Made by a program: the position numbers and the translations under genes. 64,000 nt of DNA from the NCBI GenBank assembly GCA_022844125.1, contig JALHMI010000011.1, positions 1 through 64,000 on the forward strand, in the 5' to 3' direction. Shown one piece after another: positions 1-64,000 of the stretch. The notes below the pieces were generated by a model that was given only the letters and a program-made list of their open reading frames with translations, did no database searches and was not told the DNA's origin. The stretch comes from Pirellulales bacterium. Its GTDB lineage: Bacteria; Planctomycetota; Planctomycetia; Pirellulales; PALSA-1355. How positions within the stretch are numbered: position 1 is the first letter of the stretch; each line of letters starts with the position of its first letter.

Positions 1-128
1 AGCCGTCGGAACTGTATCCCGTGTCTAACCCACTTGAAAACTGACTTCCCGGCTCGACCGAAGGCTGTGGCGCCAAAACCCTCCAGCGTGAGAGTTCTGC
101 CTCCTTCCGCGCGCCGAGCCAAAAACCA

Positions 129-300
129 GATTCACCACAGAGGGCACGGAGGGAGAAAGAGGACAGAGGATGAAAGTGCAGACAACGAAGAGAACCACAG
201 ATGGACACCGAACCTACCCACGTTTCGTGGGGAAGGTCCGTTTCCATCTGTGGTTCTGCCCTTCCTCCTCGTTGTACCTCCGTGACCTCTGTGGTGAATC
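129..300. repeat. Nested long inverted-repeat element
   Basis: Seen directly: the outer arms GATTCACCACAGAGG (129-143) and its exact complement at 286-300, the inner arms AGAACCACAGATGGA (191-205) and its exact complement at 243-257, and a central CCACG/CGTGG palindrome near 217-231. The whole element can fold into one long hairpin. It lies directly upstream of a decarboxylase gene pair. From memory, similar CACCACAGAGG...CACGGAGG strings recur between genes in planctomycetes and other environmental bacteria; I infer a non-coding, REP- or MITE-like dispersed repeat. Open frames through it look accidental. The first 128 bases of the window show nothing I can assign. Confidence 0.75.
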
Positions 301-365
301 CGATGTCTCCCGGTTGTGTTACACTGGCTCCGGAGCGTTATGCCAACTCCATCCAGGCGGCAACT

Positions 366-851
366 ATGGACTATCCCGCGGATCAGGTGGCCGAAATTGT
401 CATCGGCGCCGGCTTCACACACGTCGTGTGGCTGCCGGACTCCGCGCTCGGCCCGTGGGAGCAGGCGCTTCATCAGCCGGGCAAGCTCGAACTCGTCCGC
501 GTTTGCCGCGAGGGGGAAGCCTGGCTCATCGCCGCGGGTCTGTATCTTGGCGGCAAGCGGCCGCTGGTGATGATCCAGAACACCGGGCTGTTCGAATCCG
601 GCGACGCCCTGCGCAACGTCCTGTTCGATCTGAAATTGCCGATCCCCGCTGTCATCGGTTATCGCAGCGCGCTCATTCCCAACTCCACCGATTCGGCCCG
701 GCACTTCACCGAGCCGCTGCTCAAGGCCTGGGGCCTCGATTACGTCGTCGTCAGCCGGCCCGAGGAACTTTCGAAGATGGCGGATCATTTCACCGCCTGT
801 CAAACGGCCGGCAAGCCGGGCGTCGTGCTCATCGCCGAGGGGCGCATGTAA
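366..851 (+). CDS. ThDP-dependent decarboxylase, N-terminal (alpha) subunit, ComD-like
   Basis: A 161-residue protein resembling the pyrimidine-binding half of thiamine-diphosphate decarboxylases of the sulfopyruvate/phosphonopyruvate decarboxylase group. The ThDP-activating glutamate is probably the E of CREGEAW, followed by the family-like AAGLYLGGKRPLVMIQNTGL stretch. Its stop overlaps the start of the beta-subunit gene by one base (TAATG), so the two are translationally coupled and should assemble as one enzyme. The split and the sizes (161 and 205 residues) resemble methanogen ComD and ComE rather than the fused ~380-residue phosphonopyruvate decarboxylases. I chose ATG 366; an in-frame ATG at 303 would put the repeat arm in the coding sequence. 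The substrate (sulfopyruvate, phosphonopyruvate or another 2-oxoacid) cannot be decided from sequence alone. Confidence 0.75.
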   Translation: MDYPADQVAEIVIGAGFTHVVWLPDSALGPWEQALHQPGKLELVRVCREGEAWLIAAGLYLGGKRPLVMIQNTGLFESGDALRNVLFDLKLPIPAVIGYRSALIPNSTDSARHFTEPLLKAWGLDYVVVSRPEELSKMADHFTACQTAGKPGVVLIAEGRM

Positions 852-1468
852 TGCCCGAACAACAACCATCTCCAGCACGTCAGCAGCGGATGCCGTTCAT
901 CGCGGCGCTCCAAGTGCTGGCCGGCCTCCGCACTGACCGAGTCGTCGTCACCACGATGGGCTCGGCCCGCGAGTGGCCCAAGCTTTCGCAGCATCCGCTC
1001 GACCTGCATTACATCCCCTCGGCCATGGGGCAAGCGCCAGCGCTGGGGCTCGGCCTCGCGCTCGCTCAGCCCGAGCGCGAAGTGATCGTTCTGAACGGCG
1101 ACGGTTGCCAGCTCATGAACCTGGGCGTGCTGGTCACGATCATCGCCAGCCGCGCGAAGAACTTCACGCTGATTGTATTCGACAACGGCATTTACGAAGT
1201 CACCGGCGGCCAGCAAACCGCCGCCGCGACGACCGAGCGGGGCACGATCGACTTCGCCGGAATGGCCAGCGCCGCGGGCTTCGAAAGTGTTCGCAGCTTT
1301 AATTCCCTCAGCGACTGGCAGCGCGAGGCGGCCAGCGTGCTCAAGCTCCCCGGGCCGCGGTTTGTCGCGCTGGCGGTCGAACCGGTCGGCGCATCCTATC
1401 AACTCGAATCCCCCGGCCCGATCGCCGAGCGGCTGGCGAAGTTTCAGTCGGCGCTGTTCGTCAGCTAG
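851..1468 (+). CDS. ThDP-dependent decarboxylase, C-terminal (beta) subunit, ComE-like
   Basis: A 205-residue protein with the diphosphate/Mg-binding half of a thiamine-diphosphate enzyme: the GDG motif lies at residues 83-85 and the motif-closing asparagine at about residue 112 (VFDNG). The SAMGQAPALGLGLALA stretch is typical of the decarboxylase/acetolactate synthase C domain. It completes the active site formed with the preceding alpha subunit, with which it shares a TAATG junction. The likely reaction is non-oxidative decarboxylation of a 2-oxoacid with a charged side chain to the aldehyde. Sulfopyruvate decarboxylase (coenzyme M pathway) and phosphonopyruvate decarboxylase (phosphonate pathway) are the best alternatives. 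No other coenzyme M or phosphonate gene is visible nearby. Confidence 0.8.
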   Translation: MPEQQPSPARQQRMPFIAALQVLAGLRTDRVVVTTMGSAREWPKLSQHPLDLHYIPSAMGQAPALGLGLALAQPEREVIVLNGDGCQLMNLGVLVTIIASRAKNFTLIVFDNGIYEVTGGQQTAAATTERGTIDFAGMASAAGFESVRSFNSLSDWQREAASVLKLPGPRFVALAVEPVGASYQLESPGPIAERLAKFQSALFVS

Positions 1469-1608
1469 CACGGCTCACCCATCCAAACTCGTTTGCGGGC
1501 CCCACTCGGATTGACCAAATTCGCCGAACGTGTCAGGTTGTGCTGTGCGAAGCGGGGCATGGAGCGCCCTGGCTGAAATAGGGCATGGGCTGTCAGGAGT
1601 GCGGAGCC

Positions 1609-3681
1609 ATGAGTTACGTGCTGGTCGCGGTAAGTGTGTTTCTGGCGGCACAAGTGCCAGGCGGCGAATTTCAGCCCACGCAACGTCCGCGCCGCGGCGC
1701 CCCCGCGGCCGATCTCGGCGCGGCTCCGCGTCAGGCGCAGCCCCAGCGCAGTCAGCAACCAGCCGCTTCCACCGCTCAGCCCGGCTTTCCCGACCTTCCC
1801 GCGGCCGACCCCTACGCCGATCCTTATGAGAATCAACAGCCCGCGGCAGCGCCGGCTCGCGGACCGGCGGCACCGAGCTCGGCCGCGGCTCAACCGATGC
1901 AGCCGGTGGACGACGGACAGCACCCGCAGCGTTTGCGACCGCCGGAGTTGATCGCTGAAGCCCTTGAGAATCCCAAGCAAGGCGCCGTGGTCGGCACACC
2001 CACGACGCTGGCCCAGGCGATGGCCGGCGTGAGCGACCGCAACCAGCAGCTCGCAATTGCCAAGGCCTACTGGCGGCTGGCCACGGCCCAGGCCGAGTAT
2101 CACTGGTCGCTCCAGCAGCGCGACCTGTTGCGCGATCAAACCCGTTCGCAAACCAATCAGCCCGGCACGCTCAGCGCCCGGGCCGCAGCGCGGGCTGACG
2201 TGCGCGCCGCGCAGTTACTGGTCGATCGCGCGCAGGCGGAGCTTGCCGCGCTCATCCCACCCAACCCGCAGCGAACCGCGCCGCTCACCGTCGATCGGCC
2301 GCACGTGGGCGAATATCGCACGAACTTCGACGAGATTTTCGGCAATCGCCCCGCGCCGGGTCGGTTGCGCCTGGTGAACCGCACGCTTCCCGTCCGCCGT
2401 CAGGCGATCGACGCCCACGCCGAGGCGATCGTCGCCGCCCTGGACGCCGTGGAAGCGACGGGCGAACAGTTCCGCACGACCGGGCAGGGGATCGCCACGC
2501 TGCTCGATGCAATCGATCTGCTCAAGCAGGAACGCAAGGCGTTCATCGCCGAAGTGCGCGAGTACAACCAGGAAATCGCCGAGTATGCGTTTGCCGTGGC
2601 CCCCAGCGGCGCCGCCAACCAGACGCTCGTTTCGATGCTGATCCGCACCACTCCGCCGGTTACCGCGCAGGATCCCCGGCAGGCCACCGATCCCACGCAG
2701 CCGCAACTTCGCAAGACGTTCCGCCGCCCACTCGAAACGGGCGACGGAGCTTCGCTACGCACTTCGATCGATTCCGAGCGTGTCACCGTTCGCCGGCAGC
2801 TTGGCTTTCCCGATGCTCCTGCCGAAGAGCAGCCCGCTGCAACCGCGAACCTCGACCAGTCTTGGTACGCGACGTTTCTGGAGCTGGCCAATCAGCCGCA
2901 GCGCGTCCAGAAGCTGAGCAACCTGATGCATTGGGATCGCAACTACTCGGCCGAGGTTGGCAAGCCGATCTCGCTGGCGACCTATTTGCGCGATGTGCCC
3001 GCGCCGACCCGGCTGGCCGCGATCGAAGCCTTCTGGCAAGCTCGCGAGAAGGCAGCCTCGCTGCAGCTTCTCTACGATCAGCTCGAGCAGCTCAATTCAT
3101 TGCAGCCGCTGGCCATTCCCCGCGCCGGGCAGGAAGGACTCGCCGAAGCCGGCGTTCGCCTGCAGGCCGCGCGACGTTCAACGCGGGCCAGCATCCTCGA
3201 CGCCCAGGCGGACCTGATGACCGCCCAGGCGCGGCTCATCGAAGTGCTCGGCCGCCCGGCTGACGCCAACTGGTTGCTCCCCGCCACGCCTCCGCAAAGC
3301 GGCCGGTATGTGGTTTCGATCAAGGCCCGCCGGGGCTTTGCCCAGGGAAGCCGCTGGGCTGAGCGGATCGCGTTGGAATACGACAAGCTGCAGCATCGCG
3401 GCGACGCCCTGATGCAGGCCGACGCCCATCGGATGCAGCTACTGGCCGAAGTCAATGAGTTCGGACCGGACCGTGCCGCCGGCGAACGGATGACCATGGT
3501 CGATAAGGTCCTCTGGTCGATCCACCGCCAGAACCAGATCGGGCGGGGGTTCCTTCGCGATCTGACCGAGTACAATATGGCCATCGCCAACTACGCGATT
3601 CTTTCGCAGCCCGAAACGGTTTCGGGCGAGCAGTTGGCCGCCAAACTGGCGATTCCGCGAAGCACGATTCGCGAGTCGTAA
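1609..3681 (+). CDS. Exported TolC-like coiled-coil protein with internal duplication
   Basis: A 690-residue protein. It has a short hydrophobic signal sequence (MSYVLVAVSVFLAAQ), then about 110 residues of Pro/Ala/Gln-rich low-complexity sequence, then long Ala/Gln/Glu/Arg-rich helices that look like the periplasmic barrel of TolC-family outer-membrane factors. Two similar blocks seem present: EVREYNQEIAEYAFAV around residue 330 and DLTEYNMAIANYAILS near residue 670 occupy equivalent places, suggesting tandem duplication of a TolC-like half. ATG 1609 is preferred over ATG 1585 because it gives the signal peptide and has AGGAG nine bases upstream. No inner-membrane pump genes are adjacent, so an efflux role is inference. 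A planctomycete-specific envelope protein is the alternative. Confidence 0.6.
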   Translation: MSYVLVAVSVFLAAQVPGGEFQPTQRPRRGAPAADLGAAPRQAQPQRSQQPAASTAQPGFPDLPAADPYADPYENQQPAAAPARGPAAPSSAAAQPMQPVDDGQHPQRLRPPELIAEALENPKQGAVVGTPTTLAQAMAGVSDRNQQLAIAKAYWRLATAQAEYHWSLQQRDLLRDQTRSQTNQPGTLSARAAARADVRAAQLLVDRAQAELAALIPPNPQRTAPLTVDRPHVGEYRTNFDEIFGNRPAPGRLRLVNRTLPVRRQAIDAHAEAIVAALDAVEATGEQFRTTGQGIATLLDAIDLLKQERKAFIAEVREYNQEIAEYAFAVAPSGAANQTLVSMLIRTTPPVTAQDPRQATDPTQPQLRKTFRRPLETGDGASLRTSIDSERVTVRRQLGFPDAPAEEQPAATANLDQSWYATFLELANQPQRVQKLSNLMHWDRNYSAEVGKPISLATYLRDVPAPTRLAAIEAFWQAREKAASLQLLYDQLEQLNSLQPLAIPRAGQEGLAEAGVRLQAARRSTRASILDAQADLMTAQARLIEVLGRPADANWLLPATPPQSGRYVVSIKARRGFAQGSRWAERIALEYDKLQHRGDALMQADAHRMQLLAEVNEFGPDRAAGERMTMVDKVLWSIHRQNQIGRGFLRDLTEYNMAIANYAILSQPETVSGEQLAAKLAIPRSTIRES

Positions 3682-3688
3682 TGCGAAC

Positions 3689-4759
3689 GTGAAGATTCCC
3701 AGCAGCACCTGGCAACACGCGGCAAGCGCCGCGGCAGTTGCCGATTCTCAGCCCGCTCCGCGCGTGCAGCCGCTCAAGATTGGCCCGCTCGTGGTCGATC
3801 CACCGGTGCTGCAAGCGCCGATGGCCGGCTTTACGAACTTCGCCTATCGGCAAATCGTGCGACAGTTCGGCGGCGCGGGGCTGCAGGCCACCGAGATGGT
3901 CCATGCCAAAGGCTTCCTGTGGTTGGAGAACGAAGCCGACGAACTGCCGGAGCGATTGTGGGGCGTGGCCGAGGAGGCCCGGCCGCTGGCCGTGCAGATT
4001 TGGGACAACGATCCGGCCACGCTGGCCGAGGTCGGCGCCAAGCTTGCGCACGAGTTTCGCGTGAGCGTCGTTGACATCAACTTCGGCTGCCCCGTGAAGC
4101 AGGTGACCGAGAAAGCTCACAGCGGCAGTTACCTGCTGCGATACCCGGATCGCGTGGGGGCGATTGTCGAACGCGTGGTCGCGGCCTGTGCGCCCACGCC
4201 CGTCACTGCGAAGATTCGTCTCGGCTGCTCGCGAAGCAGTATGAACGCGATCGAGATCGCGCAAGTGGTAGAGCAGGCTGGCGGCGCAGCGCTTACCGTA
4301 CACGGCCGCACGGCGGCGGATTTCTTCAGCGGTTCGGCTGATTGGGATCGGATCAGTGAGATCAAGCCGCACCTCAAACGCATCCCGCTGATCGGCAACG
4401 GCGACCTGGCTTCGCCCGCGGCCGTGCTCAACGCCTTCGCCCGCTACGACGTCGACGGCGTGATGATCGCCCGGGCGGCACTCAACAAGCCGTGGCTGTT
4501 TGCCCAGGTGAAGGCTGCCCTGGCCGGCGAGCCGGTTCCGCCCGATCCGACGCTCGAAGATGAACGTTCGCTGCTTCTGCATCACTACAGTCTTGTCTGC
4601 GAGCGATTTGGCGAGAGCAAAGGTACCGTTCTGATGCGAAAGTACGCCTGCTGCTATGCCCAGGGGAGGGCCGGAGCCCGGGAATTCCGCACCCGGGTTT
4701 CAAAGGTCGCCAGCCCGGCGGAATTTCACCTCGTCGTGGAAGAGTCCTTCCCCCGCTGA
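3689..4759 (+). CDS. dus: tRNA-dihydrouridine synthase (DusB-type)
   Basis: A 356-residue FMN-dependent enzyme that reduces uridine to dihydrouridine in tRNA D-loops. Visible family signatures: APMAGFTNFAYR at the barrel start, the catalytic cysteine in DINFGCPVKQ (about residue 134), TAKIRLG, the FMN-binding histidine in TVHGRTAADF, and GNGDLASPAA. The coding sequence begins with GTG eight bases after the preceding stop; a second in-frame GTG at 3764 would drop 25 residues not needed for the fold. The first ATG (at MAGF) lies inside the barrel and is too late. A hairpin ending in a short T run follows the gene. Confidence 0.9.
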   Translation: MKIPSSTWQHAASAAAVADSQPAPRVQPLKIGPLVVDPPVLQAPMAGFTNFAYRQIVRQFGGAGLQATEMVHAKGFLWLENEADELPERLWGVAEEARPLAVQIWDNDPATLAEVGAKLAHEFRVSVVDINFGCPVKQVTEKAHSGSYLLRYPDRVGAIVERVVAACAPTPVTAKIRLGCSRSSMNAIEIAQVVEQAGGAALTVHGRTAADFFSGSADWDRISEIKPHLKRIPLIGNGDLASPAAVLNAFARYDVDGVMIARAALNKPWLFAQVKAALAGEPVPPDPTLEDERSLLLHHYSLVCERFGESKGTVLMRKYACCYAQGRAGAREFRTRVSKVASPAEFHLVVEESFPR

Positions 4760-4775
4760 TTCGTCGTAACTCAAG

Positions 4776-4800
4776 CCCAGAAAACGCTTTTCCTGGGTTT
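4776..4800 (+). terminator. Probable terminator after dus
   Basis: CCCAGAAAA (4776-4784) can pair with TTTTCCTGGG (about 4788-4797) with one bulged base, and TTT follows. It lies 17 bases after the dus stop and before the suf promoter, where transcription should end. The T run is short, so efficiency is uncertain. Confidence 0.5.
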
Positions 4801-4840
4801 CTGCGGGCCCTTCTCGCCTGCGTCGCAAAGCCCCATTTAT

Positions 4841-4883
4841 TTTTGACATATTCTGTTGTCAAAAGTATCGAAATCGTTATGAT
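4841..4883 (+). promoter_or_regulatory. suf operon promoter and operator, apparently leaderless
   Basis: A perfect inverted repeat TTTTGACA-N8-TGTCAAAA occupies 4841-4864. Its right arm supplies a -35-like TTGTCA (4856-4861), followed after 16 bases by TATGAT (4878-4883) as the -10. Only six bases separate the -10 from ATG 4890, so the transcript would start at or next to the start codon, and no Shine-Dalgarno site is present. A repressor bound to the palindrome would cover the -35 element, which fits autorepression by the SufR-like protein encoded immediately downstream. The palindrome is seen directly; promoter use and regulator identity are inferred. Confidence 0.65.
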
Positions 4884-4889
4884 TTCAGT

Positions 4890-5543
4890 ATGGATCACGT
4901 GGCAGAAAGCTCTGATGACGGCCTGCTCGGCTTGCTTCGCAAGTCCGGCTCGCTGAGTGTATCGGACCTGACCAGGGCCACCGGTGTGACGCCGACGGCG
5001 GTTCGCCAGCGGCTAGTCCGGCTAATGGCTGAAGGTCTGGTGAATCGCGAGGTGAACCGTACCAACCGCGGCCGACCGAGCCACCGCTATGCCCTGACGG
5101 ACAAGGGACGCCGCCAAAGCGGCTCGAATTTCGCAGATTTGGCGCTGGCCTTGTGGCACGAAGTGCGAGCCGTCGAGCATCCCGAGGTTCGCCGCGGCCT
5201 CTTGGGGCGGATCGCCAAAACCATGGCCCGGATGTACGCCTCTGAGGTTTCAGGTACGACGACGGTCGAGCGAATGGACTCCGTTACGCGGGTGTTGTCT
5301 GAGCGAAACGTGCCGTTCGAGGTGGACCGTTCGGGCGAGTTGCCAGTGCTGACGGCCGTGGGTTGTCCCTATCCGGACCTGGCCGAGCACGACCGCGGGA
5401 TTTGTGCCTTGGAACGGATGATGTTTTCGGAACTGGTGGGCGAGGGTTTGCGCCTCTCCGAATGCCGGCTGGACGGCGACGAATGTTGCCGATTCGAGCC
5501 CCGGCGAGGTGCTTCAAAAGAGGCAGCTACGGCGGTACAGTGA
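4890..5543 (+). CDS. sufR: SufR-like Fe-S-sensing transcriptional regulator
   Basis: A 217-residue regulator. The N-terminal winged helix-turn-helix (about residues 10-75, SVSDLTRATGVTPTAVRQRL then a GRPSHRYALTDKG wing) is of the DeoR/ArsR-like type found in SufR. The C-terminal half carries cysteines 159, 172, 192, 199 and 200; the X12 spacing of the first pair matches the cluster-binding cysteines of cyanobacterial SufR, but later spacings differ. By family knowledge SufR represses suf genes when it holds a [4Fe-4S] cluster. It is the first gene of the suf operon and has its own palindrome over the -35 box. The start codon follows the predicted -10 by six bases, consistent with a leaderless message. 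Confidence 0.8.
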   Translation: MDHVAESSDDGLLGLLRKSGSLSVSDLTRATGVTPTAVRQRLVRLMAEGLVNREVNRTNRGRPSHRYALTDKGRRQSGSNFADLALALWHEVRAVEHPEVRRGLLGRIAKTMARMYASEVSGTTTVERMDSVTRVLSERNVPFEVDRSGELPVLTAVGCPYPDLAEHDRGICALERMMFSELVGEGLRLSECRLDGDECCRFEPRRGASKEAATAVQ

Positions 5544-5594
5544 AGGGTTTCCTGTCGCCCCGAAGGTCCCTCCGAAAAAACGAGACACGTAACT

Positions 5595-6200
5595 ATGACC
5601 CAACCCTGGATCGAAGGCCGCTTTGAAGAGGGCCTGATTCTCACGACCGTCGAACAAGGCATCAATTGGGCTCGTCAGGCGAGCCTGTGGCCGATGACAT
5701 TCGGCCTGGCATGCTGCGCGATCGAGATGATGGCCGCCGGCGCCAGCCGCTATGACATGGACCGCTTTGGCGCCGGTGCGTTTCGCGCGAGCCCCCGCCA
5801 GGCCGACCTGATGATCGTCGCCGGCACGGTCACCTACAAAATGGCCAGCCGGGTGCGCCGCCTTTACAACCAGATGCCGAACCCCAAGTTTGTCATCGCG
5901 ATGGGCGCCTGCACAGTCGGTGGTGGCCCCTACTTCAAATACGGTTATCACGTCGTGAAGGGGGTCGACCTGGTCGTCCCCGTCGACGTGTACGTGCCGG
6001 GCTGCCCTCCGCGTCCGGAAGCCTTGCTCGAAGGCCTGATGCGGATCCAGGACAAGATCATGGGGCACAAGATCGGCAAGAAGGCGGGCATGCTCGCCGG
6101 CGACAAGATCGACGACGAACTGCCAATTCCGCATCACTCCGGCTACGTTGACGCACCGGAAGACGAGCCACTGTTCGATCACCAGAAGATTACGGGCTAA
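5595..6200 (+). CDS. nuoB: NADH-quinone oxidoreductase subunit B (NuoB), isolated
   Basis: A 201-residue subunit of respiratory complex I that carries the terminal [4Fe-4S] cluster N2 next to the quinone site. All expected ligands are present: the tandem C40-C41 ([11 protein letters not shown]), C106 (MGACTVGGG) and C137 ([14 protein letters not shown]). The ~40-residue tail after the [17 protein letters not shown] core is acidic and unusual but short. No other nuo gene occurs in this window, while complex I genes are normally in long operons. Here nuoB sits between the suf repressor and sufC, with 51 and 93 bases on either side, so it is probably cotranscribed with the Fe-S assembly genes. 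Either the nuo genes are dispersed, or this copy is a specialised paralogue. Confidence 0.9.
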
Positions 6201-6293
6201 ACGGGCACAGGCTAACAGCACGAATGAAGGCTGCTGGATGAAGGATGGATTGTGCATCGTGCATGCAACGTCTTCGAAAACACAAAGCGAACC

Positions 6294-7118
6294 ATGTCAG
6301 AAACACTGAAGATCAAAGATCTGCACGTCTCCACGACCGATGGCAAGGAGATCTTGCGCGGAGTAAACCTCGAGATCAAACAGGGCGAAGTGCACGCCCT
6401 GATGGGTCCCAACGGTTCGGGCAAGAGCACGCTGGGTTACGCCATCATGGGGCATCCCGGCTACGAGGTCACCCAGGGCAGCATTACCCTCGATGGTAAA
6501 GACGTGCTGGCGATGGAACCGAACGAACGGGCTCGCGCGGGTATTTTCCTGGCCTTCCAGCGGCCGATGGCAATTCCCGGCGTGAAGATGGCTGACTTCC
6601 TGCGTCACGCCGCGACGAATGTTCGTCGACCGGATCGCAAAGAAGGTGAAGAGCTGATTCCGATGCGTGAGTTCCGCAAAGAGCTCAACCAGAAGATGGA
6701 ACAGCTCCGCATGGATAAGGAGTTTGCCCGCCGCTATGTGAACGACGGTTTTTCCGGCGGTGAAATGAAGCGGGCCGAAATCCTGCAACTCGCCATGCTG
6801 CGGCCGAAGTTCGCGATCCTCGACGAGACCGACTCCGGCCTCGACGTTGACGCCGTGCGACTGGCCAGCCAGAGCATCGCCGACATCGGCGGCAAGGATA
6901 TGGGCATCCTGATCATCACGCACCACGAACACCTGCTCGAGCACAACCGGCCTGACTTCACGCACGTCATCCTGGGCGGGCGAATCGTCGAAACCGGTGG
7001 TCCCGAGTTAGCGCTTGAACTGCACAAGCAGGGATACGACCGCATCCGGGCGGCGTACCCCGAAGCGGCCGCCGCAGACGCGGCCTTGAAGGAAAATGAA
7101 CCGGCGGGCGCTCACTAA
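6294..7118 (+). CDS. sufC: Fe-S cluster assembly ATPase SufC
   Basis: A 274-residue ABC-type ATPase that powers the SufBCD scaffold in the cytoplasm. Walker A is GPNGSGKST (residues 38-46), the Q-loop is LAFQRPM, the signature is [11 protein letters not shown] (about 152), Walker B is [12 protein letters not shown] (about 173-184), and the switch histidine lies in [15 protein letters not shown] is the SufC form of the Walker B/D-loop. ATG 6294 ([10 protein letters not shown]) gives the normal N terminus; an in-frame ATG at 6252 adds 14 atypical residues. sufB follows after 83 bases. The C-terminal Ala-rich tail is slightly longer than usual. Confidence 0.95.
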
Positions 7119-7201
7119 GCTTCCGACCGCGACGGGTCGCGCAGATCCGGCCGTCGACTCGAACGAACGCAAACACAACATTCCGAAAGACAAGTGCAAA
7201 T

Positions 7202-8608
7202 ATGGCAACCGACGTAGCTGCCAAGCCGAAGTTCGGCGAAATCAATAAGTACGACTTCCACACCGACTCGAAGGCCGTCTTCAAGGCCCGCAAAGGTCTC
7301 GACGCGGACATCGTCCGCCAGATCTCGGATATGAAGAGCGAGCCGGCCTGGATGCGCGATTTCCGGCTCCGCAGCCTGGAGATATTCAACGCCAAACCGA
7401 TGCCGCGTTGGGGTGGAGCGATCGATCTCGATTTCCAGGATATCTTCTACTACCTCAAGCCGGCCGACCGCCAGGGCAAGACCTGGGACGAAGTCCCCGA
7501 CGAAATCAAGAAAACCTTCGATCGGTTGGGCATTCCCGAAGCCGAGAAAAAGTTCCTCGCCGGTGTGAAGGCCCAGTTCGAGAGCGAAGTCATCTATGGT
7601 TCGCTGAAAGAAGATCTCACCAGGCAGGGCGTGATCTTCACGGACACCGATACCGCCATTCGCGAGTATCCGGATCTGGTGCGCGAGTACTTCGCCACGA
7701 TCATTCCGCCGGCCGACAATAAGTTCGCCGCACTGAACTCGGCGGTCTGGTCCGGCGGGTCGTTCATCTACGTCCCCAAGGGCGTGAAGATCGAGTTCCC
7801 GCTGCAGGCCTACTTCCGGATCAACGCCGAAAACATGGGCCAGTTCGAACGAACCTTGATCATCGTCGACGAAGGCGCCGAAGTGCACTACGTCGAAGGC
7901 TGCACCGCCCCGATGTACAGCACCGAAAGCCTGCACTCGGCCGTGGTCGAAATCATCGTCAAGAAGCACGCTCGCTGCCGCTACACGACGATTCAGAACT
8001 GGGCCAACAATATCTACAACTTGGTGACCAAGCGGGCCGTGGCTTACGAAGGCGCCCTGATGGAGTGGATCGATGGCAATCTCGGCAGCCGCCTGACGAT
8101 GAAGTATCCGGCGGTTTACATGATGGAGCCGGGTGCTCGCGGCGAAATTCTCTCAATCGCTTTCTCCTCCGCCGGACAGCACCAGGACGCCGGCGCCAAG
8201 GTCGTGCATTGTGCTCCGAACACCTCCAGCCGGATCATCAGCAAGTCGATCTCCAAAAACGGCGGTCGCTCGAGCTATCGCGGCCTGGTGAAGGTCGAAA
8301 GCGGCGCCCGCAAGTCAAAGTCGAGCGTCGTGTGCGATGCCTTGATTCTCGACTCGGCCAGCCGCAGTGACACGTATCCCTATCTGGAAATCGATGAGCA
8401 AGACGTCACGATCGGTCACGAGGCCAGCGTCTCGCGGATCGGCGAAGAGCAGTTGTTCTATCTCACCAGCCGCGGACTTTCTGAGCCCGAGGCCAGCACG
8501 ATGATCGTCAATGGCTTCATCGAGCCGCTGATCAAAGAGCTGCCGATGGAATACGCCGTCGAAATGAATCGCCTGATCGAATTGCAGATGGAAGGTTCGG
8601 TCGGTTAA
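7202..8608 (+). CDS. sufB: Fe-S cluster assembly scaffold SufB
   Basis: A 468-residue scaffold protein of the SufBCD complex on which nascent Fe-S clusters are built. The beta-helix core is recognisable from [38 protein letters not shown] and [14 protein letters not shown]. The SSVVCDALI segment provides the conserved cysteine that accepts sulfur in characterised SufB proteins. The C terminus ([17 protein letters not shown], then [13 protein letters not shown]) is standard. Length is normal for the family. It follows sufC by 83 bases and is followed by sufD. No cysteine desulfurase (SufS) or sulfur carrier (SufE/SufU) gene accompanies it, so sulfur must come from an enzyme encoded elsewhere. 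Confidence 0.96.
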
Positions 8609-8695
8609 GCAGCCATGCGCCGCTTCAGCCCCTGACGTTCCGATGCACGCACAATGTAAGCCTGGGGAGTAGCCTCCCTGGGGAAGTTTCCCTCC

Positions 8696-10009
8696 ATGAG
8701 CGTTACGACCACTGCCGCCGGTTTTACCCAAGAGTCTTTCGAGCGCTTCGTCGCGCAGCGAAATGAGCCCGGGTGGCTTCGCGAGTTGCGGCGCGAAGCC
8801 TGGCAGAAGTTCGAATCGCTGCCGATGCCCAGCCAGCGCGACGAAGAGTGGATGCGCACGGACATTCGCACACTCCGGCTCCAAAAGTTTGGCTTTTCGT
8901 CGGACGGTTCGCCCTCGGCCGGCGCAGCGCCCGATGGATTGCTGACGCACGGCGTTGAGCTGGGCGGCCAGACGATTGCCATCGACAGCCGTCCGCATAC
9001 GGCGCGGTTGAATGAAAAGTGGGCCGCCAAGGGTGTGCTGTTTGGCAGCCTCGATGAGCTCGCGGCCTCGCACGGCGAGGTCGTTAAGAAACACCTGTTC
9101 CGCGCGTTCACGCCCGGCTACGATCGTTTCGCGGCCCTGCATGCGGCCGCCTGGAGCGGTGGCACGCTGCTCTACGTGCCGCGCGGTGTCACCGTCGACG
9201 AGCCGTTTCACATGCTCTCGGCGCTGAGTTCCGGCGGAGTGGACATGGGACACACGCTGGTCATCCTCGAGGACGGGGCCGAGGCCACGCTGCTGGCGGA
9301 AACGACCAGTCTCGTCGAGGGCGGCGCCGGGCTGCACGTCGGTGGCATCGAACTCCTGGTTGGTCCTCGGGCGCGCCTGCGCTACGTGAACTTCCAGAAC
9401 TGGTCGGCCGGCGTCTGGCACTTTGCCCATCAGAAAGCCCTGGTCGATTCGGACGCTTCGCTGCAGTGGACGATCGCGGCGCTTGGCGCGAAGCTCGCCA
9501 AGGTGAACCAGCACGTCGCTCTCACCGGCCCCGGCGCGACCGCTCAGGTAAACGGCGTAATGTTCACCGAAGGCAAACAGCACCTGGCCTACAACACGCT
9601 GCAACATCACGAAGCCTCGCAATGCCGGAGCGACTTGCTTTACAAGGCGGCCCTGCAGGACGACTCGCGCACCGTGTGGCGCGGCATGATCCGCGTCGAC
9701 GAAGGCGCTCAGAAGACCGACGGCTATCAGCGTAATGACAACCTGATGCTTTCGGAACACTCGCGCAGCGACTCGATTCCAGGCCTGGAGATCCTGGCCG
9801 ACGACGTGCGTTGCACCCACGGCTCGACGACCGGCCGCGTGGACGACGAGCAATTGTTCTATGCCCGTTGCCGCGGCCTGACCCGCAAGGAGGCCGTCCG
9901 CATGGTGGTGACGGGCTTCTTCCAGCAGGTGTTCGACCGGATCACGATCGAAAGCGTCCGCGAAGCTCTCGGCCTGGCAATCGCCCGGCGAATTCGGGAA
10001 TATGAGTAG
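8696..10009 (+). CDS. sufD: Fe-S cluster assembly protein SufD
   Basis: A 437-residue paralogue of SufB that completes the SufBC2D complex and is implicated in iron acquisition. Signatures: the N-terminal NEPGWLRELRREAWQKFESLP (shortened here to its start) and RDEEWMRTDI, the central VPRGVTVDEPFHM, WRGMIRVDEGAQKTDGYQ, and the conserved cysteine-histidine segment VRCTHGSTTGRVDDEQLFY (the SufD histidine thought to act in cluster formation). The C terminus IARRIREYE is typical. An 87-base gap separates it from sufB. No clear Shine-Dalgarno precedes ATG 8696, a recurring trait in this window. Confidence 0.94.
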   Translation: MSVTTTAAGFTQESFERFVAQRNEPGWLRELRREAWQKFESLPMPSQRDEEWMRTDIRTLRLQKFGFSSDGSPSAGAAPDGLLTHGVELGGQTIAIDSRPHTARLNEKWAAKGVLFGSLDELAASHGEVVKKHLFRAFTPGYDRFAALHAAAWSGGTLLYVPRGVTVDEPFHMLSALSSGGVDMGHTLVILEDGAEATLLAETTSLVEGGAGLHVGGIELLVGPRARLRYVNFQNWSAGVWHFAHQKALVDSDASLQWTIAALGAKLAKVNQHVALTGPGATAQVNGVMFTEGKQHLAYNTLQHHEASQCRSDLLYKAALQDDSRTVWRGMIRVDEGAQKTDGYQRNDNLMLSEHSRSDSIPGLEILADDVRCTHGSTTGRVDDEQLFYARCRGLTRKEAVRMVVTGFFQQVFDRITIESVREALGLAIARRIREYE

Positions 10010-10092
10010 TGGCTAACGGTCCTTGCGTTTAGCCGGAGGCACCGCCAACGGCGCGTTTTTCTATTCCCTCTGAAGTCATCGCTCTGGGCCCC

Positions 10093-10410
10093 ATGTCCGA
10101 ATTCCAAGCCGTCGCCAAGGTTTCCGACGTTCCCGATCCCGGTAAAATGCTGGTGGAGATCGACGATCAACTCGTCGTGCTGGTGCGTTGCGATGGAGCG
10201 TTCTACGCAATCGATGACGTCTGCACGCACGACGGCGGACCGCTGGGCGAAGGCGAGCTTGTCGGCTGCGCGCTCGCCTGTCCCCGGCACGGAGCCAAGT
10301 TTGACGTGAAGACTGGCGCGGCGCTGACCATGCCCGCCACGAAGCCGACCGGCACGCACGAAGTCAAAGTCGAAGGCGACACAATCCTGATCAAGCTGCG
10401 CGAATCTTAA
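10093..10410 (+). CDS. Rieske [2Fe-2S] ferredoxin
   Basis: A 105-residue single-domain Rieske protein. The two ligand motifs are CTHDGGPLGEG (Cys-X-His) and CPRHGAKFDV (Cys-X2-His), as in ferredoxin components of non-heme dioxygenases and in the small Rieske proteins often encoded within suf operons. It lacks a membrane anchor or signal and so should be cytoplasmic. It lies 83 bases after sufD and 15 bases before the DUF59 gene, so it is almost certainly part of the suf transcript. Its role there, electron supply for cluster assembly or a dedicated client protein, is not established. No oxygenase partner is encoded nearby. Confidence 0.9.
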   Translation: MSEFQAVAKVSDVPDPGKMLVEIDDQLVVLVRCDGAFYAIDDVCTHDGGPLGEGELVGCALACPRHGAKFDVKTGAALTMPATKPTGTHEVKVEGDTILIKLRES

Positions 10411-10425
10411 GAGGAGCCACCGGCC

Positions 10426-10755
10426 ATGCCCGTCAGTGAAGATGCCGTTCGCGAAGCCCTCAAGCAGGTCATCGATCCCGAACTGTTCGTCAATATCATC
10501 GACCTCGGACTGATCTACGTGGTTACGGTCGAGGAATACGAGGCCGACGATCAGCAGAGAAAGGATCGCGTGAAGATCGAAATGACGATGACCAGTCCGG
10601 CGTGCCCCGCCGGTCCGCAGTTGGTGGCCAACGCTCAGAAGGTCGTCGGCGCGCTCGAAGGCGTGGGCGACGTCGAGGTGAAGATCGTGATGGTCCCGCC
10701 CTGGACGCCGGATCGCATGACCGAAGACGCTCGCGATCAGCTCGGGATTTTCTAG
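10426..10755 (+). CDS. sufT: SufT-like MIP18/DUF59 Fe-S maturation protein
   Basis: A 109-residue protein of the MIP18 (DUF59) family, whose members act in Fe-S cluster delivery to client proteins. Visible hallmarks: VREALKQVIDPELFVNIIDLG, the TMTSPACPAGPQL loop with the conserved cysteine, and VEVKIVMVPPWTPDRMTEDA. The gene begins 15 bases after the Rieske stop with a GAGG Shine-Dalgarno core upstream. It closes the suf operon; the next gene (an ATP-grasp enzyme) starts 18 bases later, so transcription may continue into the mfn-like cluster. SufT is the best name by context, but PaaD-like paralogues cannot be excluded. Confidence 0.88.
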   Translation: MPVSEDAVREALKQVIDPELFVNIIDLGLIYVVTVEEYEADDQQRKDRVKIEMTMTSPACPAGPQLVANAQKVVGALEGVGDVEVKIVMVPPWTPDRMTEDARDQLGIF

Positions 10756-10773
10756 CCCAGCTGGCGCCCGCTC

Positions 10774-11805
10774 ATGCGAATTCTGGTCCATGAGTTCGTT
10801 ACGGGCGGAGGGTGGATCAGCGTCGAGCAAAATTCACCTTCGGGCTCGTTGCTCACCGAAGGCCGGGCGATGTTCGCGGCGCTAGCCGCCGACTTTGCCG
10901 CGATCGAGGGCTGCCAGGTCGAAGTGCTGCATGACCGGCGGTTAGAGCCGCCAACCCTTCCAGGCATCAAGCTCCATGAAGTCGCGAGCGCCATGGACGA
11001 GCGAGAGCTGCTCCGGCAGGTCTCCGCCGATGTCGACTGGACCGTGCTGATCGCGCCCGAGTTCGACAGTCACCTGCTCCGGCGGGTGCAACTCGTGGAG
11101 GCTGCCGGCGGCCGGCTGTTATCGCCAGGCTCGCAAGTCGTCGCTCTCGCATCGGACAAGCACGCCACGGCAGAGCATCTTGCCGCGCGCGATGTGCGTG
11201 TGCCGCGCGGAATTGCTTTGGACCCCGGCGAGCCGTTGCCGAGAAGCTTCGCATATCCCGCCGTGCTCAAGCCGCGCGAGGGCGCGGGCTCGCTTGGCGT
11301 ACGCCTTCTGCATGCGGTTGAAGAAATTTCCCTTGTCACACCGTCGCGATTGGAAAGGTTTTGCTCCGGCGCGGCCGCGAGCGTCGCATGTCTCTGCGGA
11401 CCGCGTGAGATCTTGCCGCTCGCCCCATGTTTCCAGCACCTGGCTGGCAATGCTGACTTCACGTATCAAGGCGGATCTCTGCCGATCGATTCGTCACTTG
11501 CCAAGCGTGCCCGAGCGCTGGCCGTGCGAGCGGTGAGCACGCTTCCCCAGACGCGCGGCTACGTTGGCGTCGACCTCGTGCTGGGCGAGGATCCGGCCGG
11601 CGCCCTGGACTATGTCATTGAAATCAATCCCCGGCTCACCACGTCTTACGTGGGACTGCGGGCGCTTTCTCGCGTGAATCTCGCTGGCCTGATGATTGCC
11701 GTAGCCGAGGGGCGCGCCGCCGAGTTATGCTGGAATGCATCGCGTGTGCATTTCTCGTCTTCCGGCGTCTCGCATGTTTCGCCAACCGGCGAAACGGTTC
11801 CATGA
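10774..11805 (+). CDS. ATP-grasp ligase, tyramine-glutamate ligase MfnD-like
   Basis: A 343-residue ATP-grasp enzyme. The N-terminal segment (ILVHEFVTGGG) and the SDKHATAEHL and YPAVLKPREGAGSLGV motifs mark the family; the Mg-binding EINPR box is in YVIEINPRLTTSYVGLR. In methanogens MfnD joins glutamate to tyramine in methanofuran synthesis, and homologues occur in bacteria with tetrahydromethanopterin-linked C1 pathways. The assignment rests mainly on context: its stop overlaps the start of an MfnF-like gene (ATGA at 11802-11805) and an MfnE-like kinase follows. Other ATP-grasp amide ligases remain possible. Confidence 0.72.
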   Translation: MRILVHEFVTGGGWISVEQNSPSGSLLTEGRAMFAALAADFAAIEGCQVEVLHDRRLEPPTLPGIKLHEVASAMDERELLRQVSADVDWTVLIAPEFDSHLLRRVQLVEAAGGRLLSPGSQVVALASDKHATAEHLAARDVRVPRGIALDPGEPLPRSFAYPAVLKPREGAGSLGVRLLHAVEEISLVTPSRLERFCSGAAASVACLCGPREILPLAPCFQHLAGNADFTYQGGSLPIDSSLAKRARALAVRAVSTLPQTRGYVGVDLVLGEDPAGALDYVIEINPRLTTSYVGLRALSRVNLAGLMIAVAEGRAAELCWNASRVHFSSSGVSHVSPTGETVP

Positions 11806-12812
11806 AGTGGCTTGCTCTCGACATTGGCGGCGCGAATCTGAAGGCAGCCGACGGCAACGGCTTTGCCGTGTCGCAGCCCTTTCCGATGTGGGAGAACTCG
11901 CGCAACCTGGTCGACGCACTGCGAACATTGATTGCGCTCGCACCCAAGGTGACGCACGTCGCCGCCACGATGACCGGCGAGTTGGCCGATTGCTTCACCA
12001 CCAAGGCCGAAGGCGTGAAGTTCATCCTCGACGCGCTCACGACCGCGGCCGACGGCAAGCACACCCGCGTCTACCTCACCAATGGCAAGCTGGTTTCATT
12101 GCAAGTCGCCCGCAAGCAGCCGCTGCTGGCTGCGGCTTCGAACTGGCACGCGCTCGCGCGCTTTGCGGGCCGTTACGTCACGTCGGGACTGGGCCTGCTG
12201 ATGGACGTTGGCTCCACCACCTGCGACATAATTCCGCTGGTGGATGGCCAGCCGGTCACGATCGGCAAGACCGACACCAACCGGATGATTAACGGCGAAC
12301 TGATCTACACTGGCGTGCAGCGGACGCCCGTCTGTGCCATTACGCAGCTCGTTCCCTGGCGCGGCCGGAAATGCCCGCTTGCCCACGAGTGGTTCGCCAC
12401 GATGTGGGACGTCTACCTGACGCTGGGGCAGTTGCCGGAAGAACCGAATCGCCGCGATACGGCCGACCGCCGTCCCGCCACGCGCGAGTGTGCCCGCGAT
12501 CGGCTGGCCCGGGCGATCTGCAGCGATCGCGAATCGTTCAGCGAACAGGATGCCGTCGCGATGTCCGCGGCCTTGGCCGATGCCCAGTGCAATAAGATTG
12601 CCGGCATCATCACGCAGCTCGTGGCCCGCTTGCAGCAGTCGCCGCACACGATCGTGCTCTCCGGGCAGGGGGAGTTTCTTGCCCGGCGGGTGCTCGAGCG
12701 AGCCAAAATCAAGGCAAACATCGTGGCTCTGGCCCGCGAGTTGGGGCCGGAGCTTTCGCAATGCGGCCCGGCCCATGCCCTGGCAGTGCTTGCGCAAGAG
12801 GGCTCAAAGTAG
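11802..12812 (+). CDS. Hydantoinase-like H4MPT-linked C1 pathway protein, MfnF-like
   Basis: A 336-residue protein of the hydantoinase A-like/ASKHA fold family annotated in methylotrophs as an H4MPT-linked C1 transfer pathway protein. In methanogens MfnF condenses the aminomethylfuran diphosphate with gamma-glutamyltyramine. Phosphate-binding loops are visible: LDIGGANLKAADG near the start and VGSTTCDIIPLVDG around residue 140; VLSGQGEFLARRVL near the C terminus completes the fold. Start ATG 11802 overlaps the preceding stop in ATGA, indicating coupled translation. The bacterial product is probably a methanofuran analogue; this is inference from methylotroph biology. Confidence 0.78.
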   Translation: MKWLALDIGGANLKAADGNGFAVSQPFPMWENSRNLVDALRTLIALAPKVTHVAATMTGELADCFTTKAEGVKFILDALTTAADGKHTRVYLTNGKLVSLQVARKQPLLAAASNWHALARFAGRYVTSGLGLLMDVGSTTCDIIPLVDGQPVTIGKTDTNRMINGELIYTGVQRTPVCAITQLVPWRGRKCPLAHEWFATMWDVYLTLGQLPEEPNRRDTADRRPATRECARDRLARAICSDRESFSEQDAVAMSAALADAQCNKIAGIITQLVARLQQSPHTIVLSGQGEFLARRVLERAKIKANIVALARELGPELSQCGPAHALAVLAQEGSK

Positions 12813-12889
12813 CGAACGTTCATCATCTCCATGTTTAGCCCAGCAGCATCGCTGCGGGCGCGTTTTCATTTCTGCTTAACGCGTGCCCG

Positions 12890-13459
12890 ATGTCCCTTCG
12901 CGTGATCAAACTCGGTGGTAGCCTGCTCGAATGGCCGGAGCTCTCGGTGCGCTTGCGCCGTTGGCTGGCCGTGCAACCGCCCGCGGTGAACGTCTTGATT
13001 GTCGGTGGTGGGCCGATCGTCGAGGGCCTCCGCACGATCGATCGCGCCCAGCAGCTCTCGGCTAGTGCTTCTCACTGGCTGGCGATTGATGCGATGAGTC
13101 TCACCGCCTGCATTCTCGTCGAGCTGCTGCCCGAGGCGGTGCTCGTGAATTCGCTCGCCAGGATCGACCGCAGCCCGGGCGGCGTGCCGCAAGTTCTCGA
13201 AGTCGCACCTTTGCTGCGAGCGGAGCAGGGGAGCAGGGGAGCGCTTCCGGAGAGCTGGGACGTGACGAGCGATTCGATCGCGGCGCATGTGGCTCGCCAA
13301 TTGAACGCTTCGGAGCTGGTGCTGATGAAGTCTATCGACCCGCTGCAGGCGAGCGATCCGCAATCTGCGAATTCGCTGGCTCGTGCCGGTTATGTCGACG
13401 CCTACTTTCCGCACGTCGCCGGCGAGCTGCCACTTCGCTGCGTTAACTTGCGAAGCTAA
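12890..13459 (+). CDS. Amino-acid-kinase family protein, MfnE-like
   Basis: A 189-residue small member of the aspartate/glutamate/uridylate kinase superfamily. The nucleotide-binding features are VIKLGGSLLEWPEL at the start and IVGGGPIVEGLR around residue 45; SELVLMKSIDPLQ precedes the C-terminal NSLARAGYVDAYFP. MfnE phosphorylates aminomethylfuran phosphate to the diphosphate that MfnF uses. Its place directly after the MfnD- and MfnF-like genes makes this the best reading, though fusion to a canonical kinase role cannot be tested here. Its stop (13457-13459) overlaps the stop of the convergent sulfatase gene. Confidence 0.72.
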   Translation: MSLRVIKLGGSLLEWPELSVRLRRWLAVQPPAVNVLIVGGGPIVEGLRTIDRAQQLSASASHWLAIDAMSLTACILVELLPEAVLVNSLARIDRSPGGVPQVLEVAPLLRAEQGSRGALPESWDVTSDSIAAHVARQLNASELVLMKSIDPLQASDPQSANSLARAGYVDAYFPHVAGELPLRCVNLRS

Positions 13460-14790
13460 CGGATTTCGAGTTGCGACGGCGGTTCCTCCAGCCCCGCTTC
13501 GTGCTCGGCCACCAGTCGTCGAATGTCGGAAATCGCCTCGGGATGCGCCTTGGCCACGTCGTACTTTTCGCTCGGGTCGTGCTCAAGGTTATACAAGAGC
13601 GGCGGATCGTGTTCTTCGTACTTCGGCTGGCCGTACCCGTCCTGCGTCTTGAAGTGCGCTTTCCAGGGTCCCAGCCGGGCGGCCATCAACTGCCGGCCGC
13701 GATAGTACAGAACCGACTCGCGAGGACTATCGCCCGTGCCCAATAGCAGCGGGCTAAGGTCGAGCGAATCGAGCGTGCGATCCTTGGGAAGCTGCACGCC
13801 GGTGAGCGTGCAGATCGTGGCCAAGATGTCCGTTGTGCAGCCGAGCTCGGCGGAGACTCTTCCCGCCGGAATCGTTCCCGGCCACCACGCGATCATCGGT
13901 TCGCGCATGCCGCCTTCCCAGGTGCTCCCTTTTCCCGCACGCAGCAGGCCCGCCGAGCCGCCGTTCTGATTGCGAATCAGCCAGGGGCCGTTGTCGCTGG
14001 TAAAAATCACGAGAGTGTGTTCCGCCAGCTTCTCTTCGCGCAGCGTTCCGAGCACCTGCCCCACGCTCCAGTCGAGCTCTTCCACCACGTCGCCGTATAG
14101 CCCGCGTCGGCTTGTGCCTGCGAACTTCTCAGAGGCGAACAGCGGCGTATGCGGAAAGTTGTGGGGCAAGTAGAGGAAGAACGGCCGCTCGCGATTCTCG
14201 CGAATGAACTTCACCGCTTCGTCAGTGTATCGGGCGGTGATAGTCGTCTGCTCGACTGGCTCCTCGACCATTTCTTCGCCGCGCACCAGGTAGGTCGGCT
14301 GCATATCGTTGCTGTACGGGATGCCGAAGTACGAGTCGAAACCTTGCCGCAGAGGCAGAAACTTTGGCAGATGTCCCAAGTGCCATTTACCGACACAGCC
14401 GGTCGCATAGCCGCGGTCCTTGAGCGCTTCGGCGATCGTGACTTCCTCGTGCGGCAGGCCGCCGAGCGAATCGGTGAACAGCACCCGCTTCGTGTCGCTG
14501 CACATGCCATTGCGGATTGGCAGCCGGCCGGTGAGCAGGGCAGCACGGCTGGGCGTGCACACACATTCGGCCACATAAAACTGCGTGAGCCTCAGGCCTT
14601 CGGCCGCCATGCGGTCGAGGTTCGGCGTGCGAATCGTGGGGTGGCCGTAACAGCCAAGATCGCCGTATCCCAGGTCGTCGGCAAAGATGATCACGACATT
14701 CGGCGGGCGTTTTTCGCGTGGGGCGTCCGCGCCAACCGCAGGAGCAACGAGACATGCGAGAACGATTTCTACCATCAGCAATTTCGGCAT
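13456..14790 (-). CDS. Secreted arylsulfatase, formylglycine-dependent
   Basis: A 444-residue sulfatase. A signal peptide (MPKLLMVEIVLACLVAPAVG, cleavage near A21) directs export. The metal-binding FADDLGYGDLGCYGH and the activation motif C78-T-P-S-R followed by AALLTGR are intact, so C78 can be converted to formylglycine. GKWHLGH, FLYLPHNFPHTP and FTSDNGPW supply further active-site residues. Such sulfatases are abundant in planctomycetes, where they desulfate algal or mucin-like glycans. The gene stands alone; no maturase or glycosidase is adjacent. An ATG 14790 start with a very short predicted leader (possible -10 CATAAT about 20 bases upstream) is reasonable. Substrate is unknown. Confidence 0.93.
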   Translation of the reverse strand: MPKLLMVEIVLACLVAPAVGADAPREKRPPNVVIIFADDLGYGDLGCYGHPTIRTPNLDRMAAEGLRLTQFYVAECVCTPSRAALLTGRLPIRNGMCSDTKRVLFTDSLGGLPHEEVTIAEALKDRGYATGCVGKWHLGHLPKFLPLRQGFDSYFGIPYSNDMQPTYLVRGEEMVEEPVEQTTITARYTDEAVKFIRENRERPFFLYLPHNFPHTPLFASEKFAGTSRRGLYGDVVEELDWSVGQVLGTLREEKLAEHTLVIFTSDNGPWLIRNQNGGSAGLLRAGKGSTWEGGMREPMIAWWPGTIPAGRVSAELGCTTDILATICTLTGVQLPKDRTLDSLDLSPLLLGTGDSPRESVLYYRGRQLMAARLGPWKAHFKTQDGYGQPKYEEHDPPLLYNLEHDPSEKYDVAKAHPEAISDIRRLVAEHEAGLEEPPSQLEIR

Positions 14791-14868
14791 CGTGTCACCC
14801 GGCCAATTATGTATGAATCACTGAAGTCTCACCTCTTGCTCATACTTCATCCGGCGGACTTCGAACTC

Positions 14869-16341
14869 TCAACCAATTACCGGACACGTATCGAACCAGT
14901 TCCGTCCCTGGCCGTGCATCCAAGTCATGGAGCTTTCCGGGCCCCAGAGCCCCGGCTCATAGATCTCAAGTTTGGGCTGACCCTCTTTCTGCCAGGCGAC
15001 CAGGATCGGATCGATGATTCCCCAGGCGAGCTCCACTTCGTCGCTGCGCGCGAACAGGCTGGCATCTCCCTGGAATGCATCCAGCAGCAGCCGCTCGTAC
15101 GCCTCGGGCATGACGCCCTTAAACTCGCGGTGGAAATCGAACTCCAGATCGGTGAGCCTCAGCTTCATGCCTTGGTCGGGCACCTTGGTCTGAAAGTGAA
15201 GCTGGATTCCTTCGCCGGGCTGGATCTGAATCACCAACCGATTCGCTTCGCACAGGTCGCCGGGTTTGCCGTTGGCGAACAGCATCGTCGGCGGACTGCG
15301 GAATTGAATCACAATCTGCGTGGTTCGGCAGCTCATACCCTTACCGCTGCGCAGGTAGAACGGCACGCCCTGCCACCGCCAGTTGTCGACGGCCAGCTTC
15401 ATTGCCGCAAAGGTCGCCGTCTGGCTATCGGCCGCAACACCAGGCTCTTTCCGATAGCCGTCGTACTGCCCCCGAACCGTATCCATCGCCACTAGCGCGG
15501 CTGAAAGAGGTGTAATCGCCCGGAGGACTTTGACTTTCTCATCGCGCACCGAGTCGGCGTCCATTCGAACGGGCGCTTCCATCGCGGCGATCATCATCAG
15601 TTGCAGCAGATGGTTCTGGAAAATGTCGCGCAAGACACCGGTCTCCTCGTAGAACGCGCCGCGGCGTCCGACGAGCACCTCCTCGGCCACGGTGATCTGC
15701 ACGTGATCGATGTAGTTGCGGTTCCAGACCGGCTCGAAGATCGTGTTCGCGAACCGGAGCACCATCATGTTCTGGACGGTCTCTTTGCCCAGGTAGTGGT
15801 CGATACGATAGACTTGGCGTTCCTTGAAGACCTTGTGGACGGCTACGTTCAGAGCGCGGGCCGTCGCCAGATCCTCGCCGAACGGTTTCTCGATAACGAC
15901 TCGACGGGGGCCGTTCTCTTCATCGGCCAGTCCGGCCGCGCCGAGCCGTTCCACCGCTTCTTCGTAAAACTGTGCCGCCGTGGCCAGGTAATAGACGCGC
16001 GTGAGATCCTTGGGTTTTCCGGCGCTGCGGCCTTCGACCTCGTGTAATCGCGCATGCAGCGTTTCGAAATCCTCTTGCTCGCCGATATCGCCGGGTTGGT
16101 AATGCACCAGCGGAGCGAACCTGTTCCAAGCCGCCTGATCGAATTCCTTGCCCACGAATTCGGCGGTCGTTTCGGCGAGCGATTTGCGCCAGGCGTCGTC
16201 GCTGAACTTCGTGCGCGAGAAGCCGACGATCTGCGTGCCGGTCGGCAAGCGACCTTTGCGCGAAAGCTGATACAAAGCCGGAATCAGTTTGCGGCTGGTC
16301 AAGTCGCCAGACGCACCAAAAATCACGAGCGTGACGGCCAT
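14869..16341 (-). CDS. zwf: Glucose-6-phosphate 1-dehydrogenase
   Basis: A 490-residue enzyme oxidising glucose 6-phosphate to 6-phosphogluconolactone at the head of the oxidative pentose phosphate pathway. The NAD(P)-binding start is IFGASGDLTSRKLIPALYQL, the substrate and catalytic motif RIDHYLGKETVQ lies near residue 185, and the FRSPP and YERLLLDAFQGD segments of the C-terminal domain are present. Length is normal for the family. It is read toward the sulfatase with a 78-base gap. No 6-phosphogluconolactonase or gluconate dehydrogenase gene is nearby, unlike many zwf operons. Start ATG 16341 has no strong Shine-Dalgarno. Confidence 0.96.
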   Translation of the reverse strand: MAVTLVIFGASGDLTSRKLIPALYQLSRKGRLPTGTQIVGFSRTKFSDDAWRKSLAETTAEFVGKEFDQAAWNRFAPLVHYQPGDIGEQEDFETLHARLHEVEGRSAGKPKDLTRVYYLATAAQFYEEAVERLGAAGLADEENGPRRVVIEKPFGEDLATARALNVAVHKVFKERQVYRIDHYLGKETVQNMMVLRFANTIFEPVWNRNYIDHVQITVAEEVLVGRRGAFYEETGVLRDIFQNHLLQLMMIAAMEAPVRMDADSVRDEKVKVLRAITPLSAALVAMDTVRGQYDGYRKEPGVAADSQTATFAAMKLAVDNWRWQGVPFYLRSGKGMSCRTTQIVIQFRSPPTMLFANGKPGDLCEANRLVIQIQPGEGIQLHFQTKVPDQGMKLRLTDLEFDFHREFKGVMPEAYERLLLDAFQGDASLFARSDEVELAWGIIDPILVAWQKEGQPKLEIYEPGLWGPESSMTWMHGQGRNWFDTCPVIG

Positions 16342-16422
16342 GAAAATCTACCGAAATGTAAGCGGGCGGGTGTCCGCCAGGCACCGTTCGCAGATTGAAA
16401 GCGATGAGGCAACGTGAGCCGA

Positions 16423-16791
16423 CTAAGCGGCCAAGCCTTCGCGAACCCAGCTGCCCGCCTCGTCCGCTTTCGATTGGTCGAAGTAACGGATCGAGGCCGT
16501 CGTGAACGGTTTGCAGAAGGCGGCCATACCGGCCTCCCACTTGCTTTCGCCAACCAATGCCAGGCGTTCGATATCGGCAAAATGCTTAACGTCGAACTTC
16601 ATGTCTTCCCACAATGCACCCAGTTCCCATCCATGGAAGTCGTGCATTTGAACCAGGACGCGCACTTTGCCGTTCTGCTTGATAGCCGAATCCACGCGCG
16701 GCACGAACTGCTCGTAGTCTTCTTTGGCCAGCTTTCCGCTCAACTGAACGGTGATCAGTTTCCCATTGAAATCTTCGTGAAAGGCAAGCAT
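16423..16791 (-). CDS. SpoIIAA-like (STAS/SEC14-related) protein
   Basis: A 122-residue protein of the SpoIIAA-like family (formerly DUF3478), small alpha/beta proteins related to STAS and CRAL-TRIO folds. Typical segments are GKLAKEDYEQFVPRVDSAI, the KVRVLVQMHDFHGWE strand, and the C-terminal KPFTTASIRYFDQSKADEA. ATG 16791 has AGGAG eight bases upstream and gives the standard length; longer in-frame starts lack support. The biochemical role is unknown; lipid or nucleotide ligand binding has been proposed for relatives. It lies between zwf and the divergent GT41 fusion gene and may be cotranscribed with zwf (81-base gap). Confidence 0.8.
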   Translation of the reverse strand: MLAFHEDFNGKLITVQLSGKLAKEDYEQFVPRVDSAIKQNGKVRVLVQMHDFHGWELGALWEDMKFDVKHFADIERLALVGESKWEAGMAAFCKPFTTASIRYFDQSKADEAGSWVREGLAA

Positions 16792-16961
16792 CTGCGAGCT
16801 CCTTTTGAATGGCCATAGGCGGTAATATTTACTGCTGGTAACCATAGCACGATGATATTTTCCCGGCAATGCACGGCGGCCTCGGAACAAGCTGGCCGAA
16901 ACGCAAATTGCCTGTTGCGGCGACATCGCGCATAGTAACAGCACATCCACGCGACCGCTCC

Positions 16962-19769
16962 ATGCAAGAATCGCCCGATACCGCGCAGCCGGCTCCCACG
17001 TACCGCGAGGTCAAGTATCGCCACTCGCGCCAGTTCGCTCCCATCCTGGCCGAGCTGGGCTGCTCGCTGCTGGTCTCCACCTACCAGGCTGGCAAGCTTG
17101 TCTCGGTCGGAACGAAGGCAGGCGGATTGCATATCTCGCTGCATAATTTCCAGCAGGCGATGGGGCTCGCTTTGCATCCCCAGCGGTTGGCCGTCGGCAG
17201 CCGCGGCGTGATCTGGTTCTTGCAGAATGCCGGCGAACTGGCGGCACGGCTCGATCCGCCAGGACTGTTCCAGGCCAGCTATCTCGCCCGGCGGTCCTTC
17301 ATCACCGGCAATATTCACGGGCACGAGATGGCCTGGTGCGGCGACGAGTTGTGGGTAGTCAATACGCTCTTCTCGTGCCTCGTGACGCTGGACGACGAGT
17401 TCAGCTTCGTGCCTCGCTGGCGTCCGTCGTTCATCAGTGAACTGGTGGCAGGCGACCGCTGCCACTTGAACGGTCTGGCCGTCGATGGAGGTCGGCCGAA
17501 ATACGTGACGGCCATGGCCGAGTCGGACCTGGCCGGCGGCTGGCGTGAGACGAAGGCCACGAGCGGTTGCCTGATCGACGTCGCCTCACGCGAGATCGTC
17601 GCCCGCGGCCTGGCGATGCCTCATTCGCCGCGCGTGCACGGCGGGCGGCTGTGGGTGCTCAACTCAGGACATGGCACGCTGGAAGTCGTTGACCCCCAGA
17701 ACGGCCGGCGCGATGTCGTCGCGCCGATGCCGGGCTATTCGCGCGGCCTGGCCTTCGCCGGTGACTACGCGTTTGTCGGGCTCTCTCGGATTCGCGAGAC
17801 CTCGGTTTTCAGCGGCATACCGATCGCCGAGCATCGCGAGCAGCTCAAGTGCGCCGTGGTGGTCGTCGACTTGCGCACGGCGGAGAGCGTCGCATTCCTC
17901 GAATTTGAATCCGGCGTCGAGGAGATTTTCGACGTTCAGGTCGTTCCGCAAGCCCGTTGCACGGCGATCACGGGGCCCTATCCGCAGGAGGACGAAGCGA
18001 TCGACGTGTGGGTGGTTCCCCCGCCGGGGCACGAACCTCCACTGCATGGGCAGCCCGTCGCCGAGGGAGCGCCGGCTCGTTCCGCGACTGCGAACGTCTC
18101 GGCTGCCGAGGTCACGGAACTTGTCCGCGCTGGTCTGGATGCCCAGCGTTGCGGCGCGCTGCCACGGGCCATCGAACTGCTCGGCCGCGCGGCCCAGGCT
18201 CGCCCGGGTTCACCGCAAATCCAAAACCACCTGGGCAATGTCCACCAGGACGAAGGCCGCCAGGATTTGGCCGAACAGGCATATCGCCGGGCAATCGCCG
18301 CAGACCCTCGGTTCACTCCGGCGCTCCAGAACCTGGGCTATCTGCTGATCAACTTCGGTCGGCTGGACGAAGGTCTTGCCGAACTCGAGCGAGCACAATC
18401 GATCCAGCCTGCCGACGTTAACCGCGTCATGTTGGCGACGGCGCTACCGGTGATTTACGACTCGCGCGAGGATGTTGCCCGGCATCGCGCGCGACTGGTT
18501 GCAGGAGTCGATCGGTTAGTCGCCGATGGAGTGACGATCGACGCCACGAACTCCACGGTGCCAACGAACTTCTTCTCAGCCTATGCCGGCTATGACGATT
18601 GCCACGTTCAGCGGCAATTGGCGAAGGTGTACCGTGCTCCGCAACTGGTTGCACGCGGGCGTCGTCATTCGTCCTCGGGCCGCATTCGCGTTGGCTTCCT
18701 CTCATCGCACTTTCACGATCACACGATCGGCCGGCTGAATCTGGGCCGGATCAAGCTACTCGACCGCGAGCGATTTGAGGTCACGGTGATCCGCCTCGGT
18801 CACGAGCGCGACGCGATGGTCGATGACTTTCGCGCGGCAGCCGACCGACTCGTCGAGCCAACCACCCCCCTGGCCGAGCTTCGCAAGCAGATCGCGGAGC
18901 TGGAACTCGACATTCTCTTGTTTGCCGACATCGGGATGAACACCACGACGTACAGCCTGGCGATGTCACGGCTGGCGCCCGTGCAGTGCGTAACTTGGGG
19001 ACATCCGGTAACGACCGGGTATCCTTCGATGGACTATTTCATTTCGAGCCAGTGGCTGGAGACGGACCAATCCGACGCTCAATACACCGAGCGGCTGATT
19101 CGTCTGGCGAACCTGGGGACTTACTACTACCGCCCGCGGTTTGCCAATCACAAATCGCGCGAGGCGCTGGGGCTTGATCCGAGCAGGCATCTGTATGTGT
19201 GCTGCCAGACGCTGTTCAAAACGCATCCCGATTTCGATCCGATTCTGGCGGAGATTCTGCGGCGCGATCCACTGGCAGACATCGTGCTGATTGAAGGGCG
19301 TCGGCCGGTTTGGACCGCGCAGCTCAAAGCCCGCTTTGCCCGTTCGATGCCGGATGTGGCTGGCCGCGTGCGGTTCCTGCCGCCGATGCCGAATGCTGAC
19401 TTCCTGCAACTCAACGCTCATGCAGACGTGCTCTTGGACAGTCTGCACTTTGGCGGAGGCAACACAAGCTACGAGGGCCTCGCGCTGGGCACACCGATCG
19501 TCACGCTACCAAGCGAGTTGCTGCGCGGGAGGATCACGCGGGCGCTGTACCAGAAAATGCAGCTGGAAGACTGCATCGTCGATTCGCGGCCGGAGTACGC
19601 CGATCTGGCCGTCCGCCTGGGAACGGACCGCGAGTTTCGCGAGCACGTGAGCGAGCGGATACGAGAGCGAGCCGACGTGCTCTATGAAGATCCAGCCGAG
19701 GTCCACGAACTGGAGCGGTTCCTGGCCTGGGCGGCCAAAGGAGGCTCCGGTTCGTGGACGATTGGCTAG
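16962..19769 (+). CDS. TIGR03032 - TPR - GT41 (O-GlcNAc transferase-like) fusion
   Basis: A 935-residue three-part protein. Residues about 10-350 match the TIGR03032 beta-propeller-like family (YQAGKLVSVG, FITGNIHGHEMAW, VVNTLFSCL, HLNGLAVDGG, MPHSPRVHGGRLWVLNSG). Residues about 385-490 hold TPR helices (QNHLGNVHQDEGRQDLAEQA and AADPRFTPALQNLGYLL). Residues about 570-930 resemble the GT41 catalytic region of SPINDLY/OGT-type enzymes (VGFLSSHFHDHTIGR, VTWGHPVTTGYPSMDYF, FGGGNTSYEGLALGTPIVT). It probably glycosylates a protein or sugar acceptor in the cytoplasm. Start choice is uncertain: ATG 16962 lacks a clear Shine-Dalgarno but begins just before the first conserved domain. Confidence 0.85.
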   Translation: MQESPDTAQPAPTYREVKYRHSRQFAPILAELGCSLLVSTYQAGKLVSVGTKAGGLHISLHNFQQAMGLALHPQRLAVGSRGVIWFLQNAGELAARLDPPGLFQASYLARRSFITGNIHGHEMAWCGDELWVVNTLFSCLVTLDDEFSFVPRWRPSFISELVAGDRCHLNGLAVDGGRPKYVTAMAESDLAGGWRETKATSGCLIDVASREIVARGLAMPHSPRVHGGRLWVLNSGHGTLEVVDPQNGRRDVVAPMPGYSRGLAFAGDYAFVGLSRIRETSVFSGIPIAEHREQLKCAVVVVDLRTAESVAFLEFESGVEEIFDVQVVPQARCTAITGPYPQEDEAIDVWVVPPPGHEPPLHGQPVAEGAPARSATANVSAAEVTELVRAGLDAQRCGALPRAIELLGRAAQARPGSPQIQNHLGNVHQDEGRQDLAEQAYRRAIAADPRFTPALQNLGYLLINFGRLDEGLAELERAQSIQPADVNRVMLATALPVIYDSREDVARHRARLVAGVDRLVADGVTIDATNSTVPTNFFSAYAGYDDCHVQRQLAKVYRAPQLVARGRRHSSSGRIRVGFLSSHFHDHTIGRLNLGRIKLLDRERFEVTVIRLGHERDAMVDDFRAAADRLVEPTTPLAELRKQIAELELDILLFADIGMNTTTYSLAMSRLAPVQCVTWGHPVTTGYPSMDYFISSQWLETDQSDAQYTERLIRLANLGTYYYRPRFANHKSREALGLDPSRHLYVCCQTLFKTHPDFDPILAEILRRDPLADIVLIEGRRPVWTAQLKARFARSMPDVAGRVRFLPPMPNADFLQLNAHADVLLDSLHFGGGNTSYEGLALGTPIVTLPSELLRGRITRALYQKMQLEDCIVDSRPEYADLAVRLGTDREFREHVSERIRERADVLYEDPAEVHELERFLAWAAKGGSGSWTIG

Positions 19770-19776
19770 GTGAGTC

Positions 19777-20565
19777 CTAACGCTGTTCCAGCGAAACTGC
19801 CGCCGTGGGAGCTCCGGCCAAAGGCGCAGTTTCCAATTGTACCAGCATCTGTCGACTGCGGACGAGGTGCTCTCGGGCGGCTGCGATCTCTTGCTTGATG
19901 ACGCCGGCAAAGTCCGCCGAGGCTTGCCGCTCGAACACCTCGAGCATCGCCAGCAGTTGCATCTGATGCAGCACATCGCCGCGCAGGAAGTGACAACCGA
20001 ATTCACCGGCTGTCTTCGATGACAAGCCCGATTGCACCTCGGCCAGATAGCCTTCGAGAATTTCCAATCGAATTCGGACCATCATCGCGGTCGCATTCTT
20101 GTGCAGCACCAGCGGGCGGAAGCGAACCACCTTGGTCTTGGTCGTGGCAGTGTCGGCAGCGATTTCGCGGCGTGCGTCCTCAATGGCGACGGTCGTGCGG
20201 CCGCCGGTCAGGCTATCGAGCAGGCTGGCGAACGCCCTTTGCGTTTCCAGGCGTCGTGCAATCAGCGTGCGCAGTGGTTCGCTCGTAGCGGACTCGAGCG
20301 CCCGCTCGTTGGCGGCGATCTGGCCCCAGGTGTCCACGGCCAGGCTCAGCGCCAGCTTCTGATCGATAATGTTCAGGCTGACCTCGGGCGCAGGAGTGGC
20401 AATCGGATCTGGTTCCCCGACCAACCCGTTGGCCTTAGTACGTTCCTCGACTACCTGCGACTCAGTGACCTCGACAGAGATCTCCGCAGGTGACTGAGCC
20501 AAGCCAAGAGTTGGCACGAGTAACGCGGCCGAGGCGAGGCCGGCGCGCAGCAAGACAGGGCACAT
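19777..20565 (-). CDS. Exported hypothetical protein, possibly DUF4142-like
   Basis: A 262-residue protein with a signal peptide (CPVLLRAGLASAALLVPTLG then AQS), a short acidic linker and an all-helical body rich in Ala, Leu and Glu. The segment NIIDQKLALSLAVDTWGQI and the later helices loosely resemble DUF4142 ferritin-like envelope proteins, but I cannot confirm this. ATG 20565 is preceded by GAGGAG. The gene converges on the GT41 fusion with only seven bases between stops. No function is assigned. A possible promoter and a GC hairpin in its leader are described for the gap upstream. Confidence 0.65.
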   Translation of the reverse strand: MCPVLLRAGLASAALLVPTLGLAQSPAEISVEVTESQVVEERTKANGLVGEPDPIATPAPEVSLNIIDQKLALSLAVDTWGQIAANERALESATSEPLRTLIARRLETQRAFASLLDSLTGGRTTVAIEDARREIAADTATTKTKVVRFRPLVLHKNATAMMVRIRLEILEGYLAEVQSGLSSKTAGEFGCHFLRGDVLHQMQLLAMLEVFERQASADFAGVIKQEIAAAREHLVRSRQMLVQLETAPLAGAPTAAVSLEQR

Positions 20566-20926
20566 GGAGAGGCTCCTCTTCCGAACGTTCCGCTACAAGA
20601 TGTGATGGACCAGACGTGTACCGCCCGTCGCCCCGGAGGCGGTAACTCGCCACGGGGGAACGTGCACTTTGAGTGCCAACGGCCGCCATTCTCAAGATGT
20701 GACAAGGGGTGAATGACGAAGCCGATGCGACTGCTTAATCTATTCTAACCATTCGATGCCGAGGAGGCGTGAGCTGTCACGCAGAATTTTCTGACGTCCT
20801 TGCGGGTAGCTTGTGACGGATTTCACAAACGGTCGCCGATCCCATGCGGCGGGGCACGCCGTTTGCAATTTCGACCGAACACTTCGCATCGATGCCGCCT
20901 AGGTTTCAGACAGTAGGACCTCACCC
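20566..20926. other. Divergent intergenic region
   Basis: No gene is visible in these 361 bases between two divergent genes. On the minus strand TAGAAT (20747-20742) could serve as a -10 for the exported hypothetical, giving a leader of about 170 nt; its -35 is weak. Within that leader ACCGCC (20620-20625) and GGCGGT (20638-20643) form a 6-bp hairpin with a 12-base loop. On the plus side only an AGGACC patch stands before ATG 20927. Confidence 0.4.
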
Positions 20927-22042
20927 ATGGCCAGCCGTTCCAAAAAGAAGATTCGCTACGCCGTCGTAGGACTTGGACATATTGCCCAGGTGGCGGTCTT
21001 ACCGGCCTTCAAAAACTGCAAGCATTCGGAGCTGGCTGCCCTCGTTTCCAGCGACGAAACCAAGCTCCACGAATTGGGAGATGAGTTCGAAGTGGCGGTC
21101 CGTTACTCCTACGCCGAGTACGACCAGTGTCTAGAAAGCGGTGACGTCGACGCCGTATTCATCGCCCTGCCGAATCATTTGCACTGCGAGTACACGGTCC
21201 GGGCGGCGGAGCGCGGCGTGCACGTGTTGTGTGAAAAACCGATGGCCGTGACCGAGGAGGAATGCCGGCAGATGATTGACGCCTGCCGCGATCGGGACGT
21301 GAAGCTGATGATTGCTTATCGCTTGCATTTCGAGGAAGCCAACATGAAGGCGGTCGAAATCGCCCAGAGCGGGGAACTGGGCAAGCTGCGGTTGTTCCAA
21401 TCGCTGTTCAGCATGCCAGTGGCAGAGGACAACATCCGCATCGAGGGTGAGAAGGGGGGCGGCACACTCTACGACATCGGTATCTACTGCATCAACGCCG
21501 CGAGATACTTGTTCCGCGACGAGCCGATCGAAGTTACGGCGATCAGCGTCGCCGACAAGGACGACGAGCGCTTCCAGGAGGTAGATGAAGCCACGAGCGC
21601 CGTGCTCCGCTTTCCCGGCGAACGGATCGCTACGTTTACCTCGAGCTTCGGCGCGGCAGACGTCGGGACGTACCAGGTATGCGGCGCCGAGGGAGACCTC
21701 CGGCTCGATCCAGCATTCACCTACCACGGCGAACTGACGCACTACCTTACCAAGGATGGCAAGACGACGAAGAAGAAGTTCCGCAAGCGGGACCAGTTCG
21801 CCGTCGAAATCGACAAGTTCTCAGAATGCGTTTTGAAAGACACCGAACCGGAGGCTTCGGGCGAAGAGGGGCTCGCTGACGTACGGATCATCGAAGCAAT
21901 TTACGAGTCGGCAATGACCGGCCGGAGCATTGAGCTCGAACACTTCCACAAGCGGCAGCGACCGAGCGTGGCGCAGGAAGACGAGCGGCCGCCGGTGAAG
22001 CAGCGCGAGCCGGTGCACGCTGAAAGCCCGCACGACGAATGA
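20927..22042 (+). CDS. Gfo/Idh/MocA family oxidoreductase
   Basis: A 371-residue NAD(P)-dependent sugar oxidoreductase. The Rossmann fold begins with VVGLGHIAQVAVLPAF, and the family EKP motif is in HVLCEKPMAVTEEE; the catalytic-region lysine of EKP and the downstream YDIGIYCINAARYLF helix are conserved. The overall look is closest to glucose-fructose oxidoreductase-like members. There is no Tat signal, so the enzyme should be cytoplasmic. Length is normal. The last 40 residues are charged and of low complexity, beyond the usual end. It is monocistronic here. The substrate cannot be deduced; planctomycetes carry many paralogues. Confidence 0.9.
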   Translation: MASRSKKKIRYAVVGLGHIAQVAVLPAFKNCKHSELAALVSSDETKLHELGDEFEVAVRYSYAEYDQCLESGDVDAVFIALPNHLHCEYTVRAAERGVHVLCEKPMAVTEEECRQMIDACRDRDVKLMIAYRLHFEEANMKAVEIAQSGELGKLRLFQSLFSMPVAEDNIRIEGEKGGGTLYDIGIYCINAARYLFRDEPIEVTAISVADKDDERFQEVDEATSAVLRFPGERIATFTSSFGAADVGTYQVCGAEGDLRLDPAFTYHGELTHYLTKDGKTTKKKFRKRDQFAVEIDKFSECVLKDTEPEASGEEGLADVRIIEAIYESAMTGRSIELEHFHKRQRPSVAQEDERPPVKQREPVHAESPHDE

Positions 22043-22063
22043 AACCCTTGCAAGGTGTCAGAA

Positions 22064-22618
22064 TTAGCTCGGCATCTGCCACTCTTTGATCGCGTCGATC
22101 GGCCAGAACAGCATCAGCACATTGAGCGTCAGATTGTCGCGAGCGATGGCCAGCGCCCACAGTTCGAAAACGACAAACACGGCGAGGGCCGACTTCCAGC
22201 CGAACTTCGAAGCGAAGATGAATCCCAGCATCGCGGCCGTGACGTCCGAGAGCGAGTTGAGCACGCTGTCGCCCGCGTAGTCCAGGCTGGCCGTGGCCTG
22301 CCGATAGCGGTCGATCACCAGCGGAGTGTTTTCCAGAATCTCCCAGCCGATCTCGAGGCTCAGCGCGATCACCAGTCGCCAGGCCAGCGCGATCTGCGGC
22401 GCCAGCAGGGCCAATCCCCAGAAGAAGATGACCCCGTGCAGCACGTGCGAAAGCGTATACGGGTCGAGAATGTTCTGGGAAGTGCAATGGCTCCAGGCAG
22501 GGCTGTAGATCGCAAACCCGTATTTGCACCAGCCGACGCGTCCCATCAGGCGGAGCGTGATACCGCACAGAACGAACATCGCTGCAGCGACGGCGGCGGA
22601 GCGGCGGGTGAAGAGCAT
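22064..22618 (-). CDS. DUF2585 family integral membrane protein
   Basis: A 184-residue membrane protein with about five hydrophobic helices. The conserved core of DUF2585 (UPF0314) is visible: SQNILDPYTLSHVLHGVIFF, then EIGWEILENTP with acidic residues in the membrane and a DSVLNSLSDVTAAMLGF segment. Length agrees with the family. Function is unknown. It converges on the oxidoreductase gene with a 21-base gap. ATG 22618 lacks a clear Shine-Dalgarno; the N-terminal hydrophobic stretch (AAVAAAMFVLCGITL) begins a few residues later, so the start is plausible. Confidence 0.82.
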   Translation of the reverse strand: MLFTRRSAAVAAAMFVLCGITLRLMGRVGWCKYGFAIYSPAWSHCTSQNILDPYTLSHVLHGVIFFWGLALLAPQIALAWRLVIALSLEIGWEILENTPLVIDRYRQATASLDYAGDSVLNSLSDVTAAMLGFIFASKFGWKSALAVFVVFELWALAIARDNLTLNVLMLFWPIDAIKEWQMPS

Positions 22619-22706
22619 GGGGGAGTCTTCAGTAGGAAGCAGAGACGCGCACGCCCGACGAGTCGACCTGCATCACCGCTGCAAAGTGAATGCGAAACAT
22701 GTCGCG

Positions 22707-23018
22707 CTACTCCAGCAACTTCTGCGTTGATTGCTGCAGGCGGCCCACGATCTTCTCGGCGATTGCGGCCAGGATCATCGGCAGATCGATTTGAATGTTG
22801 ACCGACTCCGGACCGACGTCGAGCCGGCCCTTGATCGTCTGGCCCAGGCCGCCGCCGGCGAACTCCAAGTGATCCCCGTGCCAGGCTCGCTCAAACTTCA
22901 TGACCCCCAGGCCGCCGGTCATCTGGTCTTGGAGTTTGCCGAAGCCCTCTTCGATGCGGCGGCGTGCTTCGGCCTGGCCCAGTTTGTGGGGAATCGTGAT
23001 CGTGATCGGCTTGGACAT
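22707..23018 (-). CDS. Polyhydroxyalkanoic acid system family protein
   Basis: A 103-residue protein of the PHA system (PHA_gran_rgn) family: it begins with ITITIPHKLGQAEARRRIEEG, followed by FERAWHGDHLEFAGGGLGQT and the terminal ILAAIAEKIVGRLQQSTQ helix. Members are found near polyhydroxyalkanoate genes in proteobacteria but also occur widely where no PHA gene is present, as here. The role is unproven; the fold resembles small START/SRPBCC-like or swapped ligand-binding domains. ATG 23018 gives the family start (MSKPITI); an in-frame ATG 33 bases upstream adds residues without match. No strong ribosome site is visible. Confidence 0.82.
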   Translation of the reverse strand: MSKPITITIPHKLGQAEARRRIEEGFGKLQDQMTGGLGVMKFERAWHGDHLEFAGGGLGQTIKGRLDVGPESVNIQIDLPMILAAIAEKIVGRLQQSTQKLLE

Positions 23019-23271
23019 CGTGGGCCTCGCTGCTAAATCGATGCGAAACATCGTCGGGTGAATTATAGCCCGCGACGCATAGCAGCGGCCAAAGGCCCGC
23101 GAGCGTTCCCGAGACTCCGTCAGCGCGCAGAGCCGCCCCGGGCAGTGCGAAACTGCCGGGAATCGGCCTAGACAGACGACCGCTGGACATCTCTGCGAGA
23201 CATCCTTACTCCCAACCTGTCGGTGGCATCGTGGTTTCGTTAGGAGCCTGCTGGCCCGATGAACCGTGGGT

Positions 23272-23499
23272 TCAGCCGCTGTTCAGGCGAGCGTAGTTCG
23301 CCTTTACGTACTCATCGGCCTCGTCCAACGTGCCAAAGGTCATTGCATCGGCTCTTACGCGCGACCAACCGCCTCCCGTCCAGACCAGATTGTCTGCGGA
23401 CGGCTTGCCCTTCGGCGGCCGGTTCACCGGAGCATCGGTGACACAGCGATCCGAGGAGACGACGTACTTATCGTCGAATTGCACCGTCAGAATACCCAT
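23272..23499 (-). CDS. Small hypothetical protein
   Basis: A possible 75-residue protein, unrecognised. It reads sensibly: a beta-like N-terminal segment (MGILTVQFDDKYVVSSDRCV), a Pro/Gly-rich middle, then WTGGGWSRV and an amphipathic C-terminal helix (LDEADEYVKANYARL) reminiscent of small acidic helix-capped domains. It lies between the PHA-system-like gene and the cold-shock gene on the same strand. No Shine-Dalgarno is evident, and ATG 23499 could be replaced by an upstream TTG at 23505. The 253 bases between this gene and the PHA-system-like gene hold only a 6-bp GGCAGT/ACTGCC hairpin. Confidence 0.5.
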   Translation of the reverse strand: MGILTVQFDDKYVVSSDRCVTDAPVNRPPKGKPSADNLVWTGGGWSRVRADAMTFGTLDEADEYVKANYARLNSG

Positions 23500-23561
23500 G
23501 CGCAAGGTGTCCCGTTGGGGGGCTCCGTCGATTCCAGCAGAGGCGGCGTCAGTCCGCGCTG

Positions 23562-23759
23562 CTAGACTGGCTTGACGTTCTCAGCACACGGACCCTTGGG
23601 ACCCTGGCCTTCGGTGAAGGACACTTTCTGTCCTTCATACAGATCGTCAAAGCTGGCGCCTTGAACCGCCTTGGAATGGAAAAACAAGTCTTTTTGACCG
23701 CCCGTGTTGATGAATCCGAAGCCCTTGTCCATCAACTTTTTGATCGTACCCTCAGCCAT
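23562..23759 (-). CDS. Cold-shock domain protein (CspA family)
   Basis: A 65-residue single-domain nucleic-acid chaperone. RNP1 is KGFGFI and RNP2 is DLFFHS, with the FDDLYEGQKVSFTEGQGPKGP core and closing ENVKPV. Binding of single-stranded RNA/DNA to limit secondary structure is the family role. The start has a purine-rich GAAAGGAAAGG about ten bases upstream. Upstream of it lies a long stretch without a gene (23760-24498), so the message may have a long untranslated leader, as known cspA genes do, though I could not define its start. Confidence 0.95.
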   Translation of the reverse strand: MAEGTIKKLMDKGFGFINTGGQKDLFFHSKAVQGASFDDLYEGQKVSFTEGQGPKGPCAENVKPV

Positions 23760-24498
23760 TTGTACAAAAACCTTTCCTTTCGAAGTGTTCTATTCTCAGC
23801 TGGCATGTGCATGCCGGAGTGCCGCTCATCATCGCGGGCTGATGGGGTCTCGTCAATGACTGGCCTGGTCATAGCGCAGGCCGCGACGTCGCATTTGTGT
23901 CGAACGTCATCCTAATCGCTCTTCATGATGGGGCGGTTTCCGCTGCAATCCGAGCATTTCGGCCGCTGCCCGCCAACTTGCGTCGCCCCCCGGGTGGGTG
24001 TAATTTGCGGCTAGGAATGCCAGGTTCGGACGACGACGCGGGGCCGGCTGGTTCAGTTTAAGACTCTGAAGCCCCTCCCTTGAAGACGCTGAAGCCCCTC
24101 CCGCCCACTCTGGCTGACATGCCTTCCGTGAATCCTGTTGCCTTGAATCCATCGCATTTGCGTGCCAGGAGATGATCAGCCTTCGCTGCGCGCGATCGCC
24201 GAACGCATCTTCGCTTCGGGCAGTTGGCGAGACTTCGCCGGGTACGGCCTGATGCCTGGGATCAAGATGCTGATCTCGCTCGTGTTGAAAAAAGGATCGC
24301 TCGGCACTTGTGGCAGATGCGAGGCGACGCCCCGCAAACGCGGCCAAATTGTGTGCCCCGCGCTGGCAATCAAAGCCCGGTCGAGCCGAAAATTACCGGC
24401 TCCGCCGGCAAGGTATACTCGGTAAGTTTCCTCCCACGCACTTCCGCGTTCGACTTCCGCGGCGACCTCCCGTACGTAAGCTCAGGTGGACGGACGTG
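23760..24498. other. Long region without a convincing gene
   Basis: This 739-base stretch holds overlapping open frames on both strands, none with recognisable motifs. A tandem repeat of the GAAGCCCCTCCC type occurs near 24066-24101. A plus-strand frame at 24162-24425 contains an LGTCGRCEATPRKRG string with two close cysteines, and a minus frame at 23907-24347 ends in a proline/arginine-rich stretch; either may be a decayed fragment or chance. Near the right end TATACT (24414-24419) with an upstream TTACCG could be a weak promoter for the MgtC-like gene. Confidence 0.4.
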
Positions 24499-25779
24499 AT
24501 GGAACCGCTCGAAATCTTCAAGATCATTGGGATGTCGCTGGGGTTGGGCCTGCTGGTCGGACTGCAGCGCGAGCATGCTGCATCGCAGATAGCCGGCATT
24601 CGCACCTTCGCCCTCGTCACGTTGCTGGGCACGCTGATGGCGCTGCTCGGCAGTACGTATGGCGGATGGCTCGTCGCCGCAGGAGGCCTCTCGGTGGCCT
24701 TGCTCCTAGGCGTGATCAATCTCCGCCGGGCGCACGCAGAAAACCATCGCGGATTGACCACGGAGATGGCCGCGCTGGTGATGTATGTTGTGGGGGCATA
24801 CCTGGTGATCGGCTCCGCGAGTGTCGCGGTGCTCATGGGCGGAATTGTCGCGGTGCTCTTGCAACTCAAAGAGCCAATGCACAGTTTCGTCGGGCGACTC
24901 AGCGAGGACGACGTTCGCGTCATCATGCAGTTCGTCCTGTTGGCGCTGGTGATTTTGCCGGTGCTGCCGAATGAGAACTATGGACTGCTGGAGGCCTTCA
25001 ACCCACACGAAACCTGGCGGATGGTGGTGTTGATTGTCGGTCTGAGCGTGGTGGGCTACATCACCTACAAGTTTCTTGGCTCGCATGCCGGAACTTTGCT
25101 GGGAGGATTGCTGGGCGGCCTCGTTTCCAGCACGGCCACGACGGTCAGCTATGCGCGCCGCACGCGCGAACAACCAGCCGCCGTTTATTCGGCCGCGGCA
25201 GTGATTGGCATCGCTTCGGCGATCGCCATTGGGCGGGTGATCGTCGAGGTAATCGTGGTCGCCGCGCCAGTGATGCGTCACATTGTGCCGCCGCTGGTAG
25301 TGATGTTTATTTGGATGTCGCTGCTCGCGCTGCTGATGTTTCGCACGCGCGAGAGCGGATCCGCTGAGATCCCGCCGCCGAAGAATCCCGCGGAGTTGAC
25401 CACGGCGCTGGTGTTTGGCGGACTCTATGCACTGATCAAACTGGCCGTAGCGGCCACCCAGCACTACTTTGGCGATATGGCGCTGTATGTCGTGGCCGTC
25501 GTGTCGGGTCTTACCGACCTGGACGCAATCACGCTCTCAACCGCGACGCTGGTCAACCAGGAGCGGCTTTCGAGCGAGTTGGGCTGGCGGGTGATTCTGC
25601 TGGCGGCACTTTCGAACCTGGCGTTCAAAGCGGGGATCGTCGTCCTGCTCGGCAGCCGGCAGCTCACACTCCGTGTGGGGCTGTTGTTTGTCGCCGCGAT
25701 CGCAGGCGGCGCGGCCATTTTGTGGCTCTGGCCGACCGCCGGCGTCGATCGCTGGTTTGAGAGCTTCGCCGCACCTTAG
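24499..25779 (+). CDS. MgtC/SapB family membrane protein with DUF4010
   Basis: A 426-residue polytopic membrane protein. The N-terminal part carries the MgtC/SapB signature (MSLGLGLLVGLQREHA, then IRTFALVTLLGTL), and the larger C-terminal part is a DUF4010 module with several helices (VVGYITYKFLGSHAGTLL, LGGLVSSTATTVSYARRTRE, SGLTDLDAITLSTATLV). The SSTATT and LTDLDAIT motifs are typical of this two-domain family. MgtC relatives affect magnesium and membrane energetics in pathogens, but the DUF4010 forms have no defined function. ATG 24499 begins the domain directly; an upstream in-frame start would add 63 residues without membrane character. Confidence 0.88.
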   Translation: MEPLEIFKIIGMSLGLGLLVGLQREHAASQIAGIRTFALVTLLGTLMALLGSTYGGWLVAAGGLSVALLLGVINLRRAHAENHRGLTTEMAALVMYVVGAYLVIGSASVAVLMGGIVAVLLQLKEPMHSFVGRLSEDDVRVIMQFVLLALVILPVLPNENYGLLEAFNPHETWRMVVLIVGLSVVGYITYKFLGSHAGTLLGGLLGGLVSSTATTVSYARRTREQPAAVYSAAAVIGIASAIAIGRVIVEVIVVAAPVMRHIVPPLVVMFIWMSLLALLMFRTRESGSAEIPPPKNPAELTTALVFGGLYALIKLAVAATQHYFGDMALYVVAVVSGLTDLDAITLSTATLVNQERLSSELGWRVILLAALSNLAFKAGIVVLLGSRQLTLRVGLLFVAAIAGGAAILWLWPTAGVDRWFESFAAP

Positions 25780-25822
25780 GTGAGAATGTCGTGGGCAGTT
25801 GCCTTGCTCGCTCTCGCGGGGA

Positions 25823-27196
25823 CTATCGTTTGAGGTTTACCTGCAAGTTGCTCTTTTTGCCGCTGGCCGGATCAACGACGGTCAGCTTCAAGGCACCCTG
25901 GCTTTTGCGAGCCAGATCAATAAGATCGTTGGGATGCAGTACGGGTTTGTCATCCGCCGAGACGATGATCGTGCCTGGGCGCAGACCGGCGCGAGCTGCG
26001 GCGCCGCCCGGCGTGACTTCGGTGATCTTCACGGCGAAGTCGTTGTCGTGAAACGCCAGCTCGGTGACCGCGCCGAGATCGCTGTTGACCGGAGCCGAGG
26101 AGGGGTCTACCTGGCGCGGCATTGGCTCCCGCGTGCCAAGCGAGACGGCAACCGCGGTGTCGCGCCCGGTTCGCGAATCGCGCACGGTCAGGTTCAGTGT
26201 CGAGCCGCTTTTGCGGAGCGCGCTCAAGAGTTGTTCGACGTTGGTGGTGGGAACGCCGTTGGCCGCGACGATGATGTCGTTTGGTTCAAGACCGGCCTTG
26301 GCGGCAAGCCCCGCAGGTTCGACGCGGATGACTTTAATCGCACTGCGTGTTCCCAGTGTGACGGACTCGGCGGACATGCCAAGCGAAACGGACTGCGGCG
26401 CGGGGGCGGCGGGCTTGCCGGCGGCTTTCGGATCCTGTGACTTCGATGCGGGATCGATCTGGATTCGTGCGACTCTTCCGGAATTCACGTCGATGACGTC
26501 CAAGGAAAATGGTTCGCCTAGCACCGACAGTGCGGTGAGTTCATCGGCCGAACGGATCTCGGCGGCATTAATCCCCACGAGCGTATCGCCAACTTCGAGC
26601 CCGGCGCTTTGGGCAGGACTGCCGCGCGCGATGCTTAGGATTCGCAGTGCGGTTTGATTCTCAACTCGCACCGATTCGACGGTCATACCCAGGACAGTCT
26701 GTGCACCTTCTTCACGGGCGTCGTTGTCGTGAGCCGAACCGTTTGTGGCAGAGTCAGCGGCTTCATCGTTCTTGACTTCGAACCAGGCGGCGAACGCATC
26801 CTGCCAACCGCCGGTGGGCCTTGGTTTCAAATAGGCGCGGACGGACTGCCCTTCGTCAGGAAGTCGAGTGTTAGCCGCCGCCCCTGAAATCCTGCCGGAG
26901 GTGGGCTGTTGGGATATATGAACATAGACCGTCTCGGTCGGAGCCGGGTAGCGCGCCTGCAATTGCCCTGTAGCCGTTCGACGAGCTTCGGAACGTTCGA
27001 CTTCGATCTCGACGAGACGATCGCGCCCCTCGCCGCCGCTGTAGATCTGACGCACCACACCATCGACCACCAGCGGTGCGTCGGTTCGCGCGGTTTGAGG
27101 CGCGAGTTGAGCTTGTGCTGAGGATCCGGTGAGCGTTGGTATCCAACCAATCAAACCCACTACGATGCAGAACAATGTTCGCGGACGTCTAATCAT
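25823..27196 (-). CDS. Exported protein with three PDZ domains
   Basis: A 457-residue secreted or periplasmic protein. A signal peptide (LFCIVVGLIGWIPTLTGSS) is followed by a 100-residue beta-rich region, then three PDZ domains at about 165-245, 265-350 and 375-457. Each has the SPAQSAGLEVGDTLVGIN type of loop (for example EPAGLAAKAGLEPNDIIVAANG and TPGGAAARAGLRPGTIIVS, quoted in part). No protease domain such as HtrA's trypsin fold is present, so it is a scaffold or binding protein rather than an enzyme. Serine- and alanine-rich linkers join the domains. The gene lies convergent to the MgtC-like gene with a 43-base gap. Confidence 0.85.
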   Translation of the reverse strand: MIRRPRTLFCIVVGLIGWIPTLTGSSAQAQLAPQTARTDAPLVVDGVVRQIYSGGEGRDRLVEIEVERSEARRTATGQLQARYPAPTETVYVHISQQPTSGRISGAAANTRLPDEGQSVRAYLKPRPTGGWQDAFAAWFEVKNDEAADSATNGSAHDNDAREEGAQTVLGMTVESVRVENQTALRILSIARGSPAQSAGLEVGDTLVGINAAEIRSADELTALSVLGEPFSLDVIDVNSGRVARIQIDPASKSQDPKAAGKPAAPAPQSVSLGMSAESVTLGTRSAIKVIRVEPAGLAAKAGLEPNDIIVAANGVPTTNVEQLLSALRKSGSTLNLTVRDSRTGRDTAVAVSLGTREPMPRQVDPSSAPVNSDLGAVTELAFHDNDFAVKITEVTPGGAAARAGLRPGTIIVSADDKPVLHPNDLIDLARKSQGALKLTVVDPASGKKSNLQVNLKR

Positions 27197-27403
27197 GAAT
27201 ATTCACCAAACTGGGCAACGTCTTGACCGAATCCGCCAGGAAACGTGAAGCGGGACTGCTTCGGCCCTCGAAACTCGCAGAAATGACCCCGCCAATTCTC
27301 CGCCTAGCGTTGGGAAATTGCAAACATCGATCGAGTTAACGATCTGAGGGCATGGAAACGGCCCGCCGCGGGATGGACTCCCACGGCGAGCCGACCGATT
27401 TGG

Positions 27404-27423
27404 CACTGGCAGTCCGGCCAGTG
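27404..27423 (-). terminator. Hairpin after the PEP-CTERM gene
   Basis: CACTGGC (27404-27410) and GCCAGTG (27417-27423) form a perfect 7-bp stem with a six-base loop, 22 bases downstream of the minus-strand stop at 27446. No T run follows, so it is either a rho-dependent or 3'-stabilising structure. The rest of 27197-27445 shows nothing else clear. Confidence 0.45.
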
Positions 27424-27445
27424 ACGACATGCCGCAAATGCGAGC

Positions 27446-28444
27446 TTACTTCTTCCGTCGGCGGATTGCCACACAGCCCAGCGCTGCGACGCCGAAGATG
27501 CTCATGACGATCGTGGAGGGTTCGGGCACCACGGTGACCGAGAAATCGTCAAAGAAATTCTTGCCGCCGAGGCCCGCAAAGAGACCGTCTTCCAGTTGCC
27601 ACCTCAACACCGTCAGGTCACTCAGGGGCAGACCCATGGCGGTATTCGCAGGCACGATGTTGGTCCAAATGTTGGCTGAGACGTCGAAGTAGTCCATCGA
27701 AAACGTGTCGGCCGTCAGGTCGATATCCACACGCAGGCCGTCCCAGTTGAACTGATCGGCTATGAATGCCGTTGTGTTCCAGGGGTTGGAAGGACTCGTC
27801 CGCCAAGTCACCGAGTTGTCACGAGCATAGCCCCATTCCAAGCCAATGTTGCCCGAACTGTCCTTAAAAGACATCGTGAACTTGTCTTTCGGAGCCTCGC
27901 CGGTCCCCGCCGAGTCACCGGGATTGGGACAGAAATAGAATCCAACCTGCACCGGCCCCGAAGTGACGCTTGCCGGCGCGATCCCGCCGAAGTCGTACGA
28001 ATCGAACGTGTACTCGTACACCGCAGCACCGGTGCCCAGCGGCCTGTCATTACGCATCGCCAGATTCCAGTTATCCGTGCGTCCTCCGGAGTGTCCGCCC
28101 ACTAAGTAGGACGCCACGGCATTCGGGTCCGTGGGCGAATAGGGAGGTGTCCCCAAGATGTAGCTCGCACGGTCGGCCGGGTTGTCGAAGTAACCTCCGG
28201 CAGGGCCCACTACAGACCACAATCCTGAGTCGGCCGTGATTTGCGTGGGACCAGGACCGCCCCCCGCGTTGGCTCCGAACTGCCCTGCGTTATAGTAGCT
28301 GACGTCACCGTAAACCAAACCAGATTGAACGTCATAACCGTCCTGCGGGCCAAAGCTAAACAGTGCAGCGCGGGCGGGAATAGCCGCTCCAGCTAGAAGC
28401 ACTGCCGAGCTACACACCGACGACACGAATAAAGTTCGGAACAT
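27446..28444 (-). CDS. PEP-CTERM sorted exported protein
   Basis: A 332-residue secreted protein. The N-terminal signal (LFVSSVCSSAVLLAGAAIPA then RAA) and the C-terminal tripartite anchor, PEP motif VPEPS, hydrophobic segment TIVMSIFGVAALGCVAI, and Arg-rich tail RRRKK, define the PEP-CTERM sorting class processed by exosortase. The body is Gly-, Asp-, Tyr- and Asn-rich, with a single beta-sandwich-like domain and an LRWQLEDGLFAGLGGKNFFD segment near the end, as in many planctomycete and verrucomicrobial PEP-CTERM proteins. ATG 28444 has GGGAGA upstream. No exosortase gene is in the window. Function is probably extracellular matrix or surface binding. Confidence 0.88.
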   Translation of the reverse strand: MFRTLFVSSVCSSAVLLAGAAIPARAALFSFGPQDGYDVQSGLVYGDVSYYNAGQFGANAGGGPGPTQITADSGLWSVVGPAGGYFDNPADRASYILGTPPYSPTDPNAVASYLVGGHSGGRTDNWNLAMRNDRPLGTGAAVYEYTFDSYDFGGIAPASVTSGPVQVGFYFCPNPGDSAGTGEAPKDKFTMSFKDSSGNIGLEWGYARDNSVTWRTSPSNPWNTTAFIADQFNWDGLRVDIDLTADTFSMDYFDVSANIWTNIVPANTAMGLPLSDLTVLRWQLEDGLFAGLGGKNFFDDFSVTVVPEPSTIVMSIFGVAALGCVAIRRRKK

Positions 28445-28990
28445 GAGCTGTCTCCCAGTTAAATGTTTGGGCGCGGATGCCGTCCACGTCGCGTTGTTAA
28501 CCGCCACTTGTCATTTCCATGCAGTCTGAAACCGCTCCAGGCTTAGCAGCTAGATGAATCTAATCCGACTGGCGAAGTTCGATTAGAAGCCCATAGGACG
28601 CATGGCACACCCGTGCCAACGAACGCTGTCGAGCACAGTTGCTCGACTGGAGCGTCAAGTTACGGACGACAATTCATTTAGCCCGGCCCCCATCTGCGGA
28701 CCGCGGACCTATTGTATGCGCAAAAGCGCAGTTTCACACAACATCTTTAGTGGACAAAGTTTATGAATGGACGGGCGGGGTCCGCTCGATATGTAGAGGG
28801 GCGGGAGAGAACCGCTCGGTAGCGGCAAATTCAGCCCATTAAAAGGAATGGGCCGCGCTGTGGACATAGAGACCACAGCGCGGCACCGAGGAGCTACTCC
28901 CCAGAAGCTCCTGTTACCATTCCCGTCCTGATAGGATTCGTTGGCGGGCGGCTACGATTGCAGCGCTCGCCGCAGGCACAAGTTTTTCTC
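28445..28990. other. Intergenic region between aceA and the PEP-CTERM gene
   Basis: No gene is supported in these 546 bases. Two strong hairpins occur: the aceA-side one at 28852-28884 and one at 28623-28655, where ACGCT (28623-28627) plus GTCGAGCA (28628-28635) pair with TGCTCGAC (28640-28647) and AGCGT (28651-28655) around a CAGT loop with a three-base bulge. A palindrome TAGATGAATCTA sits at 28551-28562. On the minus strand TTGACG (28658-28653) might be a -35 for the PEP-CTERM gene, but no clear -10 follows. Confidence 0.5.
28852..28884 (-). terminator. Strong hairpin downstream of aceA
   Basis: GCCGCGCTGTGG (28852-28863) and CCACAGCGCGGC (28873-28884) form a perfect 12-bp GC-rich stem with a nine-base loop, about 107 bases after the aceA stop on the minus strand. 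No long T tract follows, so it may be a factor-dependent terminator or an mRNA-stabilising end. Confidence 0.55.
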
Positions 28991-30286
28991 CTAAGCCGCC
29001 GGCTGAGCTTCGAATTGTTCCGCTTCGGTTGAGCCGCACAAAGCGGTCGTCGAAGAGCGCCCTCCGGCGATCGTCTGGGCAACTTCGTCGAAGTAGCCAG
29101 TGCCCACGAAACGCTGATGCTTCGTAGCCCGGTAGCCCGAGTCGGCTTCGAGCTGGAACTCACGCTGCTGGAGCGCGGCGTAGGCGGTCATGCCGCTCTC
29201 GCGATAGCCCGAGGCCAGCTCGAACATCGAGAGGTTCAGGGCGTGGAACCCGGCGAGCGTGATGAACTGATACTTGTAGCCCATCGCGCCCAGCTCGCGC
29301 TGGAAGCGGGCAATCGTGGCGTCGTCCAGCTTCTTCTTCCAGTTGAAGCTGGGCGAGCAGTTGTAAGCCAGCAGCTTGCCGGGGAACTCGGCGTGCATCG
29401 CTTCGGCGAAGCGCTGCGCCTCTTCCAGATCGGGCGTCGAGGTTTCACACCAGATCAGATCGGCATAGGGAGCATAGGACAAACCGCGGTCGATCGCGAT
29501 GTCGAGTCCGCCCTCGATGCGGAAGAAGCCCTCGGGCGTGCGCTCACCGGTGATAAACCGCCGGTCGCGCTCGTCGATGTCGCTGGTGAGTAATTGAGCG
29601 CTGTTGGCGTCGGTCCGGGCGACGAGCACGGTGGGAACGTCCATCGTGTCGGCCGCCAGGCGCGCTGCCGAAAGCGTGCGGATGAACTGCTGCGTGGGGA
29701 CCAGTACTTTGCCGCCCATATGGCCGCACTTCTTTTCGCTGGCGAGCTGATCTTCGAAGTGGACGCCCGCGGCGCCGGCTTCGATCATGCCCTTCATGAG
29801 TTCAAAGGCGTTCAGCGGGCCACCGAAACCGGCCTCGGCATCAGCGACGATTGGCAGGAAGTAGTCGGTGTCGCTGCGGCCTTCCATGTGCTGAATCTGG
29901 TCGGCACGACGGAGGGCATTGTTCAGCCGACGGACGAGGTTCGGCACGCTGTCGGCGGGGTACAAGCTTTGATCGGGGTACATCTGTCCGGCGTTGTTCG
30001 CATCGGCCGCGACCTGCCAGCCGCTCAGATAGATCGCCTTCAGGCCGGCTTCGGCCATCTGCACGGCTTGGTTGCCGGTCAGCGCGCCGAGGGCGTTAAC
30101 ATACGGCTCGAAGTTGACGAGTTGCCACAGCCGCTCCGCGCCGCGGCGAGCGAGCGAATGTTCAACGTGCAGGCTGCCTCTCAGGCGAACGACTTCGGCC
30201 GCGGAATAGTCGCGGCGAATGCCTTCCCAGCGTGGCAGATCGGCCCAATCGGAATCCAGTTCAGCGGCGGTGCGTGGCTCAGACAT
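28991..30286 (-). CDS. aceA: Isocitrate lyase
   Basis: A 431-residue enzyme that cleaves isocitrate to glyoxylate and succinate, the first step of the glyoxylate shunt. The catalytic loop [11 protein letters not shown] (catalytic cysteine at about residue 187) is intact; upstream [21 protein letters not shown] and [19 protein letters not shown] provide the Mg and substrate sites. [11 protein letters not shown] near residue 330 is also conserved. ATG 30286 (MSEPRT) starts the family domain; longer forms add an unmatched 37 residues. It follows aceB by 123 bases on the same strand, so the two probably form an aceBA operon; a weak AAAGGG ribosome site precedes the start. Confidence 0.96.
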
Positions 30287-30409
30287 GGCGGACAAACCCT
30301 TTGAAAAAGTGCAACGAGAAATGAAGCGAGAAGGGGAGCTTGTTTCCAACCGACACATTGCAAACGCTGGGGAGTAACCAATCAGAACACGAAACACTAA
30401 CTAGCGGAT

Positions 30410-32035
30410 CTAGTCCAGCTGCTCGTAGGCCGGCAGCGTCAGGAATTCAACGAACTCGGGAGCCGTGCTGACCTGGAGGAACAGCCGGCCGGCCTCATCG
30501 AACTTGGTCTTGGCGTAACGCTCCTCGCCGAGCCCCTCGCGTATGTTCGCGAGTTCCTGGCGGAGCACTTCGCTCACCAGTTCGACCGTGATCTTGGTAT
30601 CGTCGGCAAAGCGACCGCGATCGTCGCGGATCCACTGCCAGATTTGCGCCCGAGAGATTTCGGCCGTGGCGGCGTCTTCCATCAGGTTAAAGATCGGCAC
30701 GCAGCCGTTGCCACGCAGCCAGGCCTCGAGATATCGCAATCCGACGGCGACGTTCGTGTGCAAGCCCTCGCGGGTAATCTCTCCTTCGGGCACGGCCAGC
30801 AGATCATCCGCGGTGATCTTCAGATCCTTGTGGCGGCGGAAGAGCTGGTTCGGGCCGAACATGTGCTGGTCGAAGACTTCCATTGCCACGTGCACGAGCC
30901 CCGGATGCGCGACCCAGGTGCCATCGTGGCCGTCGGTGGCTTCGCGCTCCTTGTCGGCGCGGACCTTTGCCAACGCGCGGCTGTTGGCGGCTGGGTCGTC
31001 TTTGATGGGAATCTGGGCGGCCATGCCACCCATCGCATGCGCGCCGCGGCGGTGACAGGTTTCGATAAGTAGCAACGAGTACGACCGCAGGAAATGCGTC
31101 GTCATCGTCACCTGGGCCCGATCCGGCAGGAGCATGCCCGGACGATTACGCAGTTTCTTGATGAAGCTGAAGATGTAATCCCAGCGGCCGCAGTTGAGGC
31201 CGGCGCTGTGGTTGCGCAGTTCGTAGAGGATTTCGTCCATCTCAAACGCGGCCAGGATCGTCTCGATCAGCACCGTGGCCTTGATCGTGCCTTGCGGAAT
31301 GCCGAGGGCCATCTGGGCGGTGCGGAATACGTCATTCCAGAGGCGTGCCTCAAGATGACTTTCCATCTTCGGCAGGTAGAAGTAGGGGCCGGAGCCTTTG
31401 TCGATCAGGGCCTGGGCGTTGTGGAAGAAGTACAAGCCGAAGTCGAAGATGCCGGCCGAGACCGGCTCGCCGTCCACGACCATGTGCTTTTCGACCAGAT
31501 GCCACCCGCGTGGGCGGACAATGAGCACGGCGGTTTGCTTTTCCAGCGTGTAGTGCTTGCCCTGAGGATTTGTGTAGTCGATCGTGCCGCTCACCGCGTC
31601 GCGCAGGTTAACCTGGCCGGCGATCGTGGCTTCCCAAGTGGGTGAATGCGAATCCTCCAGGTCGGCCATGAACGTCATGGCGCCCGAGTTCAAGGCGTTG
31701 ATCACCATTTTGCGGTCGACCGGACCGGTGATCTCGACGCGACGATCCTGCAGGTCGCTTGGGATCGGGGCGATCTGCCAGTCGCTCTGGCGAATCTGTG
31801 CGGTCTCGGGCAGGAAGTCGGGCAATTCGCCCGCGTCGATGCGGGACTGACGAGCTTGGCGGGCAGCCAGCAACTGCTTCCGCGTTGCGCGGGTCAGTCG
31901 CTCCAAGCCGGCGACAAACTCGAGGGCTTCAGGTGAGAGAATGTCCTGAGCGTCCGCGGGAATAGCGGCGGTCAGTTCGATGCCTTGCGGCAAGGTTTGC
32001 GTGCTGGCGGCAGACTTCGTGGCTGTGGCGCACAT
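30410..32035 (-). CDS. aceB: Malate synthase A
   Basis: A 541-residue enzyme condensing glyoxylate with acetyl-CoA to malate. Length and motifs are those of the A isoform: EDSHSPTWEATIAGQVNLRD (around 115-135), the RPRGWHLVEKHM glyoxylate-site segment, LPKMESHLEARLWNDVF, and MGGMAAQIPIKDDPAANS near residue 360, with the catalytic-base region GTWVAHPGLV following. ATG 32035 (MCATATK) has AGGAAA eight bases upstream; longer in-frame starts run into the promoter region. It leads the aceB-aceA pair, and a LysR-type regulator is divergently transcribed upstream. Confidence 0.96.
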   Translation of the reverse strand: MCATATKSAASTQTLPQGIELTAAIPADAQDILSPEALEFVAGLERLTRATRKQLLAARQARQSRIDAGELPDFLPETAQIRQSDWQIAPIPSDLQDRRVEITGPVDRKMVINALNSGAMTFMADLEDSHSPTWEATIAGQVNLRDAVSGTIDYTNPQGKHYTLEKQTAVLIVRPRGWHLVEKHMVVDGEPVSAGIFDFGLYFFHNAQALIDKGSGPYFYLPKMESHLEARLWNDVFRTAQMALGIPQGTIKATVLIETILAAFEMDEILYELRNHSAGLNCGRWDYIFSFIKKLRNRPGMLLPDRAQVTMTTHFLRSYSLLLIETCHRRGAHAMGGMAAQIPIKDDPAANSRALAKVRADKEREATDGHDGTWVAHPGLVHVAMEVFDQHMFGPNQLFRRHKDLKITADDLLAVPEGEITREGLHTNVAVGLRYLEAWLRGNGCVPIFNLMEDAATAEISRAQIWQWIRDDRGRFADDTKITVELVSEVLRQELANIREGLGEERYAKTKFDEAGRLFLQVSTAPEFVEFLTLPAYEQLD

Positions 32036-32428
32036 GGGGAGTTTCCTGCTGGTGGTTGGTCCCTGGTTTGGTGGAGCGGATGGGTTCGCTCCGGTGCGAC
32101 AGACACGGGCCGCGCGGCGGAAGTTCATTCCTGCTGCGGGCTGGAGTTCGCCGGAAGAGAAGGCTGATGGAGATGGTCGAGAAGCGGGCTTCCGGAATAG
32201 ATGCTCCGATCGCGCCGCCCCGCCCGCTATCAGCAAGTCCCAACAAGCAGAGAAATCCGCCCTTACAGTCGCCGCCCGCGGTTCGTCGCGTGCATCGCTG
32301 AAGCCCAATCTAATTGCGGAAACAAGAATTGAACACAACAATCCTTTCAATACCAAGCATTGAATCGATCAATCATATGATTTATATTAGCAGGCGCTAT
32401 ACTCACTTCGCGACCGCATCGGTTCTCT
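32036..32428. other. aceB-lysR divergent control region
   Basis: No gene is supported in this 393-base stretch between the divergent malate synthase and LysR genes. From about 32330 to 32400 it becomes clearly AT-rich against its surroundings and contains the lysR promoter and palindrome listed separately. The half nearest aceB is GC-rich and would form a long aceB leader unless that promoter lies closer; I could not identify the aceB promoter with confidence. Confidence 0.5.
32360..32388 (+). promoter_or_regulatory. lysR promoter with internal palindrome
   Basis: TTGAAT (32360-32365), a 17-base spacer and TATATT (32383-32388) make a good sigma-70-type promoter for the LysR gene. The spacer contains a perfect palindrome AATCATATGATT (32371-32382) that abuts the -10. 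LysR proteins commonly autoregulate from sites in such divergent regions, so this may be the operator for both lysR and aceBA. Promoter elements are seen by eye; use is inferred. Confidence 0.6.
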
Positions 32429-32434
32429 TTGCAA

Positions 32435-33478
32435 ATGGCGGTTTCCATGAGCACCACCTCGCCCAACTCCCAGTACTACAAGCAGAACCGGCTGCAGCAA
32501 TTGCGCGGCTTTTGCTGTGCCGCCCAGGCCGGCAGCATCTCGAAGGCGGCCGAGAAGCTGTTCCTCAGCCAGCCCAGCGTGTCGCTGCAGATTCAGGCGC
32601 TCGAGCGCGAGATGAAGACGACACTTTTCGAGCGGCGGGGGCCGAAGATCAGCCTCACGCCCGATGGCAAGACGCTCTATGAACTGGCCGCGCCGCTGGT
32701 CGAGGAGATCGACGCCCTGGCCGATACGTTCGCCGCCAAACGCGGCGGCATCGAGACCGGCCGGCTCGACATCGCGGCCGGCGAATCGACCACGCTCTAT
32801 CTCTTGCCGCGGTTTGTCCAGCAGTATGCCGAACTGTATCCCGGCATCGAACTCAAGCTGCACAACGTCACGGGGCGCGACGGACTGGCAATGGTCCGTT
32901 CGGACGAGGCCGACTTTGCCGTCGGCTCAATGCTTGAAGTGCGCGAGGACATCGAGTATCAGCCGATGTTCACCTACGACCCGATGCTGATCGTGCCGCT
33001 AGGTCATCCGCTGGCCAAGCGGAAGCGTGTGACGCTCAAGGACGTCTCGCCGTATCCGCTGATCCTGCCGCCGAGCCATCTGACGACCTGGGGCGTGGTC
33101 GACTATGCGTTCGCCAAGCACAAGCTGAAGTACGAAGTGAAGATGGAGGCCGGCGGCTGGGAAGTGATCAAGAAGTATGTCTCGCTGGGGCTGGGGATTT
33201 CGATCGTCACCAGCATCTGCCTGAGCGGCGAGGAAAACCTGGTGGCGATTCCGCTGTCTCGCTACTTCCCCAAGCGAACGTATGGCCTCGTAATTCGCAG
33301 GGGCAAGTTTCTTTCGCCCGCCGCTGACCGGTTCGTGAACCTGATGCGCGAAGCCACCAAGGGCAAGCGTCCCGTGGCGAGCGAGCCCGGCACGAACCAG
33401 CTGTTCGGTTTCTATGGACCGATTGACGGCCGCGCCGACGGCGGGCCGCATGGCAGGTCGGGGCGGAGGGCCCGGTAG
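32435..33478 (+). CDS. LysR family transcriptional regulator
   Basis: A 347-residue regulator with the LysR winged-helix domain (LQQLRGFCCAAQAGSISKAA then LFLSQPSVSLQIQALE) at residues about 15-75 and a periplasmic-binding-type effector domain (GRLDIAAGESTTLYLLPRFV, then VRSDEADFAVGSM and the YPLILPPSHLTTWGVV segment). The subgroup looks like the CysB/CbbR-like LysRs. A tail of about 40 residues after FVNLMREATKGK is Gly/Arg-rich and unusual. ATG 32435 is used; a TTG six bases earlier and an ATG at 32447 are alternatives. It is divergent from aceBA, so glyoxylate-shunt control is the natural inference, unproven. Confidence 0.9.
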   Translation: MAVSMSTTSPNSQYYKQNRLQQLRGFCCAAQAGSISKAAEKLFLSQPSVSLQIQALEREMKTTLFERRGPKISLTPDGKTLYELAAPLVEEIDALADTFAAKRGGIETGRLDIAAGESTTLYLLPRFVQQYAELYPGIELKLHNVTGRDGLAMVRSDEADFAVGSMLEVREDIEYQPMFTYDPMLIVPLGHPLAKRKRVTLKDVSPYPLILPPSHLTTWGVVDYAFAKHKLKYEVKMEAGGWEVIKKYVSLGLGISIVTSICLSGEENLVAIPLSRYFPKRTYGLVIRRGKFLSPAADRFVNLMREATKGKRPVASEPGTNQLFGFYGPIDGRADGGPHGRSGRRAR

Positions 33479-33490
33479 TCCAACGCAGGA

Positions 33491-34804
33491 CTACTTCGTG
33501 GCCTGTGGCGTGCGCCTGATCGCTCGTTCAATCGCGGATTCGAACTCGTCGGCCGGCAACCCTCCATGCAGTCGCACATCCTGAATGACTCCGTCCGCGT
33601 CAAGTAGCACGATCGTTCCCGCACCGGGCGAATTCCAGGTCTTGTAGATCGGGCCGTCGGCGCCGTCCCACCAGCAGCGCCACTTGATTTCCCCTGCAGC
33701 GAGCGACTGCCTTAGCGTGTCAACTTTCTCGTCCATGCTCACGCTGAGCAATACAAACGGAGCGTCCTTGAACTTCTCGACCAGCTCGCGCTGCAGCGGA
33801 TAGAGCTTCTTGCAGGGGCCACACCAATCGGCTGAGAAGGTGAGCATCACCGCCTTCCCGCGATAGTAGCTCAGGCGAAACTCCACGCCCTCGGCATCGC
33901 GGCCCGTGATGTCGGGCGCTTCGCCGCCGGGCTCAAGGTGCTCGATCTCGAAGCGGAGTGCCTCGGTAAGTTCGCCGTTCGTCTGGCGAGCGGCCTGCGT
34001 GTCCTCTCGCACCAGGACCTTCGCCGGGCCGGCAAACAACCAACTTCCCGCCGGAACATCGTGGTATTCTCGCACTACTTCCGCGAGCAAGCGATCGATC
34101 TCAGCGCGGTTCTTGTCCGCGTCATAGGGGAAAGTTCGCAGGTGCGGTGTCACGTAAACATGCAACGCTCGTTCAAAGTCGGTCAAGCGTTCCTTCGTTT
34201 CCAAGGCTTCCGACATCCGCCAATGCTTGGTGAACGTGTGCAGGTGCCGGGCTCGGGCGCGAAGAGCGGCCGCCCGCGTGGCGGGATGTTCGGACTCGCG
34301 TGCCGCCTTGTTCAGCAGGTTGTCGATATCTGGCGAGGGGAGATGCATACTGACGCCCCCGAGCACGGCCGGCAGTCGCGGATCGTCGAGATGATCTCGG
34401 GCGACGAGTTGCAACGCCTTGCCTGCGAGTTGCGCAGTCGAACCAAGCGGATCGACGCTTGCGCCTCGCCGACGAATCACGAAGTACAAAGCGTCCAAGG
34501 CGGACGGCGTGCCGGCATGTTGCTCGGCAAACTCGAAGAACCGCGCGAGCATTTGCTTGTCGGGACTTGGCCCGCCAATCGCGGGACGGTTGCGCCACTC
34601 GTCGTCGGTGTACTGCTCGTTCGAGTACTCGGGCGGTCGTTTGCGGACGCGCGAGATCCATTCGTCATTGAGCCGCTTGTACTCTTCACCCAGTTCAATG
34701 AGTTCCTGCTCGATCGGATCGGCCGGCGGCTCGGCGGACACGAGATCGGCCACCTGGAGCAGTAGCACAATCGCGGCGAGAAAGGAGATGAGTCGCGAGG
34801 GCAT
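33491..34804 (-). CDS. TlpA-like exported thioredoxin-fold protein
   Basis: A 437-residue exported protein. A signal peptide (LISFLAAIVLLLQVADLVSA) is followed by about 250 residues of helical, unassigned sequence with many charged residues, then a C-terminal TlpA/ResA-like thioredoxin domain with the redox motif FSADWCGPCKKL at about residue 327. The order DITGRDAEGVEFRLSYYRGK then VMLTFSADWCGPC is the standard TlpA start. It is likely a membrane-attached or periplasmic disulfide reductase acting on cytochrome or surface-protein thiols. The large N-terminal domain is a frequent planctomycete feature. It converges with the lysR gene (13-base gap). Start ATG 34804 has only a weak GTGGGTG site. 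Confidence 0.85.
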   Translation of the reverse strand: MPSRLISFLAAIVLLLQVADLVSAEPPADPIEQELIELGEEYKRLNDEWISRVRKRPPEYSNEQYTDDEWRNRPAIGGPSPDKQMLARFFEFAEQHAGTPSALDALYFVIRRRGASVDPLGSTAQLAGKALQLVARDHLDDPRLPAVLGGVSMHLPSPDIDNLLNKAARESEHPATRAAALRARARHLHTFTKHWRMSEALETKERLTDFERALHVYVTPHLRTFPYDADKNRAEIDRLLAEVVREYHDVPAGSWLFAGPAKVLVREDTQAARQTNGELTEALRFEIEHLEPGGEAPDITGRDAEGVEFRLSYYRGKAVMLTFSADWCGPCKKLYPLQRELVEKFKDAPFVLLSVSMDEKVDTLRQSLAAGEIKWRCWWDGADGPIYKTWNSPGAGTIVLLDADGVIQDVRLHGGLPADEFESAIERAIRRTPQATK

Positions 34805-34887
34805 GGCGTTGTCACCCACTGACTGAGAAAAGTGAACAATTCCGCGGCGGCGTGAGCATTTTAGCACGCTCGCCTACCACGTCTAAG

Positions 34888-35994
34888 CTAGTGCGCTTGT
34901 GCCCGCGTGTCCAACTGATTCCCCTTGCGGCCGCCACTGACCAGAGCATGCTCTCCGAGGGCGCCTTGGACCAGTAACTTCGCCATCGCGATCGTGCGGT
35001 CGGCAAGTGCGCGAGCGCCCGCTTGCAGGTCTTCGCTCTCGGCCACATAGCGAACGTTGTTCTCCATGTCCTCGGCGCTCCAGCCGCGCGAGTGAGCGAT
35101 GTAAGGGAACTGCGGGAACTGGCAGCCGACTTCGGCGAAGAAGCCGAGCATGCTGCCGGCCACGGCCTGCACATTGTCCTGGCCGCCGGTGACGATGAAT
35201 GCCGCGGCCTTGTGCTGGAGCAGGTGCCGATTGGCAATCGTCTCCTGGTTCTGGATGCAGTTCATTCGCTCGACCATCTGCTGATAGAGGCTGCACGGCG
35301 CGCCCCAGCGAATCGACGTCGAAATCAGGATCGCGTCGGCCCAGTGCACGATTGCTTCGTATACGCGGTCGAGCTGATCGGTCGGATCCATCTGTGTTAT
35401 CGAGCAAGGCCAGGTGCAGGCGTGCGCGCTCTTGGAATAGAAGCCCTCGCAGTGGCGGAAGTTCAAATCGCGGAGGCGAATCGCTTGCGTCTCGCAGCCA
35501 GTGGACGCCGCTTGCTCAAGCGCGTGCTCCAGCAGCAGTTCCGACGTGCTCGGCCGCGGAAACTGCTGGTTCATCATCGTCGTCGAGATACCGACGACGC
35601 GGATCGGTCCGGTCTCGCGCTTCACCGGGCGGGCCAGCGGATGTGGCGGATGCGGGATGTGTTTACGCGCGGTTGCCGAAGCCAAGTTGACAAGAACCTC
35701 TCCGGCTTCGACTTTCACACGATAGGTGGGCACGCTGCCGTCGCCGATCTCGGGCCTCGTGCGCCCGGTCTGGTAGTGGAACTTCCAGAAATGCCAGGGG
35801 CAAGTGACGTACTCGCCGTCGAGCACACCGTCTCCCAGCGGTCCGCCCACATGATTGCAGACCCCTGCAAGCGCGGTGAATGTGCCATCGCGGTAGCAGA
35901 GCGCGATCGGAGTTGCGCGAGCCTGGAGCTGCTGCAGCTCGCGTTTCGCCAGTTCGCTGGCTGCTCCGAGAGATATCCAATCTTCGCCGGGCAT
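34888..35994 (-). CDS. Rieske ferredoxin - NADPH-dependent FMN reductase fusion
   Basis: A 368-residue two-domain protein. Residues about 5-105 are a Rieske [2Fe-2S] domain with CNHVGGPLGDG (Cys-X-His) and CPWHFWKFHYQ (Cys-X2-His). After a proline-rich linker, residues about 135-330 form a flavodoxin-like NAD(P)H-dependent FMN reductase: GPIRVVGISTTMMNQ, the ILISTSIRWGAPCSLYQQMVE phosphate-binding stretch (quoted short), and AAAFIVTGGQDNVQAVAGSML. Electron flow from NADPH through FMN to the Rieske cluster is plausible and would make it a self-sufficient reductase for an unknown acceptor. ATG 35994 has AAGGAG ten bases upstream. The C-terminal tail is extended. No oxygenase gene is adjacent. 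Confidence 0.85.
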   Translation of the reverse strand: MPGEDWISLGAASELAKRELQQLQARATPIALCYRDGTFTALAGVCNHVGGPLGDGVLDGEYVTCPWHFWKFHYQTGRTRPEIGDGSVPTYRVKVEAGEVLVNLASATARKHIPHPPHPLARPVKRETGPIRVVGISTTMMNQQFPRPSTSELLLEHALEQAASTGCETQAIRLRDLNFRHCEGFYSKSAHACTWPCSITQMDPTDQLDRVYEAIVHWADAILISTSIRWGAPCSLYQQMVERMNCIQNQETIANRHLLQHKAAAFIVTGGQDNVQAVAGSMLGFFAEVGCQFPQFPYIAHSRGWSAEDMENNVRYVAESEDLQAGARALADRTIAMAKLLVQGALGEHALVSGGRKGNQLDTRAQAH

Positions 35995-36234
35995 GTGTGA
36001 TTGACTCCTTGCGTGGCTGGAGAGTGGCGAGCAGGCGCTGCGCCAGCATATCAGGATCCCGGCGACCTGCGAGCACTGGCCGCCGGTAAAGTTTCCCTGA
36101 CCGGTCAAGTCCTCCGCCGACCCTGCGGCCAGTGCGGAATGCGGCAACGCGAAGCGGGTCGCCCGGCCGACGAACTCCTTGGCGGCGAGTCTTGCGCGTC
36201 AGTTGGGTCAGCGGTGGCAGCAGATCTCGAAACT

Positions 36235-37542
36235 ATGGTTTCACAACGAGTGGATCGGCGTTTCATCTCGCGCCTGCGGTCGTCGGCCGCGCACGCTGCT
36301 CTCATTGTTTGCCTGGTGCTATTGGCCCGGGCGGCATCCGCCCAGTCGCAACTACCAGCCCCTTCCGAGCCCTATTCCTTGCTGACCACACCGCAGCTCG
36401 CGGGCGACTGGCTGGGCGCTCGCAGTTCGCTGGCCGATCGCGGCATCGCGGTCTATGCGGACAACACCAGCTTCTTCTTCGGGAACACCGTGGGCGGAAT
36501 CAACCGCGATTTCGATTACGGCGGACACGGCGACTATCTGATGTTCGTCGATGGCGCGAAGCGCTGGGGTTGGGAAGGCTTCTCGGTCAAACTGCGGGCC
36601 GAGCACCGCTTCGGCGAGACGCTGGTCGAGGACGTGGGCGCGTTCTTCTCGCCGACGGTGCTGGCCAACCTGCCGAAGGCGAACAGCGAGCGACTGTACT
36701 TGACGAATGTGCTATTCACACAGATGGTCGGCGAGCGGCTCGCTCTTTTCGCGGGCAAGATGGACACGCTCGACGGCGACATGAACGCGTTTGCTCATGG
36801 CCGCGGCAAGACGCAATTCTCAAACCTGGCGTTCGTGTTCAATCCGGTCGTGGCGGCCACGGTGCCTTATTCGACGCTCGGAGCCGGTTTTGTCTGGCTC
36901 CGCGAAGGCGAGGCCGTGGCTGGCGTAGCCGCGCTCAACTCGACCGATACGACGGGCACCAGCGGCTTCGAGCAGCTCTTCAACGACGGCGTGCTGCTCT
37001 CCGCCTACGTGCGCATGCCAACCCAGTGGTTCGACATGCCGGGCCATCAGCTCTTTGCGGGCACCTGGAACAACCAGGAGTACTTGTCGCTGGGCGACGC
37101 ATATATTGATTACCCTAACTTGGCGATTCCGCCAACGCGGGGCAGTTGGTCGCTCTACTGGAACTTCGATCAATACCTGGTGTATGACGCGCAATCGAAG
37201 CGGGGGTGGGGCCCGTTTGGCAGGGCCGGCATAGCCGACGACAACACGAATCCGCTCGCCTGGTTCTTGAGCTTCGGCCTCGGCGGCAACAGCCCGATCG
37301 CCAGCCGCGGGCAGGATACGTTCGGCGTGGGCTGGTACTACGCGGGCCTCAGCGGCCAGATCGAACCGATCCTCTCGGCGTTTCTGGGGCCGGTGGGCAA
37401 TGGCCAGGGCGTTGAATGCTTTTACAACTACGCGCTCACACCAGCGATCCACATCACGCCCGACTTGCAGGTGATCATTCCTTCGCAACAGGACATCGAT
37501 CCGTCGCTGATCCTGGGCGTGCGCGCGCAGATGATTTTCTAG
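36235..37542 (+). CDS. OprB-family carbohydrate porin
   Basis: A 435-residue outer-membrane protein. The signal peptide is SSAAHAALIVCLVLLARAAS followed by AQS. The mature protein alternates short hydrophobic strands and turns through its length (for example FSVKLRAEHRFGE, LFAGKMDTLDGDMNAF, LFAGTWNNQEYLSLGDAY, WFLSFGLGGNSP) and ends with LILGVRAQMIF, a terminal strand finishing in phenylalanine as beta-barrel assembly requires. The GDWLGARSSLADRGIAVYAD start is the OprB/carbohydrate-selective porin signature. It supports the presence of an outer membrane. It is divergent from the Rieske fusion with a 240-base gap that holds no gene. Confidence 0.88.
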   Translation: MVSQRVDRRFISRLRSSAAHAALIVCLVLLARAASAQSQLPAPSEPYSLLTTPQLAGDWLGARSSLADRGIAVYADNTSFFFGNTVGGINRDFDYGGHGDYLMFVDGAKRWGWEGFSVKLRAEHRFGETLVEDVGAFFSPTVLANLPKANSERLYLTNVLFTQMVGERLALFAGKMDTLDGDMNAFAHGRGKTQFSNLAFVFNPVVAATVPYSTLGAGFVWLREGEAVAGVAALNSTDTTGTSGFEQLFNDGVLLSAYVRMPTQWFDMPGHQLFAGTWNNQEYLSLGDAYIDYPNLAIPPTRGSWSLYWNFDQYLVYDAQSKRGWGPFGRAGIADDNTNPLAWFLSFGLGGNSPIASRGQDTFGVGWYYAGLSGQIEPILSAFLGPVGNGQGVECFYNYALTPAIHITPDLQVIIPSQQDIDPSLILGVRAQMIF

Positions 37543-37559
37543 CGAGCCGCACGGTCACA

Positions 37560-38261
37560 TTAGCGATTGAACTTGCGGCGAAACTTGGCCGCGGCGCCGC
37601 CCGTGATCGGCTTACCGTGGCCAAACGTGGCGATCGCGAAATCTTCGCGCGCGAGCCGGCTGAGCGTCTGGCGACCAAGCTCGATATCCTCGTAGGCCGG
37701 GCTCATTGCTAGGCCAAACACGCTGGCGCAGGTGTCGGCGGCAAACAGCACGCCGCCATGCCGCGGCCAGTGCAGGGCGATCTGACCGGCGCAGTGGCCG
37801 GGCGCATAGATGACGCGCAAGCCGCCGGCGATCGCCAGCGCTTCGCCGTCGGCCAGCTCGTGATCGATCTCGGCTGGCTCGATCGCCGACTGGGCTTTGC
37901 GAATGATGAGCCGATAGATCAGCCCGTTGAGAAACCCCGGCCCGCGATGCAGCGGACGGAGCGAGCGACCTTCGCGCGTCATGGCGGCGTCGATCGTGTG
38001 CATGTAGCTGCGCGCCGGTGTCAGTCGCTTGAGCTCGGCCAGGCTGCCGGCGTGGTCCTCATGGCAATGCGTAACGATGATGTGACGCAGGTCGTCCGGT
38101 GAGCGGCCAAGCTGGCGAACAGCACTCAGGATTGCGACGGCGCTGCCGGGATATCCAGTGTCGATCAGTGTCAGCCCATCGTCTTCGTCATCGATCAGGT
38201 GTGCGTTCACCTGCCCCAAGCGGAGTTCGTATAGTCTTGGAGCGATGGGCTTGGGGTGCAT
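37560..38261 (-). CDS. MBL-fold metallo-hydrolase
   Basis: A 233-residue metallo-beta-lactamase superfamily hydrolase. The dinuclear metal motif is H65-C-H67-E-D69-H70-AG, with further ligands in YAPGHCAGQIALHWP (His around residue 150) and the late TFGHGKPITGGAAAKFR (His near 215). The group looks like glyoxalase II/lactonase-type single-domain enzymes, and D69 replaces the second-zinc residue expected for those. The substrate is unknown. The stop is 18 bases from the porin stop, in convergent orientation. Start ATG 38261 lacks a clear ribosome-binding site. Confidence 0.88.
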   Translation of the reverse strand: MHPKPIAPRLYELRLGQVNAHLIDDEDDGLTLIDTGYPGSAVAILSAVRQLGRSPDDLRHIIVTHCHEDHAGSLAELKRLTPARSYMHTIDAAMTREGRSLRPLHRGPGFLNGLIYRLIIRKAQSAIEPAEIDHELADGEALAIAGGLRVIYAPGHCAGQIALHWPRHGGVLFAADTCASVFGLAMSPAYEDIELGRQTLSRLAREDFAIATFGHGKPITGGAAAKFRRKFNR

Positions 38262-38332
38262 GCTTGGGATTCTCGCGGAATTCGTAAGTTAACAGGCTGG
38301 CCTCGGAAAGCCTGGGGGATGGGCCCTTCCGC

Positions 38333-38341
38333 TGATATTAT
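38333..38341 (+). promoter_or_regulatory. Extended -10 for mnmG, apparently leaderless
   Basis: TGATATTAT (38333-38341) is a good extended -10 (TG-N-TATTAT). Six bases lie between it and ATG 38348, so transcription should begin at the start codon. The -35 region (about 38312-38318, G-rich) is weak, as is common with extended -10 promoters. The same spacing is seen at the suf operon. Confidence 0.55.
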
Positions 38342-38347
38342 GGTGGC

Positions 38348-40168
38348 ATGGCAAGTTATGAATATGACTTTGATGTGCTGGTGATCGGGGCAGGGCATGC
38401 CGGGACCGAGGCCGCACTGGCCGCTGCGCGGCTGGGGGCGCGAACGGCCCTGCTCACCACCAACTGTGATACCGTCGGCCAGATGAGCTGCAATCCTGCC
38501 ATCGGCGGCGTGGCCAAGGGGCACATCGTTCGCGAGATTGACGCCCTCGGCGGCGTGATGGGACGCGCAATCGATGCCACCGGCATTCAGTTCCGGATGC
38601 TCAACCGCCGCAAAGGCCCGGCGATGCACAGCCCGCGGGCGCAGGCGGACAAGAAAGCCTATCAGTTTGAAGTGAAGCGGATTGTCGAAGAGCAGCCGAA
38701 CCTTTCGCTGCGCCAAGAGACGGTCGAGGACATCCTGACCGAAGAGAGCGACGGTGAATCTCGCGTGTCCGGTGCGCTGGTGCGCGGCGACGCGCTCTAT
38801 CGCGCCCGGGCCGTGATCCTCACGACCGGCACGTTCCTGCAGGCACTCATGCACACGGGCGAAGCTAGAACGCCCGGTGGTCGGGCAGGGGAGGGGACCA
38901 CGGCCGGCATCAGTGGCGCGCTCAATCGGCTGGGCTTCCAGCTTGCGCGGTTCAAGACCGGCACACCGCCGCGACTCAACGGTCGCACGATCGACTACAG
39001 CCGTACGGAGCTACAGCCCGGCGATGACGAACCGCAGCCGTTTTCGTTTCTGACCGAACGGCTCGACGTCGATCAACTGCCCTGCTGGATCACGTACACG
39101 AACGAAGCGGCGCATGCGCTGATTCGCCAAAACCTGCACCGGGCGCCGATGTACAGCGGTCAGATTCGTTCCAGCGGACCACGGTATTGCCCATCGATCG
39201 AAGACAAGATCGTGCGGTTTGCCGACAAGGACCGGCATCAGCTATTTCTCGAGCCGGAGGGCCGCAACACCCGTGAAGTCTATGTGAATGGCATCTCGAC
39301 AAGCCTGCCGCGCGACGTGCAGGATGCCGTAATTCGACTGGTGCCGGGGCTCGAACGGGCCGAAGTGATGCGCTACGGTTATGCCGTGGAGTACGACTTT
39401 GCTCCGCCCGAGCAGTTGCGGCCCACGCTCGAAACGAAGTCGGTCGAGGGGCTGTACTTTGCCGGACAGATTAATGGCACGACCGGATATGAGGAAGCCG
39501 CCGCACAGGGGCTTATGGCCGGCGCAAATGCGGCGCTCAAGCTTGCGGGCTCAGGGCCGCTGGTGCTCGATCGCGGCGCGGCGTACATCGGCGTGCTGCT
39601 CGATGACCTTGTGACGCGCGGGGTGGACGAACCGTACCGCATGTTCACGAGTCGGGCTGAACACCGCCTTTTGCTGCGGCAGGACAATGCCGATCGCCGG
39701 CTGACGCCGTTGGCCGCGGAACTGGGACTCGTAGATCAACATCGCGCTGAGCGGCTGGCGCGGAAGGAACAGCAGATCGCCCTAGCGCTGGCAATGATCG
39801 AGACCAACGCACATGAAGGCACGCTGCTGGCCCAGTGGCTGAAGCGACCCGAGGTGGATTGGCAGACACTCACGACGTGGCTTCCGGGACTTGCGCAGTA
39901 CTCACGTGAGGTGGCCGATCAGGTAACTTACGATGTGAAGTACGCGGGATACATTGCCCGTGAAGAGGCTGAGATCACGCGGCGACAGAAGCTTTCCGAG
40001 CGGCGAATTCCGGTGGCCTTCGACTTCGCGGCGATTCACCATTTGCGTGCAGAAGCGCGCGAGAAGTTGTCGCGGGTGCGGCCTGAGAACCTGGCCCAGG
40101 CCAGCCGGATCAGTGGGATCACGCCGGCCGACATGGCACTACTGGCCGTGCATTTGGGTGGTCATTAG
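38348..40168 (+). CDS. mnmG: tRNA U34 carboxymethylaminomethyl synthesis protein MnmG
   Basis: A 606-residue FAD-dependent enzyme that, with MnmE, installs the cmnm5 group on wobble uridine 34. The dinucleotide fold GAGHAGTEAALAAARLG, the MSCNPAIGGVAKGHIVREID and RRKGPAMHSPRAQADK segments, and the FAGQINGTTGYEEAAAQGL motif are all standard, and the C-terminal helical domain (KLSERRIPVAFDF, then LAQASRISGITPADMALL) is complete. Length is near the usual 620-630. It is followed by a 465-base region that ends with the leader of the two-component genes. MnmE is not in this window. Confidence 0.96.
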   Translation: MASYEYDFDVLVIGAGHAGTEAALAAARLGARTALLTTNCDTVGQMSCNPAIGGVAKGHIVREIDALGGVMGRAIDATGIQFRMLNRRKGPAMHSPRAQADKKAYQFEVKRIVEEQPNLSLRQETVEDILTEESDGESRVSGALVRGDALYRARAVILTTGTFLQALMHTGEARTPGGRAGEGTTAGISGALNRLGFQLARFKTGTPPRLNGRTIDYSRTELQPGDDEPQPFSFLTERLDVDQLPCWITYTNEAAHALIRQNLHRAPMYSGQIRSSGPRYCPSIEDKIVRFADKDRHQLFLEPEGRNTREVYVNGISTSLPRDVQDAVIRLVPGLERAEVMRYGYAVEYDFAPPEQLRPTLETKSVEGLYFAGQINGTTGYEEAAAQGLMAGANAALKLAGSGPLVLDRGAAYIGVLLDDLVTRGVDEPYRMFTSRAEHRLLLRQDNADRRLTPLAAELGLVDQHRAERLARKEQQIALALAMIETNAHEGTLLAQWLKRPEVDWQTLTTWLPGLAQYSREVADQVTYDVKYAGYIAREEAEITRRQKLSERRIPVAFDFAAIHHLRAEAREKLSRVRPENLAQASRISGITPADMALLAVHLGGH

Positions 40169-40381
40169 GTCCTGGCGCGGGCCGGAGACCGGGGCGACAG
40201 CGGCACTCTAGGGGCCCGAGCTCCCAGTTCCGTCGTGTTTCTGGGACTTTGCGCGCGCGAGTCTGTTGCGGTCAAGAGCTTTAGGGGGCTTAGCCAGTCT
40301 CGTTCAAGGGAATTCCACCTGGAAACGTTACTGTTTACCTAAGTCGTTATTCGGATTTAGTTTGCGTGTAGAAGATCGATA

Positions 40382-40409
40382 TTGACTGCACCCCGCGCGG
40401 GGCTATAAT
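40382..40409 (+). promoter_or_regulatory. Near-consensus sigma-70 promoter for the structured leader
   Basis: TTGACT (40382-40387), a 16-base GC-rich spacer and a perfect TATAAT (40404-40409). The expected transcript start is about 40416, which leaves some 218 nt before the ATG of the response regulator gene at 40634. It is the best-matching promoter I found in the window. The 210 bases between mnmG and this promoter show nothing beyond a weak CCCAG/CTGGG hairpin near 40229-40256. Confidence 0.75.
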
Positions 40410-40415
40410 AGGGCC

Positions 40416-40633
40416 CGATGGCAATTTCGGTAAATTAGTAGGAACCGAACAAACGCACTGCTGAAACCGATTGGTCAATTCACTAGGGACGCAGCAAGCT
40501 AAAAGGGCTAGGTTCCGTCGAGCGTGACATGGAGGACTAGGAGCTTCCGGTGATTTCCGCCGTCGTGAAATCACATGGAGGTCCCGCTTAGACTAGCCTT
40601 ACCATCGGCTAGGGAGAGGGGTGGTTAGCAACT
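40416..40633 (+). promoter_or_regulatory. Long structured 5' leader, possible cis-regulatory RNA
   Basis: Several perfect stems follow the promoter. Stem 1 is GGAACC (40441-40446) with GGTTCC (40511-40516), enclosing TGCTG (40459-40463) with CAGCA (40492-40496) and a small ACC/GGT hairpin. Stem 2 is GTGATTTC (40550-40557) with GAAATCAC (40567-40574) and a 9-base loop. Stem 3 is CTAGCC (40593-40598) with GGCTAG (40607-40612) and abuts the purine-rich ribosome site GGAGAGGGG (40613-40621). A 9-base direct repeat ACATGGAGG occurs at 40527 and 40573. A 17-codon frame (40575-40628) ends five bases before the regulator's ATG. This suggests translational control or an independent small RNA; pairings are by eye. 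Confidence 0.6.
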
Positions 40634-41218
40634 ATGAAAACTGTGTTCACCACAGGCGAAGCCGCGAAAATTTGCAAGGTCAGCCAACAGACCATTATCC
40701 GCTGCTTCGATTCCGGACAACTGAAGGGATTTCGGGTGCCGGGCAGCCGCTTTCGCCGCATCCCCCGCGAACAACTCTACGCGTTCATGCGCGACAATGG
40801 CATTCCGACCGATGCCCTGGAAAGCGGCAAGCGGAAAGTGCTTGTCGTAGACGACGACCAGGAGTTGGTGGAGCTGATCGTGGATGTCCTGGAGAAGGAC
40901 GGCCGCTTTGAGATCCGCACCGTCAACAACGGCTTTGACGCCGGCATGATGGTGAAGGAGTATCACCCCGACGTGATCGTTCTCGACGTCATGCTGCCGG
41001 ACATCAACGGCAAGGAAGTTTGCCAGCGGGTTCGCACCGATAAGTCGATGGACGATGTGCGGATCATCTGCATCTCGGGGATGGTCGAAGAGGACAAGAT
41101 TGAAGATCTCAAAGCCTCCGGTGCCACCGACTTCCTGCACAAGCCATTCGAAGTGGAAACGCTCATCGAACGCATGTGCACGCTGCTCGATATGGAAACG
41201 CTGAGCTCGCGATCGTAA
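40634..41218 (+). CDS. Response regulator with N-terminal excisionase-type HTH
   Basis: A 194-residue regulator in reversed domain order. Residues 3-58 are an excisionase/MerR-like helix-turn-helix (TTGEAAKICKVSQQTIIRCF, then a FRVPGSRFRRIPREQL wing). Residues about 67-187 are a REC receiver: the acidic pocket VVDDDQE, the phosphoacceptor aspartate in VIVLDVMLPD (about residue 117), the switch residue in ICISGM, and the lysine in LHKPFEV. Typical response regulators place REC first. The histidine kinase gene follows closely (start within 76 bases), forming a two-component pair. Expression is probably governed by the long leader upstream. The target genes are unknown. Confidence 0.88.
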   Translation: MKTVFTTGEAAKICKVSQQTIIRCFDSGQLKGFRVPGSRFRRIPREQLYAFMRDNGIPTDALESGKRKVLVVDDDQELVELIVDVLEKDGRFEIRTVNNGFDAGMMVKEYHPDVIVLDVMLPDINGKEVCQRVRTDKSMDDVRIICISGMVEEDKIEDLKASGATDFLHKPFEVETLIERMCTLLDMETLSSRS

Positions 41219-41294
41219 GGCTGAATTGCGGTCGCGCAGGTTTCTCGTGCGACGGGAACTGGGTGCCATAGGTAGCCGCCGATGCGGCTCACCT

Positions 41295-42800
41295 ATGTTT
41301 CGCTACCGGTTTGAGTCGGTGCTTTCGCCCATGCACACGCTGCCTCCGTTGATCGCCAAGTCGGGAACCTTTCGGTTGCCGCTGGTCGATAGTACCGCGG
41401 AGCGGCTGGTCGGCGCGCTGCTTGAGCCGCAACTTGAGCGCCGGCGCGAGGCGTTTCGTCTGTCGCTCGCCCGCGATCCTGCGCTGGCCGTGTGGGCGCT
41501 CGTGCATGCGCGCGATCAGCCGGAGCACGTGACCGCATATCTCAGCGGCTTGGCGGGTTGGTTGGCGGCTGCTCCACTGAAACTGTTCTCGGGGATCACG
41601 CTCGCCTTCGCGGAATCGGAGCAGGAAGCGCTGCGCGAGGAGTTTGCCGAGCCGGCCGGCTGTTCGCTAGCCGTGGCCGAATTGGCCGCACAACTTGCGA
41701 GAGCTGCGCGCGGGAACGAAGACCGGGCTTATCTGTTAGGCATGGTGCATCTCGGAGCTGCGTGGCTGCAAGAAGTATCTGATGTCGATGCACCGCATGG
41801 CATAGGTGAATTTCTGCCGGCCTGGTTCCTGCGAGATTCATTGCAGCTTTCGCAGGCTCGAGCGGAGCAATCGATTGAAGCGGCCTGCGTCGCACAGGCG
41901 ATGGCCGCGGTATGTTCGCACGATCGCGACCATTGGCGTGCCCTTGACTGTGAATCCACTCACTGGATTGGTCGCTGGGAAAGGCTCGGCAGCGAGTGGG
42001 CCAGCCATGGGCCCTGGGCCGCACGGCTGGCAACGCTGATTGAGCAATTGACGGTGAAAGAACGGCTGGAAACCGATTTTCACCACACACTTGAGAATGC
42101 CAAGCTCGAAGCAATCAAGGAATTCGCCTACGGCGCGGGTCACGAGATCAACAATCCGCTGGCGAATATCTCGGCCCGGGCCCAAACGCTGCTTGCCGAA
42201 GAGACGGATCCCGAGCGCAGGCGAACGCTGGCCGCGATCAATGCCCAGGCATTCCGGGCGCATGAGATGATTGCCGACATGATGCTGTTTGCGCGTCCGC
42301 CGCGGCCGAAGTTGCAGCAGGTGGAACTCGGCACGCTGGTGCGGACTGTCGGTGTCGAGTTGACCGCCCAGGCGACGGACCAGCAGACTGAACTGGCCGT
42401 TCGACTGCCGCACACGGTGGTCACGATCGAGGCAGATCCGACGCAGATCGCCGTGGCGCTCCGCTCACTTTGCGTCAATTCGCTGGAAGCTCTCGTGCGC
42501 GGCGGAAACGTCAGTGTCGAACTGATTGCTCCAACGAGCCAAGAGCCGCGTGCGCGGTTGTGTGTGACTGACAACGGCCCCGGCATTCCATGCGATGGGC
42601 GCGAGAAAATCTTCGAGCCGTACTACAGCGGCCGTGAAGCGGGGCGCGGGCTCGGCCTGGGGCTTTCGAAGTGCTGGCGGATCGTCACGATGCACGGCGG
42701 CGCCATCGTTGTGGCAGATGCCGACGGCTCGGGCGATAAGCCATCCGGCGCGGTCTTTACGATCTATCTGCCAGTCAGGCGCCCCGCTCGGCTGAAATAA
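41295..42800 (+). CDS. Cytoplasmic sensor histidine kinase
   Basis: A 501-residue kinase with no transmembrane segment. The N-terminal 260 residues are a helical sensor of unknown type (leucine/alanine-rich, with HDOD-like flavour but no decisive motif). The dimerisation/phosphoacceptor motif is YGAGHEINNPLANISARAQ, histidine at about residue 283. The ATPase domain has an N box in LCVNSLEALVRGG, G1 in VTDNGPGIP, and G2 in GRGLGLGLSKCWRIV. It should phosphorylate the preceding REC-HTH regulator, whose stop is 76 bases upstream. Start is uncertain: ATG 41295, ATG 41331 and a TTG at 41226 are all in frame. Confidence 0.88.
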   Translation: MFRYRFESVLSPMHTLPPLIAKSGTFRLPLVDSTAERLVGALLEPQLERRREAFRLSLARDPALAVWALVHARDQPEHVTAYLSGLAGWLAAAPLKLFSGITLAFAESEQEALREEFAEPAGCSLAVAELAAQLARAARGNEDRAYLLGMVHLGAAWLQEVSDVDAPHGIGEFLPAWFLRDSLQLSQARAEQSIEAACVAQAMAAVCSHDRDHWRALDCESTHWIGRWERLGSEWASHGPWAARLATLIEQLTVKERLETDFHHTLENAKLEAIKEFAYGAGHEINNPLANISARAQTLLAEETDPERRRTLAAINAQAFRAHEMIADMMLFARPPRPKLQQVELGTLVRTVGVELTAQATDQQTELAVRLPHTVVTIEADPTQIAVALRSLCVNSLEALVRGGNVSVELIAPTSQEPRARLCVTDNGPGIPCDGREKIFEPYYSGREAGRGLGLGLSKCWRIVTMHGGAIVVADADGSGDKPSGAVFTIYLPVRRPARLK

Positions 42801-42924
42801 CCTCTCTTGCGCAACTTGCGTTGCCAATTGGCGACTTGTGGTGTTTTGGCGACACGCGAGAACTGCGGTAATTCTGCGGGTGGTGCCACGCTAGATTGTC
42901 TCTTGCGACTAACGCTCGCAATCC

Positions 42925-42953
42925 TTGTAAAGCGTGCGGCGGTGACCTAGGCT
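42925..42953 (+). promoter_or_regulatory. Possible promoter for the YYAP-repeat gene
   Basis: TTGTAA (42925-42930), a 17-base spacer and TAGGCT (42948-42953). The -10 is weak in its third and fourth positions. It would give a leader of about 50 nt before ATG 43012. Confidence 0.35.
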
Positions 42954-43011
42954 TTGATGCTGGACAGAACCCTTCGGCGCCATTGAACCCGCACCCGTGG
43001 AGCCATGCATC

Positions 43012-43305
43012 ATGAAGTATCTCGCTGCAGTTGTCGTGCTGAGCAGCCTTGGGCTGGCCGCACCGGCCAAAGCCCAGGAAGTCATCGTTACGGAACCGGT
43101 GGTCACTTATTACGCCCCGAGCGTTCCGGTGACGACTTACTATGCGCCCACGTACTCGACCTACTACGCTCCGAGCGTGCCGGTCACGACGTACTATTCG
43201 CCCGCTTACACCAGCTATTACGCTCCGGCCGTGGCCTATGCTCCGGCCTCGTACTACTTCGTACCCCCGCGCGTTGCCCGCCGCTGGGCTCGCTGGGGCT
43301 ATTAG
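43012..43305 (+). CDS. Exported YYAP-repeat protein
   Basis: A 97-residue protein with a signal peptide (KYLAAVVVLSSLGLAAPA then KAQ) and a mature part made almost wholly of degenerate repeats around T-Y-Y-A-P: VTYYAPSVPV, TTYYAPTYSTYYAPSVPV, TTYYSPAYTSYYAPAVAYAP. It ends in a basic PRVARRWARWGY. No family match is recognised. The aromatic-Ala-Pro unit is shared in form with the FFAP-repeat protein encoded 219 bases downstream, so the two are likely paralogous in design. A surface or envelope structural role is plausible but unproven. ATG 43012 is preferred over an in-frame GTG at 42997 because it gives a proper signal peptide. Confidence 0.75.
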   Translation: MKYLAAVVVLSSLGLAAPAKAQEVIVTEPVVTYYAPSVPVTTYYAPTYSTYYAPSVPVTTYYSPAYTSYYAPAVAYAPASYYFVPPRVARRWARWGY

Positions 43306-43524
43306 TGGCTGTCGAGAACTGCGGTCCGATTGCTGGGGGTTGAGTGGCTAGCGGCCTAGGACCCCGCCGACAATGGATCGGCGTTTCGGGGTAATTGGGG
43401 GTGCCGCGCGCTTGGCGTAAGCGGATTTCCTGCTGTTGGATTGGTCCTTGCGTAGGAAATCAACTCGGAATACTTGCAACACCAGGCCGCGTTGTTAGAG
43501 TGGACTTCTGAGGAGGACTTCATC

Positions 43525-44073
43525 ATGCGACGCTGCTTTGCTTTCAGCCTGCTTCTGCTCGCCGGATTCGCTATGCCCGCGGCTGCCCAGTCGTGGGTAA
43601 CATTTCACGCGCCCGTGGCTACTCCGGTGACGACGTTCTTTGCACCAACGACGGTCAGTTCGACTCCGGTGACGACGTTCTTCGCGCCGACGACGGTCAG
43701 TTCGACTCCGGTGACGACGTTCTTCGCGCCGACGACGGTCAGTTCGACTCCGGTGATGACGTTCTTTGCACCAACGACGGTGAGTTCGACGCCGGTGACC
43801 ACGTTCTTCGCGCCAACGACGGTCAGTTCGACTCCGTTCTTTGCTCCGACAACGAGTTCGGTTTCAACAACCACATTCTTCGCTCCTGCGGTGACAACCC
43901 CGGTAACTACGTTTTTCGCACCGAGCGTCGTTGCTTCGCCGGTGACAACGGCGGTTGCCCCGGTTGTGGTGACTCCCACGCAGATGTTTGTCGCTCCGAC
44001 GACCTGGGGCAATCCAAGAGTCTTCGTGGCTGGGCAACCCATCCGCAATGTCTTGCGCGCGATTACCCCTTAG
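43525..44073 (+). CDS. Exported FFAP-repeat protein with tandem repeats
   Basis: A 182-residue protein: signal peptide (CFAFSLLLLAGFAMPAAA then AQS), then five exact-length 14-residue repeats with consensus TPVTTFFAPTTVSS, further degenerate copies (TPFFAPTTSS, VSTTTFFAPAVTTP, VTTFFAPSVVAS), and a unique C-terminal end (TQMFVAPTTWGNPRVFVAGQ, then a short basic tail). The sequence is Thr-, Val-, Pro- and Phe-rich, without cysteine in the repeats. No known family is recognised. Strong AGGAGG ribosome site precedes ATG 43525, unusual in this window and suggestive of high expression. A strong intrinsic terminator follows. Function is unknown; a cell-envelope fibre or adhesive is a reasonable guess. 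Confidence 0.8.
   Translation: MRRCFAFSLLLLAGFAMPAAAQSWVTFHAPVATPVTTFFAPTTVSSTPVTTFFAPTTVSSTPVTTFFAPTTVSSTPVMTFFAPTTVSSTPVTTFFAPTTVSSTPFFAPTTSSVSTTTFFAPAVTTPVTTFFAPSVVASPVTTAVAPVVVTPTQMFVAPTTWGNPRVFVAGQPIRNVLRAITP
43621..43830 (+). repeat. Five tandem 42-bp coding repeats
   Basis: Exactly five copies of a 42-base unit, starting at 43621, 43663, 43705, 43747 and 43789, each coding for a variant of TPVTTFFAPTTVSS. Copies 2 and 3 are nearly identical in DNA sequence; the others differ by a few substitutions. A shortened sixth copy begins at 43831. Recent slipped-strand or recombinational expansion is the likely origin. Confidence 0.92.
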
Positions 44074-44105
44074 CGGGCGCAAGCTCATACTTTGCTTGAA
44101 AACTG

Positions 44106-44142
44106 ACGCCGCGCCGAGGTTCACTCGGCGGCGGCGTTTTTT
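44106..44142 (+). terminator. Intrinsic terminator after the FFAP-repeat gene
   Basis: ACGCCGCGCCGAG (44106-44118) pairs with CTCGGCGGCGGCGT (44124-44137, one bulged G) around a five-base loop, and a run of six T closes it. This is the clearest rho-independent terminator in the window, 32 bases after the stop of the FFAP-repeat gene. Confidence 0.88.
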
Positions 44143-44256
44143 GTTGCCCGTAGCTGGACGCATAACGGAGAATTTCGCGAGCGGCAGGAAATTGCGCAAT
44201 AAATCCGCGCCGCTCGGAGGTCTATGTTTCTAAACGGACCAGGGCAGTGAGCCACG

Positions 44257-44775
44257 ATGAACGAATTAGCCGACCGGTTGGCACGGGGCGAGCCGGCGGC
44301 ATTCGCTGAGTTGTACGACGCCTGCGCCGATCGGCTCTACGGCTGGCTCTCTGTGCATCTGCGGTCGGCGGCCGATGCCGAGGACGTGGTGCAGGAGACA
44401 TTCGTTCGACTGGCTCGTGCCCGGAAGAAGCTGCGACGAGTCGAGAACCTGAATGCGTATGTATTTTCGATTGCACGCAATGAAGCGGCGCGATTGCGAA
44501 AGCGAACTTCGCGGCAGCAAGCTCTGGTGCTGCCGCCTGTTGTGGTCGCTGCCGACGCGACGTTGATGTTGGAACAGGCCGAGATGGTGGAGCGTGCGCT
44601 GGCTCGATTGAACGACGAACAACGCGAGGTGGTGGAGCTGAAGTTGTACGGCGATCTGACACTGCGCGAGATTGCCGAAGTGACGGGGCTGCCCGCCGGC
44701 ACCGTGGCCACGCGGTATCGAACGGCGCTCGTGAAGCTTAAAGAGACGCTCGCGCGAGATGGTTGCCGGGATTGA
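44257..44775 (+). CDS. ECF-type RNA polymerase sigma factor
   Basis: A 172-residue sigma-70-family factor of the extracytoplasmic-function type. Region 2 is seen in AFAELYDACADRLYGWLSVH and ADAEDVVQETFVRLARA (the -10 recognition part), and region 4 in LNDEQREVVELKLYGDLTLR then EIAEVTGLPAGTVATRYRTA. There is no region 1.1 or 3, as expected. A small membrane-anchored protein of the right form to be its anti-sigma factor follows 58 bases downstream. Target promoters are unknown. Confidence 0.93.
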   Translation: MNELADRLARGEPAAFAELYDACADRLYGWLSVHLRSAADAEDVVQETFVRLARARKKLRRVENLNAYVFSIARNEAARLRKRTSRQQALVLPPVVVAADATLMLEQAEMVERALARLNDEQREVVELKLYGDLTLREIAEVTGLPAGTVATRYRTALVKLKETLARDGCRD

Positions 44776-44833
44776 ACGCTGCCATGTCTTGTAGCCCCCG
44801 GCTTTGCCGGGGGGCCGTGTGGGAATCAACGAT

Positions 44834-45190
44834 ATGCATGACGAACTACCCGAACCGCTGAATCGAGTTTCGCTGCCGTCCGCGCCGCGCGAGCTGCGGC
44901 AACGCACGCTGGCGGCCGTCAATCGCGAACTCGCCGTCCGCCGCAAACCGCGCTGGGAACGGGTGCTGGAGCTTTCCGTAGCGGCGACGTTCGTGTTGGG
45001 TGTCGGGCTGAACACAAATCTCATTCAGGGCGGTTTGGGCCTGATCCTGCCTGAAGGACAGCCGTATGGCGACGTCAGTCGTGATCCACTAGTGGTTCAC
45101 GAAGACACACGCGATAGAGAGTTGCCGGAATATCTTGAAACATCGTACGCCCGGTACCTCGCTCAACTGTCGGCCAAACCCGCCGGGTGA
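44834..45190 (+). CDS. Small single-pass membrane protein, possible anti-sigma factor
   Basis: A 118-residue protein with a charged N-terminal half (SAPRELRQRTLAAVNRELAV then RRKPRWE), a single hydrophobic helix (LELSVAATFVLGVGLNTNLI) around residues 48-68, and an acidic periplasmic tail ending in LETSYARYLAQLSAK. It lacks the classic ZAS zinc motif of anti-ECF factors. Its position after an ECF sigma gene, and an Arg-rich cytoplasmic part, suggest that it tethers or inhibits that sigma factor. ATG 44834 is preferred to a GTG at 44804. No homologue is recognised. Confidence 0.65.
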   Translation: MHDELPEPLNRVSLPSAPRELRQRTLAAVNRELAVRRKPRWERVLELSVAATFVLGVGLNTNLIQGGLGLILPEGQPYGDVSRDPLVVHEDTRDRELPEYLETSYARYLAQLSAKPAG

Positions 45191-45221
45191 TTAGGTTTGC
45201 CTTTTCGAATTGGAGAAAGTG

Positions 45222-46505
45222 ATGCGACGCGTGCTGCGGCTCCTCAAGTTTGGTTTGCTCGGCCTGTTTGGGCTGATCGGCCTCGGACTCATCGGACTGG
45301 CGATTGCCAACGCGCCCGCCGAATCTCAGCTCAAGGAACGCATCGCTGCGCTACAGGACGCGGGCGAACCGGTTTCGATTGCTGATCTGGGCAAGAACCC
45401 GCCAGAGGCGAAAGACAATGCGGCGACGTACCTCGACCTGGCTCAGAAAGACTGCCTCGCGATTCAGAAGGAAGTCAGCGATTTCGAGGAGCAGGAGCTT
45501 CTGACGCGCGAGAAATCGGGAGAGAAACTTCAGTCCTTGCCCGATGACGATCCCGTCATGATCGACATCTATCGCAAAACGCTGGCAGCGCATCCCAAGG
45601 CGGTGCCGCTGCTGATCCAAGCGTCGGAGTGCTCGCGTTATCACATGATTCTGAACTACGGCAATGAATCGCCGACGGCGTTTATTGAAGAAATGCTGAA
45701 GAAGATTCAGGCCGAGCGGGCTGCGATCCGCACGCTCAATTATCTCGTGCGTCTGCTCATGGCCGAAGGGAAGGCTGAGGAAGCTTTGGACACGTGTCTG
45801 GTGATGTTGAGGCTCTCAAACGTCTGTGCCCAAGCGCCGGCCTTAGTCGGCCAGCTAGTGACGATCGCCCTTAGGAGCGTTTCGCTGGAAGCGTGCAGCC
45901 GCGTTTTGCAGTCGGACCAACTTTCGCCCGAGGCACGGCAACGTCTCGAGTCTGAACTGGCTCGGCAGGATATTCGTGGCTCCTATCGCGATTCATTCCG
46001 AACGGAGCGAGCGGTGGGGCTGTCTCATTTCGAGGATGCGAAATTCTTGGCAACCTATTCAGCCCTGCCACAAGGCAAGTCGGAGAAGTTGAGTTATCTG
46101 GAAGTCATGGACGCCTTGATCAAGCATGCCGATCAACCCAGCCGTGCGAAGCTGGAAATGCGGCGGATACTGGATCGTGCCGGGCCTCTAACTCAGACGC
46201 TTGCGCCCGCCATCCAGGCGACGAATGAAGCCGTGACACGTAACGAAGCATATCTTCGTTGCTTGCGCGTTCTGAACCCGCTGCTGGCTCGCCATGCAGG
46301 CGAGGCAAAAGAGGTGCAACTCCGCGATCTCGGCCTGCCGCCCGAAGTGACGATCGATCCTTTCAACGGCAAGCCGCTGAACCTGAAGCGCACGGACGAA
46401 GGCTGGATCATCTATTCCGTGGGTAGAGATCTGAAAGACAACGGCGGCCTGTTCGACGATATGGCGACCGACGTGGGATATGGGCCCGCCAAGCGAGGCT
46501 CTTGA
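45222..46505 (+). CDS. Hypothetical membrane-anchored protein
   Basis: A 427-residue protein of unknown family. A single N-terminal membrane segment (FGLLGLFGLIGLGLIGLAIA) follows a basic start (MRRVLRLLK), and the remainder is a predominantly helical, soluble domain with regular Leu/Ala/Glu patterning, ending in FDDMATDVGYGPAKRGS. The segment DPFNGKPLNLKRTDEGWIIY, then SVGRDLKDNGG, near the C terminus resembles a conserved tail seen in many planctomycete hypothetical proteins. ATG 45222 has GGAGAAAG upstream. It begins 31 bases after the possible anti-sigma gene, so it may belong to the same operon as the ECF sigma factor. Confidence 0.75.
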   Translation: MRRVLRLLKFGLLGLFGLIGLGLIGLAIANAPAESQLKERIAALQDAGEPVSIADLGKNPPEAKDNAATYLDLAQKDCLAIQKEVSDFEEQELLTREKSGEKLQSLPDDDPVMIDIYRKTLAAHPKAVPLLIQASECSRYHMILNYGNESPTAFIEEMLKKIQAERAAIRTLNYLVRLLMAEGKAEEALDTCLVMLRLSNVCAQAPALVGQLVTIALRSVSLEACSRVLQSDQLSPEARQRLESELARQDIRGSYRDSFRTERAVGLSHFEDAKFLATYSALPQGKSEKLSYLEVMDALIKHADQPSRAKLEMRRILDRAGPLTQTLAPAIQATNEAVTRNEAYLRCLRVLNPLLARHAGEAKEVQLRDLGLPPEVTIDPFNGKPLNLKRTDEGWIIYSVGRDLKDNGGLFDDMATDVGYGPAKRGS

Positions 46506-46636
46506 TTCGATCCTCGCTAGCTAGCGGCGCTGCTCTTGGCGGCTAAACCACTGTCCGCGAAAATCTCGGCGCGAGCTACAATTCCCTGGCGTTGGGATCC
46601 ACGATTCGGTACCAGATAGCTCTATAGCTCCGAGTT

Positions 46637-47293
46637 ATGAACCTGCAAACTCTGATTGTTCTGAGTGCGGTGAGCGCCGCGGCAGCTGCGGCGCAGGCCC
46701 AGGACATGCCGCTGATGCGGAAGCTCTTGCAAGAGCAGGTCATCGCCGAGATGCGCGAGCATCGCGATGAACCCTCGGCCTGGGTCAACGAGAAGAGCAA
46801 GAACAAAGAGTCTTGGACCAGCGGCAAACTGCTGGGCAAAAAGATTCGCCTGGCCTCCTGGACCGAGCAGTCGAAGACCTGGCTCTGGCTTGAGAACCCT
46901 GAAGAGACGCTCCAGCTTGAGATCACGCGGCTGGAAGTGATCGACGGCCGGGCGCACTTCGCACTGCGGGCAACGGCCAAGGCCCGCTTCAAAGCCTGGG
47001 GGCGGATTCCCAAGCTGGGGCAGGCGAGCGTCGGCGGCAACACGCTCGCCGTCGTCGAGATCGAAGGCTCCACGATGATGGCCGGCGGCGGCTTTGAGAA
47101 CACCGAGGTCACGCGGTTCAAATCGGATCTGCGCGACCTGCGGTTCAACAACGACCTCGCGCATCCGTTCGAGGATCTGGCCAAGGACGCGCTCAACGAC
47201 TATGCCCAGGATAAGAACTCCAAGCTGCGGCGGAGCGTGGAGAAGGCGATCGACCGCGTGCGGTTTTCGAAGCCGAGCGAGAAGCGGACGTAG
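46637..47293 (+). CDS. Exported hypothetical protein
   Basis: A 218-residue protein with a signal-like N terminus (LIVLSAVSAAAAAAQA then QDM). The mature part is charged; a central segment of alternating hydrophobic and polar residues (GRAHFALRATAKARFKAWGR, then GGNTLAVVEIEGSTMMAGGG) looks like a beta-rich domain, and the end is a helical Lys/Arg-rich tail. No motif that assigns a function is visible. Convergent with the SNF2 helicase gene; a strong hairpin lies between the two stops. Confidence 0.7.
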   Translation: MNLQTLIVLSAVSAAAAAAQAQDMPLMRKLLQEQVIAEMREHRDEPSAWVNEKSKNKESWTSGKLLGKKIRLASWTEQSKTWLWLENPEETLQLEITRLEVIDGRAHFALRATAKARFKAWGRIPKLGQASVGGNTLAVVEIEGSTMMAGGGFENTEVTRFKSDLRDLRFNNDLAHPFEDLAKDALNDYAQDKNSKLRRSVEKAIDRVRFSKPSEKRT

Positions 47294-47312
47294 TATCGGT
47301 CGGTAGCGCGGT

Positions 47313-47337
47313 CCCAGGGAAGGCATTCCCTGGGCTT
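47313..47337. terminator. Bidirectional terminator hairpin
   Basis: CCCAGGGAA (47313-47321) and TTCCCTGGG (47326-47334) form a perfect 9-bp stem with a GGCA loop, followed by CTTT on the plus side. It lies between convergent stops at 47293 and 47369 and can serve both genes. Confidence 0.75.
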
Positions 47338-47368
47338 TAGTGTCTTCACTCGCTAAATCACTGTCCGC

Positions 47369-49174
47369 TTACGCAGCGACTTCGATCGGCCCGCTGGGGC
47401 TGCGGAGCTTGAAGAGCCCGAAGATCTCGCTTTGCGTCAGGCCCGATTTGCCGGTCGGTTCGACATCGCTGAAGATCGAATCGAAGATCTCGCGCTTCTC
47501 GCGCAGAATCTGATCGATCCGCTGTTCGATCGTGCCCGTGGCGATGAACCGCGTAACCGTGACGGGCCCCGCCGCGCCGATGCGATGCGCGCGGTTTACG
47601 GCCTGATCTTCCACGGCGGGGTTCCACCAGCGATCGAACAGGAACACATACTCGCTGAACTGCAGGTTCAGGCCGACACCGCCGGCGCCGTAGCTGAGCA
47701 GCAGGACGTTGTGCTTCTTGTCTCGCTTGAACTGGTCGAGAATGTCGTCGCGATGCTTCGGGGCGACGCCACCATGATAGAGCAGGGGGTGCAAGTGTTT
47801 GAGCTTGCCGGCCATCGTTTCGAGCGAGCCGACCCACTGACTGAAGACCAGCGCCTTGCGACCGCTGGCGGCGACTTCGTCGAGATCGGCGGCCAGGCGT
47901 TCGAATTTCGCGCTGTCGCCCGTCGCCGGATCGAAGTTGCAGATCTGCTTGAGCCGGAGCACGAGTTCGAACACGTGCTGGATTGTCACCTCGTCTCCCA
48001 TCTGCGTGAGCTGGACGACGCCCTCCTTCTCGGCCAGCTCGTAGCTGATCCGCTGCGCCGGGCTGAGCTCGATCTCGGCATCGCGAAACATTTTAGGGGG
48101 CAGGTCGGTGAGCACCTTGTCCTTGGTGCGGCGCAGGACGTAGTCGGCCACGGCCCGGCCCATCTTCCGCGGCTTCATCTCGTCCTTGAGATAGCCGGGT
48201 GCGAGGAACTCAAAGATGCCCACCAGATCCTGCGGGCTGTTTTCGACGGGCGTGCCGGTCAGGGCCCAACTGCGCTTGCGCGTTAGCCCTCTCACCGACT
48301 GGCTGGTGGCGCTCGAGCGGTTCTTGATCCGCTGGGCTTCGTCGAGCACAACCAGGTCGAACTCCAGGCCCAGGTCGCTGATCACCTCACGATCGCGGGC
48401 CAGGGCTTCGTAGTTGGCGATTTTCACCGGCATGTCGGTTTGTTGCCACTGCCAGCGCCGGCGGCCCGCGTCGCCTTCGATGGCCGTGACCGGGAGCTCC
48501 GGCGCCCAGTGAGCGAACTCGCGCTGCCAGTTGGTCACCAGCGGCTTGGGGCAGACCAAAAGCACACGCTCGGCTTCGCCTGCATGGAGCAACAGCCGCA
48601 CGGCGGTGATCGCCTGCATCGTTTTGCCAAGGCCCATTTCATCGGCCAGGATCGCGGAGTATCGCGGATAGAGGAACGCGATCCCTTCGAACTGATAGGG
48701 GAACGGATGCGCCGGGAACTGCAGCGCGCTGTCACCGATCATCGCTTCGAGCGAGGGCTGCAGGACATAGAACAACCGATCGGCCAGTTTGATCACTTCG
48801 CCCGGCGGCTGGATGCGGGTACGGACCTTGGCGGCAGCGTCGCTTGTCGCGGGGGGCGGGAGAATCGCCGGTGGCTGCTGCGCATCGACAGGCGCTTTGG
48901 GAATTTGATTGCGCCACGCGCCGGTGATGCCGAACGAGTAGCTGAGCACCTTGAGCTTCGGTGGCATGATCGGCACCGAGATCGACGAGGCCAACGTGCC
49001 GTCGAAACGCAGGCTGGTCAGCGAAGCCGAGGGCTGCATCTCGACGGCGAACGGCGTCAGCAGGCTGGGCTGTGCGTCACTTCCCATGACACGCGACGTC
49101 ACGACCTCGGGCGGCGAGGCAAGGCCCTCGGTCCAGCTGGTTACACGTGGTAGGTCGCCGGGAGCGATTGACAC
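47369..49174 (-). CDS. SNF2-family helicase-like ATPase
   Basis: A 601-residue DNA-dependent ATPase of the SNF2/RapA type. Motif I is DEMGLGKTMQA (about residue 178), motif II LDEAQRIKN (about 276), motif III ALTGTPVENSPQDL, and the second RecA lobe has VFSQWVGSLE, LLLSYGAGGVGLNLQFSEYV and FDRWWNPAVEDQAVNRAHRI. The first 150 residues are a variable N-terminal region without a zinc-binding SWIM domain. Start GTG 49174 is used; no ATG lies upstream in frame before the neighbouring stop. It is 45 bases from an upstream hypothetical gene on the same strand and is probably cotranscribed. A remodelling or repair role is likely. Confidence 0.93.
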   Translation of the reverse strand: MSIAPGDLPRVTSWTEGLASPPEVVTSRVMGSDAQPSLLTPFAVEMQPSASLTSLRFDGTLASSISVPIMPPKLKVLSYSFGITGAWRNQIPKAPVDAQQPPAILPPPATSDAAAKVRTRIQPPGEVIKLADRLFYVLQPSLEAMIGDSALQFPAHPFPYQFEGIAFLYPRYSAILADEMGLGKTMQAITAVRLLLHAGEAERVLLVCPKPLVTNWQREFAHWAPELPVTAIEGDAGRRRWQWQQTDMPVKIANYEALARDREVISDLGLEFDLVVLDEAQRIKNRSSATSQSVRGLTRKRSWALTGTPVENSPQDLVGIFEFLAPGYLKDEMKPRKMGRAVADYVLRRTKDKVLTDLPPKMFRDAEIELSPAQRISYELAEKEGVVQLTQMGDEVTIQHVFELVLRLKQICNFDPATGDSAKFERLAADLDEVAASGRKALVFSQWVGSLETMAGKLKHLHPLLYHGGVAPKHRDDILDQFKRDKKHNVLLLSYGAGGVGLNLQFSEYVFLFDRWWNPAVEDQAVNRAHRIGAAGPVTVTRFIATGTIEQRIDQILREKREIFDSIFSDVEPTGKSGLTQSEIFGLFKLRSPSGPIEVAA

Positions 49175-49219
49175 GATGACGCGGACCCTTGCTGACGCGG
49201 ACGGGGAAAGTGCGGACGC

Positions 49220-49816
49220 TTACGCCGCCTGGTCGACGCGGCCGCCCTTTTGGGCTTCTTCCACGGCTTCGCGAATGCGCTCGAACGGTTCGGCCAGATC
49301 GAACGCGGCGATCTCTTCCAGGCGGCCGAGAATCGTATCTCGATCGGCCGAACGCGATGCACTCACCGCCAGCCGATTGCGTCCGGCGACAAACTGCGCG
49401 AGGTGACTTCCCAGGCAATTCGGAGCTTCTACTCGCCAGTTATTTGCGCTCGCGACGATCGGTTTCGATTGCTCGCCTTCCGGCACTTCACCTGGCAGAA
49501 CCAGCGCCACCGGCAGCTCAACGAAGTCGCGGACAGTGAGTACGCGTTCGACGTCTGTGAACACAGCCACGGGCGTTTGCGAGCCCTTGCCGAGCAACGT
49601 CTGGCCGATCTGCTCGCCGTACAAATAAGCGGGAAGCGTGGGGCCGAACAGGATCTGCTGCGCGCGGTTCGGTTTAACCGGCGCGGTACAGTGAAACTCG
49701 AGCGGTCGGCCGGCGGCGTTGAGGATCAGGTATCCGCCGACCAGCCCTAGCTGTTCGTGCTCGAGCACGGTCAAGAATCCCAAGTGGCCAGGCGTCGTCC
49801 CCTCGGCACGAGTCAT
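49220..49816 (-). CDS. Hypothetical protein upstream of the SNF2 gene
   Basis: A 198-residue protein of unknown family. It begins MTRAEGTTPGHLGFLTVLEH and has a beta-rich N-terminal part (LVGGYLILNAAGRPLEFHCT, then APVKPNRAQQILFG), a hydrophobic FVELPVALVLPGE strand, and a helical Glu/Ala-rich C terminus (LGRLEEIAAFDLAEPFERI). It has no signal peptide. ATG 49816 has AGGAAAAGA upstream; a start at 49843 is possible but less supported. Gene order suggests partnership with the SNF2 helicase. Function is unassigned. Confidence 0.72.
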   Translation of the reverse strand: MTRAEGTTPGHLGFLTVLEHEQLGLVGGYLILNAAGRPLEFHCTAPVKPNRAQQILFGPTLPAYLYGEQIGQTLLGKGSQTPVAVFTDVERVLTVRDFVELPVALVLPGEVPEGEQSKPIVASANNWRVEAPNCLGSHLAQFVAGRNRLAVSASRSADRDTILGRLEEIAAFDLAEPFERIREAVEEAQKGGRVDQAA

Positions 49817-50197
49817 GCGCTCTTTTCCTGTGTGGCTGCTCACGTCCCAGATGCATGCATCAAAGTTGGTCGGCGAGAACGATCGAGTCTCGCCCCGCCA
49901 CGCTTTGCATCGGGCCCTCCCAGCGTGCGACTTTAGCGACGGAACGGGTGGTCCGGAGGCGAGTTAAAGCAGTTCGGCCGGCAATTTTCGTGCGTTTCGC
50001 CCAGCTTCAAATTGGCGGAATGCCAGCAGGGCGAATCACTTACCCCAGAGCGCGAAAATCGATTCGCAGGTCTCCCAATCGTCACAATCGGACGCCAATC
50101 GAAGTGTGCCGGCATTCGCCGCCTTAAAGGTGGTAACCCGTCGGGCCTTCGATTAGAATCGAGCTTCACGGAGCAAAATTCCTCAAGGAGCGGCTCG
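49817..50197. other. Divergent intergenic region
   Basis: No gene is supported in these 381 bases. Near its right end an AT-rich CGATTAGAATCG (50150-50161) contains a -10-like TAGAAT about 40 bases before ATG 50198, and an AAGGAG ribosome site lies at 50185-50190. Otherwise the sequence is GC-rich and featureless to me. Confidence 0.4.
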
Positions 50198-50665
50198 ATG
50201 AGTCAAGATTCCCGTCCCACGCCAGCCTTGTTCACTCAGGTCGACATTACGGCCGGCGCCCAGGTCAATCGGGCAGCCGCCAACGATGGCGCGGCCGAGG
50301 AGCACACCAGCCTGCTCAAGAATATTCTGGCGGCGCAGGATCGGCAGAACGAACTGCTTGAGGAACTCGTGAATCAGATGAGTGGTGCTCAGAAGCAGCG
50401 CAACCAGGAGCTGGCCCAGTGGAAGCAGGCCAATCCCGAGCTCGCGCGCAGTTGCCGGCTGGCGGCCGAGGCCTTGAGCCAGGTGCAGGTCGAGTTCCTC
50501 AGCAACATGACGCACGAGATTCGCGAGAACGCGGAAGTGCTGATGGATGGCGAGTTCATGCTCAACGAGTTCGTCGATCGCTTCGGCCCGAGGCTCGCCC
50601 ATCTGAACGGTGTGCTGCAGATCCTGGCCCAGTTGGGCAGCGCTCCCGCACCGTCCAATCAGTAA
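50198..50665 (+). CDS. Coiled-coil protein with a histidine-kinase H-box-like motif
   Basis: A 155-residue helical protein of unknown family. Residues about 30-70 look like a coiled coil (LLKNILAAQDRQNELLEELV). The segment EFLSNMTHEIRENAE at about residue 100 closely resembles the phosphoacceptor H box of HisKA histidine kinases (FLxNMSHEIR), but no ATPase domain follows and the proline expected after HEIRT is missing. The gene starts with a good AAGGAG site seven bases before ATG 50198. The alpha/beta hydrolase gene follows after 12 bases. A stand-alone dimerisation domain or a coincidence are both possible. Confidence 0.7.
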   Translation: MSQDSRPTPALFTQVDITAGAQVNRAAANDGAAEEHTSLLKNILAAQDRQNELLEELVNQMSGAQKQRNQELAQWKQANPELARSCRLAAEALSQVQVEFLSNMTHEIRENAEVLMDGEFMLNEFVDRFGPRLAHLNGVLQILAQLGSAPAPSNQ

Positions 50666-50677
50666 CCGGATCGGCCC

Positions 50678-51541
50678 ATGCTGGTCGACCTCGTTCAAGT
50701 CACGGCTGCCGATGGCGTCCGTCTGCACGGCGCGCTCGAAACGCCGCCAGCAGGTCCTTCGCCCGGCGCGATTGACGCCTGGCTCTGTCTGCATGGCACG
50801 GGAAGCAATTTCTACGCTGGCGCAATGCTCGGCGGGCTCGCCCCAAAGCTGCTGGCGGCCGGATCGGCAGTGCTAAGAGCGAACACGCGCGGGCACGACA
50901 TCGTGTGCACCGGGCCGTCCTCCGCGGGGCATGCTTTGCTCGGCGCGGCCTTCGAACGGGTGAGCGAAGCGACGCTCGATATCGCAGCCTGGCTCAGGCT
51001 CTTGAACGAACGCGGGTATCAGCGCATCGGACTGCTGGGGCACAGTCTGGGGGCGATCAAGGCGATCTATGCGCTGGCTGCGGACGATGCGCCGAAGGTC
51101 GCTGCCCTGGCGGCCGCTTCGCCGCCCAGGTTGTCGTTTGAACACTTCAGCCAGTCGCGCCGCGGGCCAGAGTTCTTGAAGAATTTTGCCGAAGCCGAGC
51201 AACTCGTCGCGCTTGGAAAAGCAGATGAGCTGATGCTCGTCCAGTTTCCGATTGCGTATTATGTCACCGCCGCCGGCTTCGTCGATCGCTATGGGCCGGC
51301 CGAGCGGTACAACATTCTGCGGATGCTCGACCGGGTGAAGTGTCCGACGCTGATGACTTACGGCTCGAGCGAAGTGCAGGCGCACGATGCTTTCCGCGGC
51401 ATGCCCGAAGCCGTCGAGAAGTTTGCGACCGAGCAGAACCGTTTGCAATCCGCCGTGATCGCCGGCGCCGATCATCAATACACCGGCTGCTACGACACGC
51501 TGGCCGCGCGGATCCATAAGTGGGCCGCGCGGTTGGGTTAG
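50678..51541 (+). CDS. Alpha/beta hydrolase
   Basis: A 287-residue serine hydrolase. The nucleophile elbow GHSLGAIKAI (about residue 120) holds the serine, LHGTGSNFY near residue 38 supplies the oxyanion hole, and the last histidine is in VIAGADHQYTGCYDT. The acid is probably in TYGSSEVQAHD. No signal peptide is present. The enzyme type, esterase, lipase or thioesterase, cannot be said. Its stop overlaps that of the convergent DUF1080 gene by four bases. Confidence 0.85.
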   Translation: MLVDLVQVTAADGVRLHGALETPPAGPSPGAIDAWLCLHGTGSNFYAGAMLGGLAPKLLAAGSAVLRANTRGHDIVCTGPSSAGHALLGAAFERVSEATLDIAAWLRLLNERGYQRIGLLGHSLGAIKAIYALAADDAPKVAALAAASPPRLSFEHFSQSRRGPEFLKNFAEAEQLVALGKADELMLVQFPIAYYVTAAGFVDRYGPAERYNILRMLDRVKCPTLMTYGSSEVQAHDAFRGMPEAVEKFATEQNRLQSAVIAGADHQYTGCYDTLAARIHKWAARLG

Positions 51542-52725
51542 TCAACCGCCTCACTCCCGCGCGGCGGCATCGCGCCCAGCTTGATGTTGCGGAACGAAAG
51601 ATCCGTCTTCGGGTCGTGGCCTTGGATCGCAATTGTGCCGGCTTCCAGACGCTTGCCGTTGCGGGCATTCTCGTTCGGCTCGCGGTCGTCGGTCCAATCG
51701 CTCACCTGGTAGCCGTTGACCCAGGTGGCCATGTGGTCGCCGGCCACGACCAGGGTCTTGTGGAACCACTTGAAGTCGTCAGAAACGACTTTGCGGGCCT
51801 TCTGGCGGCGATAGAATGCGCCCGTGCCGAAGTCGATCGGTTTGGTGCGGTCGCCGAAGTGGCCATTTTGAATCTGGCTTTCGTATCCCTGCCAGAAATC
51901 GCCGGGGATGTTGCGGAAGAAGATGCCGCTGTTGAGGAACACGCCGTTAGAAAATACCTCGGTTTGCAGGACGAAGTCGGCCACGGGCTGTTCGAACTCG
52001 AGTTGACCGTTGCCGTTCTTGACGTTCAGCCAGCCTTCGGGCGTGACGCTGAACTTGCTTGCCTTGCCGGGATACTCTTTCCAGCCGGTGAGATCGCGGC
52101 CATTGAAGATAGGTTCGAGCGAAAGCGGCTTGAGCTTCACGTTTCGGAACTCGACCTTGCCCTGGTTGAATTGCAGGCCGATGTAGCCGCGACCGAGCGG
52201 CTGGGGGTCTTCGTAGTCGAGCACCTGCTTGCCGTCGATTGCCACCGTGAAGTGCCCGCCTTCTGCCTTGACGGTGAACGTGCGCCACTCGGTCGTGTCG
52301 TGCGTGCCTGTCGCTTTCTGGCGGCCGACAAAGCTGCCGGTCGGAAAGGGGCTGACCGATTCATCGGCGATATTCAGCTCGTAGCAATCCGTAGCCGGGT
52401 CCTTAGGCTCAAGGGGCGTCCGCAGAAACACGCCACTGTTAGTTCCCTTGGGCGCGCGGAAGTCGACCTTCAGCACATAGTCTGCGAACGGGGACGTCGT
52501 GTTGAGAAGACCTTTTGTGCCCGAGTCGACCGAGATGGTGGCGTCGGCGACTTTCCAGTTGGCGTCGCTGTTGGCCTTCCAGCCGAAGGTCGTTTCTCCG
52601 TCGAACAACAGGATCCAGCCGTCATTGAGTTCCTCGGGGGTGAGCGTGTTGGGGGCATCAGCGGCGAAGCCGGCTGCCGTGAGAACGAGGACCAGGGCGG
52701 CGTAAGAGCAAGCGGAGCGGATCAT
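51538..52725 (-). CDS. Exported protein with two DUF1080 domains
   Basis: A 395-residue secreted protein. A signal peptide (ACSYAALVLVLTAAGFAADA) precedes two 3-keto-disaccharide hydrolase (DUF1080) LamG-like domains, at about 25-205 (LNDGWILLFDGETTFGWKAN then STKGLLNTTSPFADYVLKVD, quoted in parts) and about 215-390 (PIFNGRDLTGWKEYPGKASK). Both have the opening DGW/GWK motif and a beta-jelly-roll pattern. DUF1080 proteins act on glycans and are abundant in planctomycetes. ATG 52725 has no strong Shine-Dalgarno. A role in polysaccharide degradation alongside the sulfatase is inferred. Confidence 0.9.
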   Translation of the reverse strand: MIRSACSYAALVLVLTAAGFAADAPNTLTPEELNDGWILLFDGETTFGWKANSDANWKVADATISVDSGTKGLLNTTSPFADYVLKVDFRAPKGTNSGVFLRTPLEPKDPATDCYELNIADESVSPFPTGSFVGRQKATGTHDTTEWRTFTVKAEGGHFTVAIDGKQVLDYEDPQPLGRGYIGLQFNQGKVEFRNVKLKPLSLEPIFNGRDLTGWKEYPGKASKFSVTPEGWLNVKNGNGQLEFEQPVADFVLQTEVFSNGVFLNSGIFFRNIPGDFWQGYESQIQNGHFGDRTKPIDFGTGAFYRRQKARKVVSDDFKWFHKTLVVAGDHMATWVNGYQVSDWTDDREPNENARNGKRLEAGTIAIQGHDPKTDLSFRNIKLGAMPPRGSEAVD

Positions 52726-52814
52726 GGCAGGAGGCTCGCGGAGGCGATCTGGGGGGCAGGACAATGACGGCGCGATTTTATCATGCCCGGCCGCGGACAG
52801 CTACCTGCGGCTGC

Positions 52815-53960
52815 TTACGCTTCCCGCGTCAGCGCCATGTTGTCGCGGTGGATCACTTCGTGGTACGGGCAGCGACCGAGCACGCCGGCAATCTGCTCGG
52901 TCTTCAGCCCTTTGATCTTCAGCACGTCTTCCACGGCATAGTTTGAAAGCCCACGAGCGAATTCGTCTCCGCTCGCGTCTTGCAGCGAAACGACGTCCCC
53001 TTTCTTAAAGCTGCCCGAAGCACTGGCAACGCCGATGGCGAGCAAACTGCGGCCCTTCTTCTCCACGGCTTCCCGTGCGCCGGCGTCGAGCACGAGCACG
53101 CCGCGCGGCTGAACCGTGAAGCCGACCCAGCGCTTGAACGAGCGCAGCATCTGCCCCTGAGCGAGGAACAGCGTCCCCACGTCCTCGCCGGCGACGATCT
53201 TGGCCAGGTTGCCGGGCACGCGGCCGTTGGCGATGATGACGTTCTCGCCGGCAGTGGTTGCAATCCGCGCGGCGTTGAGCTTGCTGGCCATGCCGCCTTT
53301 GCTGAGGCCCGTCAGGCTGTCTCGCACGAGGCTGAAGATCGATTCGTCGAGTTTCGAGACGATTGGAATTCGCTTGGTTCCGAGCTCGCGCGGGTCGCCG
53401 TTGTAGAGGCCATCGACGTCGGAGAGCAGCACCAAGAGCGGTGCGCGGATCAAATTCGTGACCATCGCGGCCAGCTTGTCGTTGTCGCCGAACGTCGTCA
53501 TCAATTCGTCGACGCTGACCGTATCGTTCTCATTGATGATTGGCACCGCGCCGAACTCAAACAAGGCCCGAATCGTATTCCGTACATTGAGATAGGCTGT
53601 GCGGTCGTCGAGATCGCGCGCCGTGAGCAGCACCTGCGCAGCATGGCGGCCGTGGGCGCGCAGGCCGCGGTCGTAGGCTTCCATTAAATGACTTTGCCCG
53701 ACAGCGGCAACGGCTTGAAGCTGGGCCAGATTGCCCGGGCGTTTGGGCAGGCCGAGCTGACCGAGACCAGCGCCAACAGCGCCCGAGGTGACCAGCACGA
53801 TGTTTCGACCCGTGCTGATGAGCTGGTGCAGCTCTTCAGTGAGGGCCGCGATTCGCTCGCCGTTCAGCAGCCCGCCGGCGCCAGTGAGGACGCGCGTGCC
53901 GACCTTAACCACAATCGTGTGGGCGGCGGTGGCAACTTCTTGACGAACCAGATCAGTCAT
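52815..53960 (-). CDS. proB: Glutamate 5-kinase
   Basis: A 381-residue enzyme that phosphorylates L-glutamate in the first step of proline synthesis. The amino-acid-kinase start (TIVVKVGTRVLTGAGGLLNG), the phosphate loop (IVLVTSGAVGAGLGQLGLPK), the PIINENDTVSVDEL segment and KGGMASKLNAARIATTAGEN are intact, and a C-terminal PUA domain (RGVLVLDAGAREAVEKKGRS) is present. Length is normal for the PUA form. ATG 53960 starts the family domain. proA is not adjacent. The Rrf2-type regulator gene lies 120 bases beyond, on the same strand. Confidence 0.95.
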   Translation of the reverse strand: MTDLVRQEVATAAHTIVVKVGTRVLTGAGGLLNGERIAALTEELHQLISTGRNIVLVTSGAVGAGLGQLGLPKRPGNLAQLQAVAAVGQSHLMEAYDRGLRAHGRHAAQVLLTARDLDDRTAYLNVRNTIRALFEFGAVPIINENDTVSVDELMTTFGDNDKLAAMVTNLIRAPLLVLLSDVDGLYNGDPRELGTKRIPIVSKLDESIFSLVRDSLTGLSKGGMASKLNAARIATTAGENVIIANGRVPGNLAKIVAGEDVGTLFLAQGQMLRSFKRWVGFTVQPRGVLVLDAGAREAVEKKGRSLLAIGVASASGSFKKGDVVSLQDASGDEFARGLSNYAVEDVLKIKGLKTEQIAGVLGRCPYHEVIHRDNMALTREA

Positions 53961-54080
53961 GACTCGTTCGGTTAACGTTGAGATCGGCCCCAGCCTAAGG
54001 CAATGAGGCACGGGATTTCCCAGCATCATAACGACTGGTAGCCCAGCGAGGCAGGGCAGGCTAGCCGACCAATCCACTGG

Positions 54081-54524
54081 TCAGCGCTTCTTCGCCGGCA
54101 CTCTAGGAAAGTCACATAGCGGCTTGCTGGGGTTCGGATCTGCCAGTAGTTCGGCCACGGTCGAGGCCTTGAACGCCTTTTCCATGGCGGCCAGCGCGTC
54201 GTCCAGCCGCTTGTGCATGGGGCACAGGTTTGTGCCGTGCGACTTGAGCCCCAGCGGGCAGGTCCTGATCCTTTCAATGGGATCGACCAGTTCGATGACC
54301 TCCCAGACGCTCAGCTTCTTGGGATCGGCAGCCAGCGTGAAGCCGCCGTGCAGTCCGCGCTGCGAGTGCACGAGTCCACCGCGACCGAGGGCTTGCAGCA
54401 CTTTGGACAAGTAGCCGGCCGGCACGCGCGTGGTGGCGGCGATCTGCTGCGTGGTTTGCGGCGTATCCTGACCGGCCAGGTAGACGATCGCCCGCAGAGC
54501 ATATTCAGCGGTTTGCGAGATCAT
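54081..54524 (-). CDS. Rrf2 family transcriptional regulator
   Basis: A 147-residue regulator with the Rrf2 winged helix ([19 protein letters not shown], then [20 protein letters not shown] and [20 protein letters not shown]). Two cysteines in [18 protein letters not shown] (spaced by 11 residues) and one in PLCDFP lie where NsrR/IscR-type proteins bind a cluster, so redox or nitrosative sensing is possible but the spacing is not that of IscR. Start ATG 54524 matches the family N terminus; an in-frame ATG at 54560 would overlap the operator-like repeat. Its target is unknown; it stands between proB and the divergent purF. Confidence 0.85.
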
Positions 54525-54547
54525 GTCAGGGGAATCGCCGTGATATT

Positions 54548-54563
54548 TGGATAGATACATCCA
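54548..54563 (-). promoter_or_regulatory. Operator-like inverted repeat before the Rrf2 gene
   Basis: TGGAT (54548-54552) and ATCCA (54559-54563) are a perfect 5-bp inverted repeat with a six-base spacer, 24 bases upstream of ATG 54524. Rrf2 proteins usually autoregulate through such sites. No -10/-35 pair was located with confidence. Confidence 0.5.
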
Positions 54564-54713
54564 TTTTATCAGGTGAACTGAAGAGAGGCTATTCCGAGGT
54601 GGCGCGCTTGGCCGCCCCCGCGAAAGGAGCATCGCAATCGTTGCGATTGCTTAGGTTTGTTCGTATTTATGGCGAGATTGCGTCGCTCGAGGCACCTCGC
54701 GTCGTTGCGGCAG

Positions 54714-54750
54714 TTGTTAATCCTACGAGCCCTCTCTACAATAAGGGCTC
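54714..54750 (+). promoter_or_regulatory. purF promoter overlapped by an inverted repeat
   Basis: TTGTTA (54714-54719), a 17-base spacer and TACAAT (54737-54742) form a good promoter. The arms GAGCCCT (54727-54733) and AGGGCTC (54744-54750), 7 bp each, flank the -10 exactly, so a dimeric repressor would occlude the promoter; they could also form a hairpin at the transcript start. The leader to ATG 54887 is about 138 nt and contains GGCCG/CGGCC arms. Confidence 0.6.
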
Positions 54751-54886
54751 GGCGTGGTCGGGCGGGAAACTTTCGTGCGGTTGGGCGGCCGCAAATCCTT
54801 ACGGCCACTTCGCGTTACGCTCTCGAAGGGAACTCCCAGGGGCTACTAGCGGCACGGACCCTCTTCCGCCGCACCGGCAAATCTTC

Positions 54887-56485
54887 ATGAGTGACTTGTT
54901 TCACGAATGCGGTGTGGCCGCGGTTTATCACCTCCCCGGCCGGGGCGTCAACTCACTCTATCCGGATCAAGGGCCCGAGGAAGTCTCTCGGCTCATTCCC
55001 CGGATGCTGCTCGACATCCAGAATCGAGGGCAGCTCTCGGCCGGCTTCACCACCTACAATCCGCGCCGCAACCAGTTGCTCGATTCCTATAAGGATCTGG
55101 GCAGCGTCAGCGAGGTGTTCCGACTCAGCCACCGCGGCAAGTTCGAAAGCCTGATGCGCAAGTACGCAGGCCGGGCGGCTATCGGCCAGGTGCGCTACGC
55201 CACCTGCGGGCCAGAAGAAAAAAGCTACGCCCAACCGTTCGAGCGGCACCACGTGCAGAAGCACAAGTGGTTCAGCTTTGCCTTCAACGGCCAACTGGCG
55301 AATTACCAGGAACTGCGACAAAGCCTCCTGGAAGGCGGCGACAACTACCTCGCCCGCGACACCGATACCGAAATCATCATGCATGAGATCGGCCGGCAGC
55401 TCTCCGAAAACAACCGGCCGAGCCTGATTGAGATCATGCGGGCGATTGCCGCCAAGTTCGACGGGGCCTATTGCCTCGTGCTGCTGAACGCCGTGGGCGA
55501 CATGATCGTGGCCCGCGATCCGCTGGGTTTGCGGCCCTTGTGCTATGCGATCGAGGGGCCACTGTTCGCTGCCGCGAGCGAAAGCGTGGCCCTGGTGAAC
55601 CTCGGGTTTTCTCCTGAGAACGTCAAATCGCTGCTGCCAGGCCAGGCCATCACGATCACGAACGGCGAGCTGGAAATCCAGACGTTTGCCCGCAGCCCGC
55701 GCCGGGCGCACTGCTTCTTCGAGTGGATTTACTTCGCCAATGTGGCCAGCACGATGGACGGCCGCAGCGTGTACCTCTCGCGCAAGGCCTTGGGCGAAGA
55801 GCTGGCCCGGCTCGAAGATGTGCCGATCGATCGCGACACGATTGTCGTTCCGGTGCCGGACACCAGCAAGGCAGCGGCCGACTCGATGGCCTTCAAGCTC
55901 GGCATTCCTTCGCTCGAAGGTTTGATCCGCAATCGCTACTCGGGCCGGACCTTCATTGAAGGCAGCGGTAACCGTCAGCGCAAGGTCGAGACCAAGTACA
56001 CGCCACTTCGCGAAGTGCTCGAAGGCAAACGCGTGCTCCTGGTTGAGGATTCAATCGTTCGCTCGACCACGATGAAAGTGCTCATCAAGCGGGTTCGCGA
56101 AATGGGCCGTGCCCGCGAGATTCACGTTCGCGTGGCCTGCCCGCCGATCGTGGCGCCGTGCTTTTATGGCATCGACATGTCGACGATCAGCGAGCTCTTT
56201 GCCCCGAAGTTCTTGAACGGGGAGCCGCTCAGCCAGGGTGCCCAGGATGACATGGCCCGCGCGCTGGGCGCCGATTCGCTGCGCTACTTGCCGGTCGAGT
56301 CGATCGCCCGCGCAATCGGTTTCGACGGCGATCAACTTTGCCAGGCCTGTCTGACCGGCGAGTATCCGTCGCCCGCGGGCAGGGCCCTCTATCAGATCGC
56401 GCTCGCGCATAATCAGAACGGCCAATCGAAGCGGACCTACGAGAGCCAGGTGCCAGTGACGGCCGCCGAGCGAACGACGGGGTAG
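54887..56485 (+). CDS. purF: Amidophosphoribosyltransferase (Fe-S type)
   Basis: A 532-residue enzyme making phosphoribosylamine from PRPP and glutamine, the first step of purine synthesis. After a seven-residue propeptide, C8 ([10 protein letters not shown]) becomes the N-terminal nucleophile of the glutaminase domain. The PRPP loop is [15 protein letters not shown]. Cysteines in [25 protein letters not shown] and [15 protein letters not shown] sit where Bacillus-type PurF binds a [4Fe-4S] cluster, so this is the cluster-bearing form. The protein is longer than the usual ~480 residues: extra residues lie in the glutaminase half and at the C terminus. ATG 54887 is required for the cleavage site. 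No other pur gene is in the window. Confidence 0.94.
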
Positions 56486-56530
56486 GGCGGGTTCGTTTTC
56501 TGATCCGCGCCCGTAGCGATGCTGCCGGGC

Positions 56531-57181
56531 CTAAACGTTTGCCGTCTTCTCAAACTCGGCACGAAACACGGAGTGACCGTGCAATCGCATGCGGCGCTCG
56601 AAGTGCGTGCGGTAGTCCAGATCGTGGTCAGCGGGTTTTTCTTGCACCTCGTGCGGGCCGCTGAGCCGCGTGTGCTCGCGCAGCGTTTCGAGCGCGGTGA
56701 GGAAGTACTCCTCGACGTCGGTCCAGAAGTGCAGCCGCCCGCCGGGGATCAACACTCGCTGCACGTCCTTAACGAATGCCTCGTTCATCACCCGGCGCTT
56801 CTTGTGCCGGGCCTTCCACCAGGGGTCGGGAAAGTACACATGCACCGCCCGGATCGAGTCGTCCGCGAGCGCCGCGCGCAAGAAAATCTGCGCGTCGCCG
56901 TGGATGATCCGCGCGTTCGAAAGTTCGCGCGTCGCCAGTCGCGCGGCGATAAACCGGGCGTACTTGTTCATGATCTCGATGCCCAGGAAATCGGCGTCAG
57001 GGGCCCCGGTCGCTGCCGCGGAGAGAAATAGTCCCTTGCCGCTGCCAACCTCGATTTCCACCGGCGCGGTGCGGCCGAACATCTTCGCTCGGTCGAACGG
57101 GCGCGGCGATGCGTCGAGCTCCAGCAGATAGCCCGACAGATCGAGCCCGGGATCAATACGACGAAGTGCTCTGCGGCCCAC
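56531..57181 (-). CDS. trmB: tRNA (guanine-N7)-methyltransferase
   Basis: A 216-residue SAM-dependent enzyme that methylates G46 in tRNA. The SAM-binding motif IEVGSGKGLFLSAAA, the GIEIMNKYARFIAARLATR stretch and the tRNA-binding VYFPDPWWKARHKKRR are all conserved, as is FWTDVEEYFLTALE. Start is GTG 57181, preceded by a GAGAAAG ribosome site. It lies 27 bases downstream of the rhomboid protease gene on the same strand and is convergent to purF. Confidence 0.94.
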   Translation of the reverse strand: MGRRALRRIDPGLDLSGYLLELDASPRPFDRAKMFGRTAPVEIEVGSGKGLFLSAAATGAPDADFLGIEIMNKYARFIAARLATRELSNARIIHGDAQIFLRAALADDSIRAVHVYFPDPWWKARHKKRRVMNEAFVKDVQRVLIPGGRLHFWTDVEEYFLTALETLREHTRLSGPHEVQEKPADHDLDYRTHFERRMRLHGHSVFRAEFEKTANV

Positions 57182-57208
57182 GGTCTGAACTTTCTCTGAG
57201 AAGTCGCC

Positions 57209-58018
57209 TTACCGACGCTCGTCCGGTGGCGTGGTGAAATCGAAGTGCCGCTTGATCTCGTCGGACCAGGACACGCCGGGCGGCGGTGCTCCAAACGAGA
57301 GAATCGGCATCAGCAACGCCCCGGCCGCGAAACCGCCAATGTGCGCCCAGACGGCGACGCCTAGATCGCGGGCGAAGAACGCGTCGGTAAGCTGGCCGCC
57401 AAGCCAGATCAGTAGCCACAGGATGGCAGGTACTTCGATGATCGTGATGAAGCCGAAGAAGATCAGTGTGCTGACGGTCGCCTTGGGAAAGGTGACGGCA
57501 TACGCGCCCAGGATGGTGGACACGGCGCCACTGGCGCCAATGACCGGCATAGTACTGTGGGGATCGTAGGCCCAGTGACAGGCCGTGGCCAGCAGTCCGC
57601 CCACAAGATAAAAGCCCAGGTAGAGCCAATGTCCCAGGCGATCTTCGATGTTGTTGCCGAAGATGAACAGAAACCACATGTTGCCGATCAGGTGCATCCA
57701 CCCGCCGTGCAGGAACATGCAGGTGAACACTGAGAGAATAATCGCGCCGGGATTAGCGTTGAGCACGACCTGGCCGACCTTCTTTGGCGCCTGCTGGCCA
57801 TTGTCGTCCAGTTGCATCAAATCAACTTCAAGTTTGGCCTGCGGCGTATCGAGCTGGGCGATGCGCGCCGGAATGAAGCCGTGACGGATGGCAAACGTCT
57901 GTTGTTCGAGCGGTGAGAGCATGGCCGCGTAAAGCATCACGAGCGAGTTAATCACCACCAGCGCATAGGTGACAAACGGCGTGAGGATGGTCGGGTTGTG
58001 GTCTTTGAGCGGCAGCAT
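57209..58018 (-). CDS. Rhomboid family intramembrane serine protease
   Basis: A 269-residue integral membrane protein. The catalytic serine is in GASGAVSTILGAYAVTFP (about residue 162), and the partner histidine in HIGGFAAGALLMP (about 224). TMFLHGGWMHLIGNMWFLFIFG-like sequence near residue 105 (CMFLHGGWMHLIGNMWF) is the family signature with the structural histidine/asparagine. Six or seven helices are expected. It cleaves within the membrane; the substrate is unknown. It precedes trmB by 27 bases. Confidence 0.94.
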   Translation of the reverse strand: MLPLKDHNPTILTPFVTYALVVINSLVMLYAAMLSPLEQQTFAIRHGFIPARIAQLDTPQAKLEVDLMQLDDNGQQAPKKVGQVVLNANPGAIILSVFTCMFLHGGWMHLIGNMWFLFIFGNNIEDRLGHWLYLGFYLVGGLLATACHWAYDPHSTMPVIGASGAVSTILGAYAVTFPKATVSTLIFFGFITIIEVPAILWLLIWLGGQLTDAFFARDLGVAVWAHIGGFAAGALLMPILSFGAPPPGVSWSDEIKRHFDFTTPPDERR

Positions 58019-58073
58019 GGATCAGCACACGGTGTTGGAGCCTGCCGCAATTTAGGGGCGGACGATTGCCGCT

Positions 58074-58595
58074 TCAGGAAGACGCTGGGGGCGCACCGGT
58101 GAGTGCTTCGACCGGCAGGGCAACGCCTTTGATCCTGCCGTCGGCAACCAGGCCCTGATTGACGAAGGCCTGGAACCGGCAAACGATGATCGCGCCGACT
58201 CGTACCTTGATTAATTGGCACACAACGACCAGCCGATCTCCAACGCGCACAGGATCGCGAAACCGCACGTCCTCCAGTCCGCCAAAGCCGACCACCTTGC
58301 TTTCGCCCAGCAGCTTGTGCTTGTGAGCATAATAGCTACACATCTGGGCAGCGCACTCGCAGATAATCACTCCCGGCATCAACGGCATGCCGGGCATGTG
58401 CCCCCGTACCCAGAACTCCTGGTCGGTGATGTCTTTGTATCCTGCGCAGATCATCCGCTCGACGTCATCGAAGCAGATTGCGGTGAGCTGCTCCATCTCA
58501 TAGCGCTGCGGATTGTACTTCCGGATTTCGTCGAGATTGGCGACGGCATGATCGAAGTCGATCTCGGACCAGTCCAGCAGTAGCTCTTTCGACAC
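58074..58595 (-). CDS. FabZ-like 3-hydroxyacyl-ACP dehydratase
   Basis: A 173-residue hot-dog-fold protein. The catalytic histidine lies in VRGHMPGMPLMPGVIICECA at about residue 67, and the acidic partner in ICECAAQM; both match FabZ, which normally reads GHFPG...EAMAQ. The N-terminal extension (WSEIDFDHAVANLDEIRKYN) is longer than in canonical FabZ, and family relatives of this form are often simply annotated as FabA/FabZ-like. GTG 58595 with GGAG seven bases upstream is the likely start. It may act in fatty-acid or polyketide synthesis; no other fab gene is adjacent. Confidence 0.82.
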   Translation of the reverse strand: MSKELLLDWSEIDFDHAVANLDEIRKYNPQRYEMEQLTAICFDDVERMICAGYKDITDQEFWVRGHMPGMPLMPGVIICECAAQMCSYYAHKHKLLGESKVVGFGGLEDVRFRDPVRVGDRLVVVCQLIKVRVGAIIVCRFQAFVNQGLVADGRIKGVALPVEALTGAPPASS

Positions 58596-58651
58596 TTCAA
58601 AAACTCCGCGCTGTCATCACGTCCAAAGGGGGGCGGTTCACCTGGGGATTC

Positions 58652-58696
58652 TAGCCCTTGGCTGAAGGGCGGGCAACTTCGCGCCACCAAGGGCTA
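58652..58696 (-). terminator. Long inverted repeat after the 32-residue gene
   Basis: TAGCCCTTGG (58652-58661) and CCAAGGGCTA (58687-58696) are perfect 10-bp arms 25 bases apart; inside, GCCCTT and AAGGGC can form an alternative smaller hairpin. The element lies between the small basic gene and the FabZ-like gene, both on the minus strand. A terminator or an RNA switch are both possible. The 185 bases between it and the small gene hold nothing else. Confidence 0.5.
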
Positions 58697-58881
58697 CCCG
58701 CTTTTGCGCACTCCTAACAGCGGGCACGCACATGTTTCGGTGCGCAGCGGTTCGCTGCTGTTTCGCTCATCGGGGAATGATCTTGGCGAATGGCCAATTG
58801 CGCGCAGGGCAAAACCATCGATCGCACCGGGGGTGCAACCACGGTTCCTGGCTGCCCCGCAAGCTCGGCGAGCGCGGTCGA

Positions 58882-58980
58882 TCAGGTGCGGATGTCTTTC
58901 CGCTTGAGCCGCCGGGCCTTGCTGTTGGCGGGGCGCTTGCCGTGGTTGGCTTTCTTCAGTTTGCGGTGGGGCTTGGCCAT
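58882..58980 (-). CDS. 32-residue basic protein
   Basis: A very short gene: 32 residues, about half of them Lys, Arg or His (start MAKPHRKLKKANHGKRPANS, then KARRLKRKDIRT). It has the look of a small ribosomal or nucleoid protein, but I recognise no named family. Support comes from its codon-plausible sequence, a GAGAG site upstream, and a perfect TATAAT on the minus strand (59045-59040) at a fitting distance. A small conserved planctomycete protein of this type is plausible; chance is not excluded. Confidence 0.6.
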   Translation of the reverse strand: MAKPHRKLKKANHGKRPANSKARRLKRKDIRT

Positions 58981-59039
58981 GACTCTCGATTCTCGCGTTG
59001 GCGCGGTCCTGGCGACCGCTCACACAGGGGAAACAACTC

Positions 59040-59045
59040 ATTATA
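59040..59045 (-). promoter_or_regulatory. -10 box for the 32-residue gene
   Basis: Perfect TATAAT on the minus strand (59045-59040). The -35 is weak (GATAGC at about 59069-59064, 18 bases upstream). The expected leader is about 50 nt. Confidence 0.5.
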
Positions 59046-59128
59046 GGAAAGCTGCCGCCAAATGCTATCCCGACAGGCGCCGTCGCCGGCAGCAAAGTAC
59101 CCCAGGATCGCCGACAAACAACGCCGGA

Positions 59129-59157
59129 TTGACCCAAACTGCCGTTTTCTGTACAAG
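59129..59157 (+). promoter_or_regulatory. Promoter of the flagellar operon
   Basis: TTGACC (59129-59134), 17 bases, then TACAAG (59152-59157). A sigma-70-type rather than sigma-28 or sigma-54 promoter. The leader is about 90 nt to fliF ATG 59254. It is divergent from the small basic gene. Confidence 0.6.
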
Positions 59158-59253
59158 TCTCGCCGCCTGCTGTGGGGCCTCAGGATTGGCCCCGCTCGGG
59201 CCGCCGCGAGTCCACGCTCGGCCAACTCAATTCGAACGCTTCAGGTTCCACGG

Positions 59254-60636
59254 ATGGAACTCCTCAACCAGGCAGTCCTACGCATGCTCGACGCAGCCCG
59301 AGGGCTTGGCCCCGGTGCGCGCGTGCTCGCCGCCGCCACGGTTCTGGTGCTCGTGGCGGCAGCCATCTGGGGATTTGGCGGCAAGCTCGCCGCGCCGGCC
59401 GAATCGTACCTGATGAACGGCCAGACATTCTCGGCCGCCCAACTTCGCAACATGGAAGCCGCGCTCGGCCAGGCGGCGCTCACGCAATACACGATCGAAG
59501 GGATGCGGATCCGCGTGCCGCACGCCCAGCAGGCTCGCTACATGGCCGCGCTGGCCGAAGCCCACGCGCTGCCCGCCAACTTCGGCGATCATCTGAAAGC
59601 AGCCGTGGAACAGAACAACTTCTTGCTGTCAGGCTCGCGGCAGGAAGCGCAGCTCAAAGTCGCGATGCAGCAGGAGCTGCAAGCCGTCATTAATCAGTTT
59701 CAAGGCATCGAAAGCTCGTCCGTCCAGATTGCAGAAGCCACGAGTCAGAGCTTTCCACGCATCACGACCGTCACCGCTTCCGTGAGCGTCCGGCCCGCCA
59801 AGGCCGAGCCTCTCGACGATCGCACGGCTTCGGCCATTCGTTGCATCGTCGCACAAAGCTGGGGCGGATTGAAACCAGAGAACGTGACCGTCGTCGATAT
59901 CCAAAGCGCCCGCATGTTCACGGGGCCACTGGATCACGATCGCTCGGCCGATGTCTACGCCGAAACAAAAAAACAACTGGAAGCCGACTGGCAGCAGAAG
60001 ATTGCCAGGCTGGTGGGGATTCCGGGCATGGTCGTGACGACGAACGTCGAACTGGCCGCGGATGGACACACGCCGCGCGCGGTTTCGGCCGCCGTTGCGA
60101 TTCCCGGCGATCACCTTCGGTCGCTGCTCACGGCTCGCCGGGGCGGAGAGACGAGTGTTCGAACAGAGCTCATCGCGCTTGCCGATCTGGAACGCGCGGA
60201 GCACGAGCGCATCAAGCAGGCCATCTTGCCGCTGTTGCTCTCGGCGGGCGAGGGGCGCGAGAGCGCATCGCTCGTTTCCGTGAGCACGCTCCATGCGGCC
60301 CAAGGTGCCGACGCCGAAGTCGCTTACGAGCGTTTGGCGGCCGAGTGGTTGGTGGCCAACTGGCAAAACCTCGTGTTGGGCGGCCTGGTCGTGATCGCCA
60401 TTCTGCTCATGCGTTCGATGTTTCGCTCTGTCCGGCCAGGTGGACCCGCCGAGTCAAACGCGACGGAGATCGCTCAGTCCCTGACGCTTGTCACCGAGGA
60501 TGAACCGCTCGCAACGCTGCACCGGCCGCACGCACCTGCTTCGCCATCGCGGTCCGGAGAGCTTGCGCAACAGATTCGTCGCGATCCGCAGGCGGCGGCC
60601 AGTGTTCTCAAGAATTGGATCGGCAATGCAAGTTAA
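59254..60636 (+). CDS. fliF: Flagellar MS-ring protein FliF
   Basis: A 460-residue inner-membrane protein forming the MS ring of the flagellar basal body. An N-terminal membrane segment (VLAAATVLVLVAAAIWGFGG, around 25-45) precedes the YscJ/FliF ring-building region (ALTQYTIEGMRIRVPHAQQA, then RYMAALAEAHALPANFGDHL), and a second segment (LVLGGLVVIAILLMRSMF) near residue 380 is followed by the FliG-binding tail (RRDPQAAASVLKNWIG). It is shorter than the ~550-residue enteric FliF: the periplasmic part between the helices is reduced. ATG 59254 begins the family N terminus. Its 3' end overlaps fliG by 11 bases. Confidence 0.88.
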   Translation: MELLNQAVLRMLDAARGLGPGARVLAAATVLVLVAAAIWGFGGKLAAPAESYLMNGQTFSAAQLRNMEAALGQAALTQYTIEGMRIRVPHAQQARYMAALAEAHALPANFGDHLKAAVEQNNFLLSGSRQEAQLKVAMQQELQAVINQFQGIESSSVQIAEATSQSFPRITTVTASVSVRPAKAEPLDDRTASAIRCIVAQSWGGLKPENVTVVDIQSARMFTGPLDHDRSADVYAETKKQLEADWQQKIARLVGIPGMVVTTNVELAADGHTPRAVSAAVAIPGDHLRSLLTARRGGETSVRTELIALADLERAEHERIKQAILPLLLSAGEGRESASLVSVSTLHAAQGADAEVAYERLAAEWLVANWQNLVLGGLVVIAILLMRSMFRSVRPGGPAESNATEIAQSLTLVTEDEPLATLHRPHAPASPSRSGELAQQIRRDPQAAASVLKNWIGNAS

Positions 60637-61630
60637 CGGTTCCTCATCGCGCATGCTTCGCAAAGCGGCCATTCTGCTCGCCAGCCTCGATGGTGAAGAA
60701 GCCGCGGCCCTCTTGCGAGCTATGTCTCCTGCGCAAAGTCACAGCGTTCGCCTGATGCTCGACCAGCTAGGCTCGGTCGACGAAGTCGAACGCCAGGAAG
60801 TGATCGAAGACTTCCTGCGCGCTGTTTCGCTGGCGCCAGTTGCCGATGTGGCCGGCATCGAGCTGGATGCACCGACCGCGCGAGCGATCGCGTTGGCGGG
60901 TGGCCATGGATCCAACGCAGCACAGGAAATCACCACGACCCCGTTCCGTTTTCTGCACGAGGCGGCGCCGCGGAAACTCGTGCCGTTTCTGGAACGCGAA
61001 CATCCGCAGACCGTGGCCGTGGTGCTTTCGCATCTTCCGGCCCAACGCGCGGCCGAGATCCTGGCTCATCTTTCCGGAGGGCTCCAACTTGAAGTCGCAC
61101 GGCGCCTGGTCGATCTCGAAGAGACGGACCCCGAGGTATTGCGCGAAGTCGAGCGCGGGCTGGAGTCGTGGCTTTCGACCCAGGCTCGCACCGCGCCGCG
61201 GACCGGCGCGCAAACCCCGTTAGCCGCGATTCTGGGCGCCGCCGATCCACGCTCGCGGCAAAGCATCCTTTCGAATCTCGCCCGGCACGACCGCAGACTG
61301 GCCGACGGCCTCGACGCGCGAGCCGGTGCGGTTGGCTTGACGGAACTGGAGTCGCTCGATTCGGCTTCGCTTTCCACGCTGCTCAAACATGCCGACGAAG
61401 AGGTGATGATCCTGGCGTTGGCCGGAGCATCAGCGGAGTTCGCCGAGCGCGTACTGGCTTTGCTCGGACCGGGGGCAGAGGACGTGCGGCACGCCCTGCA
61501 CACGCTCGGGCCCATGCGCATGAGCGAAATCGAGTCGGCCCAGCGGCAGCTTGCCGATCTGGCTCGAGCCTTGCAACAGCGTGGCGAAATCCAGGCCGAG
61601 TCGTGGGCTCATCTCAGCGTGGCGGTGTAG
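60626..61630 (+). CDS. fliG: Flagellar motor switch protein FliG
   Basis: A 334-residue protein linking the MS ring to the C ring and bearing the torque-generating residues. The N-terminal domain starts RKAAILLASLDGEEAAALLR; the middle domain is FLEREHPQTVAVVLSHLPAQ then RAAEILAHLSGGLQLEVARR, with the EHPQT motif. The C-terminal domain is HADEEVMILALAGASAEFAE then GPMRMSEIESAQRQLADLAR. The charged torque helix is present but less basic than in enteric proteins. Length is normal. ATG 60626 overlaps fliF by 11 bases, implying coupled translation. fliH follows after 24 bases. Confidence 0.9.
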   Translation: MQVNGSSSRMLRKAAILLASLDGEEAAALLRAMSPAQSHSVRLMLDQLGSVDEVERQEVIEDFLRAVSLAPVADVAGIELDAPTARAIALAGGHGSNAAQEITTTPFRFLHEAAPRKLVPFLEREHPQTVAVVLSHLPAQRAAEILAHLSGGLQLEVARRLVDLEETDPEVLREVERGLESWLSTQARTAPRTGAQTPLAAILGAADPRSRQSILSNLARHDRRLADGLDARAGAVGLTELESLDSASLSTLLKHADEEVMILALAGASAEFAERVLALLGPGAEDVRHALHTLGPMRMSEIESAQRQLADLARALQQRGEIQAESWAHLSVAV

Positions 61631-61654
61631 CAGTTCTGAAATCTCGAGTTTCTT

Positions 61655-62299
61655 ATGTCACGCATCCTAAAGGCATCCGAGTCGACGCAGGCTCCGCCCG
61701 GACGCTTTGCGTTCAACGACTGGGGATCGGACGCTGGTCAAGCGGCGGCGGCGCAGAATAGCGCGGAACAGATACTTGCCGCGGCACGCTGCGAAGCCGA
61801 ACGCATTCGCGCGGAAGCGCGCGAGCAGGGACTTGCCGCTGTCATGAGCGAATTCGACGCCCTGGTGGAGCAAGCAGCCACGCTGAAGTTCGAGGCCTGG
61901 CTTCCCACGCTCCAGGCCGCGGTCGTGCAGGTCGCTGCAAGTAAGACGTCGTGGCTCGCTCGGTGGGAGACATCGGCCCTGCGTGTGGCGATTGCGATTT
62001 CCGAGCGAGTGCTGCGTCGCGAGATCGAGCGGACACCCGAGGTAGCGCTAACGTTGGTTCGCGAGACACTGGAGCTCTCCACGGCCGGAGATGCGAAGCT
62101 GCATCTGCATCCCGAGGACATTCGCTGTTTGGGTCCGCAGCTTGAATCGCTGCTGGCAGAGCTCGGACGCACGTCTGCCGTTACGTTGATCGCCGACGGA
62201 ACAATCACGCGCGGCGGCTGCCGGCTTGACACGCGGCTTGGCTCGATCGATCAGCAGCTCGAGGCTCAGCTCGCGCGGATCGAAGAAGAGCTTCGTTGA
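61655..62299 (+). CDS. fliH: Flagellar assembly protein FliH
   Basis: A 214-residue regulator and stator of the flagellar export ATPase FliI. The family shows in a disordered, Ala/Gln-rich N terminus, a long helix (NSAEQILAAARCEAERIRAE then AREQGLAAVMSEFDALVEQA) and the C-terminal VATE-like beta/alpha domain (LRVAIAISERVLRREIERTP, LHLHPEDIRCLGPQLES, GGCRLDTRLGSIDQQLEAQL). Position between fliG and fliI supports it. Start ATG 61655 lies 24 bases after fliG. The sequence is weakly conserved in this family, so the name relies partly on gene order. Confidence 0.82.
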   Translation: MSRILKASESTQAPPGRFAFNDWGSDAGQAAAAQNSAEQILAAARCEAERIRAEAREQGLAAVMSEFDALVEQAATLKFEAWLPTLQAAVVQVAASKTSWLARWETSALRVAIAISERVLRREIERTPEVALTLVRETLELSTAGDAKLHLHPEDIRCLGPQLESLLAELGRTSAVTLIADGTITRGGCRLDTRLGSIDQQLEAQLARIEEELR

Positions 62300-62327
62300 A
62301 CCAACCTCAGGGGCTCCGGCCGATCTC

Positions 62328-63653
62328 ATGACCCTAGTCAGCGAAGATATTTCTGCCCGGCTTCGCGGTGTGCTCCCCGCCGACGTTCGGGGGCGCGTCG
62401 TCCGGACCAGTGGTTTGACCGCGGCAGTGGCCGGTTTTCCGGCACCCGTCGGAGCATTGGTAAGCATCGATCGCCAGGCAGGTGAACCGCTGGCCGGCGA
62501 AGTGATTGGCTTCCTCGATGATCTAACGCTCGTGTACCTGCTCGATCCGGCCGCCGGTTTGCGACACGGAGACCGCGTGCGACTCGTGAGCACGGCACGT
62601 TCGATTCGTGTCGGCGAGGGACTCCTGGGCCGCGTCGTCAACGCCCGCGGCGAGTGCATCGATGGCCGAGCGCAGCCGGCACTCGCCCAGCGGGTGCCGC
62701 TCGATCGGCCCGCACCCGCGGCGACGAGCCGACCGCGGATCTGCAAGCCGCTTTCGACTGGAGTCCGCGCGATCGACGGACTGCTTACCTGCGGACAAGG
62801 CCAGCGTCTGGGCCTCTTTGCCGGCGCAGGCGTGGGCAAGAGCGTCACTTTGGGGATGATCGCCCGCTATACTTCGGCCGATGTTCGCGTGGTGGCGCTG
62901 GTTGGCGAGCGTGGCCGCGAAGTGAATGAATTCATCGAGCGAGATCTTGGACCATCGCTGGCAAGCAGTGTGGTGGTCGTCGCCACGAGCGATGAGCCGG
63001 CGCTGGCCCGCGTGCAGGCGGCTTTGGCGGCAACGAGCATCGCCGAGTACTTTCGCGACTGCGGCAAGAATGTGCTATTACTGGTGGACTCGCTTACCAG
63101 GATGGCACTCGCCCAGCGCGAGATCGGTCTGGCGGCGGGCGAACCTCCGACCACGCGCGGCTTTCCACCGTCCACGTTCTCCGTCCTGCCGCGATTGCTC
63201 GAACGCGCCGGTCGCACGACTGCTGGCAGCATCACGGGTATCTACACGGTCCTGGTGGAAGGGGACGACCCGCAAGAGCCAATTGCCGACTCGGCCCGCT
63301 CGCTGCTCGATGGTCATGTGTGGCTCTCGCGGAAACTTGCCTCCGGAGGGCACTATCCGGCGATCGATGTGCTGGAAAGTCTCAGCCGGTTGATGAACTC
63401 AATCGTCGACGATGAACATTGCTCCGCGGCAACCGCGGTTCGTCGCGCGCTCGCGACTTATCGCGACCACGAGGACTTGATCTCGGTGGGTGCGTATCGC
63501 GCGGGGAGCAATCCCGCGGTCGACCATGCCATCCGCTTTCAAGCCGAAGTTGTGGAGATCTTGCGTCAGCCAATCCAGCAGCGCTCGAGCATCGACCAAT
63601 CGCGCGCGGATTTCATGCGGCTGGCGGCGCGAATGGCCGAGGCCGCCGCATGA
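62328..63653 (+). CDS. fliI: Flagellum-specific ATPase FliI
   Basis: A 441-residue ATPase of the F1-beta/V-type fold that energises flagellar protein export. Walker A is GLFAGAGVGKSV (about residue 163), Walker B is in VLLLVDSLTRMALAQREIGL, and the DPQEPIADSARSLLDGHVWL segment is typical of type III export ATPases. Start ATG 62328 is 28 bases after fliH; in-frame earlier starts would overlap fliH. The stop overlaps the ATG of the next gene in ATGA. Confidence 0.95.
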   Translation: MTLVSEDISARLRGVLPADVRGRVVRTSGLTAAVAGFPAPVGALVSIDRQAGEPLAGEVIGFLDDLTLVYLLDPAAGLRHGDRVRLVSTARSIRVGEGLLGRVVNARGECIDGRAQPALAQRVPLDRPAPAATSRPRICKPLSTGVRAIDGLLTCGQGQRLGLFAGAGVGKSVTLGMIARYTSADVRVVALVGERGREVNEFIERDLGPSLASSVVVVATSDEPALARVQAALAATSIAEYFRDCGKNVLLLVDSLTRMALAQREIGLAAGEPPTTRGFPPSTFSVLPRLLERAGRTTAGSITGIYTVLVEGDDPQEPIADSARSLLDGHVWLSRKLASGGHYPAIDVLESLSRLMNSIVDDEHCSAATAVRRALATYRDHEDLISVGAYRAGSNPAVDHAIRFQAEVVEILRQPIQQRSSIDQSRADFMRLAARMAEAAA

Positions 63654-64000
63654 AGCCGTTTTGCTTCCCTCTGGAGTCGCTGCTGCGTTTGCGCGAGGCC
63701 TTTCGTGATTCGCGTCGTGTGGAACTGGCCCAGGCGCTGGCCGCGCAAGAACATCTGCGAGCCGAACTCGGAGCAGTTGCTCAACAGCTTGCCGCGAGCC
63801 GGCAGCAAGACCGCGAACGACGAAGATCGTTGCCTCTCACGCTCGTCCAACTGCGGCAGTCCGAATCCCGCCGCCAGTCACTGGCGGCCGAACAGACTCG
63901 AATCACGTCGGCCGCACGGGCGATGGCATTGCAAGTCGACGCATGCCAGCTGAGCCTGGCAACCGCCGAGTGTGAGTACCAGGCGGTGGCCAGACTACGA
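63650..64000 (+). CDS. fliJ: Flagellar protein FliJ, partial at the window edge
   Basis: An open frame from ATG 63650 to the end of the window (117 codons, no stop), overlapping the fliI stop by ATGA. The translated start is MKPFCFPLESLLRLREAFRD and the rest is a charged Gln/Ala/Arg-rich helical coiled coil without other features, as expected of FliJ, the export-chaperone escort that follows fliI in many flagellar operons. Sequence identity in this family is low, so the call depends on position and coiled-coil character. The gene is truncated only by the window. Confidence 0.72.
   Translation, partial: MKPFCFPLESLLRLREAFRDSRRVELAQALAAQEHLRAELGAVAQQLAASRQQDRERRRSLPLTLVQLRQSESRRQSLAAEQTRITSAARAMALQVDACQLSLATAECEYQAVARLR

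Follow-up and report, generated by a model that had tools for sequence, protein, structure and literature searches.

A conserved palindrome over the −35 box of a sufR-like gene in Pirellulales is a candidate operator for Fe-S control

The window analysed here is a stretch of 64,000 nucleotides from a Pirellulales genome, and it carries a suf operon in the order sufR-nuoB-sufC-sufB-sufD-Rieske-sufT-like. No sufS, sufE or sufU was present among the proteins scanned between positions 4890 and 10755. The operon and the elements upstream of its first gene are laid out as follows.

4838..4867, + strand: extended operator dyad, conserved core ATTTTTsACA-N8-TGTCAAAAAT
4841-4848, no strand: left arm of the operator, TTTTGACA (ATTTTTsACA in relatives)
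4857-4864, no strand: right arm of the operator, TGTCAAAA (TTGTCAAAAAT in relatives)
4856-4861, + strand: −35 hexamer TTGTCA, within the right arm
4878-4883, + strand: −10 hexamer TATGAT, spacer of 16 from the −35 hexamer
4890, + strand: predicted start of a leaderless message, on the A of ATG or no more than two bases from it, as suggested by the 6-nt gap
4890..5543, + strand: SufR-like regulator of 217 aa, winged helix, best named relative SufR
5595..6200, + strand: NuoB, the 20-kDa Fe-S subunit of complex I
6294..7118, + strand: sufC (TIGR01978, above cut-off)
7202..8608, + strand: sufB (TIGR01980, above cut-off)
8696..10009, + strand: sufD (TIGR01981, above cut-off)
10093..10410, + strand: Rieske ferredoxin (PF00355)
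10426..10755, + strand: SufT-like protein (FeS_assembly_P/DUF59)

The initial annotation described a perfect 8-bp inverted repeat with an 8-base spacer overlapping the −35 element, and this description holds. The repeat TTTTGACA-N8-TGTCAAAA spans positions 4841-4864, with TTGTCA in its right arm, and an inverted-repeat search extended the arms to 11 nt at 91% complementarity. TTGTCA and TATGAT, 16 bp apart, match 10 of the 12 consensus letters; one such pair was found, compared with 0.1 expected in shuffles, and promoter prediction returned a single promoter upstream of sufR. The hexamer TTGACA in the left arm (4843-4848) is a better −35 match, but was rejected because it lies 29 bp from the −10 box, which is too far. 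TATGAT ends at 4883 and is separated from the ATG at 4890 by TTCAGT (4884-4889), in agreement with the annotated distance of six bases between the −10 box and the start codon. Taken alone, the window repeat is weak evidence because it is only mildly unlikely by chance: 8-bp inverted repeats with spacers of 3-12 arose in 42 of 5000 dinucleotide shuffles of 4790-4889, and 30 of them occur across the 64-kb window, four with a spacer of 8.

Of 396 genomes of the order that were searched, 297 encode a SufR-like protein. From these 297 genomes, 110 upstream regions were assembled, made up of the 30 loci that the search gave and 80 chosen among the next-ranked matches, a set that leans towards closer relatives. 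The 110 derive from 116 loci after exclusion of pattern hits (L001, L006-L008) and copies (L035-L036); two relatives from a search of genome contigs were copies of loci already in the set and were not counted. A weight matrix, refined on the same 110 regions that it scored, found a site scoring above 12 in 102 of them, compared with scores below −3 for shuffled regions, and eight loci lacked a site above the matrix threshold. The conserved letters read ATTTTT(C/G)A(C/A)A, eight loose positions and TGTCAAAAAT, followed by TA--AT 16-18 bp past the −35 box; the −35/−10 spacer is 16 in 86 of the 102 sites. The first three columns of the −35 box are T, T and G in 99% of sites, and these are the most conserved letters.

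The best dyad centre of the matrix coincides with the centre of the window palindrome. In 66 of 102 sites, the two arms are complementary at seven or more of ten positions, compared with 20 of 1020 when the arms are shuffled. Exact arm symmetry is not the rule among relatives, and a perfect 8-8 repeat like that of the window occurs in nine of the 102 sites, the window included. It is this comparison across relatives, with 102 of 110 loci bearing the element over the −35 box as originally described, that makes a convincing case for an operator. In family f15 (L159-L162), sufC directly follows sufR with no nuoB between them, and the operator can form a long palindrome that is perfect or close to it, as in L159 (ATTTTTGACAAC-N4-GTTGTCAAAAAT).

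Genome searches used R1, a sequence-only site model trained on 100 distinct sites out of the 102. Of 146 genomes of the order, 76 have an R1 site under strict filters. All 24 held-out genomes with an R1 hit have the site just before sufR, as established by sequence for 16 and by coordinates for eight (G033, G070, G075, G087, G092, G115, G135 and G141). R1 sites were found in 76 of 131 sufR-bearing genomes and in none of 15 sufR-less genomes, although some of the latter are incomplete or may be missing the operon. In the window's own genome, R1 marks one place, the suf promoter, which is itself one of the 100 training sites. A pattern search of this 6.4-Mb genome found no second place matching the window palindrome at up to two mismatches; at three mismatches there are seven places, compared with four for the reversed pattern.

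Nine R1 hits lie away from the sufR locus. Five of these, in four genomes, precede a gene for an A-type Fe-S carrier, three (L167, L168 and L169) have no evident Fe-S gene downstream, and one (L170) stands at a contig end. A cysteine-rich small protein is encoded downstream of the weak hit in L169. Among carrier loci chosen independently of the site, 19 of 48 score above 5 and 29 score 5 or less; in the controls, 5 was exceeded by 6 of 480 dinucleotide shuffles and by none of 48 stretches from inside the genes. The left arm at the carrier often contains TATAAT, and the operator there overlaps a −10-like box, not the −35 box. In L164, L165, L166, L172 and L201, the TATAAT box that the operator overlaps stands upstream of an unlinked IscA/SufA/ErpA-like gene. 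The window's genome has a diverged operator copy 95 nt upstream of its own carrier gene, which R1 missed. The operator thus stands before another Fe-S gene, that of the A-type carrier, in some relatives, and in the window's own genome as a diverged copy only. Judged from these upstream sequences, the SufR-like regulator very likely also controls the unlinked carrier gene.

The first gene product was compared with SufR. Its predicted structure (mean pLDDT 87) contains an N-terminal winged helix, and searches of solved structures by sequence and by fold returned MarR/ArsR-type winged-helix proteins only. SufR in the broad sense is encoded beside or within the suf operon, where this gene lies too, and acts as a repressor of suf when it carries a [4Fe-4S] cluster. 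Cys159, Cys172 and Cys200 are present in 110 of 110 relatives and Cys192 in 109, giving the near-invariant spacing C-X12-C-X19-C-X7-C; the reviewed SufR pattern is C-X12-C-X13-C-X14-C. The cyanobacterial SufR equivalog model TIGR02702 scored 46.6 bits (46.2 on the genome), far below its cut-off of 178.8, and the name SufR is for this reason to be taken as SufR-like. Comparison supports the SufR-like first gene of the initial annotation, with its four conserved cysteines.

The closest known systems resemble the window in part. According to PMC8593673 and PMC13421787, cyanobacterial (Synechocystis) SufR is a winged-helix Fe-S sensor encoded beside suf that represses its own gene through a promoter palindrome, CAAC-N6-GTTG, much like the switch proposed for the window. 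The window differs in operator sequence and spacing, in the cysteine spacing after the second Cys, in having sufR as the first gene of the operon and in its low TIGR02702 score. The exact motif CAAC-N6-GTTG occurs in none of the 102 sites, as the initial annotation had anticipated in noting that the repeat departs from this type, and CAA-N7-GTTG occurs in 21. A cyanobacterial operator in disguise was accordingly rejected; one f15 site, that of L159, has CAAC-N4-GTTG. In Mycobacterium tuberculosis, Rv1460 (SufR) is described in PMC6034842 as a repressor encoded by the first gene of the suf operon and is reported to be leaderless, with Cys203-216-244 spaced as Cys159-172-200 are here; the nuoB and Rieske genes of the present operon are absent there. 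For Streptomyces avermitilis and Corynebacterium glutamicum, PMC11995493 places the SufR operator across the sufR promoter. As told there for S. avermitilis, the operator is CAAC-N6-GTTG and covers the −10 box; here a different sequence covers the −35 box. A literature search on SufR in Planctomycetes and on leaderless Fe-S SufR, covering mostly papers outside subscription, found no paper on this operator.

The initial annotation also predicted a message without a 5′ leader, and this prediction fits the window and part of the order only. A spacing of 6-7 nt between the −10 box and the start codon was taken to mark a leaderless arrangement, and the gap in the window is 6 nt. The first in-frame ATG lies 6 or 7 nt past the −10 box in 12 of 102 sites (9 and 3, respectively), and any other single gap accounts for at most five. 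Counted in any frame, ATG occurs 10 times at gap 6, compared with 1.9 times on average at each gap from 12 to 59. The arrangement is concentrated in family f8, where ATG stands 6-7 nt from the −10 box in 10 of 12 loci. In these ten, the distance from ATG to the promoter is constant while that from ATG to a conserved Asp varies from 8 to 25 codons, and eight have no other in-frame start as far as the Asp. Five of seven held-out f8 loci, with frame derived from coordinates, likewise have ATG at 6-7 nt; the others have it at 10 and 41 nt. A Shine-Dalgarno-like 4-mer precedes ATG in 1 of 22 loci with ATG within 12 nt and in 23 of 76 with longer leaders, a comparison in which short leaders leave little room for the 4-mer. 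In most relatives, a long stretch separates the −10 box from the first in-frame ATG.

The alternative that the operator is correctly recognised and sufR is not leaderless, with the transcript starting elsewhere or translation starting at GTG 4899 behind a leader of about 9 nt, appears rather unlikely, at about a one-in-four weight. That GTG is in frame and precedes the conserved Asp, making it an alternative start, and the first ATG of the three relatives in the window's own family lies 22-30 nt past the −10 box. In two of these three (L003 and L005), a GTG in frame stands precisely 6 nt past the −10 box, and these two may have a leaderless GTG start. Against the alternative stand the single predicted promoter, the ATG at the expected transcription start and the recurrence in f8 of the 6-7 nt gap, mostly with no other in-frame start before the Asp. 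A leaderless sufR start is therefore likely in the window's genome. Because the window's own family members have a more distant first ATG, the arrangement is not general: it recurs in f8 and a few other genomes and is no property of the operator. Nor is a leaderless sufR as such new, given the M. tuberculosis precedent in PMC6034842. PMC5397173 groups Planctomycetes, represented by one genome, with phyla in which genes lacking a Shine-Dalgarno motif carry a leaderless and/or S1 signal.

Considered as a whole, the palindrome is probably the operator through which a SufR-like Fe-S sensor represses its own suf operon, likely leaderless in this genome; the sensor very likely controls the carrier as well. 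The mechanism proposed draws on the protein family and on the position of the site. When Fe-S clusters suffice, a holo-dimer would occupy the dyad ATTTTTsACA-N8-TGTCAAAAAT and cover the −35 box; upon loss of the cluster, the regulator would release the DNA and the suf operon would be transcribed. In the window's genome, the message would then most likely start at the ATG, and sufR would be translated without a leader. At the carrier promoter, the holo-regulator would block the −10 box instead of the −35 box, and cluster loss would similarly free the promoter. Autorepression, as put forward in the initial annotation, is plausible from the conserved operator over the regulator's own −35 box and keeps the status of a prediction from sequence comparison. 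The recurrence of the operator before Fe-S genes supports an autoregulated Fe-S regulon under the SufR-like protein.

That the SufR-like protein itself binds the dyad is likely, its main rival as binder being an Rrf2-type regulator. The dyad could serve a different regulator of Fe-S or iron, such as one of the Rrf2/IscR type, with the SufR-like protein acting elsewhere or assisting. A precedent exists in Myxococcus xanthus RisR, which PMC9973013 presents as an Fe-S sensor repressing suf through a palindrome with AT-rich flanks, similar to the present case; RisR belongs to the Rrf2 family and its site is GAC-N7-GTC. The rival reading is unlikely, since the site precedes a sufR-like gene across the order and is absent from all 15 sufR-less genomes, and since most off-locus copies stand before Fe-S genes. 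Lower still is the probability that the conserved stretch is simply a strong promoter with AT-rich flanks and no operator. The −35 box does lie in the right arm, with its first three letters the most conserved, but the left arm, at least 8 bp upstream of the −35 box, is both conserved and symmetric, and at the A-type carrier the dyad recurs in a shifted register that covers the −10 box. A chance palindrome, for which the shuffles and the other repeats in the window leave room, merits next to no credence: the site is kept across the order and turns up again ahead of an unlinked Fe-S gene, which contradicts this reading, although the repeat alone would not.

The second gene of the operon encodes a respiratory subunit. 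nuoB follows sufR in 105 of 110 loci. The first complex I cluster of the window's genome contains A, B, C, D, E, F, G, H and an I-like gene, and the second (G000 C9 96000-112000, L225) contains A, C, D, H, J, L, M and N. No nuoB was found in the second cluster, and a stretch upstream of it resembles NuoI at 32%. Only two NuoB proteins were found in this genome. Of 30 stretches that surround the second nuoD, not one contains nuoB. Among the 36 of 110 loci entering the comparison, the second nuoD is missing from the genomes of both checkable nuoB-less suf loci and from 2 of 34 nuoB-bearing ones (Fisher 0.0095); the two nuoB-bearing exceptions, G030 and G040, are 81-82% complete. Because the second cluster lacks B, the 30 stretches lack it too and nuoB is co-absent with the second nuoD, suf-encoded NuoB is probably the Fe-S subunit missing from the second complex I. 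Among the papers listed for nuoB with a suf operon or with planctomycetes, none concerned this arrangement.

These observations supply a concrete candidate operator for Fe-S control in planctomycetes, at a single promoter whose leader one family seems to have lost while others retain it. A broader proposal is made tentatively, at slightly less than even weight: that the order possesses an Fe-S regulon with its own operator code, covering the −35 box at suf and the −10 box at the unlinked A-type carrier, and that the nuoB of a second complex I lacking the NADH module has left its own cluster for the suf operon. If this is true, that complex could be completed only once the Fe-S sensor opens suf, and the operon would thereby link Fe-S sensing to a split respiratory complex.

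Follow-up and report, generated by a model that had tools for sequence, protein, structure and literature searches.

Organization of the Locus and Promoter

The window (the whole 64,000-nt stretch of Pirellulales DNA that was analyzed) contains at 40634-41218 the gene of a response regulator with an N-terminal HTH_17 domain and a C-terminal receiver domain (Pfam PF12728 and PF00072). It is followed at 41226-42800 by the gene, with a putative start codon, of a histidine kinase (Pfam HisKA and HATPase_c), the likely partner of the regulator; both genes lie on the forward strand, as do the promoter and the parts of the leader described below. Over the first 80 residues, orthologues of the regulator shared 82-95% identity within the class, and the value was about 65-80% in other classes. 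The regulator gene is followed by a homologue of the kinase gene in 62 of 62 loci, and in 37 mnmG was detected upstream of it. The genes of two small proteins, both probably secreted and both containing tandem repeats (YYAPSVPVTT; TFFAPTTVSSTPV, 42-bp DNA repeat, 91% match), lie at 42997-43305 and 43474-44073.

A single strong sigma-70 match was found between mnmG and the regulator gene, consisting of TTGACT (40382-40387) and TATAAT (40404-40409) separated by a 16-nt spacer (11/12 matches), which is the near-consensus promoter that a first-pass annotation of this DNA had placed at 40382-40409. In the aligned leaders this promoter takes the form TTGAC-N16/17-TATAAT, and its position is the same in most leaders of the order; in Planctomycetales, the leaders carry a TTGACCGA/GATACAATCGG version of it. 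The segment 40416-40633 is most likely the 5′ UTR of the HTH_17-receiver regulator mRNA, with transcription predicted to start near 40416. No terminator was found when one was sought in the leader, and the conserved structure continues into the gene's ribosome site, both of which argue against the free small RNA that had also been proposed. From 5′ to 3′, the aligned leaders are composed of the promoter, 9-bp repeats, a variable middle, a box ACANGGAGG, a helix PA with a variable tip, a helix PB and the ribosome site GGGAGAGGGGTGG.

Conservation and Distribution of the Leader

Other genera of the family share 80-83% identity with the leader region, and when 246 genomes of the order were searched by DNA, 46 proved to have the leader at the same place. 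A covariance model (R1) of the 3′ half of the leader (40527-40633) retrieved the window copy from the source genome (6.4 Mb in 27 contigs) with an E value of 9e-19 and no other good copy, the leader being present there once. Within the order, one copy each was found in 89 of 196 genomes, and all 29 fetched R1 matches from other genomes directly precede the same HTH_17-receiver regulator; a gene of this type also stood downstream of the leader in the loci read.

Comparison with Rfam gave no match for the window leader, even at E ≤ 10, and no relevant match for the leaders of 11 relatives. Judged from sequence comparison, the leader is a real, conserved, structured RNA missing from Rfam 15. The idea of an undescribed cis-regulatory RNA, put forward in the first-pass annotation, is thus supported: homologous leaders occupy the corresponding position throughout much of the order, they covary, they are single-copy and always precede the same gene, and no Rfam family matches at E ≤ 10. 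The resemblance to the c-di-GMP-I (GEMM) riboswitch suggested at the same time was abandoned, since there was no Rfam match and the GAAACC string is not conserved, being absent from the nearest relatives (L003-L005).

Helices of the Leader

Three perfect stems had been read from the window sequence, GGAACC/GGTTCC (40441 and 40511), GTGATTTC/GAAATCAC (40550 and 40567) and CTAGCC/GGCTAG (40593 and 40607), and all of them are present at these positions. The last is the conserved helix PB (40593-40612), which directly adjoins the ribosome site as had been pointed out; helix PA (40540-40585, with 40540-40549 paired to 40576-40585) is conserved too, GTGATTTC/GAAATCAC being part of its variable tip; and GGAACC/GGTTCC, which closes the middle region (40441-40516), is kept in close relatives only. 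The 225-nt fold had an energy of −73 kcal/mol (z −1.97), only mildly beyond that of shuffled sequences, 7 of 200 of which folded equally well, so that the folding energy, weak when taken alone, is insufficient for the case and the comparison between genomes is decisive.

In a test alignment of 31 diverse sequences, 84.8% of the cells of PA were paired, with compensatory changes at 9 of 10 pairs, and 95.2% of those of PB, with compensatory changes at 4 of 6 pairs; these counts lean somewhat towards the structure because it was drawn by eye on the same alignment. Despite this bias, slid and shuffled controls scored far below PA and PB: the covariation of PA was 0.627, compared with 0.315 ± 0.028 after shuffling, and sliding of the partner strand destroyed the signal. 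The search for compensatory changes that the first-pass annotation had called for yielded two strongly covarying helices. Pairing of the PB loop (ACCATC) with GGTGGT in the ribosome site, as a pseudoknot, was rejected, being kept in a subset of the sequences and without covariation (71% paired versus 68.7% in shuffles). In the middle of the leader, the block GTAAANGGNTTTACGGAC recurs in L006-L026 and may form another hairpin, and in a group of relatives (L101, L104, L124 and L130) the tip of PA carries a conserved GCCGAC.

CsrA-Type Sites

Upstream of PA lies ACATGGAGG (40527-40535), an ACA-N-GGA element which is a predicted CsrA site. The same string occurs again at 40573, within PA, where it is not conserved; this repetition had been noticed on first reading and is confirmed, its CsrA-type nature having escaped recognition. 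To avoid bias, the ACANGGAGG box was left out of a second model (R2), with which 97 loci were searched; this gave 60 non-redundant matches. CANGGA was found just upstream of 53 of them, against 2.5 expected and a maximum of 9 in 1000 shuffles. The profile at this place reads A-C-A-N-G-G-A-G-G, with 0.65, 1.12, 0.87, 0.08, 1.37, 0.98 and 1.04 bits for its first seven columns. This is the CsrA consensus, ACA and GGA being 100% conserved in the SELEX ligands of CsrA (PMC7652899). A second predicted site is the ANGGA overlapping the ribosome site in AGGGAGAGGGGTGG (40611-40624).

Among 148 leaders, which are all related by descent so that the motif counts are not independent, CANGGANG was found upstream in 89 (10.9 ± 3.2 in shuffles; 5.2% of flanking windows) and the total of ANGGA was 390 versus 186 expected. 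ANGGA lay within the last 30 nt in 119 of the leaders (80%), as compared with 8.3% of 324 control ORFs, 1.5% of the control genes having CANGGANG in that interval (control starts are putative). After clustering, CANGGANG remained in 28 of 61 lineages and ANGGA at the ribosome site in 40 of 61; in leaders of regulator orthologues from outside the class both motifs were at background (2/17 and 3/17). Hairpin loops contained ANGGA in 76 of the 148 leaders (30.7 in shuffles, maximum 43), the enclosed fraction being 0.319 versus 0.228 when permuted. Strict ANGGAN hexaloops closed by at least 4 pairs occurred in 21 leaders (3.1 expected, maximum 8), loops with permuted letters being rare; hairpin loops with ANGGAN in textbook form are seen in several lineages, and L054 has both sites as such hairpins (GATACACGGATGGTATC and TCACAGAACGGATTGTGA). 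Stems that enclose CANGGANG, whatever the size of the loop, were not above the level for permuted flanks, and in the source genome the upstream GGA has an unpaired probability of 0.5-0.9 and is not in a strong hairpin loop. Some regulators of the MQKTVYTTGE type (L133, L136-L138, L139, L143 and L151) are preceded by leaders with extra GGA hairpins near the 5′ end, such as GGGAA-ATGGAT-TTCCC, and with CAAGGATGG instead of the 9-bp repeats.

A short upstream reading frame, ATG GAG GAC TAG, was considered and discarded: the T of the ATG falls on the random N of the R2 profile, where C, T, A or G may stand, and hence there is no conserved start codon.

CsrA and FliW Genes

In the source genome, 14 proteins of the CsrA family scored above the Pfam cut-off (genes at, e.g., C7:12518, C9:97187 and C3:342837), and a FliW gene lies just upstream of one of the csrA genes. 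From 2 to 16 CsrA proteins were found in each of the 61 sampled genomes of Planctomycetia (61/61), as compared with 1-3 in most of the phylum's other genomes that have CsrA; a survey from 2020 reported one CsrA homologue in most genomes (PMC7366521). In the csrA genes L175, L176 and L179, CANGGAGG overlaps their own ribosome site, an arrangement which suggests auto- or cross-regulation by CsrA.

Direct Repeats Downstream of the −10 Box

The first transcribed bases contain 9-bp direct repeats, GGCAATTTC GGTAAATTA GTAGGAACC (40420-40446), which had been overlooked in the first-pass annotation. In 53 leaders self-similarity peaked at period 9 (0.539, the next best period giving 0.376), and in the aligned leaders the repeats have the form GGYAAnnYC and start about 10 nt past TATAAT. 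The top fold match of a structure model of the regulator HTH (moderate confidence, pLDDT 75.7) was the BldC-DNA complex 6ama (TM 0.67, 28% identity, E 0.0098), and BldC binds 9-bp direct repeats head-to-tail (PMC5859096). Given a BldC-like HTH and 9-bp repeats, a DNA operator for autoregulation is the likely role of this part. Alternatively, and with a lower ranking, it may act as an RNA hairpin, as the repeats overlap a possible 5′ hairpin TTCGG/CCGGA, which covaries only modestly. A coding reading of the repeats (GGC AAA TTC GGT) was rejected, as no consistent start codon was present upstream of them. An attempt to define a regulon from the 9-bp repeats in the source genome was dropped: 39 matches were obtained versus 15 for the reversed control, and 10 of the 11 checked lay in long open frames.

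Proposed Mechanism and Alternatives

The leader is most likely a CsrA-controlled 5′ UTR in which two helices would bring the upstream CsrA site near the ribosome site. As its best-conserved letters are those recognized by CsrA, it probably sets the amount of regulator made in planctomycetes. According to this model, at least one CsrA-family protein of the genome would bind ACA-N-GGA at 40527-40533, and most of the 80 nt that follow would be taken up by the two hairpins of PA and PB. The second RNA-binding face of the CsrA dimer could then contact the ANGGA overlapping the ribosome site (40611-40615) and prevent initiation, thus repressing rather than activating translation. The two GGA are 79 nt apart linearly, with about 13 nt left unpaired once PA and PB are folded. 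In E. coli, CsrA bridges sites 10-63 nt apart, 63 nt being the measured limit (PMC7652899), so that bridging fits only with both helices folded, in which case one dimer could hold both GGA and cover the ribosome site. Release might come from FliW, an RNA sponge or a lower level of CsrA. At the level of transcription, the regulator would bind the repeats just past the −10 box head-to-tail, like BldC, and limit its own promoter. Taken together, such control at two levels, CsrA acting on translation and the regulator's own operator on transcription, appears to us reasonably probable.

The letters of the upstream box also bear on what else the leader might be. GGAGG is Shine-Dalgarno-like and present in 46 of the 60 R2 matches without an accompanying conserved start codon, and a hairpin is possible in the first transcribed bases, as would suit a structured leader that works without CsrA, GGAGGA serving as a stand-by or decoy site for the ribosome while the helices maintain an open ribosome site or make the mRNA more stable. 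A Shine-Dalgarno role leaves the conserved ACA and the random N before GGA unexplained, however, and the same applies to the GGAUG or GGACG that relatives have instead of GGAGG and to the ANGGAN hexaloops; we regard this explanation as unlikely. Quite improbable is a ligand-binding riboswitch, in which PA, PB and the conserved ACANGGAGGACU strand would form a small-molecule pocket gating the ribosome site. Covarying helices next to a ribosome site, together with a conserved single-stranded box and no match to a known family, are what it would predict, but few letters beyond ACA-N-GGA are conserved, hairpin tips and junctions vary freely, and the one free letter of the box is exactly the position at which CsrA is tolerant. 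Moreover, a single gene is involved, transport or biosynthesis genes never being downstream in the fetched matches.

That the whole leader or a fragment processed from it sequesters CsrA as a sponge, CsrB-like but within a 5′ UTR, seems very improbable: there is neither a terminator nor a separate small RNA, only one copy is present per genome, and the best sites are positioned to control the gene itself. The excess of ANGGA noted above, the seven GGA triplets of the window leader and the extra ANGGAN hairpins near the 5′ end of some leaders of the order would be in its favor. As for CsrA control of the regulator, a wider version of it is doubtful, namely that the leader founds a family of RNA scaffolds holding two CsrA sites at a fixed distance, that CsrA paralogues read the leader differently and that the regulator is the hub of a multi-CsrA network with BldC-like feedback.

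If CsrA control is correct, this would be the first predicted CsrA target with a site-level anatomy in Planctomycetia, a class with 2-16 CsrA paralogues per genome. The leader, being conserved, short and single-copy, is a ready probe for which CsrA paralogue binds what, and it represents a covarying RNA family absent from Rfam 15.

Comparison with Known Systems

Rfam contains neither this RNA family nor its anatomy; the likeliest mode of action is one already known from other phyla. The short GAAACC...GGGACGCA string shared with the c-di-GMP-I riboswitch (RF01051) is found in the window only; unlike a member of that family, the leader has no Rfam match at E ≤ 10, its helices misfit and GAAACC is not kept in L003-L005. 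The HTH fold and 9-bp direct repeats recall Streptomyces BldC (6AMA and 6AMK; PMC5859096), but here the HTH is fused to a receiver domain, the site is just downstream of the −10 box of the regulator's own gene, and the repeat is GGYAAxxTC instead of AATTXXXX(C). With the control of hag by CsrA and FliW in B. subtilis the source genome shares CsrA and FliW genes side by side; the predicted target, in contrast, is not flagellin, and the genome has 14 CsrA homologues. Closest in design are the CsrA-repressed leaders of the E. coli glgC type (PMC7652899), which likewise have ACA/ANGGA upstream and one site over the ribosome site, and for which bridging by the dimer is the natural mechanism. The present leader differs from these in that an ordered two-helix scaffold, kept by covariation across the order, parts the two sites, and in that its predicted target is a response regulator, in a phylum for which our literature search found no described CsrA target.
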